From: Acidihalobacter aeolianus
GTDB lineage: Bacteria > Pseudomonadota > Gammaproteobacteria > DSM-5130 > Acidihalobacteraceae
NCBI RefSeq assembly: GCF_001753165.1
Contig: NZ_CP017448.1
Coordinates: 329,183 to 393,182 of the forward strand
Length of the DNA: 64,000 nt
Direction: 5' to 3'
Part shown: in pieces, positions 1 to 64,000 of the stretch
How the letters are laid out: every line of letters starts with the position of its first letter
How positions within the stretch are numbered: position 1 is the first letter of the stretch
Position numbers and translations under genes: made by a program
The notes under the pieces: model-generated
The model's input: the letters and a program-made list of their open reading frames with translations, nothing else
What the model was told of the DNA's origin: nothing
The model's database searches: none

Positions 1-776
1 GAGGCTACACCTTCCACATCGGCAAGTTGAGCGGATTCCCCGTGGTGGCCTGCGTGCAGCCGGTCGACGGTGATGCGACGCGGGCGCTGGTGGCGCAGAA
101 GATGATGGATACCTTCCCGATGCGCGCGATGATCTATGCGGGAACCTCGGGCTCGCATCTCAAGCGCCTTCGCATCGGCGACGTGCTGATTGCGCGCCGG
201 GTAGTGGATTTCGGCAATTACATCACGACGCGCTCGGGCAAGATTGTCCCCGGAGAATTCCACGATACGGAATCGAATGCTGCGGGCAGCGGTGCGATGA
301 TGTACCTCTACACCAGCGTGCCGCTGTCGGATCTCGCCTACCGCGCAGCGGTGGCGATGAAGCTCGAGACACCTGCCTGGATGAACCAGAACGGCAAGCC
401 GGGCAAGACCTACATCATGAACTACGGTACACAGGGCTCGTCGGCCATGTGGCTGCGCAGCCCCAAGGCGATTCGCGAGAGTGACAGGATATTCCATGAG
501 GCCGACGAGTCTGGCGGCTACGGTACGGCACTGGCCTCGCTGATCAACAAGGTGCCGTTCCTCGAACTGAACGTGATGTCGGACAACGCGTTGCAGGTGC
601 CGACGCAATTCGACGAATACTTCCGCAAGAGTTCGCTCTACGCGCAGAAGGTCTCCTATGAGATCGTGGTGAAGATGTTCGAAATGATGAAGGCCGAAGG
701 GGTCCCCTCTGGTCTAACGCAGTATCGGGACATGCGCCGGAACCCTTACCCAGCAACGCTGAAGTGGAATCATTGA
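1..776 (+). CDS. Nucleoside phosphorylase-superfamily protein, 5'-truncated by the window edge
   Basis: The reading frame is already open at the first bases (codons from position 3 read GYTFHIGK), so the gene starts before the window; about 258 codons are present, ending in a TGA. Stretches such as FPVVACVQPVDG, AGTSGSHLKRLRIGDV and IMNYGTQGSSAMWLRSP have the G-x-S/G-rich pattern and central beta strands of the PNP/UDP (purine/uridine phosphorylase, MTA/SAH nucleosidase) fold. Substrate cannot be deduced; longer periplasmic members of this superfamily exist, and the missing N-terminus would decide whether this one is exported. It stands alone, with a 376-base gap before the porin gene. Family call is moderate; specific function unknown. 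Confidence 0.6.
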   Translation, partial: GYTFHIGKLSGFPVVACVQPVDGDATRALVAQKMMDTFPMRAMIYAGTSGSHLKRLRIGDVLIARRVVDFGNYITTRSGKIVPGEFHDTESNAAGSGAMMYLYTSVPLSDLAYRAAVAMKLETPAWMNQNGKPGKTYIMNYGTQGSSAMWLRSPKAIRESDRIFHEADESGGYGTALASLINKVPFLELNVMSDNALQVPTQFDEYFRKSSLYAQKVSYEIVVKMFEMMKAEGVPSGLTQYRDMRRNPYPATLKWNH

Positions 777-1152
777 TTTCGAGTGTTGTGGGGATGCGAC
801 AGTAGGCATAGGCAAACGTCCCTCGTTTTCCCACCCGATCTTGGGGTGGCATGGGTCGTGGTAGTCGCAAGGTGAATTGATAAGTTATATCGATTGATTG
901 ATATTAGTAAAAATTAATAGTTATTTGTAATCGTTAGGCGCACATAATAAGTGCGTTGTGCAATTTTATGCTCAAGAATGGTGCGTTTCGCTCATCTAGT
1001 ACCAGTATTTTGTAAAGAAACTCCCTGTTTAATCTGACTGTCATTAAAGCAATGCGCGTGGCACGTTAACTGCAAACGCGCATTGCCGTGTGTTTTTGAT
1101 CGCACACTGTCTGTTTTTTGTGACATTCGTGTCAGTTATCGGGAGTGTAGAT
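777..1152. other. Intergenic region before the porin gene
   Basis: No convincing gene. From about 880 to 1080 the sequence turns clearly AT-rich compared with its surroundings (runs such as attagtaaaaattaatag), as expected for a promoter/upstream activating region of a strongly expressed porin. I could not assign a specific operator. A weak frame overlapping 1090-1152 is only the in-frame upstream extension of the porin gene. Confidence 0.5.
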
Positions 1153-2286
1153 ATGAGCCTGAAGAAACGTTTTCAGCCGAGCAAGTTGATGATCGCGCTG
1201 AGTGCGGGCGTGGCGATGGCGGGTGTGGCCGGAATGGCCAAGGCGGCGCCGTCTGCGACCATCTATGGGATGGTCGGAGTTGTCGGTACTTACAATACCG
1301 CGACCGTCAATGGTGAAAAGTCGACCTATGGCATTCAGAACAATATCAGCCAGGTCGGCGTCAAGGGCGATCTGGGCGAAGCCGGGGGCACGAAGTTCAT
1401 TTACAACTACGACATGCTGGTCGATCCGACGACGGAGTCCGGTTCGCCCTCGACTTACTGGGCTTATCTGGGAGCCACCGGGCCGTGGGGTACGTTAAAG
1501 GTCGGACGTCTGGAGTCCACATATTTCAATGATGTGGTACTACCGTTCACGCCGTTCTGGTGGATGTATCCCACAGTAGTTGCCAATTTCGAGCAGGACA
1601 AGGCGGTGTCCTATGTATCGCCATCATTGGACGGGCTGACGTTGTCTGTGGAAGGTTTCAACATCGGCAAGGGCTCGTCGACGGCTAGCAAATCCACGGG
1701 CAATTATGGCTTTTCCGGTACCTACACCACGGGGGCATTCAGCGTCGGTGCCGGCTTCGAGTCATTCTCCAAATACGGAGATGGTTCGACGGCCTATAGT
1801 CCGTCGCCCTCGCAAACGGTCTGGCTGACACCGGTGAACGAGTACTCAGGTGTCTTGCTCAAGAGCAAGGCGGGGTTGCGTGGGACTTATAGTTCGGGTC
1901 CGGTAAGTGTCAGTCTGGGTGTGTTCGGTTTCAAGCCGACCTCGATGCTACTTGGGGCAACGCAGAATACCCATGAAATCTATACCTACATGGCAACGGG
2001 TAGTTACGCATTCACCCCGAAGTGGACGGTCATGGGTAATTTGTCGACGACCACCCAAGGTACCAGTGGCACACTGCCGCGCACCCGCGGGACGCTGGTT
2101 ACACTGAGTCTCGCCTACACGCCGATCAGCAGTGTGGCGCTGTACGCCGAGTATCAGTATGCCGACAAAAAGGCAGTGGAGAGCGGACTCGACAGTGATG
2201 TCCTGGACGCCGCATACACTTCCGTAAGCGTACCTGGTACGAAAGCGGCCAGCCAGTTCGTGCTTGGAGGCACTTATAGCTTCTAA
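1153..2286 (+). CDS. Outer-membrane porin (Gram-negative general porin family)
   Basis: A 377-residue trimeric-porin-type protein for passive diffusion across the outer membrane. The N-terminus is a classical signal peptide (basic MSLKKRF, hydrophobic core, AKA|APS cleavage site), followed by SATIYGMVGVVG, the first beta strand typical of this family, and alternating aromatic/small-residue strands. It ends in the terminal Phe (GGTYSF) needed for BAM-dependent assembly. An in-frame ATG 63 bases upstream would bury the signal peptide, so I start at 1153, which has gggag eight bases upstream. A strong terminator follows immediately, so it is monocistronic. Solute specificity cannot be read from sequence. 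Confidence 0.88.
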   Translation: MSLKKRFQPSKLMIALSAGVAMAGVAGMAKAAPSATIYGMVGVVGTYNTATVNGEKSTYGIQNNISQVGVKGDLGEAGGTKFIYNYDMLVDPTTESGSPSTYWAYLGATGPWGTLKVGRLESTYFNDVVLPFTPFWWMYPTVVANFEQDKAVSYVSPSLDGLTLSVEGFNIGKGSSTASKSTGNYGFSGTYTTGAFSVGAGFESFSKYGDGSTAYSPSPSQTVWLTPVNEYSGVLLKSKAGLRGTYSSGPVSVSLGVFGFKPTSMLLGATQNTHEIYTYMATGSYAFTPKWTVMGNLSTTTQGTSGTLPRTRGTLVTLSLAYTPISSVALYAEYQYADKKAVESGLDSDVLDAAYTSVSVPGTKAASQFVLGGTYSF

Positions 2287-2316
2287 AGCAGAAACGCAGT
2301 TATCCATGACTCCTTA

Positions 2317-2344
2317 TCCGGGCCTGAGTGCCCGGATTTTTTTT
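2317..2344 (+). terminator. Rho-independent terminator of the porin gene
   Basis: Perfect 7-bp stem tccgggc/gcccgga (2317-2323 with 2330-2336), six-base loop, followed directly by eight T residues (2337-2344). It sits 30 bases after the porin stop codon. Confidence 0.93.
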
Positions 2345-2400
2345 GCACGCAATATTGGCAAGGCAATTAACCGATATACGGCTATCGACGTACCCAACGC

Positions 2401-2428
2401 GCACCATGATGGTGCATTGTTATGGTGC
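2401..2428 (+). promoter_or_regulatory. NtrC-type binding sites upstream of glnK-amtB
   Basis: Positions 2401-2415 read GCACC-ATGAT-GGTGC, a perfect 5-5-5 dyad matching the NtrC enhancer consensus. A second, overlapping imperfect copy, GCATT-GTTAT-GGTGC, lies at 2414-2428. They are 65-90 bases upstream of the sigma54 element at 2490, the usual enhancer distance. Direct sequence match; binding itself is inferred. Confidence 0.8.
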
Positions 2429-2446
2429 GCGCGTTGTCGGATTTGA

Positions 2447-2920
<474 letters not shown>

Positions 2921-2952
2921 ATAAAGACGAAATCAAGATGAGGAAATTGTCA

Positions 2953-4269
2953 ATGAAATCAAAGCACGCATTGGGAGCGATCGGGGGGCTGGCCGGCCTG
3001 TTGGGGATGTGGCTAGTCCCGGGGCTGGCAATGGCTGCGGACGCTCCGCCGAAGATCAACTCCGGCGATACCGCCTGGATGCTGACCTCCACCGCACTCG
3101 TTCTGATGATGACCATTCCTGGTGTGGCCCTGTTCTACGGCGGCATGGTGCGCAAGAAGAACCTGATCTCGGTGGCGGCCAAGACCTTTGCCGTGACCTG
3201 CCTGATCACCGCCGTCTGGACCATCATCGGCTATTCCCTGGCCTTTACCTCCGGTAGCGGTTTCATCGGTGGCATGAGCCGCTTCTTCCTGAGTGGCATG
3301 GGCTACGGCGCGATGAGCGGAACGATCCCGGAATCGGTCTTCATGACCTTCCAGATGACCTTCGCGATCATCACCCCGGCGCTGGTCATCGGCTCGATCG
3401 TTGAGCGCATGAAGTTCTCCGCCATGCTGTGGTTCCTTGGCCTGTGGTCGGTGCTGGTCTACTCGCCGATTGCGCACATGGTCTGGGGGCCGGGCGGCTG
3501 GCTCGGCGGTGACGGTGTGCTGGACTTCGCGGGCGGCACCGTGGTGCACATCAACGCGGGTGTGGCCGGTCTGGTCGCGGCGCTGGTGCTCGGCAAGCGC
3601 AAGGGCTACGGCAAGGAGGCAATGCCTCCGGTGAACGTGGTATTCACCATGGCCGGTGCGGCCCTGCTGTGGGTCGGCTGGTTCGGTTTCAACGCCGGTT
3701 CCGCCGTGGCTGCCAACGGTACTGCGGGTATGGCCATGGCCGTGACCCAGATCGCTACCGGCATCGCGGCGCTGGCGTGGATGTTCGCCGAATGGGCCGC
3801 GCGCGGCAAACCCACTCTGCTGGGCATGAGTTCGGGTGCGGTGGCTGGCCTCGTGGCGATCACCCCGGCCTCTGGCTTCGTCGGTCCGACCGGTGCCATT
3901 GTCATCGGCATTGCGGCTGGCGTGCTCTGTTTCTGGGCCTCGGTTTACCTGAAGAACATGATCGGCTACGACGATTCGCTTGACGCCTTCGGCGTGCATG
4001 CCATCGGCGGTATCGTTGGTGCGCTCCTAACCGGCATCTTCGCGGCCAAGATGTTTGGCGGTGCGGGCCTGTCCGGAAATGCGGGTGGCAGCATCATGCA
4101 CCAGCTCGGCATCCAGGGCTTCGGTGTGATGGTGACCATCGTCTACGATGCGATCATGACCTTCATCATCATCAAGGTCATCGACGTGATCATGGGTATC
4201 CGTGTGTCGGAAGAGGCCGAGGTCGAGGGTCTCGACGTCTCCTCGCACGGCGAGCAGGTCTACGAATAA
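2953..4269 (+). CDS. amtB: Ammonium transporter AmtB
   Basis: A 438-residue inner-membrane ammonium channel. After a signal-like segment (cleavage near AMA|ADAPP) come NSGDTAWMLTSTALVLMMTI, ALFYGGMVRKKN and about eleven membrane helices. The pore histidines lie in VVHINAG and DAFGVHAIGG. The C-terminal tail (VSEEAEVEGLDVSSHGEQVYE) is where GlnK docks. I prefer the ATG at 2953 over the one at 2938 because AGGA sits eight bases upstream of it. It is co-transcribed with glnK and closed by a very strong terminator. Confidence 0.95.
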   Translation: MKSKHALGAIGGLAGLLGMWLVPGLAMAADAPPKINSGDTAWMLTSTALVLMMTIPGVALFYGGMVRKKNLISVAAKTFAVTCLITAVWTIIGYSLAFTSGSGFIGGMSRFFLSGMGYGAMSGTIPESVFMTFQMTFAIITPALVIGSIVERMKFSAMLWFLGLWSVLVYSPIAHMVWGPGGWLGGDGVLDFAGGTVVHINAGVAGLVAALVLGKRKGYGKEAMPPVNVVFTMAGAALLWVGWFGFNAGSAVAANGTAGMAMAVTQIATGIAALAWMFAEWAARGKPTLLGMSSGAVAGLVAITPASGFVGPTGAIVIGIAAGVLCFWASVYLKNMIGYDDSLDAFGVHAIGGIVGALLTGIFAAKMFGGAGLSGNAGGSIMHQLGIQGFGVMVTIVYDAIMTFIIIKVIDVIMGIRVSEEAEVEGLDVSSHGEQVYE

Positions 4270-4293
4270 CAATCCACGATTGTGATTCGTTGG

Positions 4294-4322
4294 AACGGGC
4301 GCTTCGGCGCCCGTTCTTTTTT
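4294..4322 (+). terminator. Rho-independent terminator of glnK-amtB
   Basis: Perfect 9-bp stem aacgggcgc/gcgcccgtt (4294-4302 with 4307-4315) capped by a stable TTCG tetraloop, followed by ctttttt. It lies 24 bases after the amtB stop. Confidence 0.93.
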
Positions 4323-4375
4323 ATCCGGTCGTCGGACTCGAAACATGGCCGCGATCCCCGCATAATCCCCGCCCC

Positions 4376-5017
4376 ATGAAACCCTCCGCTTCGAGTCCAG
4401 CTGCCTCATATGAGATGCCGCGTCTGAGCGTGGAGAGCCTGCGTACGTCTGTCTCAGGGCCCTGGACGCTTCAGCTTGCGGCTGGCGAGTGCGTTGTCGT
4501 GACCGGTCCATCGGGCAGCGGCAAGTCGCTGCTGCTGCGTGCGATATGCGATCTCGATCCGTCTACGGGAGCGGTTGCTCTCGATGCGCGCCGGCGTGAG
4601 GAATTTACGCCACGTGAATGGCGCCGCTCGGTGGGCCTGCTACCGGCGGAACCGGCCTGGTGGGCAGAGACGGTGGGCGAGCACTTCCCAGCAGGTGCCG
4701 AGGAGGTGCTCAAGGCCCTGGGTTTCGATGAGGATGTGCTCGGCTGGCAGGTGGCGCGAGCCTCGAGCGGGGAACGCCAGCGTCTGGCTTTGGCGCGCCT
4801 GTTGCAGTTGCAGCCGCGGGTGCTCCTGCTCGACGAGCCGACCGCAAATCTTGATGCCGGTAATCGTGCGCGCGTCGAGTCGGTGGTGCGCGATTACCTG
4901 GCCAGCCGCGCTGCTGCGGCGCTGTGGGTTACCCACGACGCGGAACAGGCTGTCCGCATCGGCGATCGCGAACTGGTCATGCAGGCCGGCCGTCTGGAGG
5001 ATGCCGCATGCACCTGA
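4376..5017 (+). CDS. ABC transporter ATP-binding protein, FetA/YbbL-like
   Basis: A short 213-residue ABC ATPase with Walker A GPSGSGKS, signature SSGERQRLALARL, Walker B VLLLDEPTANLD and an H-loop in WVTHDAEQ. The partner is the membrane protein encoded next, whose start overlaps this stop by ten bases, so translation is probably coupled. ATPase plus UPF0014 permease is the FetAB pair, linked in E. coli to iron export and peroxide resistance. The substrate here is inferred from that pairing; no metal-responsive operator is evident between the amtB terminator and this gene. Confidence 0.82.
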   Translation: MKPSASSPAASYEMPRLSVESLRTSVSGPWTLQLAAGECVVVTGPSGSGKSLLLRAICDLDPSTGAVALDARRREEFTPREWRRSVGLLPAEPAWWAETVGEHFPAGAEEVLKALGFDEDVLGWQVARASSGERQRLALARLLQLQPRVLLLDEPTANLDAGNRARVESVVRDYLASRAAAALWVTHDAEQAVRIGDRELVMQAGRLEDAACT

Positions 5018-5802
5018 TCGCGCTGACGCCTTTCGAACTGGGATTGGCCGCACTGCTGATTCTTGCGCTTGCGGGCCTCAGCCTCGCCCTCAGCCTGGGG
5101 CTGTCGAAGACACTGCTGATCGCAGCGGTGCGCACCACGTTACAACTCTGGCTGGTCGGACTAGTGCTCAAGACCCTGTTCGCCTACGCGAGTCCGCTGT
5201 GGATCGGCCTGCTCGCTGCCTTCATGCTGCTGGTCGCCGGGCGAGAGGTGATGGCCCGGCAGCAGCGCCGTTTCCGGGGCGGCTGGGGCTACGGCGTGGG
5301 CGCGATCGCGCTGACGGTGCCGTCGCTGTCGATCATCCTGCTGACCCTGCTGGTGATTCTGCGGCCCGAGCCGTGGTACGCCCCGCAATACGCCATCCCG
5401 CTGCTAGGCATGCTGATCGGGAACTCGATGACGGGTGCCGCCATCGGCCTCGACCGGCTGACGCAGACCGCCTGGCGCCAGCGCGCGGCGATCGAGGCGC
5501 GGCTGATGCTCGGCCAGCGCTGGGACGAGGCGATGAGCGACATTCGCCGCGAATCGGCGCGCGCCGGCCTGATTCCGATCATCAATTCGATGGCCGCCGC
5601 CGGCGTGGTCAGCCTGCCCGGCATGATGACCGGCCAGATCCTGGCGGGTGCGCCGCCGACCGAGGCAGTGCGCTATCAGATCCTGATCATGTTCCTGATC
5701 GCCGCCAACACCGGTTTTGCCGCGCTCGGCGGCGTCTGGTTCGGCTCGCGCCGACTGTTCGACGAGCGCGAAAGACTGCGTCTGGACCGGCTGAAATCCT
5801 GA
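5008..5802 (+). CDS. ABC transporter permease, FetB/UPF0014 family
   Basis: A 264-residue membrane protein matching the FetB/YbbM family in length and features: TTLQLWLVGLVLK in the second helix, IGNSMTGAAIGLDRL, and the conserved SMAAAGVVSLPGMMTGQIL near the C-terminus. Six to seven membrane helices. The frame is open further upstream, but the ATG at 5008 inside the end of the ATPase gene fits the family. It is expected to form an export complex with the preceding ATPase. Confidence 0.86.
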   Translation: MHLIALTPFELGLAALLILALAGLSLALSLGLSKTLLIAAVRTTLQLWLVGLVLKTLFAYASPLWIGLLAAFMLLVAGREVMARQQRRFRGGWGYGVGAIALTVPSLSIILLTLLVILRPEPWYAPQYAIPLLGMLIGNSMTGAAIGLDRLTQTAWRQRAAIEARLMLGQRWDEAMSDIRRESARAGLIPIINSMAAAGVVSLPGMMTGQILAGAPPTEAVRYQILIMFLIAANTGFAALGGVWFGSRRLFDERERLRLDRLKS

Positions 5803-5864
5803 TCTCTGCCCATTTGTGCGCAGCGGCGACATACTGCACGGGAATCGGGTCAAGGGGGTGGGGC

Positions 5865-6440
5865 ATGCGTACGAGCCGGATGGAAGCGTTCAGCGATGGC
5901 GTGATGGCGATCATCATCACCATCATGGTGCTGGAAATGAAGGTGCCGCACGGCGAACAGATGGAGGCCCTGCGACCGTTGCTGCCGGTACTGCTGAGCT
6001 ATGTGCTCAGCTTTGTCTATATCGGCATCTATTGGAACAACCATCACCATCTGCTGCACGCGACCGAGCGCATCGGCGGTGGGGTCCTGTGGGCGAACCT
6101 GCACCTGTTGTTTTGGCTCTCGCTGTTTCCCTTCGTGACCGGTTGGATGGGCGAGAACCACTTTGCGGCGGCGCCGACGGCGCTGTACGGCGGCGTGCTG
6201 CTGATGGTGGCGGTGGCGTACTGGGTGCTAGTGAACCGCATCGTCGCCGCCGACGGCGTGGATTCGCGGCTCGCGCGCGCCATCGGCAGCGACGGCAAGG
6301 GCAAGCTGTCGGTGCTGCTGTATGCCTGCGCCATACCTGCGGCCATTTACTTGCCCTGGCTTGCGCAGGCGGTTTATATCGCGGTTGCCGCGATGTGGCT
6401 GATCCCGGACCGAAGGATCGAGCGGCAGCTTACCGATTGA
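5865..6440 (+). CDS. TMEM175/DUF1211-family membrane protein (putative potassium channel)
   Basis: A 191-residue integral membrane protein. The N-terminal RMEAFSDGVMAIIITIMVLE carries the R-x-x-x-FSDGV-x-AI signature of the TMEM175 family, followed by YIGIYWNNHHHLLHAT and further helices to about six in total. Bacterial members conduct K+, although few have been studied. It follows fetB by 62 bases with its own gggggtgg-type ribosome site and converges on the arsenic operon. Family call is firm, physiological role open. Confidence 0.8.
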   Translation: MRTSRMEAFSDGVMAIIITIMVLEMKVPHGEQMEALRPLLPVLLSYVLSFVYIGIYWNNHHHLLHATERIGGGVLWANLHLLFWLSLFPFVTGWMGENHFAAAPTALYGGVLLMVAVAYWVLVNRIVAADGVDSRLARAIGSDGKGKLSVLLYACAIPAAIYLPWLAQAVYIAVAAMWLIPDRRIERQLTD

Positions 6441-6446
6441 GCCGCA

Positions 6447-7355
<909 letters not shown>

Positions 7356-7369
7356 TGCGGGAACTCCGT

Positions 7370-8683
7370 TCAGGAATGGCCGGCCAGCGGCAGCCAGGCC
7401 GCCAGCGCGAGCAGGGTGACGAGCAGGACCGGCGGGGTGATGACCAGCCCGACCTTCATGTACTGACCCCAGGTGATGGTCTCGCCCTTGCGTGCGAGCA
7501 CGTGCAGCCAGAGCAGGGTGGCGAGGCTGCCGATAGGGGTGAACTTGGGCCCTAGGTCGCAGCCGATCACGTTGGCGTAGATCATCGCTTCGCGTGCGGC
7601 GGCGCTGATCCCATGGCTTTGGTTGATGGCGAGCGCGCCGACCAGCACGCTCGGCATGTTGTTCATCACCGATGACAGTACGGCGCTGAGAAAGCCGGTG
7701 CCGAACGCCGCCACGGTCGGCCCGTGCCCGCCGAGCCATTCGAGCGCCTGGGCCAGATAGGCGGTGAGTCCGGCGTTGCGCAGGCCGTAGACCACGAGAT
7801 ACATGCCCAAGCTGAAGATCACGATCTGCCAGGGGGCTTCCTTGACCACCTTGCGCACGGGAATCACGCCGCCGCGCCCGCCCTGGTGCCAGCGTCCGGC
7901 AAGCCCGAGCAGGATCAGCGCGCCCGCGCCGGTGACCACGGAGACGGGAACGCCGAACTGCGCGGTCACGAAATAGGCCGCGAGCAGCACCGCGAGCAGC
8001 GGGAAGCTGGCGCGGAACACCAGCGGATCGCGGATCGCGTGGGCGGGGGCTTCCAGGCCCTCGAGGGCGTAGCGCGCCGGCAGGTCGCGGCGGAAATACA
8101 GCCACAAAACGACCAGCGTCGCTGCGAGCGCGGCGAGGTCCACGGGTATCATCACCCGCGCGTAATGGTCGAAGGGGATGGCGAAGTAATTCGCGCTGAC
8201 GATGTTGACCAGATTCGAGATGATCAGCGGCAGGCTGGTGGTATCGGCCACGAAACCGGTGCCGATCACGAAGGCCAGCGCGCCGGCCGGGTTGAAGCCC
8301 AGGCGCAGCAGGATGGCGAGCACGATCGGGGTGAGCAGCAAGGCGGCGCCGTCGTTCGCGAAGAAGGCCGCGATCAGCGCGCCGAGCAGAATGACGAGCG
8401 GGAACAGTCGCTTGCCGCTGCCGCCGCCCCAGCGTGCGACATGTAGCGCCGCCCAGTGGAAGAAGCCGGCCTCGTCCAGGGTCAGCGAGATGATGATCAG
8501 GCCGACGAAGGTGAAGGTCGCGTCCCACACGATATGCCAGACTATCGGGATGTCGTGCAGCGTGATCACGCCGGTGGCCAGCGCCAGCAGCGCGCCACCC
8601 GCGGCGCTCCAGCCGATGCCGAGTCCCCGCGGCTGCCAGATGACGAAGACGAGGGTGATCAGAAAGATCGCGAGGGCTAACAT
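7370..8683 (-). CDS. arsB: Arsenite efflux permease ArsB (ArsB/NhaD family)
   Basis: A 437-residue inner-membrane permease with about 11-12 helices. Family landmarks include [50 protein letters not shown] and [20 protein letters not shown]. It extrudes As(III) formed by the reductase encoded immediately downstream. It is divergent from arsR across a short region holding an ArsR-like palindrome, and no arsA or arsD accompanies it. Confidence 0.92.
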
Positions 8684-8735
8684 GGGAAGACGTACCGCGT
8701 ATTAAGAACCGGCCGCAGTATAATTGTTTTCCCGT

Positions 8736-8757
8736 ATATATCAAATGACGGATATAT
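8736..8757. promoter_or_regulatory. Candidate ArsR operator between arsB and arsR
   Basis: An inverted repeat atatatc-N8-gatatat (arms 8736-8742 and 8751-8757) in the 81-base divergent region. AT-rich dyads of this sort are typical ArsR/SmtB sites. The right arm lies only seven bases before the arsR start codon, so binding would block both transcription units. Confidence 0.65.
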
Positions 8758-8764
8758 TGCCGAC

Positions 8765-9112
8765 ATGAACCCAGAACGCTTTTTCCGCGCCCTGTCCGAC
8801 CCTACCCGGCTGCGCTGCCTGTTGCTGCTGCAGCGCGCCGGCGAACTATGCGTATGCGAGTTGACCGAGGCGCTGGAGATGATGCAGCCGAAGATCTCGC
8901 GCCACCTGGCCAGCCTGCGCGAGGCCGGGGTGGTCAGCGACCGCCGCGACGGGCTGTGGGTGTTCTATCGGGTGCATCCGGATTTGCCGGCGTGGGCGCG
9001 CAAGGTGCTCGCGGAAACCCTCTCCGGGCTGGAGACCCAGGCCCCGTATGCACAGGATGCACAGCACTTGGCCGGCATGAGCGACCGCCTGCGCCAGTCC
9101 TGCGCGGGCTGA
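8765..9112 (+). CDS. arsR: Arsenic-responsive repressor ArsR
   Basis: A 115-residue winged-helix repressor. [15 protein letters not shown] starts the fold, and [23 protein letters not shown] is split here between the metal-site helix (ELCVCEL, the Cys-x-Cys As(III) sensor of ArsR) and the recognition helix (QPKISRHLA). The wing follows at [12 protein letters not shown]. As(III) binding releases it from the operator between arsB and arsR. A further Cys lies at the extreme C-terminus (RQSCAG). Confidence 0.93.
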
Positions 9113-9133
9113 GACTCTGTAGATCCTGCCGGT

Positions 9134-9712
9134 TCAGAATTCTTCTGTGGTGTAGCGGAACGCGCGCAGGTTCGGGTTCGATCCTGCAGGCGGCAGGCCG
9201 GCCTTCTGCCTGAGCGCGGCGACGAAGTCCTGCGGGTCCGGCAGCTGCGCCCAGACACTGGGCAGGAAGGTTGCGCGATGCGGGCCATCCTCGATGATCA
9301 GGCCGTCGATGCCCGGACGCAGTGTGTCCGGCAGTGCGCGTGCCGCTTCGGCGGACAGGGCCTCGGGCGGCGAGAGTACGGAAATCTTGAGCTCGAGATC
9401 CGGCAGTTCGCCGGCCTCCAGCGGGACGAAGCGGGGGTCGCGGAAGGCGGCGGCGTAGGCCTGGTCGGCCACATCCTGCGCCAGCGGACGGCGGGCCTCC
9501 AGGGTGCCGATGCAGCCGCGTAGACGTCCCGAACGCTCCAGGGTGACGAAGGTTGCCCGCGGTTCGCGCAGCTTCGCCGGTAGCGTTCCGAGGCCGACGG
9601 CGAGCGGCGCGCCCTGCGTCAGCCCGTGGCGGATCGAGGCCGCGGCGATGTCGCGCAACCGCGCGCGTTCCTCCGGCGCGTAGGCCGCTTCAGGCGAAGG
9701 TCCAGGCGCCAT
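9134..9712 (-). CDS. amrA: AmmeMemoRadiSam system protein A (AMMECR1 domain)
   Basis: 192 residues. The AMMECR1 fold is recognisable from PRATFVTLERSGRLRGCIGT, with the family's LRGCIGT motif, followed by AYAAAFRDPRF and LELKISVLSPPE. The ATG at 9712 overlaps the end of the Memo gene by 23 bases; the frame open further upstream is only a shadow of that gene. Function is unsettled; the domain co-occurs with a Memo protein and a radical SAM enzyme, both encoded next door. Confidence 0.88.
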   Translation of the reverse strand: MAPGPSPEAAYAPEERARLRDIAAASIRHGLTQGAPLAVGLGTLPAKLREPRATFVTLERSGRLRGCIGTLEARRPLAQDVADQAYAAAFRDPRFVPLEAGELPDLELKISVLSPPEALSAEAARALPDTLRPGIDGLIIEDGPHRATFLPSVWAQLPDPQDFVAALRQKAGLPPAGSNPNLRAFRYTTEEF

Positions 9713-10514
9713 AGCCGACCACCCGGTCGCGCGGGCCGGCGGTGTCGCCGGAGTTGCGCAGGTCAAGGGTGTGCGCGTGCAGGCCGTGGCGTTGCGCGGC
9801 CAGCAGCAGGCCCTGCAGCGGGATGCGTCCGCAGGCCTGTTCGTAGCCGATCGCCTGAGGTGCGAGGCGTTCGATGGCCTGCGCGGTGAGCCGGTCGATG
9901 TGCCGGGCGTCGGCATAACCCAGATAGTGGCTGAGATCCGAGCTGATCACGAACAGGGTGCCCGGGTCGTCCCAGAAGGTCTCGATCAGGGCGGCGACTG
10001 CCTGCGGATCGGCGTCGCCCACGACCACGGGCAGCAGCCGGAAGTCGTCGCCCAGGACGGTCTGCAGAAAGGGCAGGTGCACCTCCAGACTATGTTCCTG
10101 CGCGTGAGCGAGATCGGATTCGATCACCTGGGGCAGCGTCAGCACTTGCTCGATGGCCTCGCGGTCAAGGCGGACGGAGCCGAGCGGGGTGCGAAAACTC
10201 GTCGTGCCGGGCACGGCCAGGCCGCGAAAGGTGACGCGATGCGACGGGCCGAGCAGTACCACCCGGCGCACGGGGGTGTCGCGGCGGCGCAGGCGCGCGT
10301 ACGCCGTGCCCGCAATGGGACCGGAGTAGACGTAGCCGGCATGCGGCACCACCAGCGCCCTGATGGGCAGGGTGCCGTCGGCGTCGTCGCCCGCCGCGAG
10401 GAAGGCCTCGACCTCGCGGCGAAGCTCGCCGGCGTCCGCAGGGTAAAACGTGCCGGCCACGGCCGGCGGTCGTTCTCCCTGGTTTTCCGGTATGCCATGA
10501 GTGTGTGTGGTCAT
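9690..10514 (-). CDS. amrB: AmmeMemoRadiSam system protein B (Memo family)
   Basis: 274 residues of the Memo family, related to class III aromatic-ring dioxygenases. Landmarks are VAGTFYPADAGELRR, VVPHAGYVYSGPIAGTAYA, LLGPSHRV, QEHSLEVHLPFLQ, SSDLSHYLGY and the C-terminal VVGYGAWTFA. The histidines of HAGY, SHRV, EHSLEVH and SDLSHY outline the iron-site pocket known in the family. The frame extends upstream, but MTTHTHG at 10514 leaves a normal N-terminus. It is divergent from the radical SAM gene by about 90 bases. Confidence 0.9.
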   Translation of the reverse strand: MTTHTHGIPENQGERPPAVAGTFYPADAGELRREVEAFLAAGDDADGTLPIRALVVPHAGYVYSGPIAGTAYARLRRRDTPVRRVVLLGPSHRVTFRGLAVPGTTSFRTPLGSVRLDREAIEQVLTLPQVIESDLAHAQEHSLEVHLPFLQTVLGDDFRLLPVVVGDADPQAVAALIETFWDDPGTLFVISSDLSHYLGYADARHIDRLTAQAIERLAPQAIGYEQACGRIPLQGLLLAAQRHGLHAHTLDLRNSGDTAGPRDRVVGYGAWTFA

Positions 10515-10605
10515 GTCGTACACGATGGGGGCGCCGGCGGCAGCTTTAAAGATCGCAGCAAGACCCCACGATGAGTGTGTGGATGATGGTCGGGAGTGAT
10601 GAATC

Positions 10606-11685
10606 ATGATGGCGACGAGTACGGTAGCGACGCGCTATTGGCATGCGCTGGACGACGGACGGGTGCAATGCGACCTGTGCCCGCGCTTCTGCACGCTGCA
10701 CGAGGGGCAGCAGGGGTTGTGCTTCGTGCGCGCGAATCAGGGCGGGGAGATCGTGCTGACCAGCTACGGTCGCTCCAGCGGTTTCGTCATCGACCCCATC
10801 GAGAAGAAGCCGCTCAATCACTTCTTGCCGGGCAGTGGGGTGCTTTCGTTCGGCACCGCCGGCTGCAATCTGGCCTGCAAATTTTGCCAGAACTGGGACA
10901 TGAGCAAGGCACGCGACATGGACCGACTGATGGACCAGGCAAACCCGGCCGAGCTGGCCGAGGCGGCGCTGAGCCATGGCGCTCGCTCGCTGGCCTTCAC
11001 CTACAACGACCCGGTGATCTTCATGGAGTATGCCGTCGACGTCGCTATTGAGGCGCGTCGCCGCGGCGTGCGCAGCGTGGCGGTGACGGCGGGCTATGTC
11101 ACCGACGCGCCGCGGGTCGAGTTCTTCCGTCACATGGACGCCGCCAACATCGATCTCAAGGCCTTCGACGAGGACTTCTACTACAAGCTGTGCGGCGCGC
11201 ATCTGCAGCCGGTGCTGGAGACCATCGAGTACGCGGTTAAGGAGACCGACTGCTGGGTCGAGCTGACCACCCTGCTGATTCCCGGCCACAACGATTCGGC
11301 AGGCGAGATCGAGCGTCTGAGCGCGTGGGTGGCCGAGCGGCTGGGGTCGGACGTGCCGCTGCACTTCAGCGCCTTTCACCCCGACTACCGCATGGCCGGC
11401 GTGCCGCGCACGCCGCCGGAGACCCTGCGGCGTGCGCGGGAGATCGCCCGTGCCCAGGGGCTGCATCACGTCTATACCGGCAACGTGCACGACGAGGACG
11501 GCGGCAACACCTACTGCGCGGGTTGCGGGCATCGCCTCATCGGGCGCGACAGGTACACCATCACCGACTGGCAGCTTGTGGACGGCTGCTGCCCCGCCTG
11601 CGGGGAGCGCCTGGCCGGCGTGTTCGAGGCGCAGCCGGGCGACTGGGGCGCGCGCCGCCAGCCGGTGCGCATCGCCCCTGCCTGA
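10606..11685 (+). CDS. amrS: AmmeMemoRadiSam system radical SAM enzyme
   Basis: 359 residues. The radical SAM cluster motif is CNLACKFCQNW (CxxxCxxC), preceded by the PflA-like CDLCPRFC and LCFVRANQGG Cys region. LAFTYNDPVIFMEYA and DLKAFDEDFYYKL follow. A C-terminal segment carries two CxxC pairs (YCAGCG and CCPACG), a likely zinc ribbon or second metal site. Together with the Memo and AMMECR1 genes transcribed the other way it completes the AmmeMemoRadiSam set, whose substrate is still unknown. Confidence 0.92.
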   Translation: MMATSTVATRYWHALDDGRVQCDLCPRFCTLHEGQQGLCFVRANQGGEIVLTSYGRSSGFVIDPIEKKPLNHFLPGSGVLSFGTAGCNLACKFCQNWDMSKARDMDRLMDQANPAELAEAALSHGARSLAFTYNDPVIFMEYAVDVAIEARRRGVRSVAVTAGYVTDAPRVEFFRHMDAANIDLKAFDEDFYYKLCGAHLQPVLETIEYAVKETDCWVELTTLLIPGHNDSAGEIERLSAWVAERLGSDVPLHFSAFHPDYRMAGVPRTPPETLRRAREIARAQGLHHVYTGNVHDEDGGNTYCAGCGHRLIGRDRYTITDWQLVDGCCPACGERLAGVFEAQPGDWGARRQPVRIAPA

Positions 11686-11694
11686 GCGTCGCGC

Positions 11695-12552
11695 TCAGCC
11701 CATCAATGCCTTGCGCAGGAATTCCGGCGTGGCGGCGCAGGCGCGGTGGATGGCGTCGTTGTAGTACAGCGTCTCGAAGCCCTTGTTCTCGCAGGCCTCT
11801 TCGCGTACGAAGGTGATCGGCAGGTCCTTGCAGGCCAGCGTGGCGGTCCACCAGCCCGAGGGGTAGCTGACCTGTGGGAAGTGCAGGGTCAGGGTGTCGA
11901 GGAAGCCCGCCTTGCGCATTTCATCGTGCATGGGCTTGATGATTCCCTGGGTGTGATACAGCGGCGATTCGCTCTGCTGGGCGAGCAGGCCGTTGCTGCC
12001 GAGGGCGCGCAGGCAGCTGGTGTAGAACGGACCGGAAAACAGGCCCTCGGCGGGCCCCACGGGGTCGGTGCTGTCGACGATGATGAGATCGATCGAGCCC
12101 GGTTCGGCGTCCTTGATCCACTGGATGCCGTCGCCGAAGAAGAACTCGGCACGCGGGTCGCCGTTGGATTCGCACAGGGCGGGGAAGAACTGCTCGGATA
12201 TCCGCGTGACGCGCTCGTCGATCTCGACCTGCACCACAGACTCCACCTCGGGGTGCTTGAGCACCTCGCGCAGGGTGCCGCAGTCGCCGCCGCCGACGAT
12301 CACCACGCGGCGCGGGTGCGGATGGCTGAACAGCGCCGGGTGGGACATCATCTCGTGGTAGACGAAGTTGTCGCGGTCGGTGAGCATGACGAGGCCGTCG
12401 ATGGTCATGAGGTTGCCGAAGCCCTCGGTTTCGTAGACCTCGATGCGCTGGAAGGCCGACTGCTCGTCGTGCAGCTTGCGCCGGACCTTGAGCGAAAACG
12501 CGCTGCCCGCGTCCGCGTGAATCTCCGTGTACCAGTTCTCGTCGAGCGCCAT
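11695..12552 (-). CDS. speE: Spermidine synthase
   Basis: 285 residues, the usual length. The aminopropyltransferase signature is visible: VVIVGGGDCGTLREVLKH (dcSAM-binding glycine loop; the fifth position is Cys where Gly is more usual), VEIDERV, DLIIVDSTDPVGPAEGLF with the catalytic Asp, and QSESPLYH. It transfers an aminopropyl group from decarboxylated SAM to putrescine. The ATG at 12552 has a tctcctt-complement ribosome site. It is divergent from speA, and the 70-base gap between them contains both promoters. Confidence 0.93.
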   Translation of the reverse strand: MALDENWYTEIHADAGSAFSLKVRRKLHDEQSAFQRIEVYETEGFGNLMTIDGLVMLTDRDNFVYHEMMSHPALFSHPHPRRVVIVGGGDCGTLREVLKHPEVESVVQVEIDERVTRISEQFFPALCESNGDPRAEFFFGDGIQWIKDAEPGSIDLIIVDSTDPVGPAEGLFSGPFYTSCLRALGSNGLLAQQSESPLYHTQGIIKPMHDEMRKAGFLDTLTLHFPQVSYPSGWWTATLACKDLPITFVREEACENKGFETLYYNDAIHRACAATPEFLRKALMG

Positions 12553-12622
12553 GCGCCAATCTCCTTGAAGCGGGTCCGAGGCGCTATTATACGGGCACAC
12601 TTGGTTCAGGGATGATGGCGGC

Positions 12623-14500
12623 ATGACGGATTGGTCGATCGACGCGGCGCGACGCCTCTACAACACGGCGGTGTGGAGCGGGGGCTATTTCGACGTTGCC
12701 GCGGACGGCCACGTGCACGTGCGCGGTCGCGGCAACGAGTCGGTGGATCTTGCGGCCCTGGCCGACACCCTGCGCGCGCAGGGTCTGCGTCTGCCGATGC
12801 TGGTGCGCTTCAACCACATCCTGCGCGAGCGCGTGGACACGCTTTGCGGCGCCTTCGACGAGGCTCGCGAACGTCATGCCTATCCGGGACGCTACACCGC
12901 CGTCTATCCGATCAAGGTCAACCAGCAGCGCAGCGTGGTCGACGAGATCCTCAACCACGGCGGCGAGCGCGTAGGGCTGGAGGCCGGCAGCAAGCCTGAG
13001 CTGATGGCGGTGCTGGCACGCGCGCGGCCTGGCGGTCTGATCGTGTGCAACGGCTACAAGGACCGCGAGTACATGCGTCTTGCGCTGCTCGGTCGCCGCC
13101 TCGGCCACCGGCCGTACATCGTGATCGAAAAACCCTCCGAGCTGGATCTCGTCCTCGAGGCCGCGCAGGATCTTGGCGTCCGCCCTCTGCTCGGCCTGCG
13201 CGTGCGGCTGTCCTCGGTGGGCAGCGGCAACTGGCAGAACACCGGCGGGGAGAAGGGCAAGTTCGGCCTGTCGGCCGCGCAGGCGCTGCGCCTGATCGAG
13301 CGCCTGCGCGCCGCCGGGCTGCTCGACTGCCTGGAACTGCTGCACTTCCACATGGGCTCTCAGCTTGCCAACATCCGCGACATCCAGCGCGGCGTGCGCG
13401 AGGCCGCGCGCTACTACGCCGAGCTGCGCCGCCTGGGCGCGCCGCTGTGCATCGCCGACGTCGGCGGCGGTCTCGGCGTCGACTACGAGGGTACGCGTTC
13501 GCGCAACTACTGCTCCATGAACTACAGCGTGCAGGAATATGCCGCCAACATCGTGCGTACCCTGCACGAGGTCTGCCGCGACGAGGGCATGCCGCCGCCG
13601 GATATCGTCACCGAGGCGGGCCGCGCGATGACCGCGCACCATGCCGTACTCATCACCGAGGTCATCGATGTGGAATCGGCCGGCGAGCCCGTGCTGGGCG
13701 AGCCGCCGGGCGAGGACGAACCGGTGATCCTGCAGGATCTGTGGCGTTTGGCCGAGACCGCCGGCTCGCGCCCGGCGAGCGAGATCTACCACGATGCGGC
13801 CTACTGGCTGAGCGAGGCGCACGGCATGTACACGCACGGCGTGCTCGACCTTGCCCAGCGAGCCCGCGCCGAGGAGCTGTACGTGATCATCTGCCGCCGC
13901 CTGTCGGCCGGGCTGGACGGCCAGTCCAAGGTCGAACGCGACATGCTCGGCGAGCTGCGCGAGCGCCTCGCGGACAAGGTGTTCTGCAACTTCTCGGTGT
14001 TCCAGTCGATTCCCGACGTATGGGCCATCGACCAGATCTTCCCGATCATGCCGCTGCACCGACTGGACGAGCGTCCGACCCGTCGCGGCGTGCTCCAGGA
14101 TCTGACCTGCGACTCCGACGGGCACGTCGAGCGCTACGTGGTCGGCGCCGATCTCGAATCCAGCCTGCCGCTGCATCCCTGGCGGCGCGGCGAGCGCTAC
14201 CTGCTCGGCATCTTCCTGGTGGGCGCGTACCAGGAGATTCTCGGCGACCTGCACAATCTTTTCGGCGACACCGACGCGATCAACGTCGATCTCGATCCCG
14301 CGGGCGGCTATCGTCTGGCCCCGGTCGAACCGGGCGACGCCGTTGCGGAGTTGCTAGGCTACGTGCATTTCGACCCGCAGGAGCTGTTGGCCGCCTATCG
14401 CAGCAAGGTCGCGGCGGCCGGCCTGGATGACGCGGAGGCAGCGCGTATCCTGGATGAGCTGGAAACCGGTTTGGGCGGATATACCTATCTGGAAGACTGA
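12623..14500 (+). CDS. speA: Biosynthetic arginine decarboxylase
   Basis: 625 residues, typical of the PLP fold III SpeA family. The PLP lysine is in YPIKVNQQ; HFHMGSQLANI and IADVGGGLGVDYEGT bind phosphate; the catalytic cysteine region is VLQDLTCDSDG near residue 500, contributing to the active site across the dimer. It converts arginine to agmatine, the first step to putrescine. No agmatine ureohydrolase is adjacent, so the ureohydrolase at 36.2 kb must be weighed as a possible partner, although its context points to guanidine. Confidence 0.95.
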   Translation: MTDWSIDAARRLYNTAVWSGGYFDVAADGHVHVRGRGNESVDLAALADTLRAQGLRLPMLVRFNHILRERVDTLCGAFDEARERHAYPGRYTAVYPIKVNQQRSVVDEILNHGGERVGLEAGSKPELMAVLARARPGGLIVCNGYKDREYMRLALLGRRLGHRPYIVIEKPSELDLVLEAAQDLGVRPLLGLRVRLSSVGSGNWQNTGGEKGKFGLSAAQALRLIERLRAAGLLDCLELLHFHMGSQLANIRDIQRGVREAARYYAELRRLGAPLCIADVGGGLGVDYEGTRSRNYCSMNYSVQEYAANIVRTLHEVCRDEGMPPPDIVTEAGRAMTAHHAVLITEVIDVESAGEPVLGEPPGEDEPVILQDLWRLAETAGSRPASEIYHDAAYWLSEAHGMYTHGVLDLAQRARAEELYVIICRRLSAGLDGQSKVERDMLGELRERLADKVFCNFSVFQSIPDVWAIDQIFPIMPLHRLDERPTRRGVLQDLTCDSDGHVERYVVGADLESSLPLHPWRRGERYLLGIFLVGAYQEILGDLHNLFGDTDAINVDLDPAGGYRLAPVEPGDAVAELLGYVHFDPQELLAAYRSKVAAAGLDDAEAARILDELETGLGGYTYLED

Positions 14501-14521
14501 CGGACGGCGTCCGGGAGGCGT

Positions 14522-15364
14522 ATGGCCGACACGATGATCTGGGTGTTCGTGGTGGGTCTCGGGCTGTTGCTGCTGGGCCTGCTGGCCTTGCTGCGAGTGG
14601 CCTTCCGCGAGACGTTGCTGTGGGGGCTGCTGGTGATCCTGTTGCCCCCGCTGCTGCTGTGGTACGTGGTGACAAGATGGCGACAGACGCAGGTTCCGGT
14701 CTACGTGGTACTGAGCGCGATGCTGATCGTGATCGCTGCGCTCTATGGCGGTGCCAGTACCCCGCTTGCCGACTATCTGCGGCATTCGTCGCTGGCCCCT
14801 GTGCTCATGGCCTACGGCTGGAACGGCAGGATCGACATGCCCTTCAAGCCAGAAGACGACGTGCCGGTATCCAATGCCGGGGCGGTGGAGGCCCTGCGCG
14901 AACAGGAGGCGGCCGCCGCACGAGCGCAGAAGCTTGCCGAACAAAAGGTGCGTCCGAAACCATCGAAACCGACACCTCCACCCGTCTATCGCTACCAGCT
15001 CGCGGGACTCAACCACCTTGAGCAATACGCGGGTCGCCGCGTCAGGGTCGAGACAGTCAGCGGGGGCACGGTGGAGGGGGTGCTCGCCTCGGTAACCGGG
15101 GACGGCATCACCGTGAACGCCGACCAGTCCATCGGCAGCGTCGGCTATCAGCTGAACTGGTCGCGCATCACCGCAGTAAGCGTCTATGCACCGAAAGGCA
15201 GCGTGATACCCCCGGCAAAACCGGCATCATCCACCAGTGGCGAGCCGTCCGCGGGGACGGCGGCCAGCGCCCCGCTCCCGGTCAGTAGCACCTCTGCGAC
15301 ACCGCCAGCGGCACCGCAGGTCCAGGGTAACCTTCCCGCCAGTACGACCACTGCTACGCCATGA
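14522..15364 (+). CDS. Hypothetical membrane protein with charged linker and Sm-like small beta domain
   Basis: 280 residues, family not recognised. Two or three hydrophobic segments occupy about residues 5-90 (WVFVVGLGLLLLGLLALL; LLWGLLVILLPPLLLWYVV; VPVYVVLSAMLIVIAALYG). A charged, Lys/Pro-rich helix and linker follows (ALREQEAAAARAQKLAEQK, then KPSKPTPPP), then a compact beta domain at 155-215 (AGRRVRVETVSGGTVEGVLA) resembling an LSm-type barrel, and a low-complexity Ser/Thr/Ala/Pro tail. It is 22 bases downstream of speA and overlaps the YcgL gene start by four bases, so the three are probably one operon. Confidence 0.55.
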   Translation: MADTMIWVFVVGLGLLLLGLLALLRVAFRETLLWGLLVILLPPLLLWYVVTRWRQTQVPVYVVLSAMLIVIAALYGGASTPLADYLRHSSLAPVLMAYGWNGRIDMPFKPEDDVPVSNAGAVEALREQEAAAARAQKLAEQKVRPKPSKPTPPPVYRYQLAGLNHLEQYAGRRVRVETVSGGTVEGVLASVTGDGITVNADQSIGSVGYQLNWSRITAVSVYAPKGSVIPPAKPASSTSGEPSAGTAASAPLPVSSTSATPPAAPQVQGNLPASTTTATP

Positions 15365-15606
15365 TCTGCTACGTCTATCGCAGTCGAAAGCGCGCGGACA
15401 CCTACCTCTATCTGCCCCGACAGGACGATTTCACCGCGGTGCCCGAGGCCCTGCTGCGGGTGTTCGGGGCGGCGGATTTTGCGCTCGAATTCGAATTGAC
15501 GCCCCAGCGACGGCTGGCGCAGGCCGAGGCTTCCGAAGTACTGCGTAATCTGCGCGAACAGGGTTTTCACCTGCAGATCCCCCCAGTCAATGTCGCCCCG
15601 CTGTGA
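15361..15606 (+). CDS. YcgL domain-containing protein
   Basis: 81 residues, close to the full YcgL family length. It begins MICYVYRSRKRADTYLYL and contains VPEALLRVFG, NLREQGFHLQIPP, the family's conserved segments. The start codon overlaps the upstream stop (ATGA). YcgL proteins occur mainly in gammaproteobacteria and their biochemical function is not established; the gene helps place the organism. Confidence 0.85.
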   Translation: MICYVYRSRKRADTYLYLPRQDDFTAVPEALLRVFGAADFALEFELTPQRRLAQAEASEVLRNLREQGFHLQIPPVNVAPL

Positions 15607-15654
15607 TTGGGCGGGCCGCGATACGCGCCGGCCTGCGGCATAAATACGGCCAGC

Positions 15655-15669
15655 GCCCTATTTTGGTGC
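15655..15669 (+). promoter_or_regulatory. Candidate NtrC site upstream of the urease operon
   Basis: Reads GCCCT-ATTTT-GGTGC, the 15-base NtrC spacing with a perfect right half-site (GGTGC) and a one-base departure from the common GCACT left half. It is about 43 bases upstream of the -24 element at 15711, closer than usual but workable. Motif match only. Confidence 0.55.
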
Positions 15670-15710
15670 GTGACAGTGCCTGCTTGGTCGGGTATGCCGC
15701 GATATTCGGG

Positions 15711-15726
15711 TGGCATGCGGCTTGCT
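15711..15726 (+). promoter_or_regulatory. Sigma54 (-24/-12) promoter of the urease/cyanase operon
   Basis: Reads TGGCATG-CGGC-TTGCT, agreeing at every conserved position with TGGCAYR-N4-TTGCW; GG (15712-15713) and GC (15724-15725) are ten bases apart. Predicted transcription would start near 15737, only about six bases before the ureD ATG, so either the leader is very short or an additional upstream promoter serves this gene. Confidence 0.7.
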
Positions 15727-15742
15727 GGTTTCCGGCAACGTT

Positions 15743-16621
15743 ATGACGATCCAGGCCACCATTGCCGAGGCGTTTCCGTGCGCCGAATCCCGGGGTGGAG
15801 ACGCCGGCTGGCCGGCCTTCCTGGCGTTGCGCTTCGGCGCGCGCGGAGGGCACAGCTACGTGGCGTCGCGCCGGCATCACGGTCCGCTGCTGATCCAGCG
15901 ACCCTTCTACCCGGAGGGTGGCGTGTGCCACGCGTATCTGCTGCATCCGCCGGCAGGCGTGGTCGGCGGCGACAGCCTGCGCCTGGAGGCGGAGGTGGCG
16001 TCGGGCGCGCATGCGCTGATGACCACGCCCTCGGCGGGCAAGTTCTACTCCAGCCCGCAACGCATCGCCCGCGTCGCACAGCGGCTGCGCGTAGCGCCCG
16101 GGGCGGCACTGGAATGGCTGCCGCAGGAGACGATCCTGTTCGAGGGCGCCCGGGCCGAGCTCGACACCCGCGTCGAGCTGACGGGCGATGCCCGTTACTT
16201 CGGTTGGGAGGTCGTGTGCCTCGGCCGCCCTGCGGCGGGCACGGGCTTCGGCGAGGGGCATTGGCGACAGCACCTGGAGGTGCGCGTCGATGGGCGCCCG
16301 GTGCTGATCGAACGCCTGGCACTCGATGCCGGCGACGCCCTGCTCGAAGCCGCCTGGGGCTTGCAGGGACAGGGAGTGAGCGCCACGCTGGTGGCTGCAG
16401 GGTCCGGCGCCTGCGGACATCTGGATAGCTTGCACGAGGCCGGGTTGGGCACGCCGGCGCGTGGGTTCGGCGGGCTGACCGAAACGGGCGGATTGCTGGT
16501 GGGGCGTTTTCTCGGTGCCGAGGGCGCCGACGCGCGACAATGGTTCGAGGCCCTGTGGTGCTGGCTGCGGCCGCGCATATGCGGCGTGCCGGCCTGTCCG
16601 CCGCGCATTTGGCGGACCTGA
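15743..16621 (+). CDS. ureD: Urease accessory protein UreD
   Basis: 292 residues. UreD landmarks: [18 protein letters not shown] near the N-terminus, [23 protein letters not shown] and [13 protein letters not shown]. UreD/UreH forms the scaffold with UreF and UreG that loads nickel into apo-urease. ATG 15743 is the only good in-frame start before the conserved core; no clear Shine-Dalgarno precedes it, in keeping with the predicted very short leader. It heads the ureD-ureA-cynS-ureB-ureC run. The partners UreE, UreF and UreG are not encoded in this window. Confidence 0.92.
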
Positions 16622-16653
16622 GGGACGTCGAAGGATTTCAGTACGGAGACGAC

Positions 16654-16956
16654 ATGGAACTGCTACCCAAGGAAAAGGACAAGCTGCTGCTGTTCACCGC
16701 GGCGCTGCTGGCCGAGCGGCGCAAGGCGCGCGGTCTCAAGCTGAACTACCCGGAGGCCGTGGCCTACATCAGCGCGGCGATTCTCGAAGGCGCCCGCGAC
16801 GGCCGTACCGTAGCCGAGCTGATGGACTATGGCACGACCCTGCTCGGCCGCGACGACGTGATGGAAGGCATCCCGGAGATGATCCCCGAGGTGCAGGTCG
16901 AGGCGACCTTCCCCGATGGGACCAAGCTGGTCACTGTGCACCACCCGATCCCCTGA
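16654..16956 (+). CDS. ureA: Urease gamma subunit
   Basis: 100 residues, the exact family length. Starts [20 protein letters not shown] and contains [40 protein letters not shown] and the terminal LVTVHHPIP. The frame is open upstream, but this ATG is the conserved start. It is a structural subunit of cytosolic urease. It is separated from ureB by an intervening cyanase gene rather than directly abutting it. Confidence 0.96.
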
Positions 16957-16980
16957 CGGGGCAACGCTAGGAGTACCCGC

Positions 16981-17424
16981 ATGTATCGAGAAGAAGTCAC
17001 CGAGGCCGTGCTCGAGGCCAAGCGCGCCAAGGGCCTGACCTGGGCCGAACTGGCCAGGGCGGTCGGCCGCCATCCGGTGTGGACCACCTCCGCGCTGCTC
17101 GGTCAGCAGTCGATGAGCGAGGACGAGGCCACCGCTGCGGTTGCCTTGCTCGGGCTGGACCCGTCCTTTGTCGCGGCCTTGACGGAATGCCCGCTCAAGG
17201 GTTCGCTGGACAGCGACGTGCCCACCGACCCGCTGATCTACCGTCTGCACGAAATCACCCAGGTCTACGGCAGCACGATCAAGGCGCTGATCCACGAGGA
17301 ATTCGGCGACGGCATCATGAGCGCCATCGATTTCGAACTGGACATCGAGCGTGTCTCCGACCCCAAGGGCGACCGCGTGAAGATCACCTACAACGGCAAG
17401 TTCCTGCCCTACCGCAAGTGGTGA
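16981..17424 (+). CDS. cynS: Cyanate hydratase (cyanase) inside the urease operon
   Basis: 147 residues. The N-terminal helical domain ([20 protein letters not shown]) resembles an HTH fold, as in all cyanases. The C-terminal catalytic domain is [14 protein letters not shown] (active-site Arg and Glu) and [15 protein letters not shown] (active-site Ser), ending GKFLPYRKW. It converts cyanate and bicarbonate to ammonia and CO2. It lies between ureA (24-base gap, aggag ribosome site) and ureB (7-base gap) on the same strand, so it must be co-transcribed. Urea isomerises spontaneously to cyanate, which gives the placement biochemical sense. Confidence 0.96.
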
Positions 17425-17431
17425 CGCCGCG

Positions 17432-17739
17432 ATGATTCCCGGAGAACTGCTGCCCGCCGAGGGCGAGATCGAGATCAACGCCGACCGCGAGACGCGCAGC
17501 CTGCGCGTGGCCAACACCGGCGATCGGCCCATTCAGGTCGGCTCGCACTACCACTTCCACGAGACCAACGGCGCGCTGGACTTCGACCGCGAGGCCGCGC
17601 GCGGCTTCCGGCTGAACATCCCGGCCGGCACCGCCGTGCGCTTCGAGCCCGGCCAGACGCGCGAGGTCGAGCTGGTCGCGCTGGCCGGCGCGCGCACGGT
17701 CTACGGATTCAACGCACGCATCATGGGAGCACTGGACGC

Positions 17740-17743
<4 letters not shown>
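17432..17743 (+). CDS. ureB: Urease beta subunit
   Basis: 103 residues. Begins [20 protein letters not shown], with [19 protein letters not shown] and [20 protein letters not shown], the standard UreB core. Its stop overlaps the ureC start (ATGA), so the two are translationally coupled. Structural component of the alpha-beta-gamma urease core. Confidence 0.96.
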
Positions 17744-19446
<1,703 letters not shown>

Positions 19447-19641
19447 GGCGCAACCGTCCGCCAGCCCGGGGTTTTTGCCCGGGCGCGGCGGGTCGCCCGC
19501 AATCGATGCATCCCGTACCCCCGGTCGTTAGGCAGCGATGGCGTCGCGCCATTGCGCGCGCCTATACTGGCTCGCCCAGCGCGGCATTGGCCACGTCCAG
19601 GGTGACAATTAAATGATTCAAGCCATCAGGGAGAGAATGGG

Positions 19642-20217
19642 ATGATCAGCCAAGAGCAGGTCATGCAGGTGCCCACTGGCAATCCTGACAGTAGCGTGGT
19701 TCGCGCGGTTCGTCGGGCCAGAAATATATGGTTGGCGCTGTTCGCTGTCACTATCCTGTTGTCGGCCGCGTTCGTGATGACTAGTGTGCAGGGCTTGCGG
19801 CAGGCGCCCACGGCGAGCGTCAACGCCACCAACAAGGCCGCGGCCCAGCCCGGCTGGGCCGATCATACGCAGTATCTCAACGCGCGCGAGAATCTGTTGA
19901 CGACGGGCATGCTGCTGAAATGGTCGATGGCCGATCTGGCCCTGGTTCTCGGCATCGCCGAAATCAGCGCGGCGCTGACGCTTTATCTGCGTGCGCTGAC
20001 TCGCGGGGCTGCGGTGCCCATGTCAGGGAAACGCGTGGTGCCGAACATCCTGCGCCGCGCCGATCGCGAGTACCTGCACGAAGCCTTGCCGACGGAGACG
20101 GCCACCGGCTACGTGGTGCTGAGTGCGTTGGCACTGGGCTCTGCGATCATGACCGGCTTTCTGATGTTCGACAACGCCACCTGGGTTCTGGCCGCGATCT
20201 TCTCTGGCAACTGGTAG
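19642..20217 (+). CDS. Hypothetical membrane protein upstream of SCO genes
   Basis: 191 residues, family not recognised. Hydrophobic segments at about residues 29-50 (IWLALFAVTILLSAAFVM), 90-118 (LKWSMADLALVLGIAEISAA) and 155-190 (YVVLSALALGSAIMTGFLMF) suggest three to four membrane spans with a periplasmic or cytoplasmic loop between. The ribosome site is gggagag. It points the same way as the two SCO-like genes about 215 bases downstream and may belong to the same respiratory or copper-handling context, but nothing in the sequence proves it. Confidence 0.5.
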   Translation: MISQEQVMQVPTGNPDSSVVRAVRRARNIWLALFAVTILLSAAFVMTSVQGLRQAPTASVNATNKAAAQPGWADHTQYLNARENLLTTGMLLKWSMADLALVLGIAEISAALTLYLRALTRGAAVPMSGKRVVPNILRRADREYLHEALPTETATGYVVLSALALGSAIMTGFLMFDNATWVLAAIFSGNW

Positions 20218-20431
20218 CGTAGCGCTCCACGGTTGCGGCTGGCTTTGGGGAATCGACTTTCGCGTTTCATTCTAGCGAACTATCGCATGCGACACTTTGT
20301 CACTGTATCGGTGACTAAGGTGACTCTATAGTCGGCGGCGGGAGATAGTGCCGCATAGACGGTGCGGAGCGTCTGCTGCGGATTTGCGGACGCGCTCACA
20401 CCATCAAGAATCGGATCAGGAGGATTGACCA

Positions 20432-21247
20432 GTGTCAGAATGGGTATCGGAAAAACCCGCTGAAACAACCCAAGCGGGTTTTATTGGCCGCGCGCATCTC
20501 TTGGGTCTCGCGGCCGGCACACTCGTCGGCATTGCCGTCATGCTCGGGCTTTCGCTGCTGCTGTCATTTGGGCCGAAGGCTCCGCCAGCACATCCGCAGC
20601 CCATCACGGCGTTGGCCCGCAATGTCCCTGACGTGATCTTCAAGGCTCCCAGCTTTACGGGGTTCGTCAATCAGAACGGGCAGAAGATCTCCTCCGGGGA
20701 CTTCAACGGCAAGGTGCAGGTCGTTTCCTTCCTGTTTCCCCTATGTACGAGCATGTGTCCGGTGATCGCCTCGCACATCGTCAATCTCGAACAACAGGTC
20801 AAGCAGGCCGGTCTTGCCGACCGCGTGCGCATGGTGTCCTTCAATGTTGCTGCCGGTAAGACTTCACCGGCTGAGATGGCCGATTTTATGCGGGAGTACG
20901 GCGGCGATCCGAAGTCGAGCATGTGGCAGTTCCTGACCTCTTCCCCGCAGGCGATGAGCCGCGTCGTGCGTCACGGTTACCATGAATACTTCCAGATGAT
21001 TTCGCTGGAGGCCGAGAACAAGATCTTCGCCCAGCAGCAGAAGGCCGGTACCTACAATTACCTGCCGAACATGCAGAACAAGCTGGCCGACAAGGTCAAT
21101 CCCGACTTCGACATCACGCACAGCAGCTCGATCATTCTCGTAGGTCCGCACGGCAACGTGCGTTATGTGATGAACGATGCCGACACGGTACCCATTCCGG
21201 TGTTGCTGCAGAAGGTGAAATCGCTGCTGAAACTGGGGAGGAGCTGA
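20432..21247 (+). CDS. SCO1/SenC-family copper/thiol protein
   Basis: 271 residues, GTG start with aggagga upstream. An N-terminal membrane anchor (LLGLAAGTLVGIAVMLGLSL) leads to a thioredoxin-fold domain in the periplasm. The CxxxC copper motif is in FLFPLCTSMCPVIASH, and the third ligand His is in DITHSSSIILVG. SCO proteins deliver copper to, or reduce thiols of, the CuA site of cytochrome oxidase. The family call is clear although no oxidase gene is present in the window. The next gene, two bases away, is a paralogue. Confidence 0.87.
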   Translation: MSEWVSEKPAETTQAGFIGRAHLLGLAAGTLVGIAVMLGLSLLLSFGPKAPPAHPQPITALARNVPDVIFKAPSFTGFVNQNGQKISSGDFNGKVQVVSFLFPLCTSMCPVIASHIVNLEQQVKQAGLADRVRMVSFNVAAGKTSPAEMADFMREYGGDPKSSMWQFLTSSPQAMSRVVRHGYHEYFQMISLEAENKIFAQQQKAGTYNYLPNMQNKLADKVNPDFDITHSSSIILVGPHGNVRYVMNDADTVPIPVLLQKVKSLLKLGRS

Positions 21248-21249
21248 CT

Positions 21250-22101
21250 GTGGGCATGCTCGAATCGGTATTCAAAAGCGAGGCCGACCGACAGGGTTTC
21301 TGGTACAGCGCGGGCATCGGTGTGTTCGTCGGCCTATTAATCGGGGCAGCTTTAACCAGCATTGTCGGCATCCTTCGTGTCCACAAGGCCTATGAGGCCG
21401 CGTCGGCCTCCCGTCAACCGGCGAACAGTACGCCGATCGCGCTTCATCGAGGTCCGCTGGCGCCCATCGTGCAGGGGTTCGTCGACCAGAACGGCAGGCC
21501 GGTGAGCACCCATGATCTGCTCGGCAAGGTACGTATCGTGACCTTTCTGTCGCCGCTGGGGGACCGTTACAGCCCGCTGTTGGTGTCCAACCTGATGAAT
21601 CTGTATCAGGAGCTCAAGGATGACGGCATGCTGGGCAAGCAGGTGACCTTCGTCTCCTACAACGTCGACCCGGCGCATACCGGACCGGCGCAGATGGCCG
21701 ACTTCTTCCAGCAGATTGCCGGCATCGACCCGCACACCGCGGATTGGCATTTCCTCACCGCTCAGCCGTCGGCGGTGCGCAAGTTGGTGACAGAGGGCTA
21801 TGGCGTGCATTACCGTCAGATCAGCGCGGCCGAGTACGCCAAGCTGTCCGCCAGGCAGCGGGCGGACGGCGAGTATCTTTACGCCAAGGCGGTCAATCCT
21901 CTGGCTGCGCAGTACAAGCCGGATTACCACATCATCGGCCACGATGAGTTGGTCGTCGTGGGTCCGCGCGATCATGTCTGGGCGCGGATTCCAGACGCCA
22001 GCACCGTGTCCAACGGCGAGCTGATGCGCTTCATCGCTACATTGCTCAAGCTGCCCGGGATGCCAGGGGCGGACCAGCCACAACCAGCCGGCGCGCTCTA
22101 G
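21250..22101 (+). CDS. SCO-like protein lacking the CxxxC motif
   Basis: 283 residues, GTG start two bases after the previous stop (an ATG two codons later is an alternative). Same architecture as its neighbour: one N-terminal membrane helix (SAGIGVFVGLLIGAALTSIV) and a thioredoxin-like domain, with shared blocks such as GFVDQNGRPVS against GFVNQNGQKIS. Where the neighbour has PLCTSMCP, this protein has PLGDRYSP: both cysteines are gone, while the later His (IIGHDELVVVG) remains. It is probably a non-catalytic partner or a protein with another ligand, produced by duplication. Confidence 0.75.
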   Translation: MGMLESVFKSEADRQGFWYSAGIGVFVGLLIGAALTSIVGILRVHKAYEAASASRQPANSTPIALHRGPLAPIVQGFVDQNGRPVSTHDLLGKVRIVTFLSPLGDRYSPLLVSNLMNLYQELKDDGMLGKQVTFVSYNVDPAHTGPAQMADFFQQIAGIDPHTADWHFLTAQPSAVRKLVTEGYGVHYRQISAAEYAKLSARQRADGEYLYAKAVNPLAAQYKPDYHIIGHDELVVVGPRDHVWARIPDASTVSNGELMRFIATLLKLPGMPGADQPQPAGAL

Positions 22102-22125
22102 CCGCACAAGGAGACGGGACGCCGG

Positions 22126-24471
22126 TCAGACTACTGTACGGCTGGCGTTCCGAGTGTTACACAGAGCAAGAAAGGTGGCTTCATCAGCTGGTTTGCTGTA
22201 GCGATACCCCTGGTGGACATGGCAGCCGAGTTCGTCGAGTAGACCGGCTTGCTCAGGTGTTTCCACACCCTCGGCAACCACCTTCAAGTCGAGGTGCTGG
22301 GCCACCGACATGATGGTCAGCACGATCGCCGAATGATCGCCTTCCTTGTTCAGGTCGCTGACGAAGGACTGGTCAATCTTGAGTGTCGAGATCGGCAATT
22401 GTTGCAGGTAGCGCAACGAGGAATAGCCGGTACCGAAATCGTCCAGGGCGAAGCGCAAGCCGTATTCCGCGAGCTGTTGCATCTTGCAACGTGCTTCAGT
22501 GATGTCGTCCAGCAGCACCCCTTCAGTTATTTCCAGTTCGAGTTTGTCGCCGGGCAAGTCATATTCCTCCAGGTATGTATGCACTCTCTCGACGAAATCC
22601 GGTTGGAAGAATTGGCGGGGACTGACGTTAACTGACAGGGATAAGTCGCACACACCTCCCGGCGCTGAACGCCAGCGGGCAAGCGCGGCACAGGCGCTGT
22701 GCAACACCCAGTCGCCAATGGGCAGAATGAGGCCACTTTCCTCGGCGATGGGGATGAATTCGCCGGGCGAAACCATCCCATGCTCCGGTCGGTGCCAGCG
22801 CAGCAGCGCCTCGACGCCGACGATCGGGCCATCTGAATCCACCTGGGCTTGGTAGTACAGTTCGAATTCATTGCCCTCGAGTGCTTTGCGCAGCGCGTTT
22901 TCAGTGCTGAGACGAGCGCGAACCGCATTGAGCATGTCCGGACGATAGAAGGCGATGCCGTTGCGCCCATGCTCCTTGACCCGGTACAGGGCGGTATCGG
23001 CGTAGGTCAGCACTGTGTCCGCGTCCTCGTCCTCGAAGGGGTACAGGACGATCCCCAGACTGGCGGTCAGATGCAGCGGCTTACCATGGTGGCGGTATGG
23101 TTGCGCCAGAATCTCACGCAATTTTTCTGCAGCGTTGCGCGCTTGTTCGGCGGCTTGTGGCAAACGGGGATCCAGATCGGTAAGGATGACCACGAACTCA
23201 TCTCCGCCGAAGCGAGCAGTAAAGTCTCCACCACGTATATTGTCACTAAGACGCCGGGCAACGGTTTCGAGCAACTGGTCGCCGACCCGATGTCCTAGGG
23301 CGTCGTTGACGTGCTTGAAGTGATCAAGATCGATGAAGATGACCGCGCCATACTCGCCGTTGCGTAGGCAACGGGCGATGTCGTGGTCAAGTTGCTCGCC
23401 CAGCAAGCGACGGTTTGGGAGGCCGGTGAGTGCATCGTGGTGGGTTTGGAAATCGAGCCGGGCCTGCACGAACTTGTAAGCAGAGAGATCCTGAAAATGG
23501 CCGACGAAGTGGCTTGGTTCGCCCGTTTCATCGCGCACTTCGGCTGCCGTGGCGCTCACCGGCAATGCGTCGCCGTTGTGCGTGCGTAGATAACACTCTC
23601 CGGACCAAAAGCCATTGCGTGCGAGAGCGCGCACTATATGTTGGTACTGCTGGTCGCTGGATTTGTCCAAAGGCAGAAGCGTGCGTAGCGATTGCCCAAC
23701 AAGCGATTTTTCGGGATACCCGGAAAGGCGCGAGCCGGCTTCATTGATGCGAAGGATGAGGCCGCGCCGATCGGTGATCAGAATGCCTTCCTGGCTGCGG
23801 AATGCGGTGGCCGCGAGGCGCAGATCGGTGACTGCCTGAAGCTGGGCCTGACGTGCGCGTAGCAGTTCCAGAAGGTTGTTGCGCGCGCGTAAAGCAGAGA
23901 TCGAGATCAGGATCAGGAACAAGGTCGCCATCAGGCTCATGGGTAGGCTGATGGCCGTACCTTCCACCACTAACTTGCCAATCAGCGGGATCAGTGAGGG
24001 AATCAGATAGGCGAGGGCTACACTCCACATGGCCGAAAGCGTGGTCACGGCTCCGGCCCCCATGCCTGCCAGCACGAAGATGAGAAACATCTGGTGCATC
24101 GGGTGGTTGTTGTGGGGATAGAGCAGGAAGGCTGCTGCGCCCCACAGAACACCGGAGAGCAGCACTTCGACAAAGAAGCGTGTACTCCAGTGTGCATGCT
24201 CGGTCGCGTGAGGCGGATTGCGGGTGTACTGGAAATAGCCGGCGAAGCGCCAGGCGCTCAACAGGGCGATGGCACTGAGCCAGGCGCCGATGACCTCGAT
24301 GGAGATCAGCGGACTCAGTACCCAGGCAAGCACTGCGGCATTGACCAGGGAAGCCAGCAGGGCAATCGGTAGGGCCTTGTACATGATCAGGAGCTGATCG
24401 GTGCGGATCTGCGCGTCGAGATGTTCGTCGGGCGCAACCATCCGCAAAGGATCCAATACCTTAGTAGACAA
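22126..24471 (-). CDS. Membrane-bound PAS-GGDEF-EAL c-di-GMP protein
   Basis: 781 residues. About residues 30-195 contain six to seven membrane helices, followed by a PAS domain (TAFRSQEGILITDRRGLI, about 215-335), a GGDEF domain (DALTGLPNRRLL; intact GGDEF in RFGGDEFVVIL) and an EAL domain (VEALLRWHRP, LDDFGTGYSSLRYL, TLKIDQSFV, VVAEGVET). Both catalytic signatures look intact, so it could synthesise and degrade c-di-GMP, with the membrane/PAS part deciding the balance. It is transcribed alone, convergent with the SCO pair. Confidence 0.9.
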   Translation of the reverse strand: MSTKVLDPLRMVAPDEHLDAQIRTDQLLIMYKALPIALLASLVNAAVLAWVLSPLISIEVIGAWLSAIALLSAWRFAGYFQYTRNPPHATEHAHWSTRFFVEVLLSGVLWGAAAFLLYPHNNHPMHQMFLIFVLAGMGAGAVTTLSAMWSVALAYLIPSLIPLIGKLVVEGTAISLPMSLMATLFLILISISALRARNNLLELLRARQAQLQAVTDLRLAATAFRSQEGILITDRRGLILRINEAGSRLSGYPEKSLVGQSLRTLLPLDKSSDQQYQHIVRALARNGFWSGECYLRTHNGDALPVSATAAEVRDETGEPSHFVGHFQDLSAYKFVQARLDFQTHHDALTGLPNRRLLGEQLDHDIARCLRNGEYGAVIFIDLDHFKHVNDALGHRVGDQLLETVARRLSDNIRGGDFTARFGGDEFVVILTDLDPRLPQAAEQARNAAEKLREILAQPYRHHGKPLHLTASLGIVLYPFEDEDADTVLTYADTALYRVKEHGRNGIAFYRPDMLNAVRARLSTENALRKALEGNEFELYYQAQVDSDGPIVGVEALLRWHRPEHGMVSPGEFIPIAEESGLILPIGDWVLHSACAALARWRSAPGGVCDLSLSVNVSPRQFFQPDFVERVHTYLEEYDLPGDKLELEITEGVLLDDITEARCKMQQLAEYGLRFALDDFGTGYSSLRYLQQLPISTLKIDQSFVSDLNKEGDHSAIVLTIMSVAQHLDLKVVAEGVETPEQAGLLDELGCHVHQGYRYSKPADEATFLALCNTRNASRTVV

Positions 24472-24559
24472 CGCCTTACTCCCAATTATGGATGATGTTT
24501 ATCACGGGTGTGCGGTAAGGTCCCGTCAGTATACCCAAAAGTGATTCTTCTCGGAGTAT

Positions 24560-25684
24560 CTAACGGATACGGTCGGGTTTGGCGATCAGTTCGAGGGTTT
24601 CCATTGCAGCTTCGACGGCACCTTCGAGATAACCGCCGTTGCGTGCGGCTGATTCGGTCCCAGCGAACAGCAGACGGCCGTCCCATTGGGACCGGCCGAT
24701 GTCGTTGAATCCATATTGAGGATGCCCGGAAGGTGGGATTTCATCCATGCGGGTAGCGGTCCGCAGAGAGGTGCTCCAGTCCTGGAGCATACATTCGATG
24801 GGGTCGCCGGCCTGCGTTCCGAAGAGTCGGGCGATCTGATCGATGCCGCGCTGGATCAGGGTGTCTCGACCCAGCGCACGGCGTGCTGCGGCCGGCAGGC
24901 CGTAAAATCCGAAGAGCGCATACGGCCCACCATCAGCCGGCGATGCGTCGTAGATCTCGGTGAGGGGGCCGCGGCGGCTGAACACTTCGCCGGAGAGTCC
25001 ATGGTTGCGCCAGAAGGGCTGCTCGTAAAGCGCGATCAGCTTGGCGTGAGCGGCCATCCAGGTGGGAATCGCAGCAAGGCGAGTGCGGATATCTCCGGCC
25101 AGCGGCGGGTCGAAGGCGATCTCGGTTACGGCCAGACGCGGCGGCAGTGCGAGCACCACGTGGCGAGCCTGCCAGGTTCTGGGGCCTTCCGGGGTGCGCA
25201 CGTCCAGTGCCACCCCTTTGGGGTGTGCCTCGATATGCGTGACGGTATGTTCCAGGTGCAGCGTCTTCGGGGGCAGTTCCGTTGCCAGCGCCTCGACCAG
25301 GGTGCTCGCACCCCCGGCGATGCGCCGCGATTCGCCATGCGGGGATTGACCATCGATGCGCAAGGGTGCCGGTTGTCCATCATCCTCGTACAGACCTGCA
25401 CCTGCCGTCGCCTGGGCGAACAGCGGGATACCCAGTTCGGCGAGCAGGGCCGTGGCCAGTGGCTGGAAGCTCGGCCATACCCACGCTGGGCCGAGGTCGT
25501 AACGCGCCTGGGGATTGCTTCTGGCCGCGCGGCTCAGGATGCGCCCGCCCACCCGTCCGCGTGCCTCTAGCACGGCGAAATCGACGCCTGCGCGGGCCAG
25601 GCCGCGGGCTGTGCACAGACCACTGAGGCCGGCGCCGACCACGATGCAGTCGACGGGAGGGGGGATGGGGACGGGATGGGACAT
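24560..25684 (-). CDS. FAD-dependent amine oxidase-family protein
   Basis: 374 residues. The N-terminal Rossmann motif is DCIVVGAGLSGLCTARGLARAG, here split at the dinucleotide-binding GxGxxG; VLEARGRVGGRIL is the second flavin motif of the monoamine oxidase family. The C-terminal RLLFAGTESAARNGGYLEGA is the typical flavin-binding end. Length is at the short end for the family. The substrate is unknown; no polyamine gene is adjacent. The ATG at 25684 is chosen because it directly precedes the Rossmann segment. Confidence 0.82.
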   Translation of the reverse strand: MSHPVPIPPPVDCIVVGAGLSGLCTARGLARAGVDFAVLEARGRVGGRILSRAARSNPQARYDLGPAWVWPSFQPLATALLAELGIPLFAQATAGAGLYEDDGQPAPLRIDGQSPHGESRRIAGGASTLVEALATELPPKTLHLEHTVTHIEAHPKGVALDVRTPEGPRTWQARHVVLALPPRLAVTEIAFDPPLAGDIRTRLAAIPTWMAAHAKLIALYEQPFWRNHGLSGEVFSRRGPLTEIYDASPADGGPYALFGFYGLPAAARRALGRDTLIQRGIDQIARLFGTQAGDPIECMLQDWSTSLRTATRMDEIPPSGHPQYGFNDIGRSQWDGRLLFAGTESAARNGGYLEGAVEAAMETLELIAKPDRIR

Positions 25685-25943
25685 GGATAGAACTTTACGG
25701 CATACCGAAGCGTCGGAAAACGGTAGCATGCGCCGTTTTTTTCTGTCTCGCGGCAGTCGATGGAGAGCCCCAGCGGGTCGGAGACAGCTGCGCACGGTCC
25801 ACCCACTCCAGGAGAACGCAGATGCATCGTTCAGCCTTTCAGGGTTCGATATCATCGGCCTCCGGCCTTGTTTCCGGCAGCCGCTACCGTCACGACGACC
25901 GCTTCATTACGGTACGGTACCTATGAGCGCGACGGAGGAGGCG

Positions 25944-26975
25944 ATGAATCGGCGGATCGTGCTGGCCCGCCGACCTGAGGGCGAACCGGGAGTGGAGGAC
26001 TTCCGTCTGGAAGCGGGTCCGGTACCAGAACCCGGTCCCGGCGAGATGCTGTGCCGCACCCTGTATCTGTCGGTCGACCCCTACATGCGCGGACGCATGA
26101 ATGCCGGCCCTTCCTACGCGCCGTCGGTCGGGCTGGGCGATGTCATGGTCGGCGGCAGCGTGAGCCGCGTACTAGCCTCGCGTCTCGAAGGCTATGTGCC
26201 CGGCGATCTCGTGGCCGGTTTCAACGGTTGGCAGGATTATGCACTGTCCGACGGTACGCGCATCCGCCGCGTCGATCCTGAGCTGGCGCCGCCGCCGGCC
26301 TTTCTCGGTGCGCTGGGCATGACCGGACTCACCGCCTACGTGGGGCTGTTCGACATCGCGGACCCGCAGCCTGGCGAAACGGTGGCGGTGGCCGCGGCGG
26401 CCGGCGCGGTGGGATCGATGGTGGTGCAGCTGGCCACGCTGCGCGGCTGCCGGGTGGTGGCCATTGCCGGTTCGCCGGCCAAGTGCGGCTACCTGCGCGA
26501 GGTGCTCGGCGCGGACGTCGCCCTCGACTATCACGACCCGAACTTCCCCGAGACCCTGGAGGCGGCCTGCCCGCAGGGCATTGACGTGTATTTCGAGAAC
26601 GTCGGCGGGGCCGTGTTCGAGGCGGTGCTGCCGCTGCTCAACATCGGCGCCCGCGTGCCTGTGTGCGGACAGATCGCGCACTACAACGATTCAGGCAATC
26701 CGCTCCCCGGTCCGGACAGCCTGCCGCGGCTGATGATGTGGGTGCTCGGCAGGCGGCTGCGCATGCAGGGCTTCATCGTCGGCGACCACCTCGACCGCCT
26801 GCCCGACTTCGTGCGCGAGATGGGGGGCTGGCTGCGCGAGGGCCGCATCCGCCACTACGAGGATATCGTCGACGGGCTGGAAAACGCGCCGGCGGCCTTT
26901 ATCGACATGCTCCGCGGCGGTAATCTCGGCAAACGCCTGATCCGGGTCGTGCCCGAGGATGCCGCCGGGGCATGA
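25944..26975 (+). CDS. NADP-dependent oxidoreductase, MDR family (curcumin reductase/leukotriene B4 dehydrogenase type)
   Basis: 343 residues. Begins MNRRIVLARRPEGEPG, the normal start of zinc-free MDR reductases. YLSVDPYMRGRMN and GLTAYVGLFDIADPQPGETV follow, and the cofactor loop is AAAAGAVGSMVVQLA. IDVYFENVGGAVFEAVLPLL is characteristic. It has no zinc cysteines. I prefer ATG 25944 (ggagg five bases upstream) over 25923. It probably reduces enones or aldehydes with NADPH. It precedes the lut operon, which could be co-transcribed. Confidence 0.85.
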   Translation: MNRRIVLARRPEGEPGVEDFRLEAGPVPEPGPGEMLCRTLYLSVDPYMRGRMNAGPSYAPSVGLGDVMVGGSVSRVLASRLEGYVPGDLVAGFNGWQDYALSDGTRIRRVDPELAPPPAFLGALGMTGLTAYVGLFDIADPQPGETVAVAAAAGAVGSMVVQLATLRGCRVVAIAGSPAKCGYLREVLGADVALDYHDPNFPETLEAACPQGIDVYFENVGGAVFEAVLPLLNIGARVPVCGQIAHYNDSGNPLPGPDSLPRLMMWVLGRRLRMQGFIVGDHLDRLPDFVREMGGWLREGRIRHYEDIVDGLENAPAAFIDMLRGGNLGKRLIRVVPEDAAGA

Positions 26976-27063
26976 TCCCGCGCTCCGGCGGCTGCATGCC
27001 GGAAGCATCGACAACCATAATGCATCGGAGTATCGCCATGCCCCAGCCACCGAGCGCCGGTCC

Positions 27064-27786
27064 GTGCGCGTAGCCCTGTTCCCCTCCTGTCTGGCGGAAG
27101 GCTTCTATCCGCGCGCGGTCGAGGATGCCCACTGGCTGCTCGTGGCCGCCGGCGCCGAAGTGACGGTGCCCGAAGGCGCCACCTGCTGCGGCCAGCCTGC
27201 CTACAGTACCGGCCATCATGCGGATGCCCGCGCCATGCTCGAACGGACCCTGGACGCCCTGGTCGGCGCCGATTACGTGGTGCTGCCCTCGGGCAGCTGC
27301 GCCGCCATGCTGCGCTGCTTCGCGCCTGCGCTGGCGGCAGATACCGCCGTCGCGGTAGCCGCGCAGATGGTGGGCGAGCGCAGCTACGAACTGGCCCAGT
27401 TCCTCGACGAAATCGCCGGCTGGCGCCCCGCTGCACACGGCCTCGCCGGTCGCCTGATCGCCGTGCACCACGGCTGCCACGCCCTGCGCGAACTGCATGC
27501 GGCGGAGTCCGCGGAACGGCTGTTGCGCGCCGCTGGCGCGGAGCTGCTGCCCTGGATCGCACAGCGCGAGTGCTGCGGTTTCGGCGGAGCCTTCGCAGTG
27601 AAACTGCCGGAGGTGTCCGCGGCGATGGCTGACCGCAAGCTCGACACCCTGCCCGAGGCGGAGTGGCTGGTGAGTGCCGATCCCGGCTGCCTGATGCAGC
27701 TTTCCGGCCGCGCCGGGGCGCGCGGCATCGATCTGCCGGTGCGCCATCTGGCCGGCGTGCTGCGGGAGGCTGCGCGTGCCGACTGA
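27064..27786 (+). CDS. lutA: Lactate utilization protein A
   Basis: 240 residues from a GTG start; the frame is open upstream to 26959 but family members begin at this point (VRVALFPSCLAEGFYP). It carries the two CCG (heterodisulfide-reductase-type) motifs: TCCGQPAYSTGH and ECCGFGGAFAVK, plus HHGCHALREL. LutA is an iron-sulfur subunit of the LutABC complex that oxidises L-lactate to pyruvate. It overlaps lutB by 11 bases. No start codon other than GTG/upstream ATG is available, so the N-terminus is tentative. Confidence 0.85.
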   Translation: MRVALFPSCLAEGFYPRAVEDAHWLLVAAGAEVTVPEGATCCGQPAYSTGHHADARAMLERTLDALVGADYVVLPSGSCAAMLRCFAPALAADTAVAVAAQMVGERSYELAQFLDEIAGWRPAAHGLAGRLIAVHHGCHALRELHAAESAERLLRAAGAELLPWIAQRECCGFGGAFAVKLPEVSAAMADRKLDTLPEAEWLVSADPGCLMQLSGRAGARGIDLPVRHLAGVLREAARAD

Positions 27787-29149
27787 GACGCCCATCGACT
27801 ATCGCGCACACGCTCGCGGCCTGTTGCGCGACACGCCCGGCGTGCGCGACGCCGTCACCCGCGCCACCAGCCACCTGGACGGTAACCGCGAGCTGGCCTA
27901 TGCCGAGATCGACGAGCGCGCGCTGCGCGACTGGGCGGCCGGTCTGCGCCGCCACGCGCTCGCCAACCTGGATCGCTATCTGCTCCAGGCCGAGGAGCGC
28001 CTGACGGCCAATGGCGTCGAGGTGCACTGGGCGGATGACGCCAGCGAGGCGCTCGCGGTCCTCGCAACGCTGGTGCAGCGTTACGCGGTGCGGCGCGTGG
28101 TCAAGGGCAAGAGCATGCTGACCGAGGAGATCGGCGCCAACGCGGCCCTCGAAGGGATGGGCGTCGAGGTGTTCGAGACCGATCTCGGCGAATACATCAT
28201 CCAGCTCGCGCACGAGCACCCGAGCCACATCATCGCCCCCGCGATCCATCGCTCAGTGGAAGACATCGCCGCGCAGTTCGAGAGCCAGCTCGGCACTCCG
28301 TCCGACGCCGATCCCGAGGCCCTCGCCGCGGCGGCGCGCGCACGCCTGCGCGAGGCCTTCCTGTCCGCCGAGATGGGCATTACCGGCGCCAATTTCGTCG
28401 CCGCCGACAGCGGTACCGTGGCCCTGGTCGAGAACGAGGGCAACATCCGGCTCAGCACCTCCGCGCCGCGCGTGCACGTGGCCTTCGTGGGTATCGAGAA
28501 GGTGGTGCCGCGTCTCGCCGATCTCGGCGGCTTGCTGCCGCTGATCAGTCGCGCGGCCACCGGCCAGCGGCTCGGCAACTACGTCAGCCTGATCTCGGGG
28601 CCACGCCGCGCGGACGAGGCGGACGGTCCCGAGGCGGTGCATGTGGTCTTCGTCGACAACGGCCGCAGCGCCCTGCTCGGCGACCCGGAGCAGGGCGAGG
28701 CGCTGGCCTGCATCCGCTGCGGCGCATGCCTCAATACCTGCCCCGTGTTCCGCCAGACCGGCGGTCATCCCTATCAGTGGGCCTACTCGGGGCCGATCGG
28801 AGCGGTGCTGGCGCCGGCCCTGCTCGGGCTGGAACGCGCCTGGATGCTGCCGCAGGCCTCGACCCTGTGCGGCGCCTGCGAGGACGTCTGCCCGGTACGC
28901 ATCCCGCTGCCGCGGATGCTGGTCACCTGGCGCCAGCGGGCGGCGGCTGCCGGGCTCGGCTTTGCCGGCGAGGCCCTCGCGGTCAAGTCGTGGCGCTGGG
29001 TGGCCTCGCATCCGGGGCTGTTCCACCGCAGCGTGCGCGCCATGAGCGGGCCGCTGGGGCATGCCTTCGGCGGTGTGCCGGTGCTGCGCGAATGGACCCG
29101 CTTTCGCGTTCTGCCGCAGGCAGACGACGCCGGCGAGGACACGCCATGA
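27776..29149 (+). CDS. lutB: Lactate utilization protein B
   Basis: 457 residues, GTG start inside the end of lutA. The N-terminal LUD domain includes KSMLTEEIGANAALEG and GITGANFVAADSGTVALVEN. Two ferredoxin-type [4Fe-4S] motifs follow: CIRCGACLNTCPVFRQTGG and CGACEDVCPVRIPLPRML. It is the electron-transfer subunit of LutABC. It overlaps lutC by four bases (ATGA). Confidence 0.92.
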   Translation: MPTETPIDYRAHARGLLRDTPGVRDAVTRATSHLDGNRELAYAEIDERALRDWAAGLRRHALANLDRYLLQAEERLTANGVEVHWADDASEALAVLATLVQRYAVRRVVKGKSMLTEEIGANAALEGMGVEVFETDLGEYIIQLAHEHPSHIIAPAIHRSVEDIAAQFESQLGTPSDADPEALAAAARARLREAFLSAEMGITGANFVAADSGTVALVENEGNIRLSTSAPRVHVAFVGIEKVVPRLADLGGLLPLISRAATGQRLGNYVSLISGPRRADEADGPEAVHVVFVDNGRSALLGDPEQGEALACIRCGACLNTCPVFRQTGGHPYQWAYSGPIGAVLAPALLGLERAWMLPQASTLCGACEDVCPVRIPLPRMLVTWRQRAAAAGLGFAGEALAVKSWRWVASHPGLFHRSVRAMSGPLGHAFGGVPVLREWTRFRVLPQADDAGEDTP

Positions 29150-29736
29150 AACCGGAGATGCTCGCCCGCATCCGCGCCGCCGCGGCACGCCGTGCCGACC
29201 CGGGTCTTGCCGCAGCACCGCCGCGCCCCGCTGTGACTGAGCCGCGCGCGCTGTTGCAACAGCGCTGCAACGGTAACGGCATCGAGTGGCAGGCGTTTGC
29301 GGACACGGCACAGGCGCGCACCTGGCTTGCCGGATTCGCCGCCGGCTTCGCCGACGCCTCGGTCAGCGCCTGGGTGCCCGACGATCTGGCGCCGGCGCTG
29401 CCCGCCGCCGCCCCCGAAAGCGCCGCGCTGGGCGTCAGCCGCGCGCGGCTTGCGGTGGCCGAGTCCGGCACCCTGGTTCTCGACGCCCGCGAGGGGCGAC
29501 GCACGCAACTGCTGCCGCCCGTGCACCTGATCTGGCTGGCGGAGAACGACATCGTGCCCGCGCTGCCGGATGCCCTGGCGCGGCTTGCCGACGACCTCCC
29601 GTCCGCCGTCGGTCTGCACTCGGGGCCGTCGCGCTCCGCGGACATCGGCGGCGTGCTGGTGCAGGGCGTACACGGCCCCGGACGCGTCGTGGTCGCATTG
29701 CTGCCTTCTATTTCGCCCATCCCCGCGCTCGGGTAA
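29146..29736 (+). CDS. lutC: Lactate utilization protein C
   Basis: 196 residues of LUD-domain family. LGVSRARLAVAESGTLVLDA, VHLIWLAENDIVPALPDAL and GPSRSADIGGVLVQGVHGPG are the family blocks. The last of these is the substrate/phosphate-like loop shared with LutB. It completes the lutABC operon, with the start overlapping the lutB stop. Confidence 0.9.
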   Translation: MKPEMLARIRAAAARRADPGLAAAPPRPAVTEPRALLQQRCNGNGIEWQAFADTAQARTWLAGFAAGFADASVSAWVPDDLAPALPAAAPESAALGVSRARLAVAESGTLVLDAREGRRTQLLPPVHLIWLAENDIVPALPDALARLADDLPSAVGLHSGPSRSADIGGVLVQGVHGPGRVVVALLPSISPIPALG

Positions 29737-29755
29737 GCTCCACACCCACCCTGAC

Positions 29756-29774
29756 CCGGGCGCAGCACGCCCGG
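29756..29774 (+). terminator. Weak hairpin after lutC
   Basis: A 7-bp stem ccgggcg/cgcccgg (29756-29762 with 29768-29774) with a five-base loop, followed by tcgttt. The T tract is short, so termination would be partial at best; the emrE-like gene begins 24 bases on. Confidence 0.35.
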
Positions 29775-29797
29775 TCGTTTGCAGCGAGCGCATAGCC

Positions 29798-30130
29798 ATG
29801 GCCTACATCTATCTCCTGGTCGCTATCCTGAGCGAGGTCGCGGCCACCACCGCGCTCAAGCGCGCAGACGGCTTCACCCACCCGCTACCCAGTGCGATCG
29901 TGGTGCTGGGCTACGGCACTGCCTTCTACTGCCTGAGTCTGGTGCTGCGCAGCCTGCCGGTCAGCATTACCTACGCCATCTGGTCCGGGCTCGGCATCGT
30001 GCTGGTCACCTTGGCGGGCGCAGTGTTCTACCGCCAGATGCCCGATTTGGCGGCCTGGATAGGCATGGGGCTGATCCTGGCCGGCGTGCTCGTTATCCAC
30101 CTCTTCTCGCGCAGCGCGGTGCTGTCGTGA
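29798..30130 (+). CDS. Small multidrug resistance transporter, EmrE type
   Basis: 110 residues and four membrane helices. The essential membrane glutamate is Glu13 in ILSEVAATTALK. ITYAIWSGLGIVL and IGMGLILAGVLVIHLFSRS match the quaternary-ammonium (EmrE/Qac) branch rather than the guanidinium (Gdx/SugE) branch, so despite the guanidine operon further on this one is not an obvious guanidinium exporter. It works as an antiparallel dimer in the inner membrane. The next gene starts on the same bases as its stop (GTGA). Confidence 0.88.
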   Translation: MAYIYLLVAILSEVAATTALKRADGFTHPLPSAIVVLGYGTAFYCLSLVLRSLPVSITYAIWSGLGIVLVTLAGAVFYRQMPDLAAWIGMGLILAGVLVIHLFSRSAVLS

Positions 30131-31197
30131 GCGCCGGCCGCGTGTCGTTGCCGCGTGCGTTCGTATTGCTCGCCGGCATACTCCTCGGTACAGCGGTGCA
30201 GGCCGCGCCGCTGTACCGCATCATCGACCTTGGCCTGCTCCCCGGCGGGCATGGCAGTCAGGCCGCCGCGATCAACCGCTACGGCGAGGTTGCCGGCTCG
30301 GCCGTCACCCGCCACGGCGTGCTGCGTGCGGTGCGCTGGCGCCCCGGACATCCTCCGCGCAATCTCGGTCTGCTGCCGGGCGGGCACAACAGCCGCGGCT
30401 TCGGCATCAACGTACGTGGCGAGGTCACTGGCGAGACCGGCTTGCGTACGGGGGCCGAACGCGCCTTCATCTGGTCGCCCAGGCATGGCCTGCGCGATCT
30501 CGGCACCCTGGGCGGACGCAATAGCGTCGGTTTCGGCGTCAATGCCCACGGAGCCGTTACCGGCACGGCGGACACGCGCAAGGGTCACGGTCACGCCTTC
30601 GTCTGGCGGCCGCGCCACGGGATGCGCGACCTCGGCACCCTGGGCGGCACCAGCAGCGACGGCATTGCGATCAACGGCTACGGCGATATCGTCGGCCAGT
30701 CGCGCACCCGCAGCGGTTCGATGCGCGCCTTCATCTGGACGGCGCAGCGCGGCATGACCGACCTCGGCACCCTGGGCGGGCGCAACAGCAATGCCACAGC
30801 GATCGACGAACGGGGCGCGGTCACGGGCGCCGCGGACACCTCGGGCGGCACCTCGCACGCCTTTTTATGGACGCCGGACGACGGCATGCGCGACCTCGGC
30901 TCGCTGGGCGGGACCAGCACCGGCCTTGGGGTCAACGGGCGCGATGAAGTGGTCGGCATGTCGATGACCGCGAACGGGGGCATGCGCGCCTTCGTATGGA
31001 CCCCGGCTACCGGCATGCGCGCACTCGACGGGCTGATTCCGCGGGGCAGTGGCTGGACGCTGGTGATGGCCAGTGCCGTCAACTCGCGCGGACAGATCGT
31101 CGGCGTGGGCAGCTATCGCGGCGAGGAGCGCGCCTTTCTGCTGACGCCGTTGGCATCGCCGGACCGGTTTCGGCCGGTTGCAGAGCACACGCACTGA
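30127..31197 (+). CDS. Exported HAF-repeat beta-propeller-like protein
   Basis: 356 residues from a GTG overlapping the previous stop. The N-terminus is a signal peptide (FVLLAGILLGTAVQA|APL). The body has six repeats of about 45 residues, each containing D/N-LG-x-L-x-GG (DLGLLPGGHGS, NLGLLPGGHNS, DLGTLGGRNS twice, DLGTLGGTSS, DLGSLGGTST) followed by an AINxxGxVxG and AFxW element: the HAF family. Function unknown; presumably periplasmic or surface located. Confidence 0.78.
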   Translation: MSAGRVSLPRAFVLLAGILLGTAVQAAPLYRIIDLGLLPGGHGSQAAAINRYGEVAGSAVTRHGVLRAVRWRPGHPPRNLGLLPGGHNSRGFGINVRGEVTGETGLRTGAERAFIWSPRHGLRDLGTLGGRNSVGFGVNAHGAVTGTADTRKGHGHAFVWRPRHGMRDLGTLGGTSSDGIAINGYGDIVGQSRTRSGSMRAFIWTAQRGMTDLGTLGGRNSNATAIDERGAVTGAADTSGGTSHAFLWTPDDGMRDLGSLGGTSTGLGVNGRDEVVGMSMTANGGMRAFVWTPATGMRALDGLIPRGSGWTLVMASAVNSRGQIVGVGSYRGEERAFLLTPLASPDRFRPVAEHTH

Positions 31198-31232
31198 GAG
31201 CCGCCCGCGGGTTCGCGGCCAGGGGGGAGAGC

Positions 31233-31844
31233 ATGACGTTGCGCGCGGTCATCGTGTTGTTCGACGAGATCGAGGTGCTGGATTTCGCCGGCCCGTTCGA
31301 GGTGTTGTCCACCGCTTCGCGGGTGGCCCGTCGGCAGGGGCTCGATGCGCCCTTCGAGGTCTGCACGGTGGCGGAGACGGCCGCGCCGGTGCGCGCCCGC
31401 GGCGGCCTGCGCGTGACGCCTGACCATACGTTGGCCGACTGCCCCAAGGCCGACCTGCTGCTGGTGCCGGGCGGCGACGTTACCGCCGCGCTGCGGCGTG
31501 CGCCGTTGATCGAATGGATCGCGCAGCGCGCCGCGGGTGCCGAGCTGACTGCCTCGATCTGCACCGGCGCATTCCTGCTGGCCGAGGTCGGTCAGCTGCG
31601 CGGTCGCCGCGTCACCACCCACTGGGAAGACATCGACGAACTGGCGCGGAGCTACCCAGACCTCGAGGTCGTCACCGGCGTGCGCTGGGTGGACATCGGC
31701 GACCGCGTCACCTCGGCGGGGATCACCGCGGGCATCGACATGAGCCTGCACCTCGTCGCCCGCTTCGCCGGCATGTCACTCGCGCTCGCCACGGCGCGGC
31801 AGATGGACTTCGAATGGCGCACGGAGGCATCGACGCCGGCGTGA
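31233..31844 (+). CDS. DJ-1/PfpI-family protein
   Basis: 203 residues. Begins MTLRAVIVLFDEIEVLDFAG, the strand with the family's acidic residue; the elbow nucleophile is the Cys in ASICTGAFLLAE, followed by THWEDIDELARSYP and SAGITAGIDMSLHLV. These resemble the isonitrile hydratase / GATase1-like transcriptional-regulator domain branch, but no AraC HTH is attached. Catalysis is possible, substrate unknown. Confidence 0.82.
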   Translation: MTLRAVIVLFDEIEVLDFAGPFEVLSTASRVARRQGLDAPFEVCTVAETAAPVRARGGLRVTPDHTLADCPKADLLLVPGGDVTAALRRAPLIEWIAQRAAGAELTASICTGAFLLAEVGQLRGRRVTTHWEDIDELARSYPDLEVVTGVRWVDIGDRVTSAGITAGIDMSLHLVARFAGMSLALATARQMDFEWRTEASTPA

Positions 31845-32084
31845 GGCGCAGCGCGAGAACCCGCTGCCGGCGTTGCGGTCTGATGAGTAACACGGATGAC
31901 GCAGGCGCACAGGGATCGTCGCGCACCGCCTTGAGCCCGGCGCCGCCGTCAACGACCGCTGCCCGCCGCGGCACGGTTCCGCATTCCGGACGCGGTTTCG
32001 TATCCCGGACCCCGCCCGTCTCCGCGTTCCGTCATCCAGCCAGCGTGCCGCCTTGCCGGCAGCATCCGATCGAGGGAGGTCGTC

Positions 32085-32672
32085 ATGAGCAAGACATTGA
32101 CCCTGCAGGCCGAGCGCAGCGCGCTGGTCGTCATCGACCTGCAACGCGGTATCGTCGGCATGCAGACGCAGCCGCATGCGCCGGCCGAGGTGGTCGCGCG
32201 CAGCGTCGACATGCTCCGGGCGGCCCGCGCGGCCGGGACCCTGTGCGTGCTGGTGCACGTCGGCGGCGGGCCGGACGGACGCGACCGTCTGAGCCCCGAA
32301 GCCGACCAACCGGCACCGGCCGGCCCGTCGCCCGCGGGTTTTTCCGATCTCGTGTCCGAGGTCGGTCCCGAGGACGGCGACATCGTGATCCTCAAGCGCC
32401 AGTGGGGTGCCTTCTACGGCACCGACCTCGATCTCCAGCTGCGCCGCCGCGGCATCGACACGGTAATCCTGTGCGGCATCGCGACCGAGATCGGTGTGGA
32501 AAGCACCGCGCGCGACGCCTACGAGCGCGGCTATCGTCTGGTCTTCGCCGCCGACGCGATGAACGGGCGCAGCGTGGAGGGTCACGAAAACTCGTTGCAG
32601 CGCATTTTCCCGCGCATGGGCCTAGTGCGCGATACGCAGACCGTGGTCGCGGCCCTGGAAGCGGGGCGCTGA
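32085..32672 (+). CDS. Isochorismatase-family cysteine hydrolase
   Basis: 195 residues. The catalytic triad is visible: Asp in LVVIDLQRGIVG, Lys in VILKRQWGAFYGT, and Cys in VILCGIATEIGVE with the preceding cis-peptide region. Family members hydrolyse amides such as nicotinamide, biuret, carbamates or isochorismate; the substrate cannot be assigned here. A clear gggagg ribosome site precedes the ATG. A biuret or carbamate substrate would suit the nitrogen theme of the window but is speculation. Confidence 0.85.
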   Translation: MSKTLTLQAERSALVVIDLQRGIVGMQTQPHAPAEVVARSVDMLRAARAAGTLCVLVHVGGGPDGRDRLSPEADQPAPAGPSPAGFSDLVSEVGPEDGDIVILKRQWGAFYGTDLDLQLRRRGIDTVILCGIATEIGVESTARDAYERGYRLVFAADAMNGRSVEGHENSLQRIFPRMGLVRDTQTVVAALEAGR

Positions 32673-32692
32673 ACGCGGGTCCGTGCAGCGGT

Positions 32693-33901
32693 TTGTGGCG
32701 GCTCGCGCCCGTCGCCCTGATGGGCGGTCTGGGCGGCGGACTGGTGTTCCCGATCCTGCCGGCCCTGGGTCCGCAACTCGGGATTTCCGGTTTCGTGGTC
32801 GGCCTGATCCTGTCCGCCAACCGCATCACCCGGCTGGCCTTCGACGCGCCGGCCGGGCATCTGGTCGACCGTCTGGGCGGGCGTGGACCGATCACCCTCG
32901 GCCTGCTGATCGAGGCGCTCGGCATCCTGTGCTACAGCCTGGCCCTGCGCGTCGGCCCGCCTGCCGGCTGGCTGCTGTTCGGCCGTGCGGTGTTTGGCGT
33001 GGGTTCCGCAATGTTGCTGGTCGGGGTGCAGGCGACCGCACTGGGCATCTCCTCGCGCGAGGACCGCGGTCGCAAGATGGCGGGCGTACGCATCGCCATG
33101 AGCCTGGGGCTGCCGCTCGGCATGGTGCTGGGCGGGCTGCTGGCCGAGCGCTATTCGGACGACACCGCCTTTCTCGCCGGCGCCGCCAGCACCTTTGCCG
33201 CGGCGGGCATCGCCGCATGGCTGATTCCGCAGGTGCCGCGCGAACCGCGACAGGCCGTTTCCCACGAGGGACTGCTCGCGCGCCTGCGCACCCTGGCCGG
33301 CTTGCCCGCGTTCCCGTTCATGGCCACCGCCTGGGGCTTCAATCTGCTGATCTTTCTCAGCGTGCAGGGCGTGATGCTCGCGACCCTGGTGCTGCTGGTG
33401 CAGGCGCGCGACATCCGTGTGCTGGGCCTCGCCGATCAGGGTAGCGCGGGACTGGTGATGGCGGTGATGATGGGCAGCGCATCGGTCGCCGGTCTCGCCC
33501 TCGGGCGCCTGATCGACCGCCTGCACCTGCGCAGCAGCGTGCTGCTGCCTTCGCTGTTCGGCCTCGCTATGGGGTTTGCGGTACTGGCATTGGCGCAGCG
33601 CAGCGAGAGCGTGCTCGTCGGCGTGTTGCTGATTGGGCTTTCCTTCAACGGCGTGACCCTGCCGCTGCTCGCCCTGCTCGGCGACGTCACGCCGCCCTCG
33701 GCCTACGGTCGCGCGATGGGCGTGTATCAGATCTTCGGCGACATCGGCGGCAGCCTGGGTCCGATGGTCGGGCTCGACCTGTGTCTGCGCTTCGGCGCCG
33801 AGCCGGTCTACGCCGGACTCAGCCTGCTTGTGGTCGGCAGTCTTGCCGCGGCGCTGTGGGTACGCCGTCGCGAGGGGGTGTGGCGCAGCCGCTGCGGCTG
33901 A
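32693..33901 (+). CDS. Major facilitator superfamily transporter
   Basis: About 402 residues and 12 membrane helices. The MFS loop 2-3 motif appears as DAPAGHLVDRLGGRGPI; GRAVFGVGSAMLLVG and RGRKMAGVRIAMSLGLPLG follow. Start is uncertain: a TTG at 32693 includes the full first helix, whereas the ATG at 32720 would cut into it; coupling to the upstream hydrolase (stop 32672) is likely either way. Substrate unknown, probably efflux of small molecules. Confidence 0.8.
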   Translation: MWRLAPVALMGGLGGGLVFPILPALGPQLGISGFVVGLILSANRITRLAFDAPAGHLVDRLGGRGPITLGLLIEALGILCYSLALRVGPPAGWLLFGRAVFGVGSAMLLVGVQATALGISSREDRGRKMAGVRIAMSLGLPLGMVLGGLLAERYSDDTAFLAGAASTFAAAGIAAWLIPQVPREPRQAVSHEGLLARLRTLAGLPAFPFMATAWGFNLLIFLSVQGVMLATLVLLVQARDIRVLGLADQGSAGLVMAVMMGSASVAGLALGRLIDRLHLRSSVLLPSLFGLAMGFAVLALAQRSESVLVGVLLIGLSFNGVTLPLLALLGDVTPPSAYGRAMGVYQIFGDIGGSLGPMVGLDLCLRFGAEPVYAGLSLLVVGSLAAALWVRRREGVWRSRCG

Positions 33902-33907
33902 GTGGCT

Positions 33908-35086
33908 TCAGGGCAGCGCGCGCAGCGTCGGTTGGGGCGTTTTACCGGTGACGAAGCGGGCGTGCCGTGCCCAGGCATTGCCCAGCGCCACGCGTACCGC
34001 CGCAGGGTCGTCCGTGAACGTATCCTCGGCGGCCGTGCCGAGCGCCAGGCGTTCCGCCAGCGCGGCGGGGTCGTCCCGCACCAGCTGCGCCTCGCCGGAA
34101 AGGGCGGCCCTGGCGGCGGCGAAGCGGTCGCCCGCGAGCCCGAGCGCCGCCGCACGCTCCAGCGTCGCCTCCACCAGCGCGGCCACCGCCGCGGTCATGC
34201 CCGGCGGGCAGACCACCTGCAGCGCCCAGTAGCCGCCGTCGCTCCAGGTCTCGATGGAGGAATGCACGCCGTAGGCGAGGCCTCGCGCGCGCAGCTCGCG
34301 GAACAGCGGGGCGGCGAGCCCGCCGCACAGCGCACGCTCGGCGAGGCGCAGCGCCCCGGCGGCGGCGCTTCCGGCCAGCGGGGCGGGCAGCAGCCACAGC
34401 AGGCCGGGCGGACCGCCGTCGGTCAGGTATTCGTGCACGCCGCCGTGCCAGTGCCAGGCGTGCCCCGGGGTGGCGGAGGCGTCCGCAGGCAGGCGGGCGA
34501 GCGGTGCACAGGCAGCGGCGACTGCGCCGGGGTCCACGTCGCCGGCGACGCCCACGCGCAGCGCCGGGCCGCGCAGTTCGCGGGCGAGAAAACGCTGCAG
34601 GCAGGTGGGGGTGGCGTCGGCGGACAGGGCATCGACCGGCGCAGGGGCGGCGATGCCGAGGCAGCGCGCGAGGGCGAGTTCCAGCGCCGATCCGCCCTCG
34701 GCAAGGCCCTCGTGGCGGATGGCCTCGCGTTCGCGCGCGAAGCCGCCGGCGGTGACGAGATCGGCCCCGCGCGCGAGACGGGCGGCGAGCCGGGCCAGGG
34801 CATCGGGCAGCTCTGCGACCGGCACGTTCAGGTGGAACAGGCTGTGTTCGCGACCGCTCCAGGCATTGAGCTGCCCGCCCGTGGCGTCGAAGGCGGCGAG
34901 GTCGTGCGGATCGTCCGGAAACAGCAGATGCTCGGCGAGGTGCGCGAAGCCCGATTCGCCCGCCCGTTCGGCGCGCGAGCCGGCGCGCCAGGCGATGGCC
35001 GCGGCGGCGCCGGTCCGTCCGGGCATGGGGTGGATCGCAACGCCCACGCCGTTGGCCAGGAGCAGTTCGCGCGTGGCCGGGTTCAC
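33908..35086 (-). CDS. M16-family (insulinase-like) metallopeptidase
   Basis: 392 residues. The inverted zinc motif HxxEH is in FAHLAEHLLF, and the third ligand Glu lies in REREAIRHEG about 70 residues on. The C-terminal half (FRELRARGLAYGVHSSIE) is the M16_C domain. M16B enzymes normally form a closed clamp of two domains from one or two subunits; this is a single catalytic-type subunit. It starts one base after the nickel permease stop and is thus the last gene of the guanidine/nickel operon. Substrate unknown. Confidence 0.8.
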   Translation of the reverse strand: MNPATRELLLANGVGVAIHPMPGRTGAAAAIAWRAGSRAERAGESGFAHLAEHLLFPDDPHDLAAFDATGGQLNAWSGREHSLFHLNVPVAELPDALARLAARLARGADLVTAGGFAREREAIRHEGLAEGGSALELALARCLGIAAPAPVDALSADATPTCLQRFLARELRGPALRVGVAGDVDPGAVAAACAPLARLPADASATPGHAWHWHGGVHEYLTDGGPPGLLWLLPAPLAGSAAAGALRLAERALCGGLAAPLFRELRARGLAYGVHSSIETWSDGGYWALQVVCPPGMTAAVAALVEATLERAAALGLAGDRFAAARAALSGEAQLVRDDPAALAERLALGTAAEDTFTDDPAAVRVALGNAWARHARFVTGKTPQPTLRALP

Positions 35087-35087
35087 G

Positions 35088-36116
35088 TCACGTCCTTGCC
35101 GGCGTCAGCGCGCGGCGGTAGTAGGCGAAGGCCAGCGCCCAGCCGGACAGCATGATCACGGTCACGGCGACCCCGATCTGGCTGAAGTCCAGCGTCTCCA
35201 GCGAGGCCCACAGGCCGTGCCGCAGACCGAGCGCGGGGGCGAGCAGCTGCAGCCATTCGATCATCCCGATGGCCAGCGCCAGCAGCACCGACAGGCCGGT
35301 CAGCGCGGTGTTGAAGTAGAGCTTGCGCTCGGCGTCGGCCAGCGCCCAGTCGTAGGCGCGCAGCATGACGATGCCGTCCAGCGTGTCCATCAGGCTCATC
35401 GCCGCGGTGAACAGCAGCGGGAACACCATCACGCCCCACAGCGGCAGATGGCCGTTCTGCGCCGCGGCGGCGGAGATGCCGAGGATGGCGATTTCGCTCG
35501 CGGTGTCGAAGCCGAGGCCGAACAGCAGGCCGACGGGGTACATCTTCCAGCTGCGGTCGATGCGCCGGTAGACGCCGCGCAACAGGCGCGCGAACAGCCC
35601 GCGACGCTGCAGCAGCGATTCGAGCTCGGCGTCGGACGGCACCGGCTCGCCCCAGCGGCGGCAGGCGCGGAAGGCGCGCCACAGGCGCGAGAAGGCGAAC
35701 AGGTTGACCAGCCCGATCAGGGTGAGGAAGCCGGCCGAGACCAAGGTGCTGACCAGCCCGCCCCAGTGCTGCAGCATGGGCAGCTGCGCCTGGGTGGCGC
35801 GCACCGCGAGCACCAGCGCCGCAGTCAGGCCGAAGACCACGGTGGAATGGCCGAGCGAGAAGAACAGGCCGACGCCGAGCGGCCGCTGGCCGTCCTGGCG
35901 CAGCTTGCGGGTGACGTTGTCGATGGCGGCGATGTGGTCGGCGTCGAAGGCGTGGCGCAGACCGAAGCCGAAGGCCAGCGCGCCGATGCCGAGCAGCGCC
36001 GCATCGGCGCGGCCGAGACCGGCGAGCAGGCCCCAGGCGAGCAGGTTGAGGGCGACCAGGACGGTGGCGATGACCCAGGAGGGTCGTGTCCGGCGCGTGA
36101 TCGTGGTGACGGACAT
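35088..36116 (-). CDS. Nickel/cobalt transporter, NiCoT family
   Basis: 342 residues and eight membrane helices. The second helix holds the NiCoT signature HAFDADHIAAIDNVTR (HAxDADH). FFSLGHSTVVFGLTAALV and LGFDTASEIAILG are further family motifs. It imports Ni2+ (or Co2+) with high affinity. The 87-base gap to the ureohydrolase gene contains a strong hairpin but no obvious promoter, so the two are probably in one operon. Two nickel-dependent enzymes in this window (urease and the guanidine-hydrolase-type protein) would use the metal. Confidence 0.92.
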   Translation of the reverse strand: MSVTTITRRTRPSWVIATVLVALNLLAWGLLAGLGRADAALLGIGALAFGFGLRHAFDADHIAAIDNVTRKLRQDGQRPLGVGLFFSLGHSTVVFGLTAALVLAVRATQAQLPMLQHWGGLVSTLVSAGFLTLIGLVNLFAFSRLWRAFRACRRWGEPVPSDAELESLLQRRGLFARLLRGVYRRIDRSWKMYPVGLLFGLGFDTASEIAILGISAAAAQNGHLPLWGVMVFPLLFTAAMSLMDTLDGIVMLRAYDWALADAERKLYFNTALTGLSVLLALAIGMIEWLQLLAPALGLRHGLWASLETLDFSQIGVAVTVIMLSGWALAFAYYRRALTPART

Positions 36117-36145
36117 GCAGGACTCCTTAGTGTCGGTGCACGCGA

Positions 36146-36179
36146 CGGCCCGACCGCGCGTGTGCAGGCGGTCGGGCCG
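36146..36179 (-). repeat. Intercistronic hairpin between gdmH and the nickel transporter gene
   Basis: Perfect 12-bp stem (36146-36157 with 36168-36179; arms cggcccgaccgc and gcggtcgggccg) with a ten-base loop. No T run follows on either strand, so it is probably a partial attenuator or mRNA-stabilising element rather than a full terminator. Confidence 0.6.
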
Positions 36180-36203
36180 GGCTATGCCGCATCCGGCGGG
36201 CGG

Positions 36204-37394
36204 CTATTCGCCCCAGCCGCGGATGATGTGGCGATGGGCGCCCATCTTGCCGTGCGCGACCAGCGTACCGAGCACGTCGACGATCGCGCGGGTGGCCATC
36301 AGCGAGGTGATGTCGGAGATGTCGTAGGGCGGCGAGACCTCGACCACCTCCATGCCGCAGATGCCTTCCTTGGCCACCGCGCCGAGCAGGTAGAGGATTT
36401 CGCGCGGCAGGAAGCCGCCCGGCTCGGGCCAGCCGGTGCCGGGCACGAAGCCGGCGTCCACGCTGTCGATGTCGAAGCTCAGGTAGACCGCGTCGGCGTC
36501 CTTCCAGGCGTATTCCAGGGCGATCTCGGCGACCTTGTCGAGGCCGAGGCGCTCGACGTCGTGCATGGTGATGATGGTGGTCTCGCGATTGCGCGCTTCC
36601 TTGACCGCCTCGCGCGGAACCTGCCAGCCGCCGATGCCGATCTGCACCAGATTGGTGGCCGGCACGTTGGGCAGGTTGGTGGCGTGGAACCACGGTGTGG
36701 TGTGCATGCGCTCGTCGAGATCCTTTTCCTGGATGTCGGCGTGACGGTCGAAGTGGATGATGCCGATGCGCTTGTCGGTCTGCCGCGCGATGCCGCGCAC
36801 GGTGGCGAAGCCGATCGAGTGGTCGCCGCCGAGGATGATCGGCAGGGCGCCGCTGGCGAACACGTGGCCGACGGCGTTGCTGATCTGGTCGAAGGTCTTT
36901 TCGATGTTGGCGGGGATGGTGAAGATATCGCCGGCGTCGCACAGCTTCATCTGCTCGCGCAGATCCACGCCGATCTCGTAGTTGTACGGCGTGTACAGCG
37001 CGGAAATGCGGCGGATGCCCTGCGGTCCGAAGCGCGCGCCGGGGCGGTAGGTGGTGCCGCCGTCGAAGGGCGCGCCGATGATCGCGGCGTCGTACTTGCC
37101 GACGTCGCGCACGTCCTCGACGTAGGGCGCCTTCATGAAGGTGTTGATGCCGGCGAAGTGGGGCAGTTCGCCGCGCGCGAAGGTCGGGATGCTCTTGTCC
37201 TCGATGCTCTCCGCACCGGGCAGGCCCAGGCGCAGGCAGCGTTCCTGCTCGGCCTGCCAGGCGACGTCCGGAATATCCTTCTCGTGGTGCGCCATCTTCC
37301 AGCCCTGCAGACCGGAGCGGTCGAACGACGGGTGATGACGGTGGCCGGTGGCCGGGCGGGCGAACCCAGGTTGACGGGGTTTTTTGACGAACAT
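36204..37394 (-). CDS. gdmH: Guanidine hydrolase-type ureohydrolase (GdmH candidate)
   Basis: 396 residues, arginase/agmatinase superfamily. The binuclear metal ligands are in GGDHSIGF, HFDRHADIQ and SFDIDSVDAG. It has a long N-terminal extension (about 80 residues before KYDAAIIGAPFDGGTT), as in the Ni-dependent guanidine hydrolases of cyanobacteria (Sll1077 type), and the HFDRHADIQ block differs from the DAHTDT typical of agmatinases. It is the fourth gene of an operon led by a guanidine-I riboswitch, behind an ABC importer and before a nickel permease, so guanidine to urea plus ammonia is the best call. Agmatinase is the alternative. Start has aaggag eight bases upstream. Confidence 0.85.
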   Translation of the reverse strand: MFVKKPRQPGFARPATGHRHHPSFDRSGLQGWKMAHHEKDIPDVAWQAEQERCLRLGLPGAESIEDKSIPTFARGELPHFAGINTFMKAPYVEDVRDVGKYDAAIIGAPFDGGTTYRPGARFGPQGIRRISALYTPYNYEIGVDLREQMKLCDAGDIFTIPANIEKTFDQISNAVGHVFASGALPIILGGDHSIGFATVRGIARQTDKRIGIIHFDRHADIQEKDLDERMHTTPWFHATNLPNVPATNLVQIGIGGWQVPREAVKEARNRETTIITMHDVERLGLDKVAEIALEYAWKDADAVYLSFDIDSVDAGFVPGTGWPEPGGFLPREILYLLGAVAKEGICGMEVVEVSPPYDISDITSLMATRAIVDVLGTLVAHGKMGAHRHIIRGWGE

Positions 37395-37396
37395 GC

Positions 37397-38275
37397 TCAG
37401 TCTCCTTGGTTCGTGGAGGCGGTGTCACGCAGGTGCCGGGTCATGCGTTCGAGCATTTCCAGGTCGCGCTGTACGCCGGTGGTCTGCCGGATGCGGTCGA
37501 GGATGGTCTTCTTCTGCGCGAGGAAATCCGGCGCCAGCTTGAGGTCCTGATCGCGTTCCAGCGGGGGCGGCAGGTCGATGTCGTGAATCGAATCGACATG
37601 CCCGGGATTGGGGGCGAGTACCACCACGCGGTCGGCGAGATACACCGCTTCGTCGACGTCGTGGGTGACGAACACGATGGTGGTCTTTTCCAGTTCGAAG
37701 ACGTGCAGGATGAGGTCGTGCATCACCTCGCGGGTCTGCGCGTCCAGCGCCCCGAAGGGCTCGTCCATCAGCAGCACCTCGGGGCGCGACATGAGCGCGC
37801 GGGCGATGGCCACGCGCTGGCGCATGCCGCCGGAGAGGGCGTTGGGGTAGCTGTCCTTGACCTTTTCCAGACCCATCAGGGACAGCAGCGCATAGGAGCG
37901 GTCCACGGCCGAGGCGGCCTCGGCCGTGGACGCGCCACGTGCGTGTGAATTCAGCTGGCGGCAGAAGCGGATGTTCTCGATCACCGTCAGCCAGGGGTAG
38001 AGGCTGTAGTCCTGGAACACCATCACGCGGTCCTTGCCGGGGCCGCGCACGGTGCGGCCGTCGACCAGGATCTCGCCCTCGGTAAGGGTTTCCAGCCCGC
38101 CGATGATGCGCAGCAGGGTCGATTTGCCGCAGCCGGAGGCGCCGACCAGGGCGAGGAATTCGTTGGGGCGCACCTCGAGATCGATATTGTCGAGGGCGTG
38201 AAACTCGCGGCCCTTGGTGTAGAAATGCTTGCCGAGGCCGCGGACGGCGATCTTGGGTTCGCTGGCGGGATTCAT
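37397..38275 (-). CDS. ABC transporter ATP-binding protein (guanidine uptake candidate)
   Basis: 292 residues. Walker A GASGCGKS, signature LSGGMRQRVAIARAL, Walker B VLLMDEPFGALD and H-loop FVTHDVDEAV place it in the nitrate/sulfonate/taurine (SsuB/TauB) importer branch. A C-terminal extension (residues 255-292) is family-typical. The stop is two bases before the gdmH start. The substrate, inferred from riboswitch and gdmH, is guanidine. Confidence 0.9.
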   Translation of the reverse strand: MNPASEPKIAVRGLGKHFYTKGREFHALDNIDLEVRPNEFLALVGASGCGKSTLLRIIGGLETLTEGEILVDGRTVRGPGKDRVMVFQDYSLYPWLTVIENIRFCRQLNSHARGASTAEAASAVDRSYALLSLMGLEKVKDSYPNALSGGMRQRVAIARALMSRPEVLLMDEPFGALDAQTREVMHDLILHVFELEKTTIVFVTHDVDEAVYLADRVVVLAPNPGHVDSIHDIDLPPPLERDQDLKLAPDFLAQKKTILDRIRQTTGVQRDLEMLERMTRHLRDTASTNQGD

Positions 38276-38285
38276 GCCGGTCTCC

Positions 38286-39176
38286 TCAGGCGCGGTGCAG
38301 CCAGGGGAAGGCCCGGCGGTGCAGGAAGCGGAACAGCTGATCCATGATCAGGCCGATGGTGCCGATCAGCAGGATGCCGCCGAAGATCTTGCCGGTCTGC
38401 AGGAAGCGCTGTGCCTGCAGGATGGCGTAGCCGAGCCCCGAGTTGGCGGCCACCATTTCGGCCACGACCAGGTAGGTCCAGGCCCAGCCGAGGGTGACGC
38501 GCAGGGTGTCGACGATGTCCGGCATCGCGGAGCGGAAGATCACTCGGGTGACGATCTCCGAGCGGCTGGCGCCCATCGTCTGTGCGGCCTCGATCTGCGC
38601 GGTCGGCACGTGGCGCACGTTCTCGGAAATCATCAGCACCATCTGGAAGAAGGTGCCGATCCAGATGATGCTGATCTTGGCGCCCTCGCCGATGCCCACC
38701 CACAGCAGCACCAGCGGCACGAAGGCCACCGCCGGCAGGTAGCGGGCAAACTCGACCATGGGCTCGAAGAAGGCCTGCACCGGCCGGTAGCTGCCGATGT
38801 ACAGGCCGAGCGGAATCGCCATCACCGCGGAGAGCACGAAGCCGGCGGTGACGCGGTAGATGCTGATCTCGGTGTCGGCGATCAGATTGCCCTGCGCATA
38901 CCAGGCCTGCAGGCGGGAAAGCACCTCCGGCGGCGAGGGCAGGAATAGTTGCGGCACCAGGCCGCTGTCGGACAGTCCCCACCAGCTGCCCAGCATCAGC
39001 ACGAAGCTGAACAGGGCGATGGAGACGTATTGCCAGCGCGGCAGCGTGCCGCGCACGGCCCATAAAACGCCCCGACGCGCGGCCCGGCCGGCACCTCCGC
39101 CCTGGCCCGCCGCAGGGAGTGCGGGGTCCAGGGTTTCGGTCGCCGGATTCAGGGAGGTCTCACGTATTGCGCTCAT
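38286..39176 (-). CDS. ABC transporter permease (guanidine uptake candidate)
   Basis: 296 residues, six or so membrane helices, SsuC/TauC type. The coupling-helix motif EAAQTMGASRSEIVTRVIF (EAA loop) is clear, with RVTAGFVLSAVMAIPLGLYI earlier. The N-terminal 40 residues are polar and variable. It is ten bases upstream of the ATPase gene on the same strand. Confidence 0.9.
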   Translation of the reverse strand: MSAIRETSLNPATETLDPALPAAGQGGGAGRAARRGVLWAVRGTLPRWQYVSIALFSFVLMLGSWWGLSDSGLVPQLFLPSPPEVLSRLQAWYAQGNLIADTEISIYRVTAGFVLSAVMAIPLGLYIGSYRPVQAFFEPMVEFARYLPAVAFVPLVLLWVGIGEGAKISIIWIGTFFQMVLMISENVRHVPTAQIEAAQTMGASRSEIVTRVIFRSAMPDIVDTLRVTLGWAWTYLVVAEMVAANSGLGYAILQAQRFLQTGKIFGGILLIGTIGLIMDQLFRFLHRRAFPWLHRA

Positions 39177-39226
39177 CTCGCACCTCGCTCTTGAGTTGGG
39201 TTGCCGGGCCGCGCGGGGGTATCAGC

Positions 39227-40207
39227 TCACTTCGCTGCCATGTCGACGAACTTCGGGTCGATGAACATCGCCGGGTCGGGCGTCTTGGTGATCGCCTTCG
39301 ACTCGATCAGGAACTTCCCGGTATCCGCCGTGCTGTTGTACAGCGACACCGAGGAGGTTCCCGGCTTCATCGCCTCGCGGTTCAGCTTGGCGCCGAACAG
39401 GCGCGTTCCCGCCAGCGACAGGGCGTACTCCTTGGGGTTCAGACCCACGTGGGGCGCCATGATCTTCGCCGCGGCCTCGGGATGGGCGTGCACGAAGCGG
39501 ACCACCGCGAACCAGGCCTTGGCCAGACCCTCGAAGTCCTTGGCATGCTTCTTCAGTGAGGCGTCGCGTGCGGCGACGATGTCAGGGATCAGGCCGGGTG
39601 CGTCCTTGCTGGTGAACAGCGCATGACCCTTGTGGCTGTTTTCGATACGGTTGATCCAGGGATTCCACACGCCGGCGGCGTCGATGCGGCCGGAGATCAG
39701 CGCGGCGGCGGCGTCACCGGTGCTCATGTTGACGATCTTCACGTCGCTCGGCTTGAGGCCGTGCATCTTCATCGCGTAATCGTCGAGATAGTTCTCGATC
39801 GAATACTGCTCCAGGCCCAGCGTCTTGCCCTTGAGGTCGGCAAAGGTCTTGATCGAGTTGTTCACCATCAGCGCGTCGTTGCCCGCCGAGTTATCGGTGA
39901 CCAGGACGACTTTGATCGGCACGCCCTTCTCCAGCGGGGCCAGGGTATCGATCAGGGCCTGGCTGTTGGCGTCGAGCTGGCCGGCCGACAGGGCGTTGAC
40001 CGAGTCGATGTAGTTCGGGAACCACACCAGCTTCACGTGCGCCCCGTACTTTTTGAAGTAACCCTTCTCCTTGGCGATGTACCAGGCCACCCAGCCTGGC
40101 CAGTCGCTGATGCCGAGAGTGATCTCGGCGCGCGCGGTGGACATGAACATCACCGGCGCGAGCAGGGCCAGCATCAGGGTGGCGATCATTTTCTTGCTGC
40201 GTTTCAT
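39227..40207 (-). CDS. ABC transporter periplasmic substrate-binding protein (guanidine candidate)
   Basis: 326 residues of the NMT1/SsuA-like family. A signal peptide (MKRSKKMIATLMLALLAP, cleavage near ARA|EIT) precedes ITLGISDWPGWVAWYIAKEK, SAGQLDANSQALIDTLAPLE and AAALISGRIDAAGVWNPWIN, the ligand-pocket segments. It is the first coding gene after the riboswitch terminator, so its expression would require guanidine. Homologues beside gdmH in cyanobacteria bind guanidine; specificity here is inferred from the riboswitch. Confidence 0.88.
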   Translation of the reverse strand: MKRSKKMIATLMLALLAPVMFMSTARAEITLGISDWPGWVAWYIAKEKGYFKKYGAHVKLVWFPNYIDSVNALSAGQLDANSQALIDTLAPLEKGVPIKVVLVTDNSAGNDALMVNNSIKTFADLKGKTLGLEQYSIENYLDDYAMKMHGLKPSDVKIVNMSTGDAAAALISGRIDAAGVWNPWINRIENSHKGHALFTSKDAPGLIPDIVAARDASLKKHAKDFEGLAKAWFAVVRFVHAHPEAAAKIMAPHVGLNPKEYALSLAGTRLFGAKLNREAMKPGTSSVSLYNSTADTGKFLIESKAITKTPDPAMFIDPKFVDMAAK

Positions 40208-40262
40208 GGTTTCAGCTCCATGTTGAGGTGAACCGCTGGTGTCGGGCGTTTTTGCCCGCGCG

Positions 40263-40312
40263 AAAAAAAAGCCCGGGGAGGAATACGTGCGTATTCGCTC
40301 TCCCGGGCTTTT
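40263..40312 (-). terminator. Riboswitch-controlled intrinsic terminator
   Basis: On the minus strand, GCCCGGG (40308-40302) pairs with CCCGGGC (40277-40271), with an additional inner stem gaatac/gtattc, followed by eight T residues (40270-40263). The left arm is also part of the conserved 3' end of the aptamer, so ligand binding and terminator formation exclude each other: an ON switch. Confidence 0.92.
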
Positions 40313-40395
40313 ATCCCGCCGTGTAGCCCCGCATCCGAGGCCGGCGACTCTCGGTCCAGACCCCGGGTTTGTGCGGGCGGAACCCTAGTCGCCTT
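40299..40395 (-). ncRNA. Guanidine-I riboswitch (ykkC-yxkD class)
   Basis: Read on the minus strand, the leader contains in order ACTAGGGTTCCG (40389-40378), GGTCTGGACCGAGAG (40362-40348), CTACACGGCGGGATAAAAGC (40326-40307) and CCGGGAGA (40306-40299). These are the signature blocks of the guanidine-I aptamer in the correct order and spacing. It overlaps a terminator and is about 90 bases upstream of the substrate-binding protein gene. In its ligand-bound form it should allow transcription of the ABC-gdmH-nickel transporter operon. Confidence 0.96.
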
Positions 40396-40466
40396 GATTG
40401 GTATTGGGCCGTTGCGTCAGCTTGCGGCGGTATCTCCGGTGCGTGTTGTCTCTTGTCTGCAAGGCA

Positions 40467-40482
40467 AGCATGAATGGTGCCA
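40467..40482 (-). promoter_or_regulatory. Candidate sigma54 promoter of the guanidine operon
   Basis: On the minus strand (40482 down to 40467) the sequence reads TGGCACC-ATTC-ATGCTT: GG and GC ten bases apart, with two departures from TGGCACR-N4-TTGCW. The predicted transcription start is near 40456, about 60 bases before the riboswitch. Weaker than the other two sigma54 elements but correctly placed. Confidence 0.55.
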
Positions 40483-40614
40483 GGGGGCATGCGATGCCTG
40501 TTCGAGAACCGAAAAAACACGATTTTCTAGGGTGTTGCACATCCTGCGGTGCTGCTGGCCTGGTTCGGTCATGTGTCGTGTGTTGCGTGCCGGGAGTGCG
40601 GCCGGCGAGGCCGC

Positions 40615-40629
40615 GCCCCATGATGGTGC
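40615..40629. promoter_or_regulatory. Candidate NtrC site upstream of the guanidine operon
   Basis: Reads GCCCC-ATGAT-GGTGC, one base different from the perfect site GCACC-ATGAT-GGTGC in front of glnK, including the identical spacer. It lies about 134 bases upstream of the sigma54 element at 40482, a normal enhancer distance, and in front of the divergent methyltransferase gene. Confidence 0.6.
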
Positions 40630-40689
40630 GTGACGCATCGGCCTGACGGTCGCATAATCCAGGAAACACCCTGAGGGGGGTATGGAAAT

Positions 40690-41310
40690 ATGGACAGAAA
40701 ATCACATTGGGAGCAGGTCTACCGCAACAAGTCTCCGCTGGAAGTGAGTTGGTACCAGGCCGAGCCAACTCAGTCGCTCGCCCTGATCGAGGCGACGGGT
40801 TGCACGCCGGATGCAAGCATCATCGACGTGGGCGGCGGCGCCTCGGTGCTGGTCGACCGCCTGCTCGTGTCCGGCTATAGCCAAGTTGCGGTGCTCGACA
40901 TCGCCGGCACGGCACTGGAACATGCCCGCAGCCGCCTCGGTGTACATGCCACGGAGGTTGAATGGTATGAGAGCGATGCGACGGAATTCACGGCTCCGCA
41001 TGCCTTCGATATTTGGCATGACCGCGCCGTGTTCCATTTTCTAACCAGTGCCGAAGATCGCCTGCGCTACCGGGATGTGCTTATCCGCACGCTACGCCCG
41101 GGTGGGCACTTCATCGTGGCGGCCTTCGCCATCGGTGGGCCCGATCACTGTAGTGGCCTGGAGATCGTGCAATATGATGCAAAGCGGATACTCGAACAGT
41201 TCGGAAGCGTTTTTGACCTGATCGAGTCGCGCGAGGAGTCGCATCGCACGCCGGGCGGAATGATCCAGCGCTTCGGTTATTTTCGTCTGCTGCGGCGTGT
41301 GGAGCATTGA
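40690..41310 (+). CDS. Class I SAM-dependent methyltransferase
   Basis: 206 residues. Begins HWEQVYRNKSPLEVSWYQ; the SAM-binding glycine motif I is SIIDVGGGASVLVDRLL, motif II VAVLDIAGTALEHAR, and FDIWHDRAVFHFLT is the post-II segment. LRPGGHFIVAAFA is motif III-like. This resembles the thiol/tellurite-type small methyltransferases, but the substrate is not determinable. It is divergent from the guanidine operon. Confidence 0.85.
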   Translation: MDRKSHWEQVYRNKSPLEVSWYQAEPTQSLALIEATGCTPDASIIDVGGGASVLVDRLLVSGYSQVAVLDIAGTALEHARSRLGVHATEVEWYESDATEFTAPHAFDIWHDRAVFHFLTSAEDRLRYRDVLIRTLRPGGHFIVAAFAIGGPDHCSGLEIVQYDAKRILEQFGSVFDLIESREESHRTPGGMIQRFGYFRLLRRVEH

Positions 41311-41382
41311 GTGTCGCGATAGGTGAACTCGGGACGCCGGGTCGGTAGAATCCGGCGTCCACCCGTTCAGAATCGTGCCCCG

Positions 41383-41784
41383 ATGAGACCGCTGATCCGA
41401 CTCTTTTTCCGTACCGTGCGCCTGGTTGCGACGCCGATCATGATTGCCGCCGACCGGGTGACCACGCCCAAGGGCATCGAGCGTCCGGCCGAGGAACAGG
41501 CGAAGGTCGACGCCGAGACCCGTGCGCTCCGGCTCTATCACTTCCAGTCGTGCCCGTTCTGCATCAAGACGCGGCGCGCGATGAAGCGGCTGTCGCTCGA
41601 TATCGCTCTGCGCGATGTCCAGCACGACCCGGCCAGCCGCGCCGAACTTCAGGCCGGCGGCGGCGAGGTCAAGGTGCCCTGCCTGCGCATCGAGGAAGGC
41701 GACGGAAGCGTGCGCTGGATGTACGAATCCACGGACATCATCGCCTACCTCGACAAGCGCTTCGCGGGCGCACAGCCGCATTAG
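41383..41784 (+). CDS. Glutaredoxin-like protein with N-terminal hydrophobic helix
   Basis: 133 residues. After a hydrophobic N-terminal stretch (LFFRTVRLVATPIMIAADRV, about residues 7-27), possibly a membrane anchor, comes a glutaredoxin fold with active site SCPFCIKTRRAM (CPFC) and the substrate loop VKVPCLRIEEG (cis-Pro after Val). YESTDIIAYLDKRF closes the fold. It probably acts as a thiol-disulfide oxidoreductase at the membrane. It converges on kdpE. Confidence 0.82.
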   Translation: MRPLIRLFFRTVRLVATPIMIAADRVTTPKGIERPAEEQAKVDAETRALRLYHFQSCPFCIKTRRAMKRLSLDIALRDVQHDPASRAELQAGGGEVKVPCLRIEEGDGSVRWMYESTDIIAYLDKRFAGAQPH

Positions 41785-41807
41785 CCGCGACCGTCCTAGG
41801 TGGCACT

Positions 41808-42518
41808 CTAACGGTCGGTGACGAAGCGGTAACCCACGCCGGTTTCAGTCACCAGATAGCGTGGAAATGCCGGCTCGGACTCGAGTTTCTTGCGCAGATT
41901 CGCCATGTGTACGCGTACGTAGTGCTGGTCTTCCGAATGACCCGGGCCCCAGACTGCAGTCAGCAGGTTTCGGTGAGTGAGGACACGATCCGGCTGAGTG
42001 ACGAGGCTTGCAAGCAGGCGATATTCGAGCGGCGTGAGATGAATGGATTCCCCATCGCGTTCGACGCGACGATGGATCAGATCCACGACAACCTGACCGA
42101 AGCGGATCAGTGGCTCGTTCCCGGCCTGTGCGTGGCGTCTCAGCTGGGCGCGTGCCCGCGCCAATAGTTCGCCGGTACCGAAGGGCTTGCTGAGATAATC
42201 GTCAGCCCCGGCATCGAGCGCACGGATTTTTTCCATTTCCTGATCCCGCGCTGAAAGCACGAGAACCGGGATACCCGACCAGGCGCGTAGATCGCGAATG
42301 AAATCAACGCCATCACCATCAGGCAATCCGAGATCGAGCATGATGAGATCGGGTCTGCGAGTGCCCGCGGCACTAAGCCCGCTGCGCAGGTCGTCGGCCT
42401 CGTGTACGGCATAGCCCTCGCGTTCCAGTGCCAGACAGAGGAATCTTCGAATCTCGGGTTCATCCTCGACGATGAGGATGCGTTGCTTCAGGGTGCCGGT
42501 CGGTAGCATCTCAGACAT
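41808..42518 (-). CDS. kdpE: Response regulator KdpE
   Basis: 236 residues. Receiver domain with phospho-acceptor Asp in LIMLDLGLPDGDG, Thr/Ser site VLVLSARD and Lys in YLSKPFGTGELL, then an OmpR-type winged helix (LTPLEYRLLASLVTQPDRVL, DQHYVRVHMANLRKKLE). It activates kdpFABC under K+ limitation. The start overlaps the kdpD stop by eight bases; frame extension upstream is not coding. Confidence 0.94.
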   Translation of the reverse strand: MSEMLPTGTLKQRILIVEDEPEIRRFLCLALEREGYAVHEADDLRSGLSAAGTRRPDLIMLDLGLPDGDGVDFIRDLRAWSGIPVLVLSARDQEMEKIRALDAGADDYLSKPFGTGELLARARAQLRRHAQAGNEPLIRFGQVVVDLIHRRVERDGESIHLTPLEYRLLASLVTQPDRVLTHRNLLTAVWGPGHSEDQHYVRVHMANLRKKLESEPAFPRYLVTETGVGYRFVTDR

Positions 42519-45213
42519 CCTCCACCTCCCTCGATCCTGTGGAACGTGAACCGGGCGGCGGTGCTTGTCTTGGAAATTCGAGTTCAAAGCATGTACCGCC
42601 ACCCTTGCGGTCGCGTGCCTGAATAACCCCACCGTGGGTATGCATGACCGCACGGCAAAATGCCAGTCCAAGCCCTACCCCGGGAGGCGAGCCGTCTGGA
42701 CGGCCGCGCTCGAATTTTTCGAATATCAGGTGCTCGCGCCCAGGCGGTAGCCCTGGCCCGTGATCGCACACGCTGAGTGTCACCACCGTGTCCCCTTTCC
42801 CGGCACTGATGTCTATCTGTGTGCCTTCAGGTGTGTATTTGGCGGCATTTTCGAGCAAATTTACGATCACTCGCTCGATCAGGACCGCGTCGAACGGTAA
42901 CAAGGGCAAATCTGCGGGCAAGGAGATGTCGATGCGGCGTTCGCCAAGCAATGAGCGGCAGGCGCTGACGGCGCTGCCAATAGTCTCCTCCAGGGGCTGC
43001 CATTGCAGGTTCAGACGCACGACGCCGGATTCGAGTCTGGCGAGATCCAGAAGGTTGTTTGCCATCGTGTTCATGCGCCGCGCCGAGTCGCTGATGGCGC
43101 GTGCCAGCTCGCGCTGTCGCATACGATCCTCTGGGTCGGCCCATTCGAGTGCTTCGGCCAGTCCGATCATAGCGGACAGGGGGGTACGCAGCTCGTGCGA
43201 GATGGCAGAAAGCAGCGAGTTCCGTGTGCGTTCGGATTCCATCTGCACGGTGGCGTTGCGTGCGACGTCAATATAGTGGATGCGTTCGATGGAAATGGCG
43301 AGCAGGGAGGCGCAGGTGTCAAGTACCCTGCGTTGCTCGGGATCGAAGGGTCGCAGTTCGGCAGATTCGATGACAAGAGCACCCCGCAGACGCATCGTTG
43401 CCTTGAGCGGCAATACCAGACAGGGGCTGGTGTAGAGCGTGCCCGTTCCTTTCCCGGCAGGCTGGGCGTGTTCGAACGACCACTGCGCCACGGCCATGTC
43501 GACATGTGCCGTGGCGCCCTCCAGGACACCCAGGTGTCCCTGGTCGTCGGCTGTGAGCAGGGCGCTTTTCGCACCGAATTCCGCGGTAATGAAACGGGCG
43601 CTGATTTCGGCAACCTGTTCCGGGAGCAATGCGGCTGACAGGGCGCGGGACATTTCATACAGCGACTGCATGCGTCGTTCGCTCGCGCGAGACGTCTCTG
43701 CCTGCAACTTCAGCCCGGCGGTAAGCTGGCCGATGACCAAGGCTACTATCAGCATGACCAAGAAAGTGGCGACGTAATAACGGGTATCGGCGACTGCAAA
43801 GGTGTAATAGGGAGGGACGAAGAAAAAATCGAAGGATGCTACCCCGCTGACGGCGGCCAGCAGGGCGGGGCCGCGGCCATGACGAAGGGCGACAACAACC
43901 ACGGCCAGGAGGAATATCATCACGATATTCGTGGGCTTGAGGGTTGCGGCTAGCGGGTGGGTGGCGAGCGTGACCCCGCCGCAGGCAGCAAGGGCAACCC
44001 AGTATCCGCGTGCGGGTCCTATGATCGGGAGAAACGTCCGTTGCTGCTGCTTTGCTTGAGGCCTCTTCGGTCCGGTATGAGCAATTTGCAAGATATCGAG
44101 GTCACCGCCTTCTGCAGCAAGTTCGTCGGCCAGGGCGCGCAGGCGCAGCCAGCGCCTGGGCCGTCGTCCTAGGACTAAGCGTGAGAGGTTGTTTTCGTGG
44201 GCATATCGCACCAGGGCCGGCGCAACCCTTTGCGCGGTCAGGCTTGTGGTTTTCGCGCCCAGTTCATCCGCGAGCCGCAAAGCCGCGCGTATTGGCTCCT
44301 GGTTGGCGTCGCTGATGCGTGTAGAGCGTGGAGTTTCCACGTGTACGACGTGCCAACCCACACCCAGTTTGGCAGCGAGACGTGCACTGCTGCGCACGAT
44401 CTGTCCGTCCCCGTCATGATCGCCGATGCAGACGAGCAGGGACTCACGGTTGGGCCAGATACGGGAAATCGTATTGTGGCGACGATAGGCCAGCATTTCG
44501 TTGTCGATACGGTCTGCTGCGCGCCGTAAGGCGAGTTCGCGCAGTGCTAGCAAATTGCCCTTGCGGAAGAAATTGCGCGCGGCGACCTCTGCCTGTTTGG
44601 GCAAGTAGATTTTTCCCAGATTCAGGCGTTCGATGAGTTCGTCCGGCGGCAGGTCGATCACCACCACTTCCTCTGCAGCATCGAACAGATGGTCGGGTAC
44701 CGTTTCCCATATGCGAATCCCGGTGATGCCGCTGACGATATCGTTCAGATGCTCGAGGTGCTGCACGTTCATGGTGGTCCATACATCGATACCGGCGTCG
44801 AGCAGTTCGACGACGTCCTGCCAGCGCTTTGGATGGCGTGAGCCTGGCGCATTGCTGTGTGCCAGTTCGTCGACGAGCAACAGCGTGCGAGGGTCCGCCA
44901 CGGCAAAGGCAAGGGCTTCATCCAGATCGAGCTCCCGCAACACGCGGCCACGGTGTTTGAACTCGCGTAACGGCAGCCGACGTAGTCCGCGAGTCAGCGC
45001 CTCGGTTTCCGTGCGGCCGTGGGTTTCGATAATCCCGATCAGGGGCGCAATGCCCTCTTTAGATAGATTTTTGGCTGCCGCAAGCATGGCGTAGGTTTTG
45101 CCCACACCAGCACATGCCCCGAAAAAGATCTTCAGCCGCCCGCGTTTCGATTGGGCCTCGTCGGCGTCAATTTGCCGCAGAAGCTGCTCGGGGTCGGGGC
45201 GTTGTTCGTCCAT
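42511..45213 (-). CDS. kdpD: Sensor histidine kinase KdpD
   Basis: 900 residues. N-terminal KdpD domain with Walker A-like FFGACAGVGKTYAML and VDELAHSNAPGSRHPKRWQD, a Usp-like domain (about 255-380), four membrane helices (ALAACGGVTLATHPLAATL region), a GAF-like segment, and the kinase core: H-box SAISHELRTPLSAMIGL and VCDHGPGLPPG, with FEKFERG. It senses K+ and osmotic status and phosphorylates KdpE. The ATG at 45213 overlaps the kdpC 3' end by 47 bases. Confidence 0.95.
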   Translation of the reverse strand: MDEQRPDPEQLLRQIDADEAQSKRGRLKIFFGACAGVGKTYAMLAAAKNLSKEGIAPLIGIIETHGRTETEALTRGLRRLPLREFKHRGRVLRELDLDEALAFAVADPRTLLLVDELAHSNAPGSRHPKRWQDVVELLDAGIDVWTTMNVQHLEHLNDIVSGITGIRIWETVPDHLFDAAEEVVVIDLPPDELIERLNLGKIYLPKQAEVAARNFFRKGNLLALRELALRRAADRIDNEMLAYRRHNTISRIWPNRESLLVCIGDHDGDGQIVRSSARLAAKLGVGWHVVHVETPRSTRISDANQEPIRAALRLADELGAKTTSLTAQRVAPALVRYAHENNLSRLVLGRRPRRWLRLRALADELAAEGGDLDILQIAHTGPKRPQAKQQQRTFLPIIGPARGYWVALAACGGVTLATHPLAATLKPTNIVMIFLLAVVVVALRHGRGPALLAAVSGVASFDFFFVPPYYTFAVADTRYYVATFLVMLIVALVIGQLTAGLKLQAETSRASERRMQSLYEMSRALSAALLPEQVAEISARFITAEFGAKSALLTADDQGHLGVLEGATAHVDMAVAQWSFEHAQPAGKGTGTLYTSPCLVLPLKATMRLRGALVIESAELRPFDPEQRRVLDTCASLLAISIERIHYIDVARNATVQMESERTRNSLLSAISHELRTPLSAMIGLAEALEWADPEDRMRQRELARAISDSARRMNTMANNLLDLARLESGVVRLNLQWQPLEETIGSAVSACRSLLGERRIDISLPADLPLLPFDAVLIERVIVNLLENAAKYTPEGTQIDISAGKGDTVVTLSVCDHGPGLPPGREHLIFEKFERGRPDGSPPGVGLGLAFCRAVMHTHGGVIQARDRKGGGTCFELEFPRQAPPPGSRSTGSREVEDV

Positions 45214-45877
45214 GTCTGTTTGCCTGTCGATCGGTCGATTGGGTCGTGGCATGCGCAGGGCGCTGGCTGGCGGCGATGAGCGCAAGGTTGAGTCTCAATA
45301 CATTGACATGCGGTGTGCCGAGAAATCCCCAGCTGGGATGGTGCGCCTCGCGCGCGATCAGTGCGTGCACCAGGCTGAGCGGGAGGTGGCGGGCCTGTGC
45401 CACACGGCCTGCCTGATAATAGGCTGCGGCAATACTGATATCGGGATCGAGCCCGCTGGCCGACGAGGTCACGAGATCCACCGGGATCGGCGTGTGCCGC
45501 TCGTTCGGGTCGGCCGCGCGCAATTTCCCGACTCGCCGGCGGACTGCTGCCAGCAAGGCCGGATTGCTGGGGCCGAGATTTGATGCGCTGGAATTGGCAG
45601 CATTATAGGGAGTGGGCGTGGTCGCCGAAGGGCGGCTCCAGAAAAAGCCGGGGGCCGTAAATGACTGTCCAATCAACCATGAACCGACGATGTGTCCGTG
45701 CCGTTCGACCAAGCTGCCATTGGCTCGCCGTGGGAACAGCGTCTGGGCCAGGGCGGTGACCAGAGCCGGATAGGCGGCTGCCGTGAGAACGAACAGTGCA
45801 ATGAAAGTACTGAGGAGCGGCCGCAGCAACGGCAGGCGGGTGTGCGATTCATCAGCGATTTCTGGTGCAGTCGACAC
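45167..45877 (-). CDS. kdpC: Potassium-transporting ATPase subunit C
   Basis: 236 residues, longer than the usual 190-200 because of a C-terminal extension (SQRPAHATTQSTDRQANRHG) that reads into kdpD. The N-terminal helix LLSTFIALFVLTAAAYPALV is followed by GSWLIGQSFTAPGFFWSRPSA and SGLDPDISIAAAYYQAGRVA, the KdpC signatures. It helps tether KdpA and KdpB. Confidence 0.93.
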   Translation of the reverse strand: MSTAPEIADESHTRLPLLRPLLSTFIALFVLTAAAYPALVTALAQTLFPRRANGSLVERHGHIVGSWLIGQSFTAPGFFWSRPSATTPTPYNAANSSASNLGPSNPALLAAVRRRVGKLRAADPNERHTPIPVDLVTSSASGLDPDISIAAAYYQAGRVAQARHLPLSLVHALIAREAHHPSWGFLGTPHVNVLRLNLALIAASQRPAHATTQSTDRQANRHGRTTPRPRAASAAN

Positions 45878-45895
45878 GAAGTTTCTCCAGCGGAT

Positions 45896-47968
45896 TCAGC
45901 CAAGACCCAGGCTTACGAGCAGCAGGTCGATGAGTTTGATGCCGATGAAAGGTACGAGCATGCCCCCGAGCCCGTAGACCAGGAGGTTGCGCCTTAGCAG
46001 GGACGCTGCGCCGACAGGGCGATAGGCCACTCCGCACAGAGCCAGCGGAATCAGGGCGACAATGATCAGGGCATTGAAGATGACTGCGCTGAGGATCGCA
46101 GATGTCGGGCTCGATAGACGCATGATGTTGAGCACCCCCAGTTGCGGGTAGGTGCCGATGAAGGCGGCCGGTACGATGGCGAAATACTTGGCTATATCGT
46201 TGGCAATGCTGAATGTGGTGAGTGCTCCCCGTGTCATCAGCATGCGTTTTCCCGTTTCCACGATCTGGATCAGCTTGGTCGGGTCGCTATCCAGATCCAC
46301 GAGATTGCTTGCCTCCTTGGCGGCCTGGGTGCCGCTATTCATCGCTACCGCGACGTCCGCCTGCGCGAGTGCTGGCGCATCGTTGGTGCCGTCACCGGTC
46401 ATGGCAACAAGATGCCCGCGGGCCTGGTGTTCGCGTATGAGTTTGAGCTTGGTCTCGGGCGTGGCTTCCGCCAGGAAATCGTCCACTCCTGCTTCGGCGG
46501 CGATCGCAGCTGCGGTCAGGTGATTGTCTCCAGTGACCATGACCGTATGAATGCCCATGCGGCGCAGTTCGGCAAAGCGCTCCTGGATACCCGGTTTGAC
46601 CACGTCCCTGAGATAGATCACACCTAGCGCACGGCGATGTTCGGCAACGACCAATGGTGTGCCGCCATGGCGCGCGATCCCTTCTATGGCTTGAACCAAC
46701 GGCAAAGGCAGCGGTCCTGCATCGCCAAGGAAGCGTTCGATGGCATCTGCGGCGCCTTTACGGATCACGCGCCCGTCGGACAGATCGATCCCGCTCATCC
46801 GGGTAAGCGCTGAAAACGGAACGAAGTCTGAGTCGCCCGGAGGTCCAGGGCGCGATTGGGTGAGGTTTCCTGCCAGTTGGACGATGCTTCGCCCTTCCGG
46901 GGTCTCGTCTGCGAGCGAGGCCAGATAGGCTGCCGTGGCAAGCTCGTCGGCCGTGACGCCGGGCCCGGGTATAAACTCGGTTGCCTGTCGGTTTCCCAGG
47001 GTGATCGTCCCGGTCTTGTCGAGCAACAGGACGTCCACATCTCCAGCGGCTTCGACGGCGCGCCCGGATGTGGCAACCACGTTGGCTTGCAGCATGCGGC
47101 TCATGCCGGCGACGCCGATCGCAGACAATAGACCTGCGATGGTGGTGGGTATCAAGCACACCAGCAACGCAACCAGCACCACGAGGCGGACAGGGTGGCC
47201 GGCATGCGTGACGGCCACCGCATAAATTGAGAAAGGCAGAAGGGTGGTGACTACGCCAAGGAAGATCAACGTCAATGCCACCAGCAGGATGGTGAGGGCG
47301 AGTTCGTTGGGCGTTTTCTGGCGCTGTGCCCCCTCGACCATGGCGATCATGCGATCGACGAAGGTTTCTCCAGGGTCTGCGCTGACCCGGATTACCAGCC
47401 AGTCGGACAGTACCCGGGTGCCGCCGGTCACGGCCGACAGATCGCCGCCGGATTCGCGCACCACGGGCGCCGATTCGCCGGTAATGGCACTTTCGTCGAC
47501 CGTGGCCATACCTTCGACGACTTCCCCGTCGGCCGGAATTAAGTCACCGCTGTCTACGAATACACAATCCCCTTTGCGTAATTCGCCGGCGGAGATGTCC
47601 TCATGCGTCAGACTTTCCGGAGAGGAGCTCCGGCCAGGGCGGTAATCAGCAGGCAGGCGCTTGGCGAGGATGTCGCGCTTGAGTTGACGCAGACTTGAGG
47701 CCTGGGCCTTGCTCCGGCCTTCGGCCACGGCTTCAGCGAAGTTGGCGAACAGGACTGTGAACCAAAGCCATGCGGCCACCGCTCCGGTAAAACCGTGACG
47801 GTGGTCGACAATAGCGAGAAACGTCGTGAAAAGACTGCCGACGTAGACCACGAACATGACCGGGTTGCGCCATTGTGTGCGTGGGTCGAGTTTCCGCAGG
47901 GCGTCGAGCAGCGCGAGTCTGATCAACGAGCCTTCGAAGCGCATGGGGCTGGGGATTTGCCTGTTCAT
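45896..47968 (-). CDS. kdpB: Potassium-transporting ATPase subunit B
   Basis: 690 residues, P-type ATPase. The phosphorylated Asp is in [14 protein letters not shown], the actuator loop is [13 protein letters not shown], and the hinge is [20 protein letters not shown]. KdpB hydrolyses ATP to drive K+ movement through KdpA. It starts seven bases after kdpA ends. Confidence 0.97.
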
Positions 47969-47975
47969 GATGGTT

Positions 47976-49733
47976 TCAGCGGGAGGCGATGGAAAATTGT
48001 TCGGCCAGAGGTCCGAGTGCGTCCGCCGGGACGAAATTCAGCAGTCCGACCATCAAGATGAATCCGACCAGAAGAGCCGCGAACAGCGGACCATGGGTGG
48101 GTAGCGTTCCGACACCGGATTGCAGGCGTCGCTTTTCTGCGAGAGATCCAGCGATGGCCAGTACAGGCACGATGACGCCGAAACGCCCGAACCACATGAC
48201 AATGCCTAATAGAACGTTGTAGAAAACGGTATCGGCCGATAGTCCGGCGAACGCGCTGCCGTTGTTGTTCGCTGCCGAGGTCAGGGCATAGAGAATCTCG
48301 GTAAAACCGTGAGCGCCTGGATTGAGGGGCGCGCTACGCCCGGCATGCGTGAGTACGGCGAGGGCTGTGCCGAGAAGGGCCAGCAAAGGGCTGATCAGAA
48401 TGGCGATGGATACCATCTTGATCTCGAAGGTTTCGATTTTTTTGCCGAGATATTCGGGCGATCGGCCGATCATCAGGCCGGCCACGAAAACGGCGAGCAG
48501 GGCGTAGATCAAGATGCCGTATAACCCCGAGCCTACCCCGCCGAATACCACCTCTCCCAACTGCATCAGCGCCAGTGGGCCGGCACCTCCCAACGGCGTG
48601 TAAGAGTCAAGCATCGAGTTGACGGCACCACAAGACGTGGCAGTTGCCGCCGTGTCGAACAGTGCCGAAGCGCCTGGGCCGAAACGCACCTCCTTGCCTT
48701 CCATGTTGCCGCCGCTCTGCAAGGCCGAGGCTTGCTGATTGACGTGCAGTTGGGTCAACAGAGGATTGCCCTGCTGCTCGAAGAGCATGGTCGGAATGGT
48801 GAATATCAGGAATAAGACAACCATCGCGCCGTATAGAGCCCAGGCTTGCCGGCGGTCTCCGACCATGCGGCCGAAGGCGAATACGAGGGCTACGGAAATC
48901 AACGGAATTGCGAGCATCTCCATGAAGTTGGAGAGTGCCGTCGGGTTTTCGTATGGATGCGCAGAATTGACGTTGAAAAAGCCTCCCCCATTGGTGCCCA
49001 GCAGCTTGATCGCTTCCTGGGAGGCCACAGGGCCCATGGCAATGGTCTGGTTGGATGGGGCAGCCGCCGAATGGACGACCTCCCCGATCTTGGGGGAGAA
49101 TTGGGTCGACTGGAGTGTATGTACCTGGCGATATCCGGATAAATTCTGAATCACGCCCTGCCCGACAAGCGCCAGAGAAAAAATCAGTGAGAGGGGGATG
49201 AGAATCCACAACACCGCACGCGCAAGGTCGATCCACACATTACCCAAATGCCGCACCGATTCTCCTGACATGGCTCTGATCAGTGAGATGGCTATCACCA
49301 ATCCGGTAGCAGCAGAAAAGAAATTCTGCGTAGTAAGCGCGCTCATCTGTGCGAGATAACTCATGGTGGTTTCGCCACCATAGTTCTGCCAGTTCGTATT
49401 GGTGACGAAGCTGACCGCGGTGTCGAACGCCAGTCCAGGAGGTACGGCAGGAAGGTGTGCGGGATTTAACGGAAGGACATTCTGCAGGCGCAAGATGCCA
49501 TAGGTCGTAAATACGCCAAGGACATTGAACAATAAAAGCCCGGTTGTGTAATGCAACCAGCCATGCGACTCCTGAGTACGCAACCCAATCAAGCGGAATA
49601 ATGGAGATTCAACTTGGCGTAGCCATGAAAATCGGCCGGCCATTACCGGCTCGATCCAATATGAAAGAATCCAGCCCAACGCAGTCAACAACACCAGATA
49701 GACTGCAAGCAACTGCCAGTTGCCCGTTGTCAT
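47976..49733 (-). CDS. kdpA: Potassium-transporting ATPase subunit A
   Basis: 585 residues, ten membrane helices, K+ channel-like. Selectivity-filter-type segments are [44 protein letters not shown] and [15 protein letters not shown]. The ATG at 49733 overlaps the kdpF stop; the open frame beyond it is not part of the protein. Confidence 0.97.
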
Positions 49734-49918
49734 GTCAGTTTCTCGGGGTAAAGCAGCATGGCGAGTAGATAGGCAAACAGACCGATGCAGAGAATGCCGG
49801 CCGCCCATATCTGCCCGTTCAAGGCCCTGTCACCTCTCATTTGCCTGGCGCATAGCCTTACCAGGCCCAATGTGAGTAAAAACAGGCTTGTCAGTAAGGT
49901 CCCGCAGATCAAATCCAT
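49730..49918 (-). CDS. kdpF: KdpF-like small subunit with N-terminal extra helix
   Basis: 62 residues, about twice the length of a standard KdpF. The C-terminal half (ILCIGLFAYLLAMLLYPEKL) is a typical KdpF helix. The N-terminal half (MDLICGTLLTSLFLLTLGLV, then RLCARQMRGD) is a separate membrane helix resembling the small hypothetical protein often encoded just upstream of kdpF. Thus two usually separate small proteins seem to be joined here. KdpF stabilises the KdpABC complex. Its stop overlaps the kdpA start. Confidence 0.8.
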   Translation of the reverse strand: MDLICGTLLTSLFLLTLGLVRLCARQMRGDRALNGQIWAAGILCIGLFAYLLAMLLYPEKLT

Positions 49919-50299
49919 GTCGACTTCCTTGGCGAAGACATGGGCAGGATGCTAAGGACGCGAGTGTCAAAACGGCATAGAGACTTCCGGCAGGCGTATC
50001 AAGATTCCATCAAGAAGAATCCAGGCAGCGTGATCCGAGCTTGTGGCGGTTAGGAATAATGAGGTCGGATTTGCCGAAACGCTGGTGTGCTGACAACCAT
50101 CGTGCTCATGATTGGCGGTTGCAGGGGGGAGCGGGAGATGTTTTGCAATTGCTCACCCCTGCTTGCGGTGTGAGCAATTGCAAAAAACATGCGATGACGA
50201 GCAGGTATCGGTGATGCACTTAGCGCGGTCGTACATCAACGCAGTGGAATGATGGTGCATTGCTTAATTGCGCTGACCTTCGTCCGCCATTTCCGTTCA
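49919..50299. other. Intergenic region between kdpF and the sigma54 activator gene
   Basis: 381 bases without a gene. It must hold the kdp promoter and presumably the KdpE site, which I could not assign. It also holds the long inverted repeat at 50141-50185. A GG-N10-GC spacing occurs on the minus strand near 49990-50005 (ccGGaagtctctatGCc), but the flanking bases fit a sigma54 promoter poorly. Confidence 0.5.
50141..50185. repeat. 15-bp inverted repeat upstream of kdp
   Basis: Perfect arms ttttgcaattgctca (50141-50155) and tgagcaattgcaaaa (50171-50185), spacer 15 bases; each arm contains the palindrome gcaattgc. No T tract suits a terminator in either direction. It lies 223 bases upstream of kdpF and 115 bases after the activator gene, so an operator or enhancer role is plausible. 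Confidence 0.6.
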
Positions 50300-51973
50300 T
50301 CACCAGGTTCGATTGTGTGGTTGCTGGTCTTCGGGTTGCCGGTATTCGGCTGGCTTGATGCCATGCGATTTGAGTTTCTGCTGCACCGCTCGCGGTGTGA
50401 CACCGAGTTCGCGCGCAACGGCGCTGACCCGGCCGCGGTAGCGGCGCAGGCTGTCGCGGATCGCTCGTGACTCCGCCGCATTCGCGGCTTCCCGCTTGAG
50501 TTCGCGAAGGGGTATTCCGTCGCCGCTTTCGTCGGTCTCCGGTAGGGCGAGTTCACCGATTCGATCGATCAGCCGTCCTTCGGTAAACAGGTAGGCGCGT
50601 TCCAGGCGGTTTTCCAGTTCGCGAATATTGCCGGGCCAGTCGTGCGCCAAGAGCTGCCTCCAGGCATCTGGACCGAGCAGTTTTTCGCCGCGGTCGTATT
50701 TTTCCGCAAGCCGCGACAGGATGGCTTGCGCCAGGGCGGAAAGATCGTCGATGCGCCGACGCAGGGGCGGGATGTCGATCGGTACCACATTCAGGCGGTA
50801 GTAGAGATCGTGTCTCAGCCGGCCTCCGTGCAGTAACTCGTCTGGGTCCTGATTGCTGGCTGCCACAACGCGCACATCCACGTATTGCGTATGTGCGCCA
50901 CCGACGCGCTCGAAGGCGCCTTCCTGGAGTACGCGCAGCAATTTCACCTGTGCCGCCAACGGCAGCGAGTTGATTTCGTCGAGGAACAGCGTGCCCCCAT
51001 CGGCGCGCTCGAAAAAGCCGCGGTGCACGTCGCAGGCGCCTGTGAAGGCGCCGCGCTCGTGGCCGAACAGCTCGCTTTCCACCAGCCCTTCCGGAATGGC
51101 GCCGCAGTTGAGGGTGACGAAGGGGTTGTCGCGACGTGGGCTCAGCACGTGGATGGTACGTGCGACGACCTCCTTGCCGACACCGGTTTCTCCGGTAATT
51201 AGCACGCTGGCGTCCGTCGGCGCGACCGTGCGCGCGGCGTCCAGTGCCGCGCGCATGGCGCGCGATTCGGCCACGATGCGCATACCCGGCAGTTTTCGCC
51301 CGGATGCGTGCTGTGCAGCACACCAGGTATCTCCTAGCCGGCGCTGCAGTTCAGGGTCCTCGCTGCCTGAGAGGCCTGAGCTGACGGCCCCATCGTGTGC
51401 GTGGTATTCATCGCCGGGTTTGTCGGTCGCCAGTGCGGATTCGAGGTATACCCGAGCTTCGCAGCAGCCATCGCCGACGGCTATGCGTTTGCTGAGATGG
51501 ACCTTGGCATAGCCGAAATTGCGCGCTCCGATGGCACCAAACACGCTGGAGGTCATGCGACACAACTCGGGAGCCTGTTTCACGGCCTCGCCGAATGGAC
51601 AGACGTGGTTCACTACGGTGATATGTCCCCGTGTGTGCTCCAGGATCTGGAATTGTCCACCGATGTGGTTTTTGATTTCGACAATAAGATTGGCATAGCG
51701 TGCCTGATCCAGTGGTGCATCGGCATCGATCGACTGACAGACGCGGCCGGCGGATTCCATACAGCTTGCAGCAGCGAGTCCGAGGTGCTCGATATAGCGT
51801 TGCCGGTCGCGATCCTCGAGGCTGCACAACTGACCAGCCACATTGATGCTTTGTGCGATAAAGGTCTGCAGAAAGGCCGTGGGGGTGAGCGGTGGCGGGC
51901 GATGTGCGGTCATGACATTCACCGGCTTGTATGGCGAGGCAGAAAGTCTAGGCGCTGAAACGGTCTTGCGCAT
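50300..51973 (-). CDS. Sigma54-dependent transcriptional activator with Cys-rich sensor domain
   Basis: 557 residues. The N-terminal 230 residues are a sensor with an unusual cysteine pattern (HVCPFGEAVKQAPELCRM, then VGDGCCEARVYLES), family not recognised. The AAA+ domain has Walker A GETGVGKE, the sigma54-contact loop GAFTGA in HERGAFTGACD, and Walker B GGTLFLDEIN. A Fis-type HTH ends the protein (RVSAVARELGVTPRAVQQKL). The start at 51973 follows the zinc-ribbon stop by two bases; 51913 is an alternative. It probably controls its own operon, which has a sigma54 promoter. Confidence 0.88.
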   Translation of the reverse strand: MRKTVSAPRLSASPYKPVNVMTAHRPPPLTPTAFLQTFIAQSINVAGQLCSLEDRDRQRYIEHLGLAAASCMESAGRVCQSIDADAPLDQARYANLIVEIKNHIGGQFQILEHTRGHITVVNHVCPFGEAVKQAPELCRMTSSVFGAIGARNFGYAKVHLSKRIAVGDGCCEARVYLESALATDKPGDEYHAHDGAVSSGLSGSEDPELQRRLGDTWCAAQHASGRKLPGMRIVAESRAMRAALDAARTVAPTDASVLITGETGVGKEVVARTIHVLSPRRDNPFVTLNCGAIPEGLVESELFGHERGAFTGACDVHRGFFERADGGTLFLDEINSLPLAAQVKLLRVLQEGAFERVGGAHTQYVDVRVVAASNQDPDELLHGGRLRHDLYYRLNVVPIDIPPLRRRIDDLSALAQAILSRLAEKYDRGEKLLGPDAWRQLLAHDWPGNIRELENRLERAYLFTEGRLIDRIGELALPETDESGDGIPLRELKREAANAAESRAIRDSLRRYRGRVSAVARELGVTPRAVQQKLKSHGIKPAEYRQPEDQQPHNRTW

Positions 51974-51975
51974 CC

Positions 51976-52215
51976 TTAGTGGTTGTGGTTATGCGGACGG
52001 CCAGCTGCACAGGCCGGGCAGTGTGTGGTGCCGGTCTTGAGGCTGCGCATGGCCTCTTCTCGACCGCAGGCCATGCGGCCATGCAGGGCGGGGGCCGACG
52101 GCAGGCGGTCGGTGGGTGCGCCGCAGGCCGGGCAGCCGGGGTTCGGTGCACCGTAGGCGCAGACGGATTCGAAGCTCGTGCCGCAGTCGCGGCAGGCGAA
52201 ATCATAGATCGGCAT
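51976..52215 (-). CDS. FmdB-type zinc ribbon protein
   Basis: 79 residues. MPIYDFACRDCGTSFE and GCPACGAPTD give the four-cysteine zinc ribbon of the FmdB regulatory-protein family; a second CxxC (HCPACA) and a His-rich end (RPHNHNH) add further metal-binding potential. It lies 43 bases after the hydrolase gene and two bases before the activator gene. FmdB proteins often accompany small-molecule hydrolases; role here unknown. Confidence 0.82.
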   Translation of the reverse strand: MPIYDFACRDCGTSFESVCAYGAPNPGCPACGAPTDRLPSAPALHGRMACGREEAMRSLKTGTTHCPACAAGRPHNHNH

Positions 52216-52258
52216 GGCGTGTCTCCAGTCGGGTGAAGTGCTACCTGCAGCCGACGGT

Positions 52259-52858
52259 TTATTTGGCGCCCATGGCCTTGTTGGTGTTCACCTTTTCGCC
52301 TACGCGGAAATGCGGCGGACGTAGGTGCCCTGTTTCCACCTCCCAGATCCAGCCGCTGACGGTGACGTGATCCGGGATCAGGGGGTGATTGCGCACGTAT
52401 TCGACCTGACGCGCACAGACTTCGTCGACGTCGCTGAACATCTTGATCCATTTGCCGAACGAGCCTTCCCTGAGGGTCAGCTCGGGCAGGTCGGGGTCGA
52501 GCTGCACCTTGTCGACGTCGATCCCCTTTTCGCGCAGTGCGCGAACCAGGGTGTCCGTGTGCGCCGACATCATGCCGCACTCGGTGTGGTTGATGATGAC
52601 GATTTCCTCGGTACCGAAGAAGTTGCAGGTGAGCATGGCGGAACGGATCGCGTCATCGGTGATCAGCCCGCCCGCATTGCGGAACACGTGGGCGTCGCCG
52701 TGGTCGCCGCGGATGCCGAGCGCTTCGTCCACGGGCAGGCGTTCGTCCATGCAGGCGCAGACCCAAAGCCTGCGATTGTTCGGGATGCCCATCTGCCGAC
52801 GCAGCGCCCAATGCTTGCGGCTCTCGAAGTCGGATTCCAACTGCTGTTTGAGTGACAT
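52259..52858 (-). CDS. Beta-carbonic anhydrase-fold enzyme, carbon disulfide hydrolase candidate
   Basis: 199 residues. Zinc ligands are Cys36 (CACMDER), His91 and Cys94 (NHTECGM), with the Asp38-Arg40 dyad. Blocks GIPNNRRLW, RNAGGLITDDAIRSAMLT, NFFGTEEI and RNHPLIPDHVTVSGWIWEVE match, as I remember it, the CS2 hydrolase of Acidianus A1-3 and the CS2/COS hydrolases of thiobacilli more closely than housekeeping carbonic anhydrases. CS2 would give COS, then H2S and CO2. The start at 52858 has aggag eight bases upstream; a TTG at 52864 is too close to it. First gene of a sigma54 operon. Plain carbonic anhydrase is the alternative. Confidence 0.8.
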   Translation of the reverse strand: MSLKQQLESDFESRKHWALRRQMGIPNNRRLWVCACMDERLPVDEALGIRGDHGDAHVFRNAGGLITDDAIRSAMLTCNFFGTEEIVIINHTECGMMSAHTDTLVRALREKGIDVDKVQLDPDLPELTLREGSFGKWIKMFSDVDEVCARQVEYVRNHPLIPDHVTVSGWIWEVETGHLRPPHFRVGEKVNTNKAMGAK

Positions 52859-52918
52859 GGTCAATCTCCTCTGCGTGTCCTGAGTTAGCTTTCGACTGCA
52901 GGTAGCAGGGGGGATGTG

Positions 52919-52934
52919 AGCAAGAGGCGGGCCA
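52919..52934 (-). promoter_or_regulatory. Sigma54 promoter of the CS2-hydrolase operon
   Basis: On the minus strand (52934 to 52919) the sequence reads TGGCCCG-CCTC-TTGCT, one base off the consensus TGGCACG-N4-TTGCW; GG and GC are ten bases apart. Transcription would start near 52908, about 50 bases before the hydrolase ATG. The operon's third gene encodes a sigma54 activator. Confidence 0.82.
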
Positions 52935-53008
52935 GGATGGTTGTGTTACTAACCTTTTGATTTTACATATATATTTTTATTCGGCATGCGTGTGTTTTTC
53001 ACGTAAAT

Positions 53009-53081
53009 TTCGCATGGTTTTTAAGAAATATGTGGAATATTAGCGGCTTGATTGGCGAAATCCAATTTCGTGCCATGCGAA
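53009..53081. promoter_or_regulatory. Candidate enhancer (inverted 9-mers) for the sigma54 activator
   Basis: TTCGCATGG at 53009-53017 and its exact reverse complement CCATGCGAA at 53073-53081, in an AT-rich region about 75-150 bases upstream of the sigma54 promoter at 52934. A looser copy (ggcatgcg) is at 52983-52990. Position and symmetry suit an activator binding site. The rest of the 52935-53241 gap shows no gene. Confidence 0.5.
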
Positions 53082-53241
53082 GCTGAGGTTCGCTCATATA
53101 AGATACCCAAGATAGAGAAATGCACTTCTTGATGCGAGTAGAAACTGACCACGGTACGGTGAAGATGAGCGGAACGCCCTTACTGCCGGTGGTGCAAGGG
53201 GGGCAAGTCCGGCGGATGGATGGACGAAGGCTGTGTATGCA

Positions 53242-53817
53242 TCAACCGCCGGCTTCGTCGCCGAGTTCGCGTACGACCCTGGCTGGCACGCCGGCCACGA
53301 AGGTGTTCGGCGGGACGTCCCGGGTGACCACGGCACCGGCGCCCACCACGGCGTTCTCGCCGATGCTCACGCCGCCGAGGACGGTCGCGCCGGCGGCGAT
53401 CCAGACGTTCCTGCCGATGGCGATGGGTCTGACCTCGATAAAGGCGCGCCGCTCGGCCGGGTCGAGCGGGTGGCTCGCGGTGATCAGGCTCACGTTCGGT
53501 CCGATCATCACCAGATCGGCGATCTCCACCCCGCCCATGTCGTAGACGGTGCAGCCCTGGTTGATGATGACCTTGCGCCCGATGCGGATGTTGCGCCCGC
53601 ATTCCGTATGAAACGGCGGGATCAGCTTGAAGGTCTCGTCGACCGGTTGGCCGGTCAATTCGCCGAACAGCGCCCGGATTTGCGCAGCGTCCTCGAAGCC
53701 GAGCCGGTTCAGCTTTGCGGTCTGGCGCATGGCCCGTTTGACGTCGGCGGCGATCGCGTCCCACTCGGGGCTCGGGATCGGTATGCGCCTAGCGGGCGGC
53801 CGGGAACGGCTGTTCAT
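53242..53817 (-). CDS. Sugar O-acetyltransferase (maltose/galactoside acetyltransferase type)
   Basis: 191 residues, left-handed beta-helix hexapeptide repeats: NIRIGRKVIINQGCTVYDMG, IGPNVSLITASHPLDPAERR (with the catalytic His in SHPLD) and RNVWIAAGATVLGGVSIGEN. The end is VAGVPARVVREL. It uses acetyl-CoA; acceptor unknown. It points the same way as the CS2 operon genes but starts upstream of their promoter, so is independent. Confidence 0.86.
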   Translation of the reverse strand: MNSRSRPPARRIPIPSPEWDAIAADVKRAMRQTAKLNRLGFEDAAQIRALFGELTGQPVDETFKLIPPFHTECGRNIRIGRKVIINQGCTVYDMGGVEIADLVMIGPNVSLITASHPLDPAERRAFIEVRPIAIGRNVWIAAGATVLGGVSIGENAVVGAGAVVTRDVPPNTFVAGVPARVVRELGDEAGG

Positions 53818-53876
53818 CGGCTCAGGCCGACTGGTGCATGGCGGTTTGTGGGGTCAACGCGCCCGCGTCGACGCAG

Positions 53877-54926
53877 TCAGTGGCCATGGCGGTGATGCGC
53901 GTCGGGAAAGTGTGCGTGGGCGTGCGTCTGCGGCTCGTGCCGGTGGGCATGGCTGTGTCGGGTGTCGGGGGCGACGGGAAACGGGTGCGTGTGCTGGTGG
54001 TGTTCGTCGTGGACGTGCGCGTGTTCGTGCAGCAGCGCCTCGTGCGTATGCCGGTGTGCGTGATGCTCGGTCAGGTGCAGCCAGGTGCCCAGGCCCATCA
54101 ACGCGCCGGCGACCAGCAGCTTGAGGGTGAAGGGTTCGCCCATCAGTACCGCGAGGGCGGCGCCGAAAAACGGCGCCACCGAGAAATACGCGCCGGTACG
54201 GGCCGTGCCGAGGTGGCGCAGCCCGGCGACGAACAGCGTCAGGCTGACGCCGTAGGCCATCAGGCCGACGAGCATCGCCCCGGCGATCGCGGACGGGCTC
54301 GGCAGGGTGGCGCCCAGCGCCAGTGCCAGCCCGAGATTGACGATGCCCGCGACCAGGCCCTTGATGCCGGCGATCCACGCGGCGTCGCTGAGCGAGACCT
54401 TGCGTGTCAGGTTGTTGTCGATGCCCCAGGCAAGGCAGGCGCCCAGGATCGCCAGTGCGGGCCACCATCCGGCGAAGCGGGCCTCGCCCGGCCAGCTGAT
54501 TACCACCGCGCCCAGAACGATGGCGGCCATGCCCAGGGCGATGCGCCGGTCGAAATTCTCCTTGAAGGCGAACCAGGCCAGCAGTGCGGTGAACACGCTC
54601 TCGGCATTGAGCAGCAGCGACGCCCCGGTGGCCGGCATGCGGGTCAGGCCGAACATCAACAGTACCGGCCCGACGATGCCGCCGGCCGCCACGGCGCCGG
54701 CGAACCAGAGGACTTCGGTACGCGAAATGGACACGCGCGGGGCGCGCGTGACGATGCGGTAGGCCATCAGGCCGATGCCCGAGCCGAGGTAGAGCAGGCC
54801 GGCGAGCAGCCACGGCCCGACGTCGCTCAGCAGCGCCTTGGCCAGCGGTGTGCCCGCGCCGAACAGCAGGGCGGCGGCCAGCGCGGCCATGACGCCCGGG
54901 TTGCGTAAGCCCGATGGGGTGTCCAC
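53877..54926 (-). CDS. DMT (EamA) family transporter with histidine-rich C-terminal tail
   Basis: 349 residues. Ten membrane helices with two EamA repeats (ALLFGAGTPLAKALLSDVGP; ACLAWGIDNNLTRKV), followed by about 64 soluble residues containing some 24 histidines (ALLHEHAHVHDEHHQHTH and similar). Such tails bind Ni2+, Co2+ or Zn2+, so metal export, metal-gated transport or metal storage is plausible. It lies alone between the acetyltransferase and CDGSH genes. Substrate unknown. Confidence 0.82.
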   Translation of the reverse strand: MDTPSGLRNPGVMAALAAALLFGAGTPLAKALLSDVGPWLLAGLLYLGSGIGLMAYRIVTRAPRVSISRTEVLWFAGAVAAGGIVGPVLLMFGLTRMPATGASLLLNAESVFTALLAWFAFKENFDRRIALGMAAIVLGAVVISWPGEARFAGWWPALAILGACLAWGIDNNLTRKVSLSDAAWIAGIKGLVAGIVNLGLALALGATLPSPSAIAGAMLVGLMAYGVSLTLFVAGLRHLGTARTGAYFSVAPFFGAALAVLMGEPFTLKLLVAGALMGLGTWLHLTEHHAHRHTHEALLHEHAHVHDEHHQHTHPFPVAPDTRHSHAHRHEPQTHAHAHFPDAHHRHGH

Positions 54927-55015
54927 CTGATTGCCTCTGTCCAGCGGATCGAATGGTCAAGCGTAGCTGAGCGGACCGCGGCGGCCAACAGGTCGCATCG
55001 GATTTGCGCGGTCGA

Positions 55016-55258
55016 TTACAAGGTTTCGTGCGTACCGTCGCAGAAGGGCGGGTTGCCGGTGCGCTTGCAGCCGCACAGATAGACGGTTTCCGTGCGTTCC
55101 GCGGTGAACTGCAGTGGGGTGAATCCGCCGCGCGTGTGCGAGCCGTCGCAGAAGGGCTGCTGGCGGCTGTATCCGCAGGCACACCAGAAGTAGGATTTGT
55201 TGGCCTCCACGGCGACGGCGTAGGGGCCCTTGCGGGCGATTTTGGGTTGTTCGCTCAT
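55016..55258 (-). CDS. CDGSH-type iron-sulfur protein
   Basis: 80 residues with two tandem CDGSH motifs: CACGYSRQQPFCDGSH and CGCKRTGNPPFCDGTH. Each supplies three Cys and one His for a [2Fe-2S] cluster, as in bacterial mitoNEET-like proteins. A soluble redox or Fe-S transfer role is expected. The ATG at 55258 precedes MSEQPKIARKGPYAVAVE; the upstream frame is not coding. Confidence 0.88.
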   Translation of the reverse strand: MSEQPKIARKGPYAVAVEANKSYFWCACGYSRQQPFCDGSHTRGGFTPLQFTAERTETVYLCGCKRTGNPPFCDGTHETL

Positions 55259-55314
55259 GTGTTCGTCCTCATAGATCCGGACCCGGGTTGGGCTGCGTGT
55301 GACTCCTGCGGTCG

Positions 55315-55752
55315 TCAGGCATCGAAGCGTATCTGGAAACCGACCTTGTCTCCGCTGAAACCGCAGGATTCGTAGAACGCCAGATTCTGCGGCCGGCGGG
55401 CACCGGTTGCCAACATGACCTTGTAGCACCCCGCGTCATGTGCCGCATCGCGTGCGTGCGCCATGAGGGCGCGTCCGACGTCCTGGCGGCGTCGGTGCGC
55501 GGCGACTATGACGTTTTCGATCACTGCGAACGGGCGTCCGCCGCGTGCCAGCGAGGCGCAGAAATACAGCGTGTAGGAACCGACGATTTCACCGTCGTCG
55601 TCCGCGACCGCGATATAGCCGGTACGGGTGATATCCGCGAACAAGCGCACGAGGTCGGCGGGGGCGATAGCGGGTTCGGGTGGACGGTCGTAGCCGAGAT
55701 ACAGTTGTACGACGGTCTCGGCATCCTCGATGCGGGCGTGGCGGATGTCCAC
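55315..55752 (-). CDS. GNAT-family N-acetyltransferase
   Basis: 145 residues. MDIRHARIEDAETVVQLYLG begins the fold, IENVIVAAHRRRQDVGRALM carries the acetyl-CoA pyrophosphate loop (here RRRQDVGRAL), and QNLAFYESCGFSGDKVGFQI is the C-terminal motif. Acceptor substrate unknown. It precedes the CDGSH gene on the same strand by 57 bases. Confidence 0.83.
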   Translation of the reverse strand: MDIRHARIEDAETVVQLYLGYDRPPEPAIAPADLVRLFADITRTGYIAVADDDGEIVGSYTLYFCASLARGGRPFAVIENVIVAAHRRRQDVGRALMAHARDAAHDAGCYKVMLATGARRPQNLAFYESCGFSGDKVGFQIRFDA

Positions 55753-55846
55753 ATCAGTTGTCCGTTGGGCAGTGTGCTTAAGATTACCAGTCTGTCGATG
55801 AATTAGGCGTGCGTATTTCGAGCCTATGCGGGGAGGTTTCGGAAAC

Positions 55847-55879
55847 GAAGAAGGCCCCGGTTTCGCCGGGGCCTTCTTC
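55847..55879 (-). terminator. Strong 14-bp hairpin, probable terminator downstream of the winged-helix gene
   Basis: Perfect 14-bp stem (55847-55860 with 55866-55879; arm gaagaaggccccgg) with a five-base loop. Read on the minus strand it follows the winged-helix gene (stop at 56002) and ends in ccttcttcgttt. The T tract is poor, so it may act partly as an mRNA-stabilising or insulating hairpin. Confidence 0.6.
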
Positions 55880-56001
55880 GCACGAGTCGCATCGTTCCGA
55901 GTAGATCAATGGACCGTGATGGGACCGGCTTTCGCGATTGCGTAACCGCTATGGCACGGCTGTTGTCTTACCCGTGGTGTCTTTCCCTGTGCCTGCGGGG
56001 A

Positions 56002-56346
56002 TCACGACGGGTAAATAATATCCTTGATGAGTTCGTATACTTCAGTGGTGCCGGTGGTATTGGCGCGATAAATGTATGATGGCCCGATGCGCCGTCTCGC
56101 GACCCAGCCCCCATCGTGCAGGATGCCGAGATGCTGCAAGACATTCTGCTGTGTTGAGCCGACCTGCTGCTGAAGTTCCTTGGTGCTCATTTCCTTGTCG
56201 CCCAGCGTGTCGAGCAATGCCAACCTCAACGGATGCGCCAGTGATTTCAGGGCGCGCGACATGCTTTCCGTGGGGCCAGTGTGCCTGCGCTGTCTGGTGA
56301 CGGTTTTTCCTCGGGTTTGAATGTTTTCCAGGCTGTTAGCTTGCAT
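56002..56346 (-). CDS. ArsR-type winged-helix regulator without cysteines
   Basis: 114 residues. The winged-helix core is ALKSLAHPLRLALLDTLGDK, then TKELQQQVGSTQQNVLQHLG (recognition helix) and RRRIGPSYIYRAN (wing). There is no cysteine anywhere, so the classical ArsR metal site is absent, and the signal must be of another kind. The start at 56346 is the last ATG before the conserved part, preceded by a charged 30-residue N-terminal arm; the frame upstream is not coding. Confidence 0.78.
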   Translation of the reverse strand: MQANSLENIQTRGKTVTRQRRHTGPTESMSRALKSLAHPLRLALLDTLGDKEMSTKELQQQVGSTQQNVLQHLGILHDGGWVARRRIGPSYIYRANTTGTTEVYELIKDIIYPS

Positions 56347-56853
56347 CTCGGTATTGCCTCGGTGAAGGTTGTAGTGGTTTCTGGTTTTGAATTTCGCGGG
56401 CCATGCAGACCTATTCCCATGCTGACCCGCTCGCGGGTTGCATATGGGTGTTATGCGGCGAGGGCGCATGCCTGATATCTGCGGTCCGTCGGCCTCGAAG
56501 CCGCCTTGGACGCGCGTAATTTGTTTGCGAGAGGGTGTTACAGGCAGGCGCGATAGATGTCGTACCGTGCTTGCGTAATACCCAATCCGCATCGTCAATC
56601 TGCTGTGGATGGCTGTCTTTCGCCGGCGCCGGATTCGGCCTGTTCGCGAAAGAGGCGCAGCCGTGTATTCTGCGCAGCCGTGGTGTCGGATTGTGCTTGC
56701 TCGAAACCCTGCCCCTTGGGAATATGCCGAGGGATAACCATCCGAATACAGCCATGGAAAACTTTACTGGAGCAGGCGGCTTCGCTGAATTAGGTAAAAC
56801 CCCTAATTCGCATTAGTAAGTCCCATCATTCTCATGTTTGCCGATCCTTTCAT
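56347..56853. other. Intergenic region between two divergent regulatory genes
   Basis: 507 bases. A 93-codon open frame (56535-56816) shows no family likeness, lacks a ribosome site and has mixed codon use; I do not call it a gene. The region must include promoters for the winged-helix gene and for the histidine kinase operon. The inverted repeat at 56788-56810 is the only clear structure. Confidence 0.5.
56788..56810. promoter_or_regulatory. Palindrome in front of the two-component operon
   Basis: gaattagg (56788-56795) and its reverse complement cctaattc (56803-56810) with a seven-base spacer taaaacc, 44 bases upstream of the kinase ATG. An operator for the NarL-type response regulator encoded downstream is a reasonable guess. 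Confidence 0.45.
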
Positions 56854-58551
56854 ATGCGAGTCGCCACCTCGGGCCGTGTGTCCGTGAATGTGTTGAGGTC
56901 CAAAGCGTTGTTCGCCGACCTGTCACGACAGGTTGGCGTGGCCGTCCTCTTCTTCGTCATGGGTCGAGTCGGGGTGATGCTGTCCATCGATCATTCCTAC
57001 GTGACCGTCATATCGCCGCCCAGCGGTCTGTCCCTGGTTGCCATGCTGGCCTTCGGCTACCGGATGTTTTACGGGATCGCCATCGGTTCGTTTTTCCTGA
57101 ATCTGTCGCTGGGTCTGCCTTCGGGCGTGGCTGTTGCCATCGCACTTTGCGACAACCTGGAATATCTCGGCGGGGCCTACCTGCTGCGTAACCTGACCGA
57201 TTTCAATCTGAGCCTGAGCCGCCGTCAGGACGTGTTCGCACTGGTTTCCCTGTCCGCCATCCTGGCGACGACCTTCAGTGCCTTGCCGGGGCTGGCCGTA
57301 TTGCATTTGGCCGGGCTGGTACCCGCGCATGAAATGGGATGGTATTTCCTCAAATGGTGGGTGGCCGGCATGCTGGGCGTGCTGGCAGTGGCGCCCATCC
57401 TGCTGGTGGTGCTGACGCATGCGCTTCCCAGGCCATCGCGAGCACGCCTGCTTGAAGGCGTGGTCCTGCTGGGAATGATGCTGACGCTGCTGTTCGTGAT
57501 ATTCGGTACACCCACCAAGCATGGGCATGGCTACTATCCCGCCGCGCTAGCCATTTTCCCCTTCATCATCTGGGGCGCGCTGCGCTTCGGCATGTGGGGT
57601 GCCGCATTGTTGAACCCCATTGTGGCCGTATCGGCCATCTGGGGGACCAAGCACGGGATCGGACCCTTTTCGGCTTCTACCCCGCTCGATAATCTGCTGC
57701 TGCTCTGTCTGTTCATCAATGTCATGTCGATGATCGGCTTGCTGCTGGCCGCCATGGGCAATGAGCAACGGGTGGCGCGAGAGGAGCTGACCCAGTCCCG
57801 GGATGGGCTGGAAAGCCGGGTTCAGGAGCGGACCGCGGAATTGGCGCAGGCCAATCAGCAGTTGAAACGCGAGATCGCGGAGCGCAAGCATCTGGAAAGC
57901 GAACTGCTGCAGGCCGACGAAAGGCAACAAAGAACCATCGGCATGGAATTGCACGATGGCCTAGGCCAGCATTTGACGAGTACGGCGTTTTTCTGCGCCA
58001 CCTTGCATCAGCAGCTCCAGGCTGAGGGGCGCACCGAGGCCGTGGCGGCCAAACGCATCGTCGATTCGATCAATGAAGCCACGAAGATGGTGCGCGCCTT
58101 TGCGCGGAACCTCTACCCGGCCGTGCTGGAGGCGCATGGCCTGGTCACGGCATTGGGCCATCTGGCGGAAAACACGCGTGCACTGCAGGGCGTTTCCTGC
58201 GACTTCCACGCCGATCCCGACGTGGAGCTACAGAGGTCGTTTTTGGCGATAAACCTCTACCGCATGGCGCAGGAAGCGGTGAACAATGCGATCACACACG
58301 GACAGGCCCGCAACCTCAGGATCGAACTGAGTCAGGTCGACGGCCTGTACCGGCTGACAGTCAGCGACGATGGCGTGGGTTTCGACCCGGGCTCCGATTG
58401 GATGAACGGATCGAACGAGAAGGCGCGAGGGATGGGACTGCACAATCTGCAATATCGGGCCAGCCTGCTGGATGGCACCCTGAGTATCCACAGCGAGCCC
58501 CAGGTGGGCACAACGGTGACGGTCGTCTGCCCGGTGGAAGCGAATCCATGA
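56854..58551 (+). CDS. MASE1-type membrane sensor histidine kinase (NarX/UhpB-like)
   Basis: 565 residues. The first 300 residues form about eight membrane helices of MASE1 type (VISPPSGLSLVAMLAFGYRM, ALRFGMWGAALLNPIVAVSA). A coiled coil follows (ELTQSRDGLESRVQERTAEL), then a HisKA_3 dimerisation helix with the phospho-His in MELHDGLGQHLTS and an HATPase domain (MAQEAVNNAITHGQARNLRI, VSDDGVGFDPG, GMGLHNLQYRASLLDG). It phosphorylates the regulator encoded next, whose start overlaps its stop. The stimulus is unknown. Confidence 0.88.
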   Translation: MRVATSGRVSVNVLRSKALFADLSRQVGVAVLFFVMGRVGVMLSIDHSYVTVISPPSGLSLVAMLAFGYRMFYGIAIGSFFLNLSLGLPSGVAVAIALCDNLEYLGGAYLLRNLTDFNLSLSRRQDVFALVSLSAILATTFSALPGLAVLHLAGLVPAHEMGWYFLKWWVAGMLGVLAVAPILLVVLTHALPRPSRARLLEGVVLLGMMLTLLFVIFGTPTKHGHGYYPAALAIFPFIIWGALRFGMWGAALLNPIVAVSAIWGTKHGIGPFSASTPLDNLLLLCLFINVMSMIGLLLAAMGNEQRVAREELTQSRDGLESRVQERTAELAQANQQLKREIAERKHLESELLQADERQQRTIGMELHDGLGQHLTSTAFFCATLHQQLQAEGRTEAVAAKRIVDSINEATKMVRAFARNLYPAVLEAHGLVTALGHLAENTRALQGVSCDFHADPDVELQRSFLAINLYRMAQEAVNNAITHGQARNLRIELSQVDGLYRLTVSDDGVGFDPGSDWMNGSNEKARGMGLHNLQYRASLLDGTLSIHSEPQVGTTVTVVCPVEANP

Positions 58552-59222
58552 GCGCATCGACGATGCCGGCAAGCTCGAAGCCCCCGGCGCGGATCCTGAT
58601 CGTCGACGATCATCCGATCGTGCGCGAAGGGATAGCCAAGTTCCTGGGGCTTTATGACGAATTCCATGTTTGCTGCGAGGCCTCGGACAAGGACAGCGCG
58701 CTGGCGGCGATGGCGGAATGCGAGCATGACCTCGCAATCGTCGACATCTCATTGAACGGCGGCTCGGGACTCAATCTGATCAAGACGCTGAGGCAGAACT
58801 ATCGCCAACTGGCCATTCTGACCCTGAGCATGCACGACGAGGCGCTGTTCGCCGAACGGGCCCTGCGCGCCGGCGCCAACGGCTACCTCATGAAGCAGGA
58901 AGGTACCGAGCACATCCTGTCGGCGGTGCGCCAGGTGCTGGACGGAAACGTCTACCTCAGCGCCGGTATGCTCAACCGGGCAGCCCAGCAGCTGATGTCG
59001 AATGCGCGAGGCAAGTCGGACCAGATCGCCGGGATCACGGAGCGCGAGTTCGAGATACTGCATCTGATCGCCCTGGGATTCGGCACCCGGGACATCGCCG
59101 AAAAGCTGAATCGCAGCACCAAGACCATCGAAGCCCATCGCGCCAATCTCAAGGACAAGCTGCAGCTTGACAGCGGGCGGGATCTGGTCCGCTTTGCGAT
59201 TCAGCTGTTGGGTGAGAAATAG
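58548..59222 (+). CDS. NarL/LuxR-family response regulator
   Basis: 224 residues. Receiver: acidic pair in LIVDDHPIVREG, phospho-Asp in LAIVDISLNGGSG, Lys in GYLMKQEGTEHI. The C-terminal LuxR HTH is ITEREFEILHLIALGFGTRD, then IAEKLNRSTKTIEAHRANLK. ATGA overlap with the kinase gene makes the partner pair certain. Targets unknown; autoregulation through the 56788 palindrome is possible. Confidence 0.93.
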   Translation: MSASTMPASSKPPARILIVDDHPIVREGIAKFLGLYDEFHVCCEASDKDSALAAMAECEHDLAIVDISLNGGSGLNLIKTLRQNYRQLAILTLSMHDEALFAERALRAGANGYLMKQEGTEHILSAVRQVLDGNVYLSAGMLNRAAQQLMSNARGKSDQIAGITEREFEILHLIALGFGTRDIAEKLNRSTKTIEAHRANLKDKLQLDSGRDLVRFAIQLLGEK

Positions 59223-59268
59223 CCGGGTCTGTGTCCCGAAGCCCCAGCGGGGCTGCGGGAGTTAAGAA

Positions 59269-60279
59269 TCAGTCGGCTACCGCATCGCCTCGTTCGCTGT
59301 CGAGGCTCGCCAGCATGGACTCCGGATAACGCCCGCCGGCGACGGCGTGCTCGGGCAGGGCGCGATCCAGTTCGGCGAGATCGGTGGCGGTGAGTTCGAG
59401 TTCGAGCGCGGCCAGGGCCTCGGCGAGTTGGCCAGGGGTGCGCGAGCCGACGAGCGGGACGATGTCCTCGCCCTGTGCGGCGACCCAGGCGATGGCGATC
59501 TGCGCGCCGGTGGCGCCCTTGATCGCGGCGAAGCGGGTGAGGGTGTCGGCCAGCGCGATGTTGCGTTCGACATTGCCGGGTTGGAAGCGAGGGAAGCGTC
59601 CGCGGCCGTCGCCCGGTTTCGAGGCGCCGGGGCGCCAGCGCCCGCTGAGCAGTCCGCGCGAAAGCACGCCGTAGGCCGTGATGCCGATGCCGAGCTCGCG
59701 GCAGGTCTGGAGGATGCCGTGTTCGATGTCGCGTGAGATCAGCGAGTATTCGATCTGTAGGTCGCTGATCGGGTGCACGGCAGCGGCGCGGCGCAAGGTC
59801 GCGGAGCTGACCTCGGAAAGACCGATATGGCGCACATAGCCGGCCTGGACCATGTCCGCGATGGCGCCGACGGTATCCTCGATGGGCACTTGCGGGTCGA
59901 GTCGTGCAGGGCGGTAGATGTCGATATGATCGACACCCAGGCGCTGCAGCGAATAGGCGAGAAAGTTCTTGAGGGCCGCGGGGCGCGCGTCATAGCCGCC
60001 CCAGCCGCCGGCCGGGTCGCGCAAGGCGCCGAACTTCACGCTGATCTGTACGGCATCGCGCGGCCGATCCTTCAGTGCCTCGGCGATCAGCAGCTCGTTG
60101 TGCCCCATGCCGTAGAAGTCGCCGGTGTCGAGTAGCGTGATGCCGGCGTCGAGCGCGGCATGGATGGTACGGATGGCAATGGCGTGATCGGCCGGGCCGT
60201 ACATGCCGGACATGCCCATGCAGCCGAGGCCCAGGGTGCCGGTGCGGGGGCCTTGCCGGCCCAGTTGACGCAGTTCCAT
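59269..60279 (-). CDS. Aldo/keto reductase
   Basis: 336 residues, (beta/alpha)8 AKR barrel. Begins MELRQLGRQGPRTGTLGLG; the catalytic Asp and Tyr are in LLDTGDFYGMGHNE and Lys in ISVKFGAL. Where most AKRs have HR-x-DP with the catalytic His, this one reads YRPARLDPQVP, so the His is replaced by Ala. GVLSRGLLSGRW and PLVGSRTPGQLAEAL are NADPH-binding segments. Activity may differ from ordinary carbonyl reduction. Confidence 0.85.
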   Translation of the reverse strand: MELRQLGRQGPRTGTLGLGCMGMSGMYGPADHAIAIRTIHAALDAGITLLDTGDFYGMGHNELLIAEALKDRPRDAVQISVKFGALRDPAGGWGGYDARPAALKNFLAYSLQRLGVDHIDIYRPARLDPQVPIEDTVGAIADMVQAGYVRHIGLSEVSSATLRRAAAVHPISDLQIEYSLISRDIEHGILQTCRELGIGITAYGVLSRGLLSGRWRPGASKPGDGRGRFPRFQPGNVERNIALADTLTRFAAIKGATGAQIAIAWVAAQGEDIVPLVGSRTPGQLAEALAALELELTATDLAELDRALPEHAVAGGRYPESMLASLDSERGDAVAD

Positions 60280-60393
60280 GTGTCTCGCTCCGCAGCGGAG
60301 TGGCGAACCGCCGGGTGATTCGGTGGTGCGGTCCAGTGGGTAGGACAATCCTATGTCCACAAGGTTCTCAGGGCAATGCCGAAGCGCGTCAGA

Positions 60394-62997
60394 TCATGGA
60401 TCGAGGGTCGAGGGGAGTTTTTCCGCGGGTCCCGGGTGCCCGAAGAAATAGCCCTGGAAGCAATGGCAGCCGAAGGTGAGCAGGGCGTCACGCTGTGCCG
60501 CCGTCTCTACACCTTCGGCGATGACCTCGAGATCCAGGCTGCTGCCGAGAGCCAGAATGGTCTTCACGATGGTCGCATCGTTGGGGTCGTCGAGCAGGTC
60601 CTGGACGAAGGACTGGTCGATCTTGAGTTGATCCAGCGGCAGGCGCTTGAGGTAGCTCAGGGAAGAGTAGCCGGTGCCAAAATCGTCGAGTGAAAAGCGT
60701 ATGCCATGTGTGCGCAATGCCTTCATCTTTTCGATCAGGGTATCCATATCCTCGGCGAGGAGGGTTTCAGTCAGTTCCAGGCCTAAGCGTTCGGGGTTGG
60801 CCCCGGTTTCCTTGAGGATGTGCAGGACGTCGGCCACAAAATCCGGGTGGTGGAACTGCCGTGCACTGACGTTGACCGACAACGGCAGATCGGCATACCC
60901 CGGCTGCTGGCTCCAGGTCACGAGCTGCTCGCAGGCAGTGCGCAGAATCCATTGGCCGATGGCAATAATAAGCCCCGAGGACTCGGCCTCGGCGATGAAT
61001 CTACCAGGGGTGATCAGCCCCTTGTGCGGATGCTCCCAGCGCAACAGGGCCTCGGCGCCGATGAGCAGGCCAGAGGCATCGACTTGCGGCTGGTAGTAGA
61101 GCAGGAAATGTCGGTGGGTGATCGCCTCGCGCAGTTCCGTCTCCAGGGCCGCGCGCGCGGACAGCGAGGCCTGCATCAGAGGATCGAAGAACTTGACCTG
61201 ATTGCGCCCGGCGGCCTTGGCCTCGTACATGGCCATATCGGCGCGTTTGAGCAACTCGTCGACACGGTTGCCGACTTCGGAAAACAGCGCCGCGCCGATA
61301 CTGGTGGTGATGTTGTGGCGGTTGCCGTTCAGCAGAAATGGATCGGCGAAGGAGTCGAGTAGCTGACGCGCGACGCCTTCGGTACGCGCAATGGCCGCGT
61401 CCAAGTCGCTGCCCAGGCGTTCCATCAGCAGCACGAACTCGTCGCCGCCCAGGCGCGCCAGGGTATCGTTGCGTCTGACTAGGGCACCGAGACGGGCGGC
61501 CACCAGCTCGAGCAGACGGTCGCCGTGCGCATGCCCCAGGGTGTCGTTGAGTACCTTGAAGTTGTCGAGATCGATGAACAGCAGGGCGCCGAGCGAACGT
61601 TCCCGCGCATAGTCGTCGAGGGCATGACGGGCGCGGTCGAGCAGCAGGGCACGGTTGGGCAGGCCGGTGAGTGGATCGTAGAAAGCGAGCTGATGGATCT
61701 TTTCCTGGGCACGTTTGTGTGCGGTGAAATCCGTCGAGATGCCGCACAAGGCGTAAATCCTGCCGCGTTCGTCGCGCAGTGGTTGTTTAACGGTCAGGTA
61801 GGTGCGACCGGTTGCGCGCGGATTGCCCGTACCTTGTTCTTCGATGGTCAAGGTTTCTCCGCTGACGAGCACGTGCTGATCCTCAGTGTGCATGCGCTCG
61901 GCGGTTTCGCTATCGAACAGGGCATCGTCGGTCTGCCCGAGAATCGCCTCGGAATCGCGGTCTAGACGCAAGGTCTGTCGATGGTTCACATACTGATAGC
62001 GCAGGTCTTCGTCCTTGATGAAAATGCAGGCATCCACGCTGTCGAGGATCACGGCGAGCTTGGCCTCCGTGATCTGTAGGTGGCGGCCCTGTGCCAGTAC
62101 CTGGCGTCGCTGCAGCCACATGGTGACGAGCGCCAGTACCAGCAGCAGATTAAGCAGACCCACGCTCCACCAGACGGAGGCCGGAATATGGGTTTCGCCG
62201 ACCGCGGCCTTCCAGTGTTCCAATATCCGGTAATAGGGCGACTCGGGTGTGGTGATCCACTGGCCGAGATAGAAATCGATGGCCTCAAGCAGGTCCCGAT
62301 TGGTTCCCTTGGGGACCGCGAAATAAAGCTGGCTGGGTTGGAAGATGATCGGTGTGGCCTTGAGGCCGTAGCGCCGTGCTGCGATGTCACCGAAGAAATA
62401 ATTCGTGGCCACGGCGTCGATATTGCCCTGTGCTGCTTGGGCAAATGCTTGGTCGAGACTATCCAGGGGTACGATGCCGGCCTTGCGCACACCGAAATCG
62501 TGCAGCATCTGGCGCAGATAGCGCTCCTGGCTGGAATCGGCGAGCACGCCGATCCGTTTACCGACCAGATCGTGCACCGTGACGATCATCACGTGGGGGT
62601 TGCGGTAAAGTTCGGACCAGCCATGCAGCGCGGGGATTGAGCCGAAATCGAGAAATCTGGCGCGTTCCTCGTTGTAGGTAACGTCCGGCATCAGATCGAT
62701 TTTGCCTTCGCGAAGCTCCTGCAGACACTTGCGCCATGTGCAGGCCACCGGCTGTACCTGCCAACCCTCGCGGTCGGCAATGGCATATAGCAGGTCACCG
62801 AAGATGCCTGAAATTCGACCGTTCTCAATGAATATCTTGGGTGGGTTCTCATAGACGCCGACCCGAATCATGCGCCCTGCGCAGGCATCTTGGCTGTTCA
62901 GCCAGGTGAATAGCGCCAGACAGGCGATGAGGAGTGGCCGCCAATAGCGCAGTGCGAATTCGCGATGGCCTTGCCCCTGGGGAAGATTACGACGCAT
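60394..62997 (-). CDS. Periplasmic sensor-PAS-GGDEF-EAL c-di-GMP protein
   Basis: 867 residues. A signal/anchor segment and a periplasmic SBP_bac_3-type domain (about 40-265; IRVGVYENPPKIFIENGRIS, GKIDLMPDVTYNEERARFLD) precede one membrane helix (VGLLNLLLVLALVTMWLQRR), a PAS domain, GGDEF (LARLGGDEFVLLM) and EAL (GAEALLRWEHP, LDDFGTGYSSLSYL, LKIDQSFVQDL, IAEGVET). Both catalytic motifs are intact. The ligand-binding domain resembles amino-acid/polar-solute receptors. The ATG at 62997 has gggag upstream; a TTG at 63045 is the alternative. Confidence 0.9.
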   Translation of the reverse strand: MRRNLPQGQGHREFALRYWRPLLIACLALFTWLNSQDACAGRMIRVGVYENPPKIFIENGRISGIFGDLLYAIADREGWQVQPVACTWRKCLQELREGKIDLMPDVTYNEERARFLDFGSIPALHGWSELYRNPHVMIVTVHDLVGKRIGVLADSSQERYLRQMLHDFGVRKAGIVPLDSLDQAFAQAAQGNIDAVATNYFFGDIAARRYGLKATPIIFQPSQLYFAVPKGTNRDLLEAIDFYLGQWITTPESPYYRILEHWKAAVGETHIPASVWWSVGLLNLLLVLALVTMWLQRRQVLAQGRHLQITEAKLAVILDSVDACIFIKDEDLRYQYVNHRQTLRLDRDSEAILGQTDDALFDSETAERMHTEDQHVLVSGETLTIEEQGTGNPRATGRTYLTVKQPLRDERGRIYALCGISTDFTAHKRAQEKIHQLAFYDPLTGLPNRALLLDRARHALDDYARERSLGALLFIDLDNFKVLNDTLGHAHGDRLLELVAARLGALVRRNDTLARLGGDEFVLLMERLGSDLDAAIARTEGVARQLLDSFADPFLLNGNRHNITTSIGAALFSEVGNRVDELLKRADMAMYEAKAAGRNQVKFFDPLMQASLSARAALETELREAITHRHFLLYYQPQVDASGLLIGAEALLRWEHPHKGLITPGRFIAEAESSGLIIAIGQWILRTACEQLVTWSQQPGYADLPLSVNVSARQFHHPDFVADVLHILKETGANPERLGLELTETLLAEDMDTLIEKMKALRTHGIRFSLDDFGTGYSSLSYLKRLPLDQLKIDQSFVQDLLDDPNDATIVKTILALGSSLDLEVIAEGVETAAQRDALLTFGCHCFQGYFFGHPGPAEKLPSTLDP

Positions 62998-63268
62998 GGA
63001 TGCTCCCGGTTCAGGGTTGGGCGCCGTTATTCGGTGCGCCAGCAAGCTTCCCAGACGGTTGATTGTCGCTCAGGAAATTTATAACAAATTCTTATTGTTG
63101 GAGTATAGCGTCTGCGAGGAACCGGGGCTGCAATCGGCGACCGTGAGATTGCCCATTTGCCTGGCGATTTGGGTTGTTGGGTATTAGTCTCAGAAGAGAA
63201 TTAAGGAGGGTGTCTCGATCAGGCCGGCGTCTGGGGTCTGCGAATTCGCTTCTCCGGCGGAGACAAGA

Positions 63269-64000
63269 ATGAGACTGAGCTTCAAGTTCGGCCTGGTGGT
63301 GGTTGTGGCCGCCTGCGTGACGGCAGGGGTGCTGGGCGCCTTGAGCTATCGCACCATGAGCAACGTGCTCCAGGAAGATGCCATCAATAGCCAGCTGGCA
63401 GCGTCTCATGGGATTCTCAACAAGGTCGATGATGCTCTCGATCGTGCGCATCCTGACCGAGGATGCATTTCTCAAACTGTATGTCACCTTCCCCGTCGAG
63501 CGAACGTCCAGTAACACCCTGCTGCTGAGCCAGGAATTGGCCGATCGTGCCGAGTACACCGGACCCTGGGACGGTCTAGAGGTGTTCGACCGACAGGGCG
63601 ACAAGCTGCTGAGCGCCGGTCAGGTGCAACAGGGCGGAGGTAATGTGCTGGATACCCTCTACGCCTCGGCATTTCGTCGGGCCCTGGGCGGAGAGACGTT
63701 CGGTGGCCTGCTGCGTCGCCGGACCAAGAACGGCGAGCCGATTCTGGTATTCGCTGCCCCGATTCGTGCCGAACAGGAGAAAAAGCCTTCACCCAGTGGG
63801 ATGGAGGTAGAGGATCCCGTGACCGGAGTGATAGTGGCGCTATATCACTGGCCTGCCATAGCCGGCATGCTCAAGCACGGTTTTCGCACCGGGGATATTT
63901 ATCTGTTCGACCGCGCTGGTGATGTCCTTGCTAGCTACGCACCCAACATGGGGCAACAGCCGCATACCCATACGGATGAGCATGCGGCGATCCAACGCAG
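63269..64000 (+). pseudogene. Membrane sensor (Cache-type) gene with a frameshift, cut by the window end
   Basis: The ATG at 63269 (ggcggagac ribosome site) opens a frame with an N-terminal membrane helix (FGLVVVVAACVTAGVLGALS) and an extracytoplasmic start (SNVLQEDAINSQLAASHGIL). Around 63440-63455 this frame loses sense (HPDRGCISQTVCHL, stop at 63514), while the +1 frame becomes fully open from 63441 to the window end with good protein sequence (ILTEDAFLKLYVTFPVERTS ... GVIVALYHWPAIAGML). Together they look like one dCACHE-like sensor domain, probably of a kinase, chemoreceptor or diguanylate cyclase. A one-base indel or sequencing error explains it; two separate genes are less likely. Confidence 0.65.

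Follow-up and report, generated by a model that had tools for sequence, protein, structure and literature searches.

The window analysed here, a 64,000-nucleotide stretch of the Acidihalobacter aeolianus genome, carries what we read, with a probability of roughly 0.88, as a guanidine-inducible assimilation operon in which a NiCoT permease supplies nickel, HypA and HypB are the probable loaders of the enzyme and an M16 peptidase is a probable maturation or quality-control protease. Behind a guanidine-I riboswitch, and all on the minus strand, lie genes for an SsuA-type binding protein, a permease, an ATPase, the guanidine hydrolase GdmH, the NiCoT permease and the M16 peptidase, in that order (Table 1). 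The operon was present in the three genus genomes examined and in none of the other 34 of the 37 relatives searched. The riboswitch, the terminator, the gene order, the family memberships, the specificity residues and the conservation within the genus are read directly from the sequence. The system is of an already known kind, its accessory genes less so. A preceding sequence-only reading had proposed an operon for guanidine import and hydrolysis; its genes were all found on the minus strand where it had placed them, and the sequence tests support it, with limits on what it said of HypA/HypB and of a permease replacing chaperones.

Table 1. Features of the guanidine operon and of the separate urease operon, in window coordinates.
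Feature	Position	Strand	Basis
Guanidine-I riboswitch aptamer	40298..40399	-	RF00442 covariance match
Intrinsic terminator, alternative to the last aptamer helix	40267..40312	-	Fold energy and genus conservation
Periplasmic binding protein of the ABC importer (SsuA family; putative guanidine binder)	39227..40207	-	TIGR01728 188.1 bits vs cut-off 163.5; PF09084 95.2 bits
ABC importer permease	38286..39176	-	PF00528 94 bits
ABC importer ATPase	37397..38275	-	PF00005 117.6 bits
gdmH, guanidine hydrolase (guanidinase)	36204..37394	-	7esr/9fek similarity, specificity residues, clade
NiCoT nickel/cobalt permease	35088..36116	-	TIGR00802 341.9 bits vs cut-off 333.05; PF03824 284.1 bits vs 27.7
M16 zinc peptidase, last operon gene	33908..35086	-	PF00675 37.1 and PF05193 41.6 bits
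ureD, urease accessory gene (separate operon)	15710..16621	+	PF01774 192.5 bits
ureA, urease gamma subunit	16540..16956	+	PF00547 159 bits
ureB, urease beta subunit	17432..17743	+	PF00699 154.3 bits
ureC, urease alpha subunit	17740..19446	+	PF00449 187.5 and PF01979 289.8 bits

Riboswitch, Terminator and Importer

The ykkC guanidine-I aptamer recognised by the sequence-only reading was recovered in a covariance search, in which RF00442 aligned over its full length (model positions 1-107 of 107) at 87.8 bits against a gathering cut-off of 63 (E 2.3e-14 over 64 kb), a score so far above the cut-off that a chance match is ruled out; guanidine would be its ligand. The 61 nucleotides spanning 40318-40258 have a predicted folding energy of -35.7 kcal/mol (z -6.4), and none of 200 shuffles folded equally well. 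Because the core of this terminator hairpin shares AAAAGCCCGGG with the 3' strand of the final aptamer helix, the two structures are mutually exclusive, as had been claimed, and the same hairpin occurs in all three genus genomes examined. A simple consensus terminator scanner does not list this hairpin, probably because the stem is interrupted.

The importer is of the SsuABC type, again as first read. The binding protein belongs to the SsuA family by its TIGR01728 score, and the permease and ATPase match their Pfam families (Table 1). The binding protein matched no equivalog model specific for guanidine binding, and the best NCBIfam model for the ATPase, ntrCD, scored 231.2, under its cut-off of 291.8. 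Guanidine is the likely transported substrate, judged from the families involved.

The Hydrolase

The closest structural relatives of the hydrolase are two characterised guanidinases, Synechocystis GdmH (7esr, 558 bits) and the Nitrospira inopinata enzyme (9fek, 549 bits), the next solved enzyme scoring 180.6 bits. Identity to Synechocystis GdmH is 68.9% over 347 residues, and the alignment of residues 38-384 with 22-370 of 7esr confirms the GdmH-type N-terminal extension noted in the first reading. T115 and W322 of the window protein correspond to Synechocystis T97 and W305 (the 7esr chain being taken as offset by 2), the residues described as setting guanidine specificity (PMC11410670). In a phylogeny, which the sequence-only reading had suggested as a check, the enzyme grouped with GdmH and the N. 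inopinata guanidinase: 81 gdmH rows together with 7esr and 9fek split at 100/100 from proclavaminate amidinohydrolase, guanidinobutyrase and guanidinopropionase, although the branches of this outgroup are long. Agmatinases were assessed by model cut-offs rather than in the tree, and the hydrolase reached neither agmatinase model (TIGR01230, 159.5 vs 174.3; NF002564, 208.2 vs 302). Taken together, the cut-offs, the similarity to 7esr and 9fek, the Thr/Trp pair and the tree placement rule out an agmatinase or arginase.

The gdmH gene differs from its counterpart in genome G263 by 15 silent and no changing differences over 396 codons, and from that in G369, which is among the three genus genomes, by 78 silent and 11 changing ones, and this excess of silent differences points to purifying selection. 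We infer that guanidine is the substrate hydrolysed and nickel the metal, as family membership suggests. The enzyme might instead use another guanidino compound in vivo, with guanidine acting only as a signal to the operon; named members of the importer family take sulfonates, taurine, nitrate or urea, and a related guanidinase has a high Km (13.6 mM), its authors discussing such an alternative (PMC11410670). We regard this as very improbable, given that both guanidine-specificity residues are present, that the protein groups with characterised guanidinases, that no second ureohydrolase was found in the genome, and that a guanidine-I riboswitch stands at 16 of the 23 named gdmH loci scanned (out of 80 related loci).

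Nickel Genes at the Locus and in the Genome

The gene behind gdmH is a NiCoT permease, as the sequence-only reading had it, passing the TIGR00802 cut-off (Table 1). The protein carries LGFDTASE and, at residue 55, HAFDADH, which fits HX4DH, a pattern that we take to be the NiCoT signature. It does not reach the NicT nickel transporter equivalog (NF052500, 335.4 vs 450), and nickel and cobalt preference are indistinguishable by sequence. The gene reads in the same direction as gdmH, 87 nt behind it, and the terminator scanner, which also missed the riboswitch's own terminator, lists no site in the gap. In G369 the NiCoT frame has 317 residues instead of 342, with a one-base gap in the alignment, reflecting either a truncated tail or a sequence error.

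HypA and HypB genes linked to gdmH, as in cyanobacteria, were not found at this locus, so the earlier statement that they are absent holds for the operon; it does not hold for the genome, where the sole HypA found (C1:2291823) has a HypB-like gene beside it, about 1.9 Mb from the operon and near a second NiCoT gene and HypD. Neither HupE nor HisR (our label for an unnamed family of mostly His-rich small proteins, for which no family name was found) was detected in this genome. The suggestion that the permease takes the place of chaperones is best kept as a candidate reading, since permeases increase the nickel content of the cell, insertion into the enzyme is a chaperone's task, and urease is a second nickel consumer. 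The urease genes ureDABC lie in the same window, and ureE, ureF and a UreG-like gene (cobW/HypB/UreG family) lie about 10 kb beyond its end; the presence of urease supports the use of all three guanidine nitrogens.

At 74 of the 80 related gdmH loci, the gene behind gdmH is nickel-related or a candidate for a nickel role: HisR in 65, a NicO-like membrane protein in seven, and NiCoT and UreE in one each. The NicO-like proteins are weakly assigned: in a test of six of the seven (all but L012), L016 alone passed the NicO cut-off, three fell below it and two matched only DsbD_2. Neither a search with one HypA sequence, its sensitivity limited by the single seed, nor a motif search turned up HypA at the 80 loci, and a HypB seed gave weak matches at seven, three of them on HisR frames and the others away from gdmH. 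Four loci (L007, L008, L010 and L013) have no recognised nickel or urease gene directly after gdmH, so that gdmH can do without a linked permease in some relatives. NiCoT was found beside gdmH only in this genus and at L009, and these two are not sisters in the tree, which also weighs against the main reading.

The operon's permease could act mainly for urease or for general nickel or cobalt demand, its position behind gdmH being an accident of how the operon grew and GdmH loaded independently: urease, also a nickel enzyme, is encoded in the window; the second NiCoT adjoins the HypA, HypB-like and HypD genes, so the paralogues may serve different enzymes; a NiCoT next to gdmH is rare among the related loci; and the tail is shortened in G369. 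We nevertheless consider this unlikely. Throughout the genus the permease stands under the guanidine riboswitch together with gdmH, and its protein is conserved, with 95% identity to G263 over 341 residues and, to G369, 90% over 301 and 80% over 51. At L009, NiCoT and the stop codon of gdmH overlap by 4 nt, under a riboswitch separate from the second one that the importer has. In addition, the NicO-like protein, from a different group of membrane proteins, occupies the same place at its seven loci. The operon NiCoT would have a part in the nickel loading of GdmH.

Among 398 genomes of the phylum, HisR occurs in six, which are exactly the six GdmH carriers other than the present genome. Its predicted structure comprises a domain whose fold is predicted with confidence and a mostly His-rich tail, the His content varying (fewer than nine His in 6 of 65 members, and one in L024). 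With the E limit set at 0.1, 45 of the 65 members were searched against Pfam and NCBIfam, and no family drew matches from two or more of them. Against the PDB, the best E was 0.13 for a sequence profile and, with Foldseek, 0.28 for the whole model and 0.32 for the domain alone, and VIA-align Z was at most 2.9; these structure searches of a predicted model do not amount to a new fold. No papers were found on a guanidinase nickel chaperone or on a His-rich nickel protein with a guanidine riboswitch; subscription journals or earlier guanidine papers may hold such descriptions.

The M16 Peptidase

The last gene of the operon encodes the only PF00675 match in the genome. Its HxxEH motif is intact (HLAEH at residue 49), and HxxEH and a distal Glu, presumably the zinc site of M16 peptidases, are kept in all 13 aligned homologues. 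Of nine gdmH genomes of the same class, eight have an M16 homologue adjoining the guanidine genes (the copy in G156 being under the Pfam cut-off, 20.7 vs 22.3), as against none of six others, and its arrangement relative to these genes differs between loci. Its recurrence beside these genes makes it probable that the protein serves the guanidine pathway as a protease for maturation or quality control. It may also be a neighbour without a tie to the pathway, transcribed by read-through from the operon: M16 evolves fast, its codon differences to G263 numbering 147 changing and 90 silent, as against none and 15 in gdmH; its family scores are low (Table 1); and, within the stretch available, a homologue is found at no more than 6 of the 15 named loci of gammaproteobacterial type and at 7 of the 80 loci overall. 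Against this stand the single copy in the genome, the varied arrangements in which the association recurs and the intact catalytic residues, and we give the unrelated neighbour somewhat less than even odds, rating a role in the guanidine pathway above it. L032 has both HisR and an M16 homologue nearby, so the two are not strictly exclusive partners.

Proposed Mechanism and Broader Reading

In the absence of guanidine, the leader RNA would fold into the terminator and transcription would stop; with guanidine bound, the aptamer's last helix would be held, no terminator would form and the operon would be transcribed. The ABC importer would then take up guanidine, GdmH would convert it to urea and ammonium, and urease would split the urea. 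NiCoT, on the same transcript, would raise nickel uptake when apo-GdmH appears and thus, we propose, meet the nickel need of both GdmH and urease. Nickel would probably be loaded into GdmH by HypA/HypB of the hydrogenase-type cluster, or else be taken up directly.

A second guanidine-I operon, lying 6 kb outside the window, carries a desaturase-like gene; of the 11 desaturase loci in other genomes, five lack a guanidine riboswitch even when matches up to E 1 are counted. No papers linking a guanidine riboswitch with a creatininase were found; subscription journals may hold such descriptions. A joint reading, which we offer tentatively and would not bet on, is that GdmH outside cyanobacteria has undescribed maturation partners: HisR would be a dedicated nickel chaperone in alphaproteobacteria and some others, a NiCoT or NicO-like nickel permease and a lone M16 would have this part in gammaproteobacteria, the present window included, with M16 acting in maturation or turnover of the enzyme, and the second guanidine-switched operon of the genus would encode a membrane di-iron hydroxylase that releases guanidine, for use by GdmH, from a substituted guanidine.

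Comparison with Known Systems

For a guanidinase outside cyanobacteria, the comammox study reports no dedicated nickel-loading protein (PMC11410670). The present data offer testable candidates, namely a permease under the same riboswitch, HisR with GdmH and a recurrent M16, and they indicate that the nickel-related gene beside gdmH varies between bacteria, one of the families concerned being unnamed. A dedicated loading partner would be immediately useful, because recombinant guanidinase may be only partly metal-loaded, as its authors suggest (PMC11410670).

The operon resembles that of Synechocystis sll1077 (gdmH) in its guanidine-I riboswitch, its ABC importer and its closely similar hydrolase, urease being encoded elsewhere in the Synechocystis genome. 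Synechocystis GdmH is described as a Ni-dependent guanidine hydrolase with the chaperones GhaA/GhaB (PMC12186494, PMC11271267, PMC11410670), whereas here HypA/HypB homologues are not linked and NiCoT and M16 are linked instead. The N. inopinata locus shares the guanidine-I riboswitch, a same-clade guanidinase that has Thr and Trp at the key positions, the lack of linked chaperones, and urease; it differs in having an APC permease and, as far as the available account goes, no dedicated nickel-loading protein, where we find an ABC importer and a NiCoT in the operon, with HypA and a HypB-like gene elsewhere in the genome (PMC11410670). Metformin hydrolase operons, although they have a HupE permease, linked hypA and hypB, a heteromeric enzyme and another substrate, provide a published precedent for a nickel transporter gene placed immediately downstream of that for a Ni-dependent ureohydrolase (PMC11399263).

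The riboswitch operon

The window (C1:329183-393182, C1 being its contig) belongs to a 3.53 Mb genome, G000, with an estimated completeness of 99.99%. The guanidine-I riboswitch proposed in the sequence-only reading gave a covariance match above the Rfam cut-off (table), and the gene set proposed with it was borne out: 3' of the riboswitch and on its strand follow the three importer genes (SsuA-family binding protein, permease and ATPase), then a ureohydrolase and a NicO/NiCoT (nickel/cobalt) permease. An M16 peptidase gene closes the run. Because the gaps between these genes are only 50, 10, 2, 87 and 1 nt, a single transcript is likely. The mutually exclusive terminator proposed for the leader also held up, as the hairpin (-35.7 kcal/mol, z -6.4) reuses the strand closing the aptamer's last helix; equivalent hairpins lie 3' of the riboswitch in the other two genomes of the genus (G263 and G369) and after a second guanidine-I riboswitch of G000.

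Coordinates of the main features (bare positions refer to the window; L numbers are compared loci)
Feature	Position	Strand	Remarks
UreD, UreA, UreB, UreC	15710-19446	plus	
Guanidine-I riboswitch	40399-40298	minus	Rfam, 87.8 bits (cut-off 63)
Second guanidine-I riboswitch	C1:399123-399222 (L004 9124-9223)	minus	92.2 bits; 6 kb past window end
UreE, UreF	about C1:403.1-404.4 kb		
HisR examples	L014:9196-9600; L029:9185-9670		63 more among loci L014-L085

For comparison we used the best 80 of 589 confirmed related loci carrying gdmH, the guanidine hydrolase gene. Sixteen of the 23 named loci scanned with Rfam carry a guanidine-I riboswitch above the cut-off; none was found in L008 and L011, and the sequences of the other five (L020, L022, L028, L065, L073) start inside or just before the importer, judging by tblastn positions. 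Four further, unnamed loci (L139, L141, L143, L144) each have one. The L009 system is divided by two such riboswitches (7792-7889 and 10356-10458) into one part with gdmH-NiCoT and one with the ABC importer; no T-run terminator was detected by our script after the first riboswitch, which may use another platform.

The predicted guanidine hydrolase

The window ureohydrolase scores 558 bits against Synechocystis GdmH (7esr; 239 of 347 residues identical) and 549 against the N. inopinata guanidinase (9fek); among solved enzymes the next best is proclavaminate amidinohydrolase, at 180.6 bits. Guanidine specificity has been attributed to Thr97 and Trp305 (PMC11410670); with the 7esr chain numbering taken at an offset of two, their counterparts are T115 and W322, and the Trp position is Thr in all three other ureohydrolases compared. 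As the sequence-only reading had anticipated, phylogeny placed the protein with GdmH: 81 gdmH rows, 7esr and 9fek split from three other ureohydrolases at 100/100, in an 86-row tree that has long outgroup branches and holds no agmatinase. No second ureohydrolase was found in the genome at E up to 0.001. Codon differences in gdmH are 15 silent and 0 changing relative to G263, and 78 silent and 11 changing relative to G369. Only 3 of 37 relatives carry gdmH, all three of the genus.

Nickel-related and candidate nickel genes beside gdmH and elsewhere

HypA/HypB-like genes, of which the sequence-only reading saw none, are missing from the locus and present elsewhere in the genome; this is the one correction to a reading whose observations are confirmed and whose interpretation is otherwise supported. 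The genome's single HypA match (C1:2291823, 121.7 bits) heads a cluster of the hydrogenase-maturation type: next come a His-rich gene carrying a CobW/HypB/UreG domain (87.2 bits) and a regulator-like frame, then a second NiCoT (273.5 bits) and HypD (401.7 bits). Chaperones of HypA/HypB type may act on GdmH in trans.

The less expected result is comparative. Among the best 80 of 589 loci, the same-strand gene after gdmH varies by lineage and is usually nickel-related or a candidate nickel gene: 65 loci have a member of a small, mostly His-rich family here called HisR, 7 have a NicO-like membrane protein, and one each has NiCoT (L009) and UreE (L011). In the remaining 6 no nickel gene was recognised in this position, two of them (L006, L015) leading into UreD, and HypA was detected at none of the 80, either by a one-sequence search or by motif. 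The tree requires one gain of HisR (65 rows, 100/99) and two of NicO. The carriers of the window and L009 NiCoT genes are not sisters; one origin for the two genes is conceivable. The G369 operon NiCoT frame (L119, from 11550 plus) has 317 residues versus 342, with a one-base gap relative to the window gene.

In 57 of the 65 loci the HisR start lies no more than 50 nt from the gdmH stop; in L032 it is 3.6 kb downstream, behind importer genes. Its His content has a median of 20 (12.7% of residues), with at least 9 in 59 of 65 and a minimum of 1; the L014 protein carries its His run at the opposite end. The folded part, modeled at pLDDT 91.9, has no convincing PDB match, and no known family or description of HisR was found in Pfam, NCBIfam or the literature searched. 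Across 398 genomes of the phylum, a 30-member profile (E up to 1e-6) found HisR in 6, and GdmH (E up to 1e-80) occurred in 7, namely the same 6 and G000, an overlap expected by chance at about 1e-12 by our own arithmetic, which ignores kinship. In all six cases the match coordinates put the two genes next to each other on one strand, separated by no more than about 380 nt; the genomes represent six genera in four families. HisR is predicted to handle nickel for GdmH.

The M16 peptidase

The last gene of the guanidine operon is the genome's only match to the M16 model. M16 lies beside guanidine genes in 8 of 9 gdmH genomes of the class (G000, G263, G369, G310, G055, G150, G262 and G156, the last at 20.7 bits, under the Pfam cut-off), the gdmH region of the ninth, G036, being on a 6.6-kb contig. 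None of the 6 remaining gdmH genomes in the phylum shows this arrangement, although three M16 matches were found in each. The share is smaller in the named set, where M16 occurs at 6 of 15 gammaproteobacterial-type loci, and at 7 of the best 80 of 589 overall; G156 and L009 are identical over 4161 bases. In L007, L139 and L141, M16 comes after the importer ATPase and shares its strand; in L013, L017, L018, L143 and L144 it adjoins the importer in opposite orientation, and in L009 it adjoins gdmH. The sequence is fast-changing by codon comparison; HxxEH and the distal Glu are conserved in 13 of 13 aligned sequences.

A second guanidine-I operon

The second riboswitch precedes genes for a binding protein and for a membrane protein that resembles fatty-acid desaturases and has three His boxes; these are joined by genes for an SDR, a creatininase (358.6 bits against a cut-off of 235), and biuret-hydrolase-like and lactonase-like proteins. 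Desaturase relatives occur in 12 of 369 class genomes, including G000. Six of the 11 other desaturase loci (one from the same genus) have a guanidine-I or guanidine-II riboswitch, and five have no guanidine riboswitch even at E up to 1. At four of the 10 loci examined outside the genus (L108, L109, L110, L111), the desaturase-like gene is immediately followed by a lactonase-like gene of the metallo-beta-lactamase fold; in L106 the two share a gene run and are not adjacent. In L113 the desaturase-like gene has as companions two DUF1989 proteins, a carboxyltransferase and allophanate hydrolase, resembling the guanidine carboxylase pathway as outlined in PMC11410670 and PMC12508155. By analogy with methylguanidine hydroxylase (PMC12508155), the desaturase-like protein would be a hydroxylase freeing guanidine from a substituted guanidine, although the enzyme described in that source is of a different family.

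Urease and the nitrogen route

UreE and UreF are followed by a CobW/HypB/UreG-family gene which, by position and sequence, is assigned as UreG. Since GdmH and urease genes are both present, the route from guanidine through urea to ammonium is complete on paper. A cyanate lyase gene (16981-17424 plus; PF02560, 122.5 bits) lies between ureA and ureB within the urease operon. An Rfam 5_ureB_sRNA match antisense to ureC (17894-18176 minus, 119.5 bits) is probably conserved urease coding sequence rather than an sRNA, as several other urease loci also match. Guanidinase-urease clusters, with UreD after gdmH either directly or behind a NicO-like or other small stretch, were seen in L006, L015, L017, L018, L139, L141, L143 and L144.

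Comparison with known systems

The window operon is of a known kind and differs in having NiCoT and M16 with GdmH where the known form has linked HypA/HypB. The metformin hydrolase operons described in PMC11399263 are a published example of a nickel transporter gene beside a nickel ureohydrolase, and the window operon resembles them in this respect.
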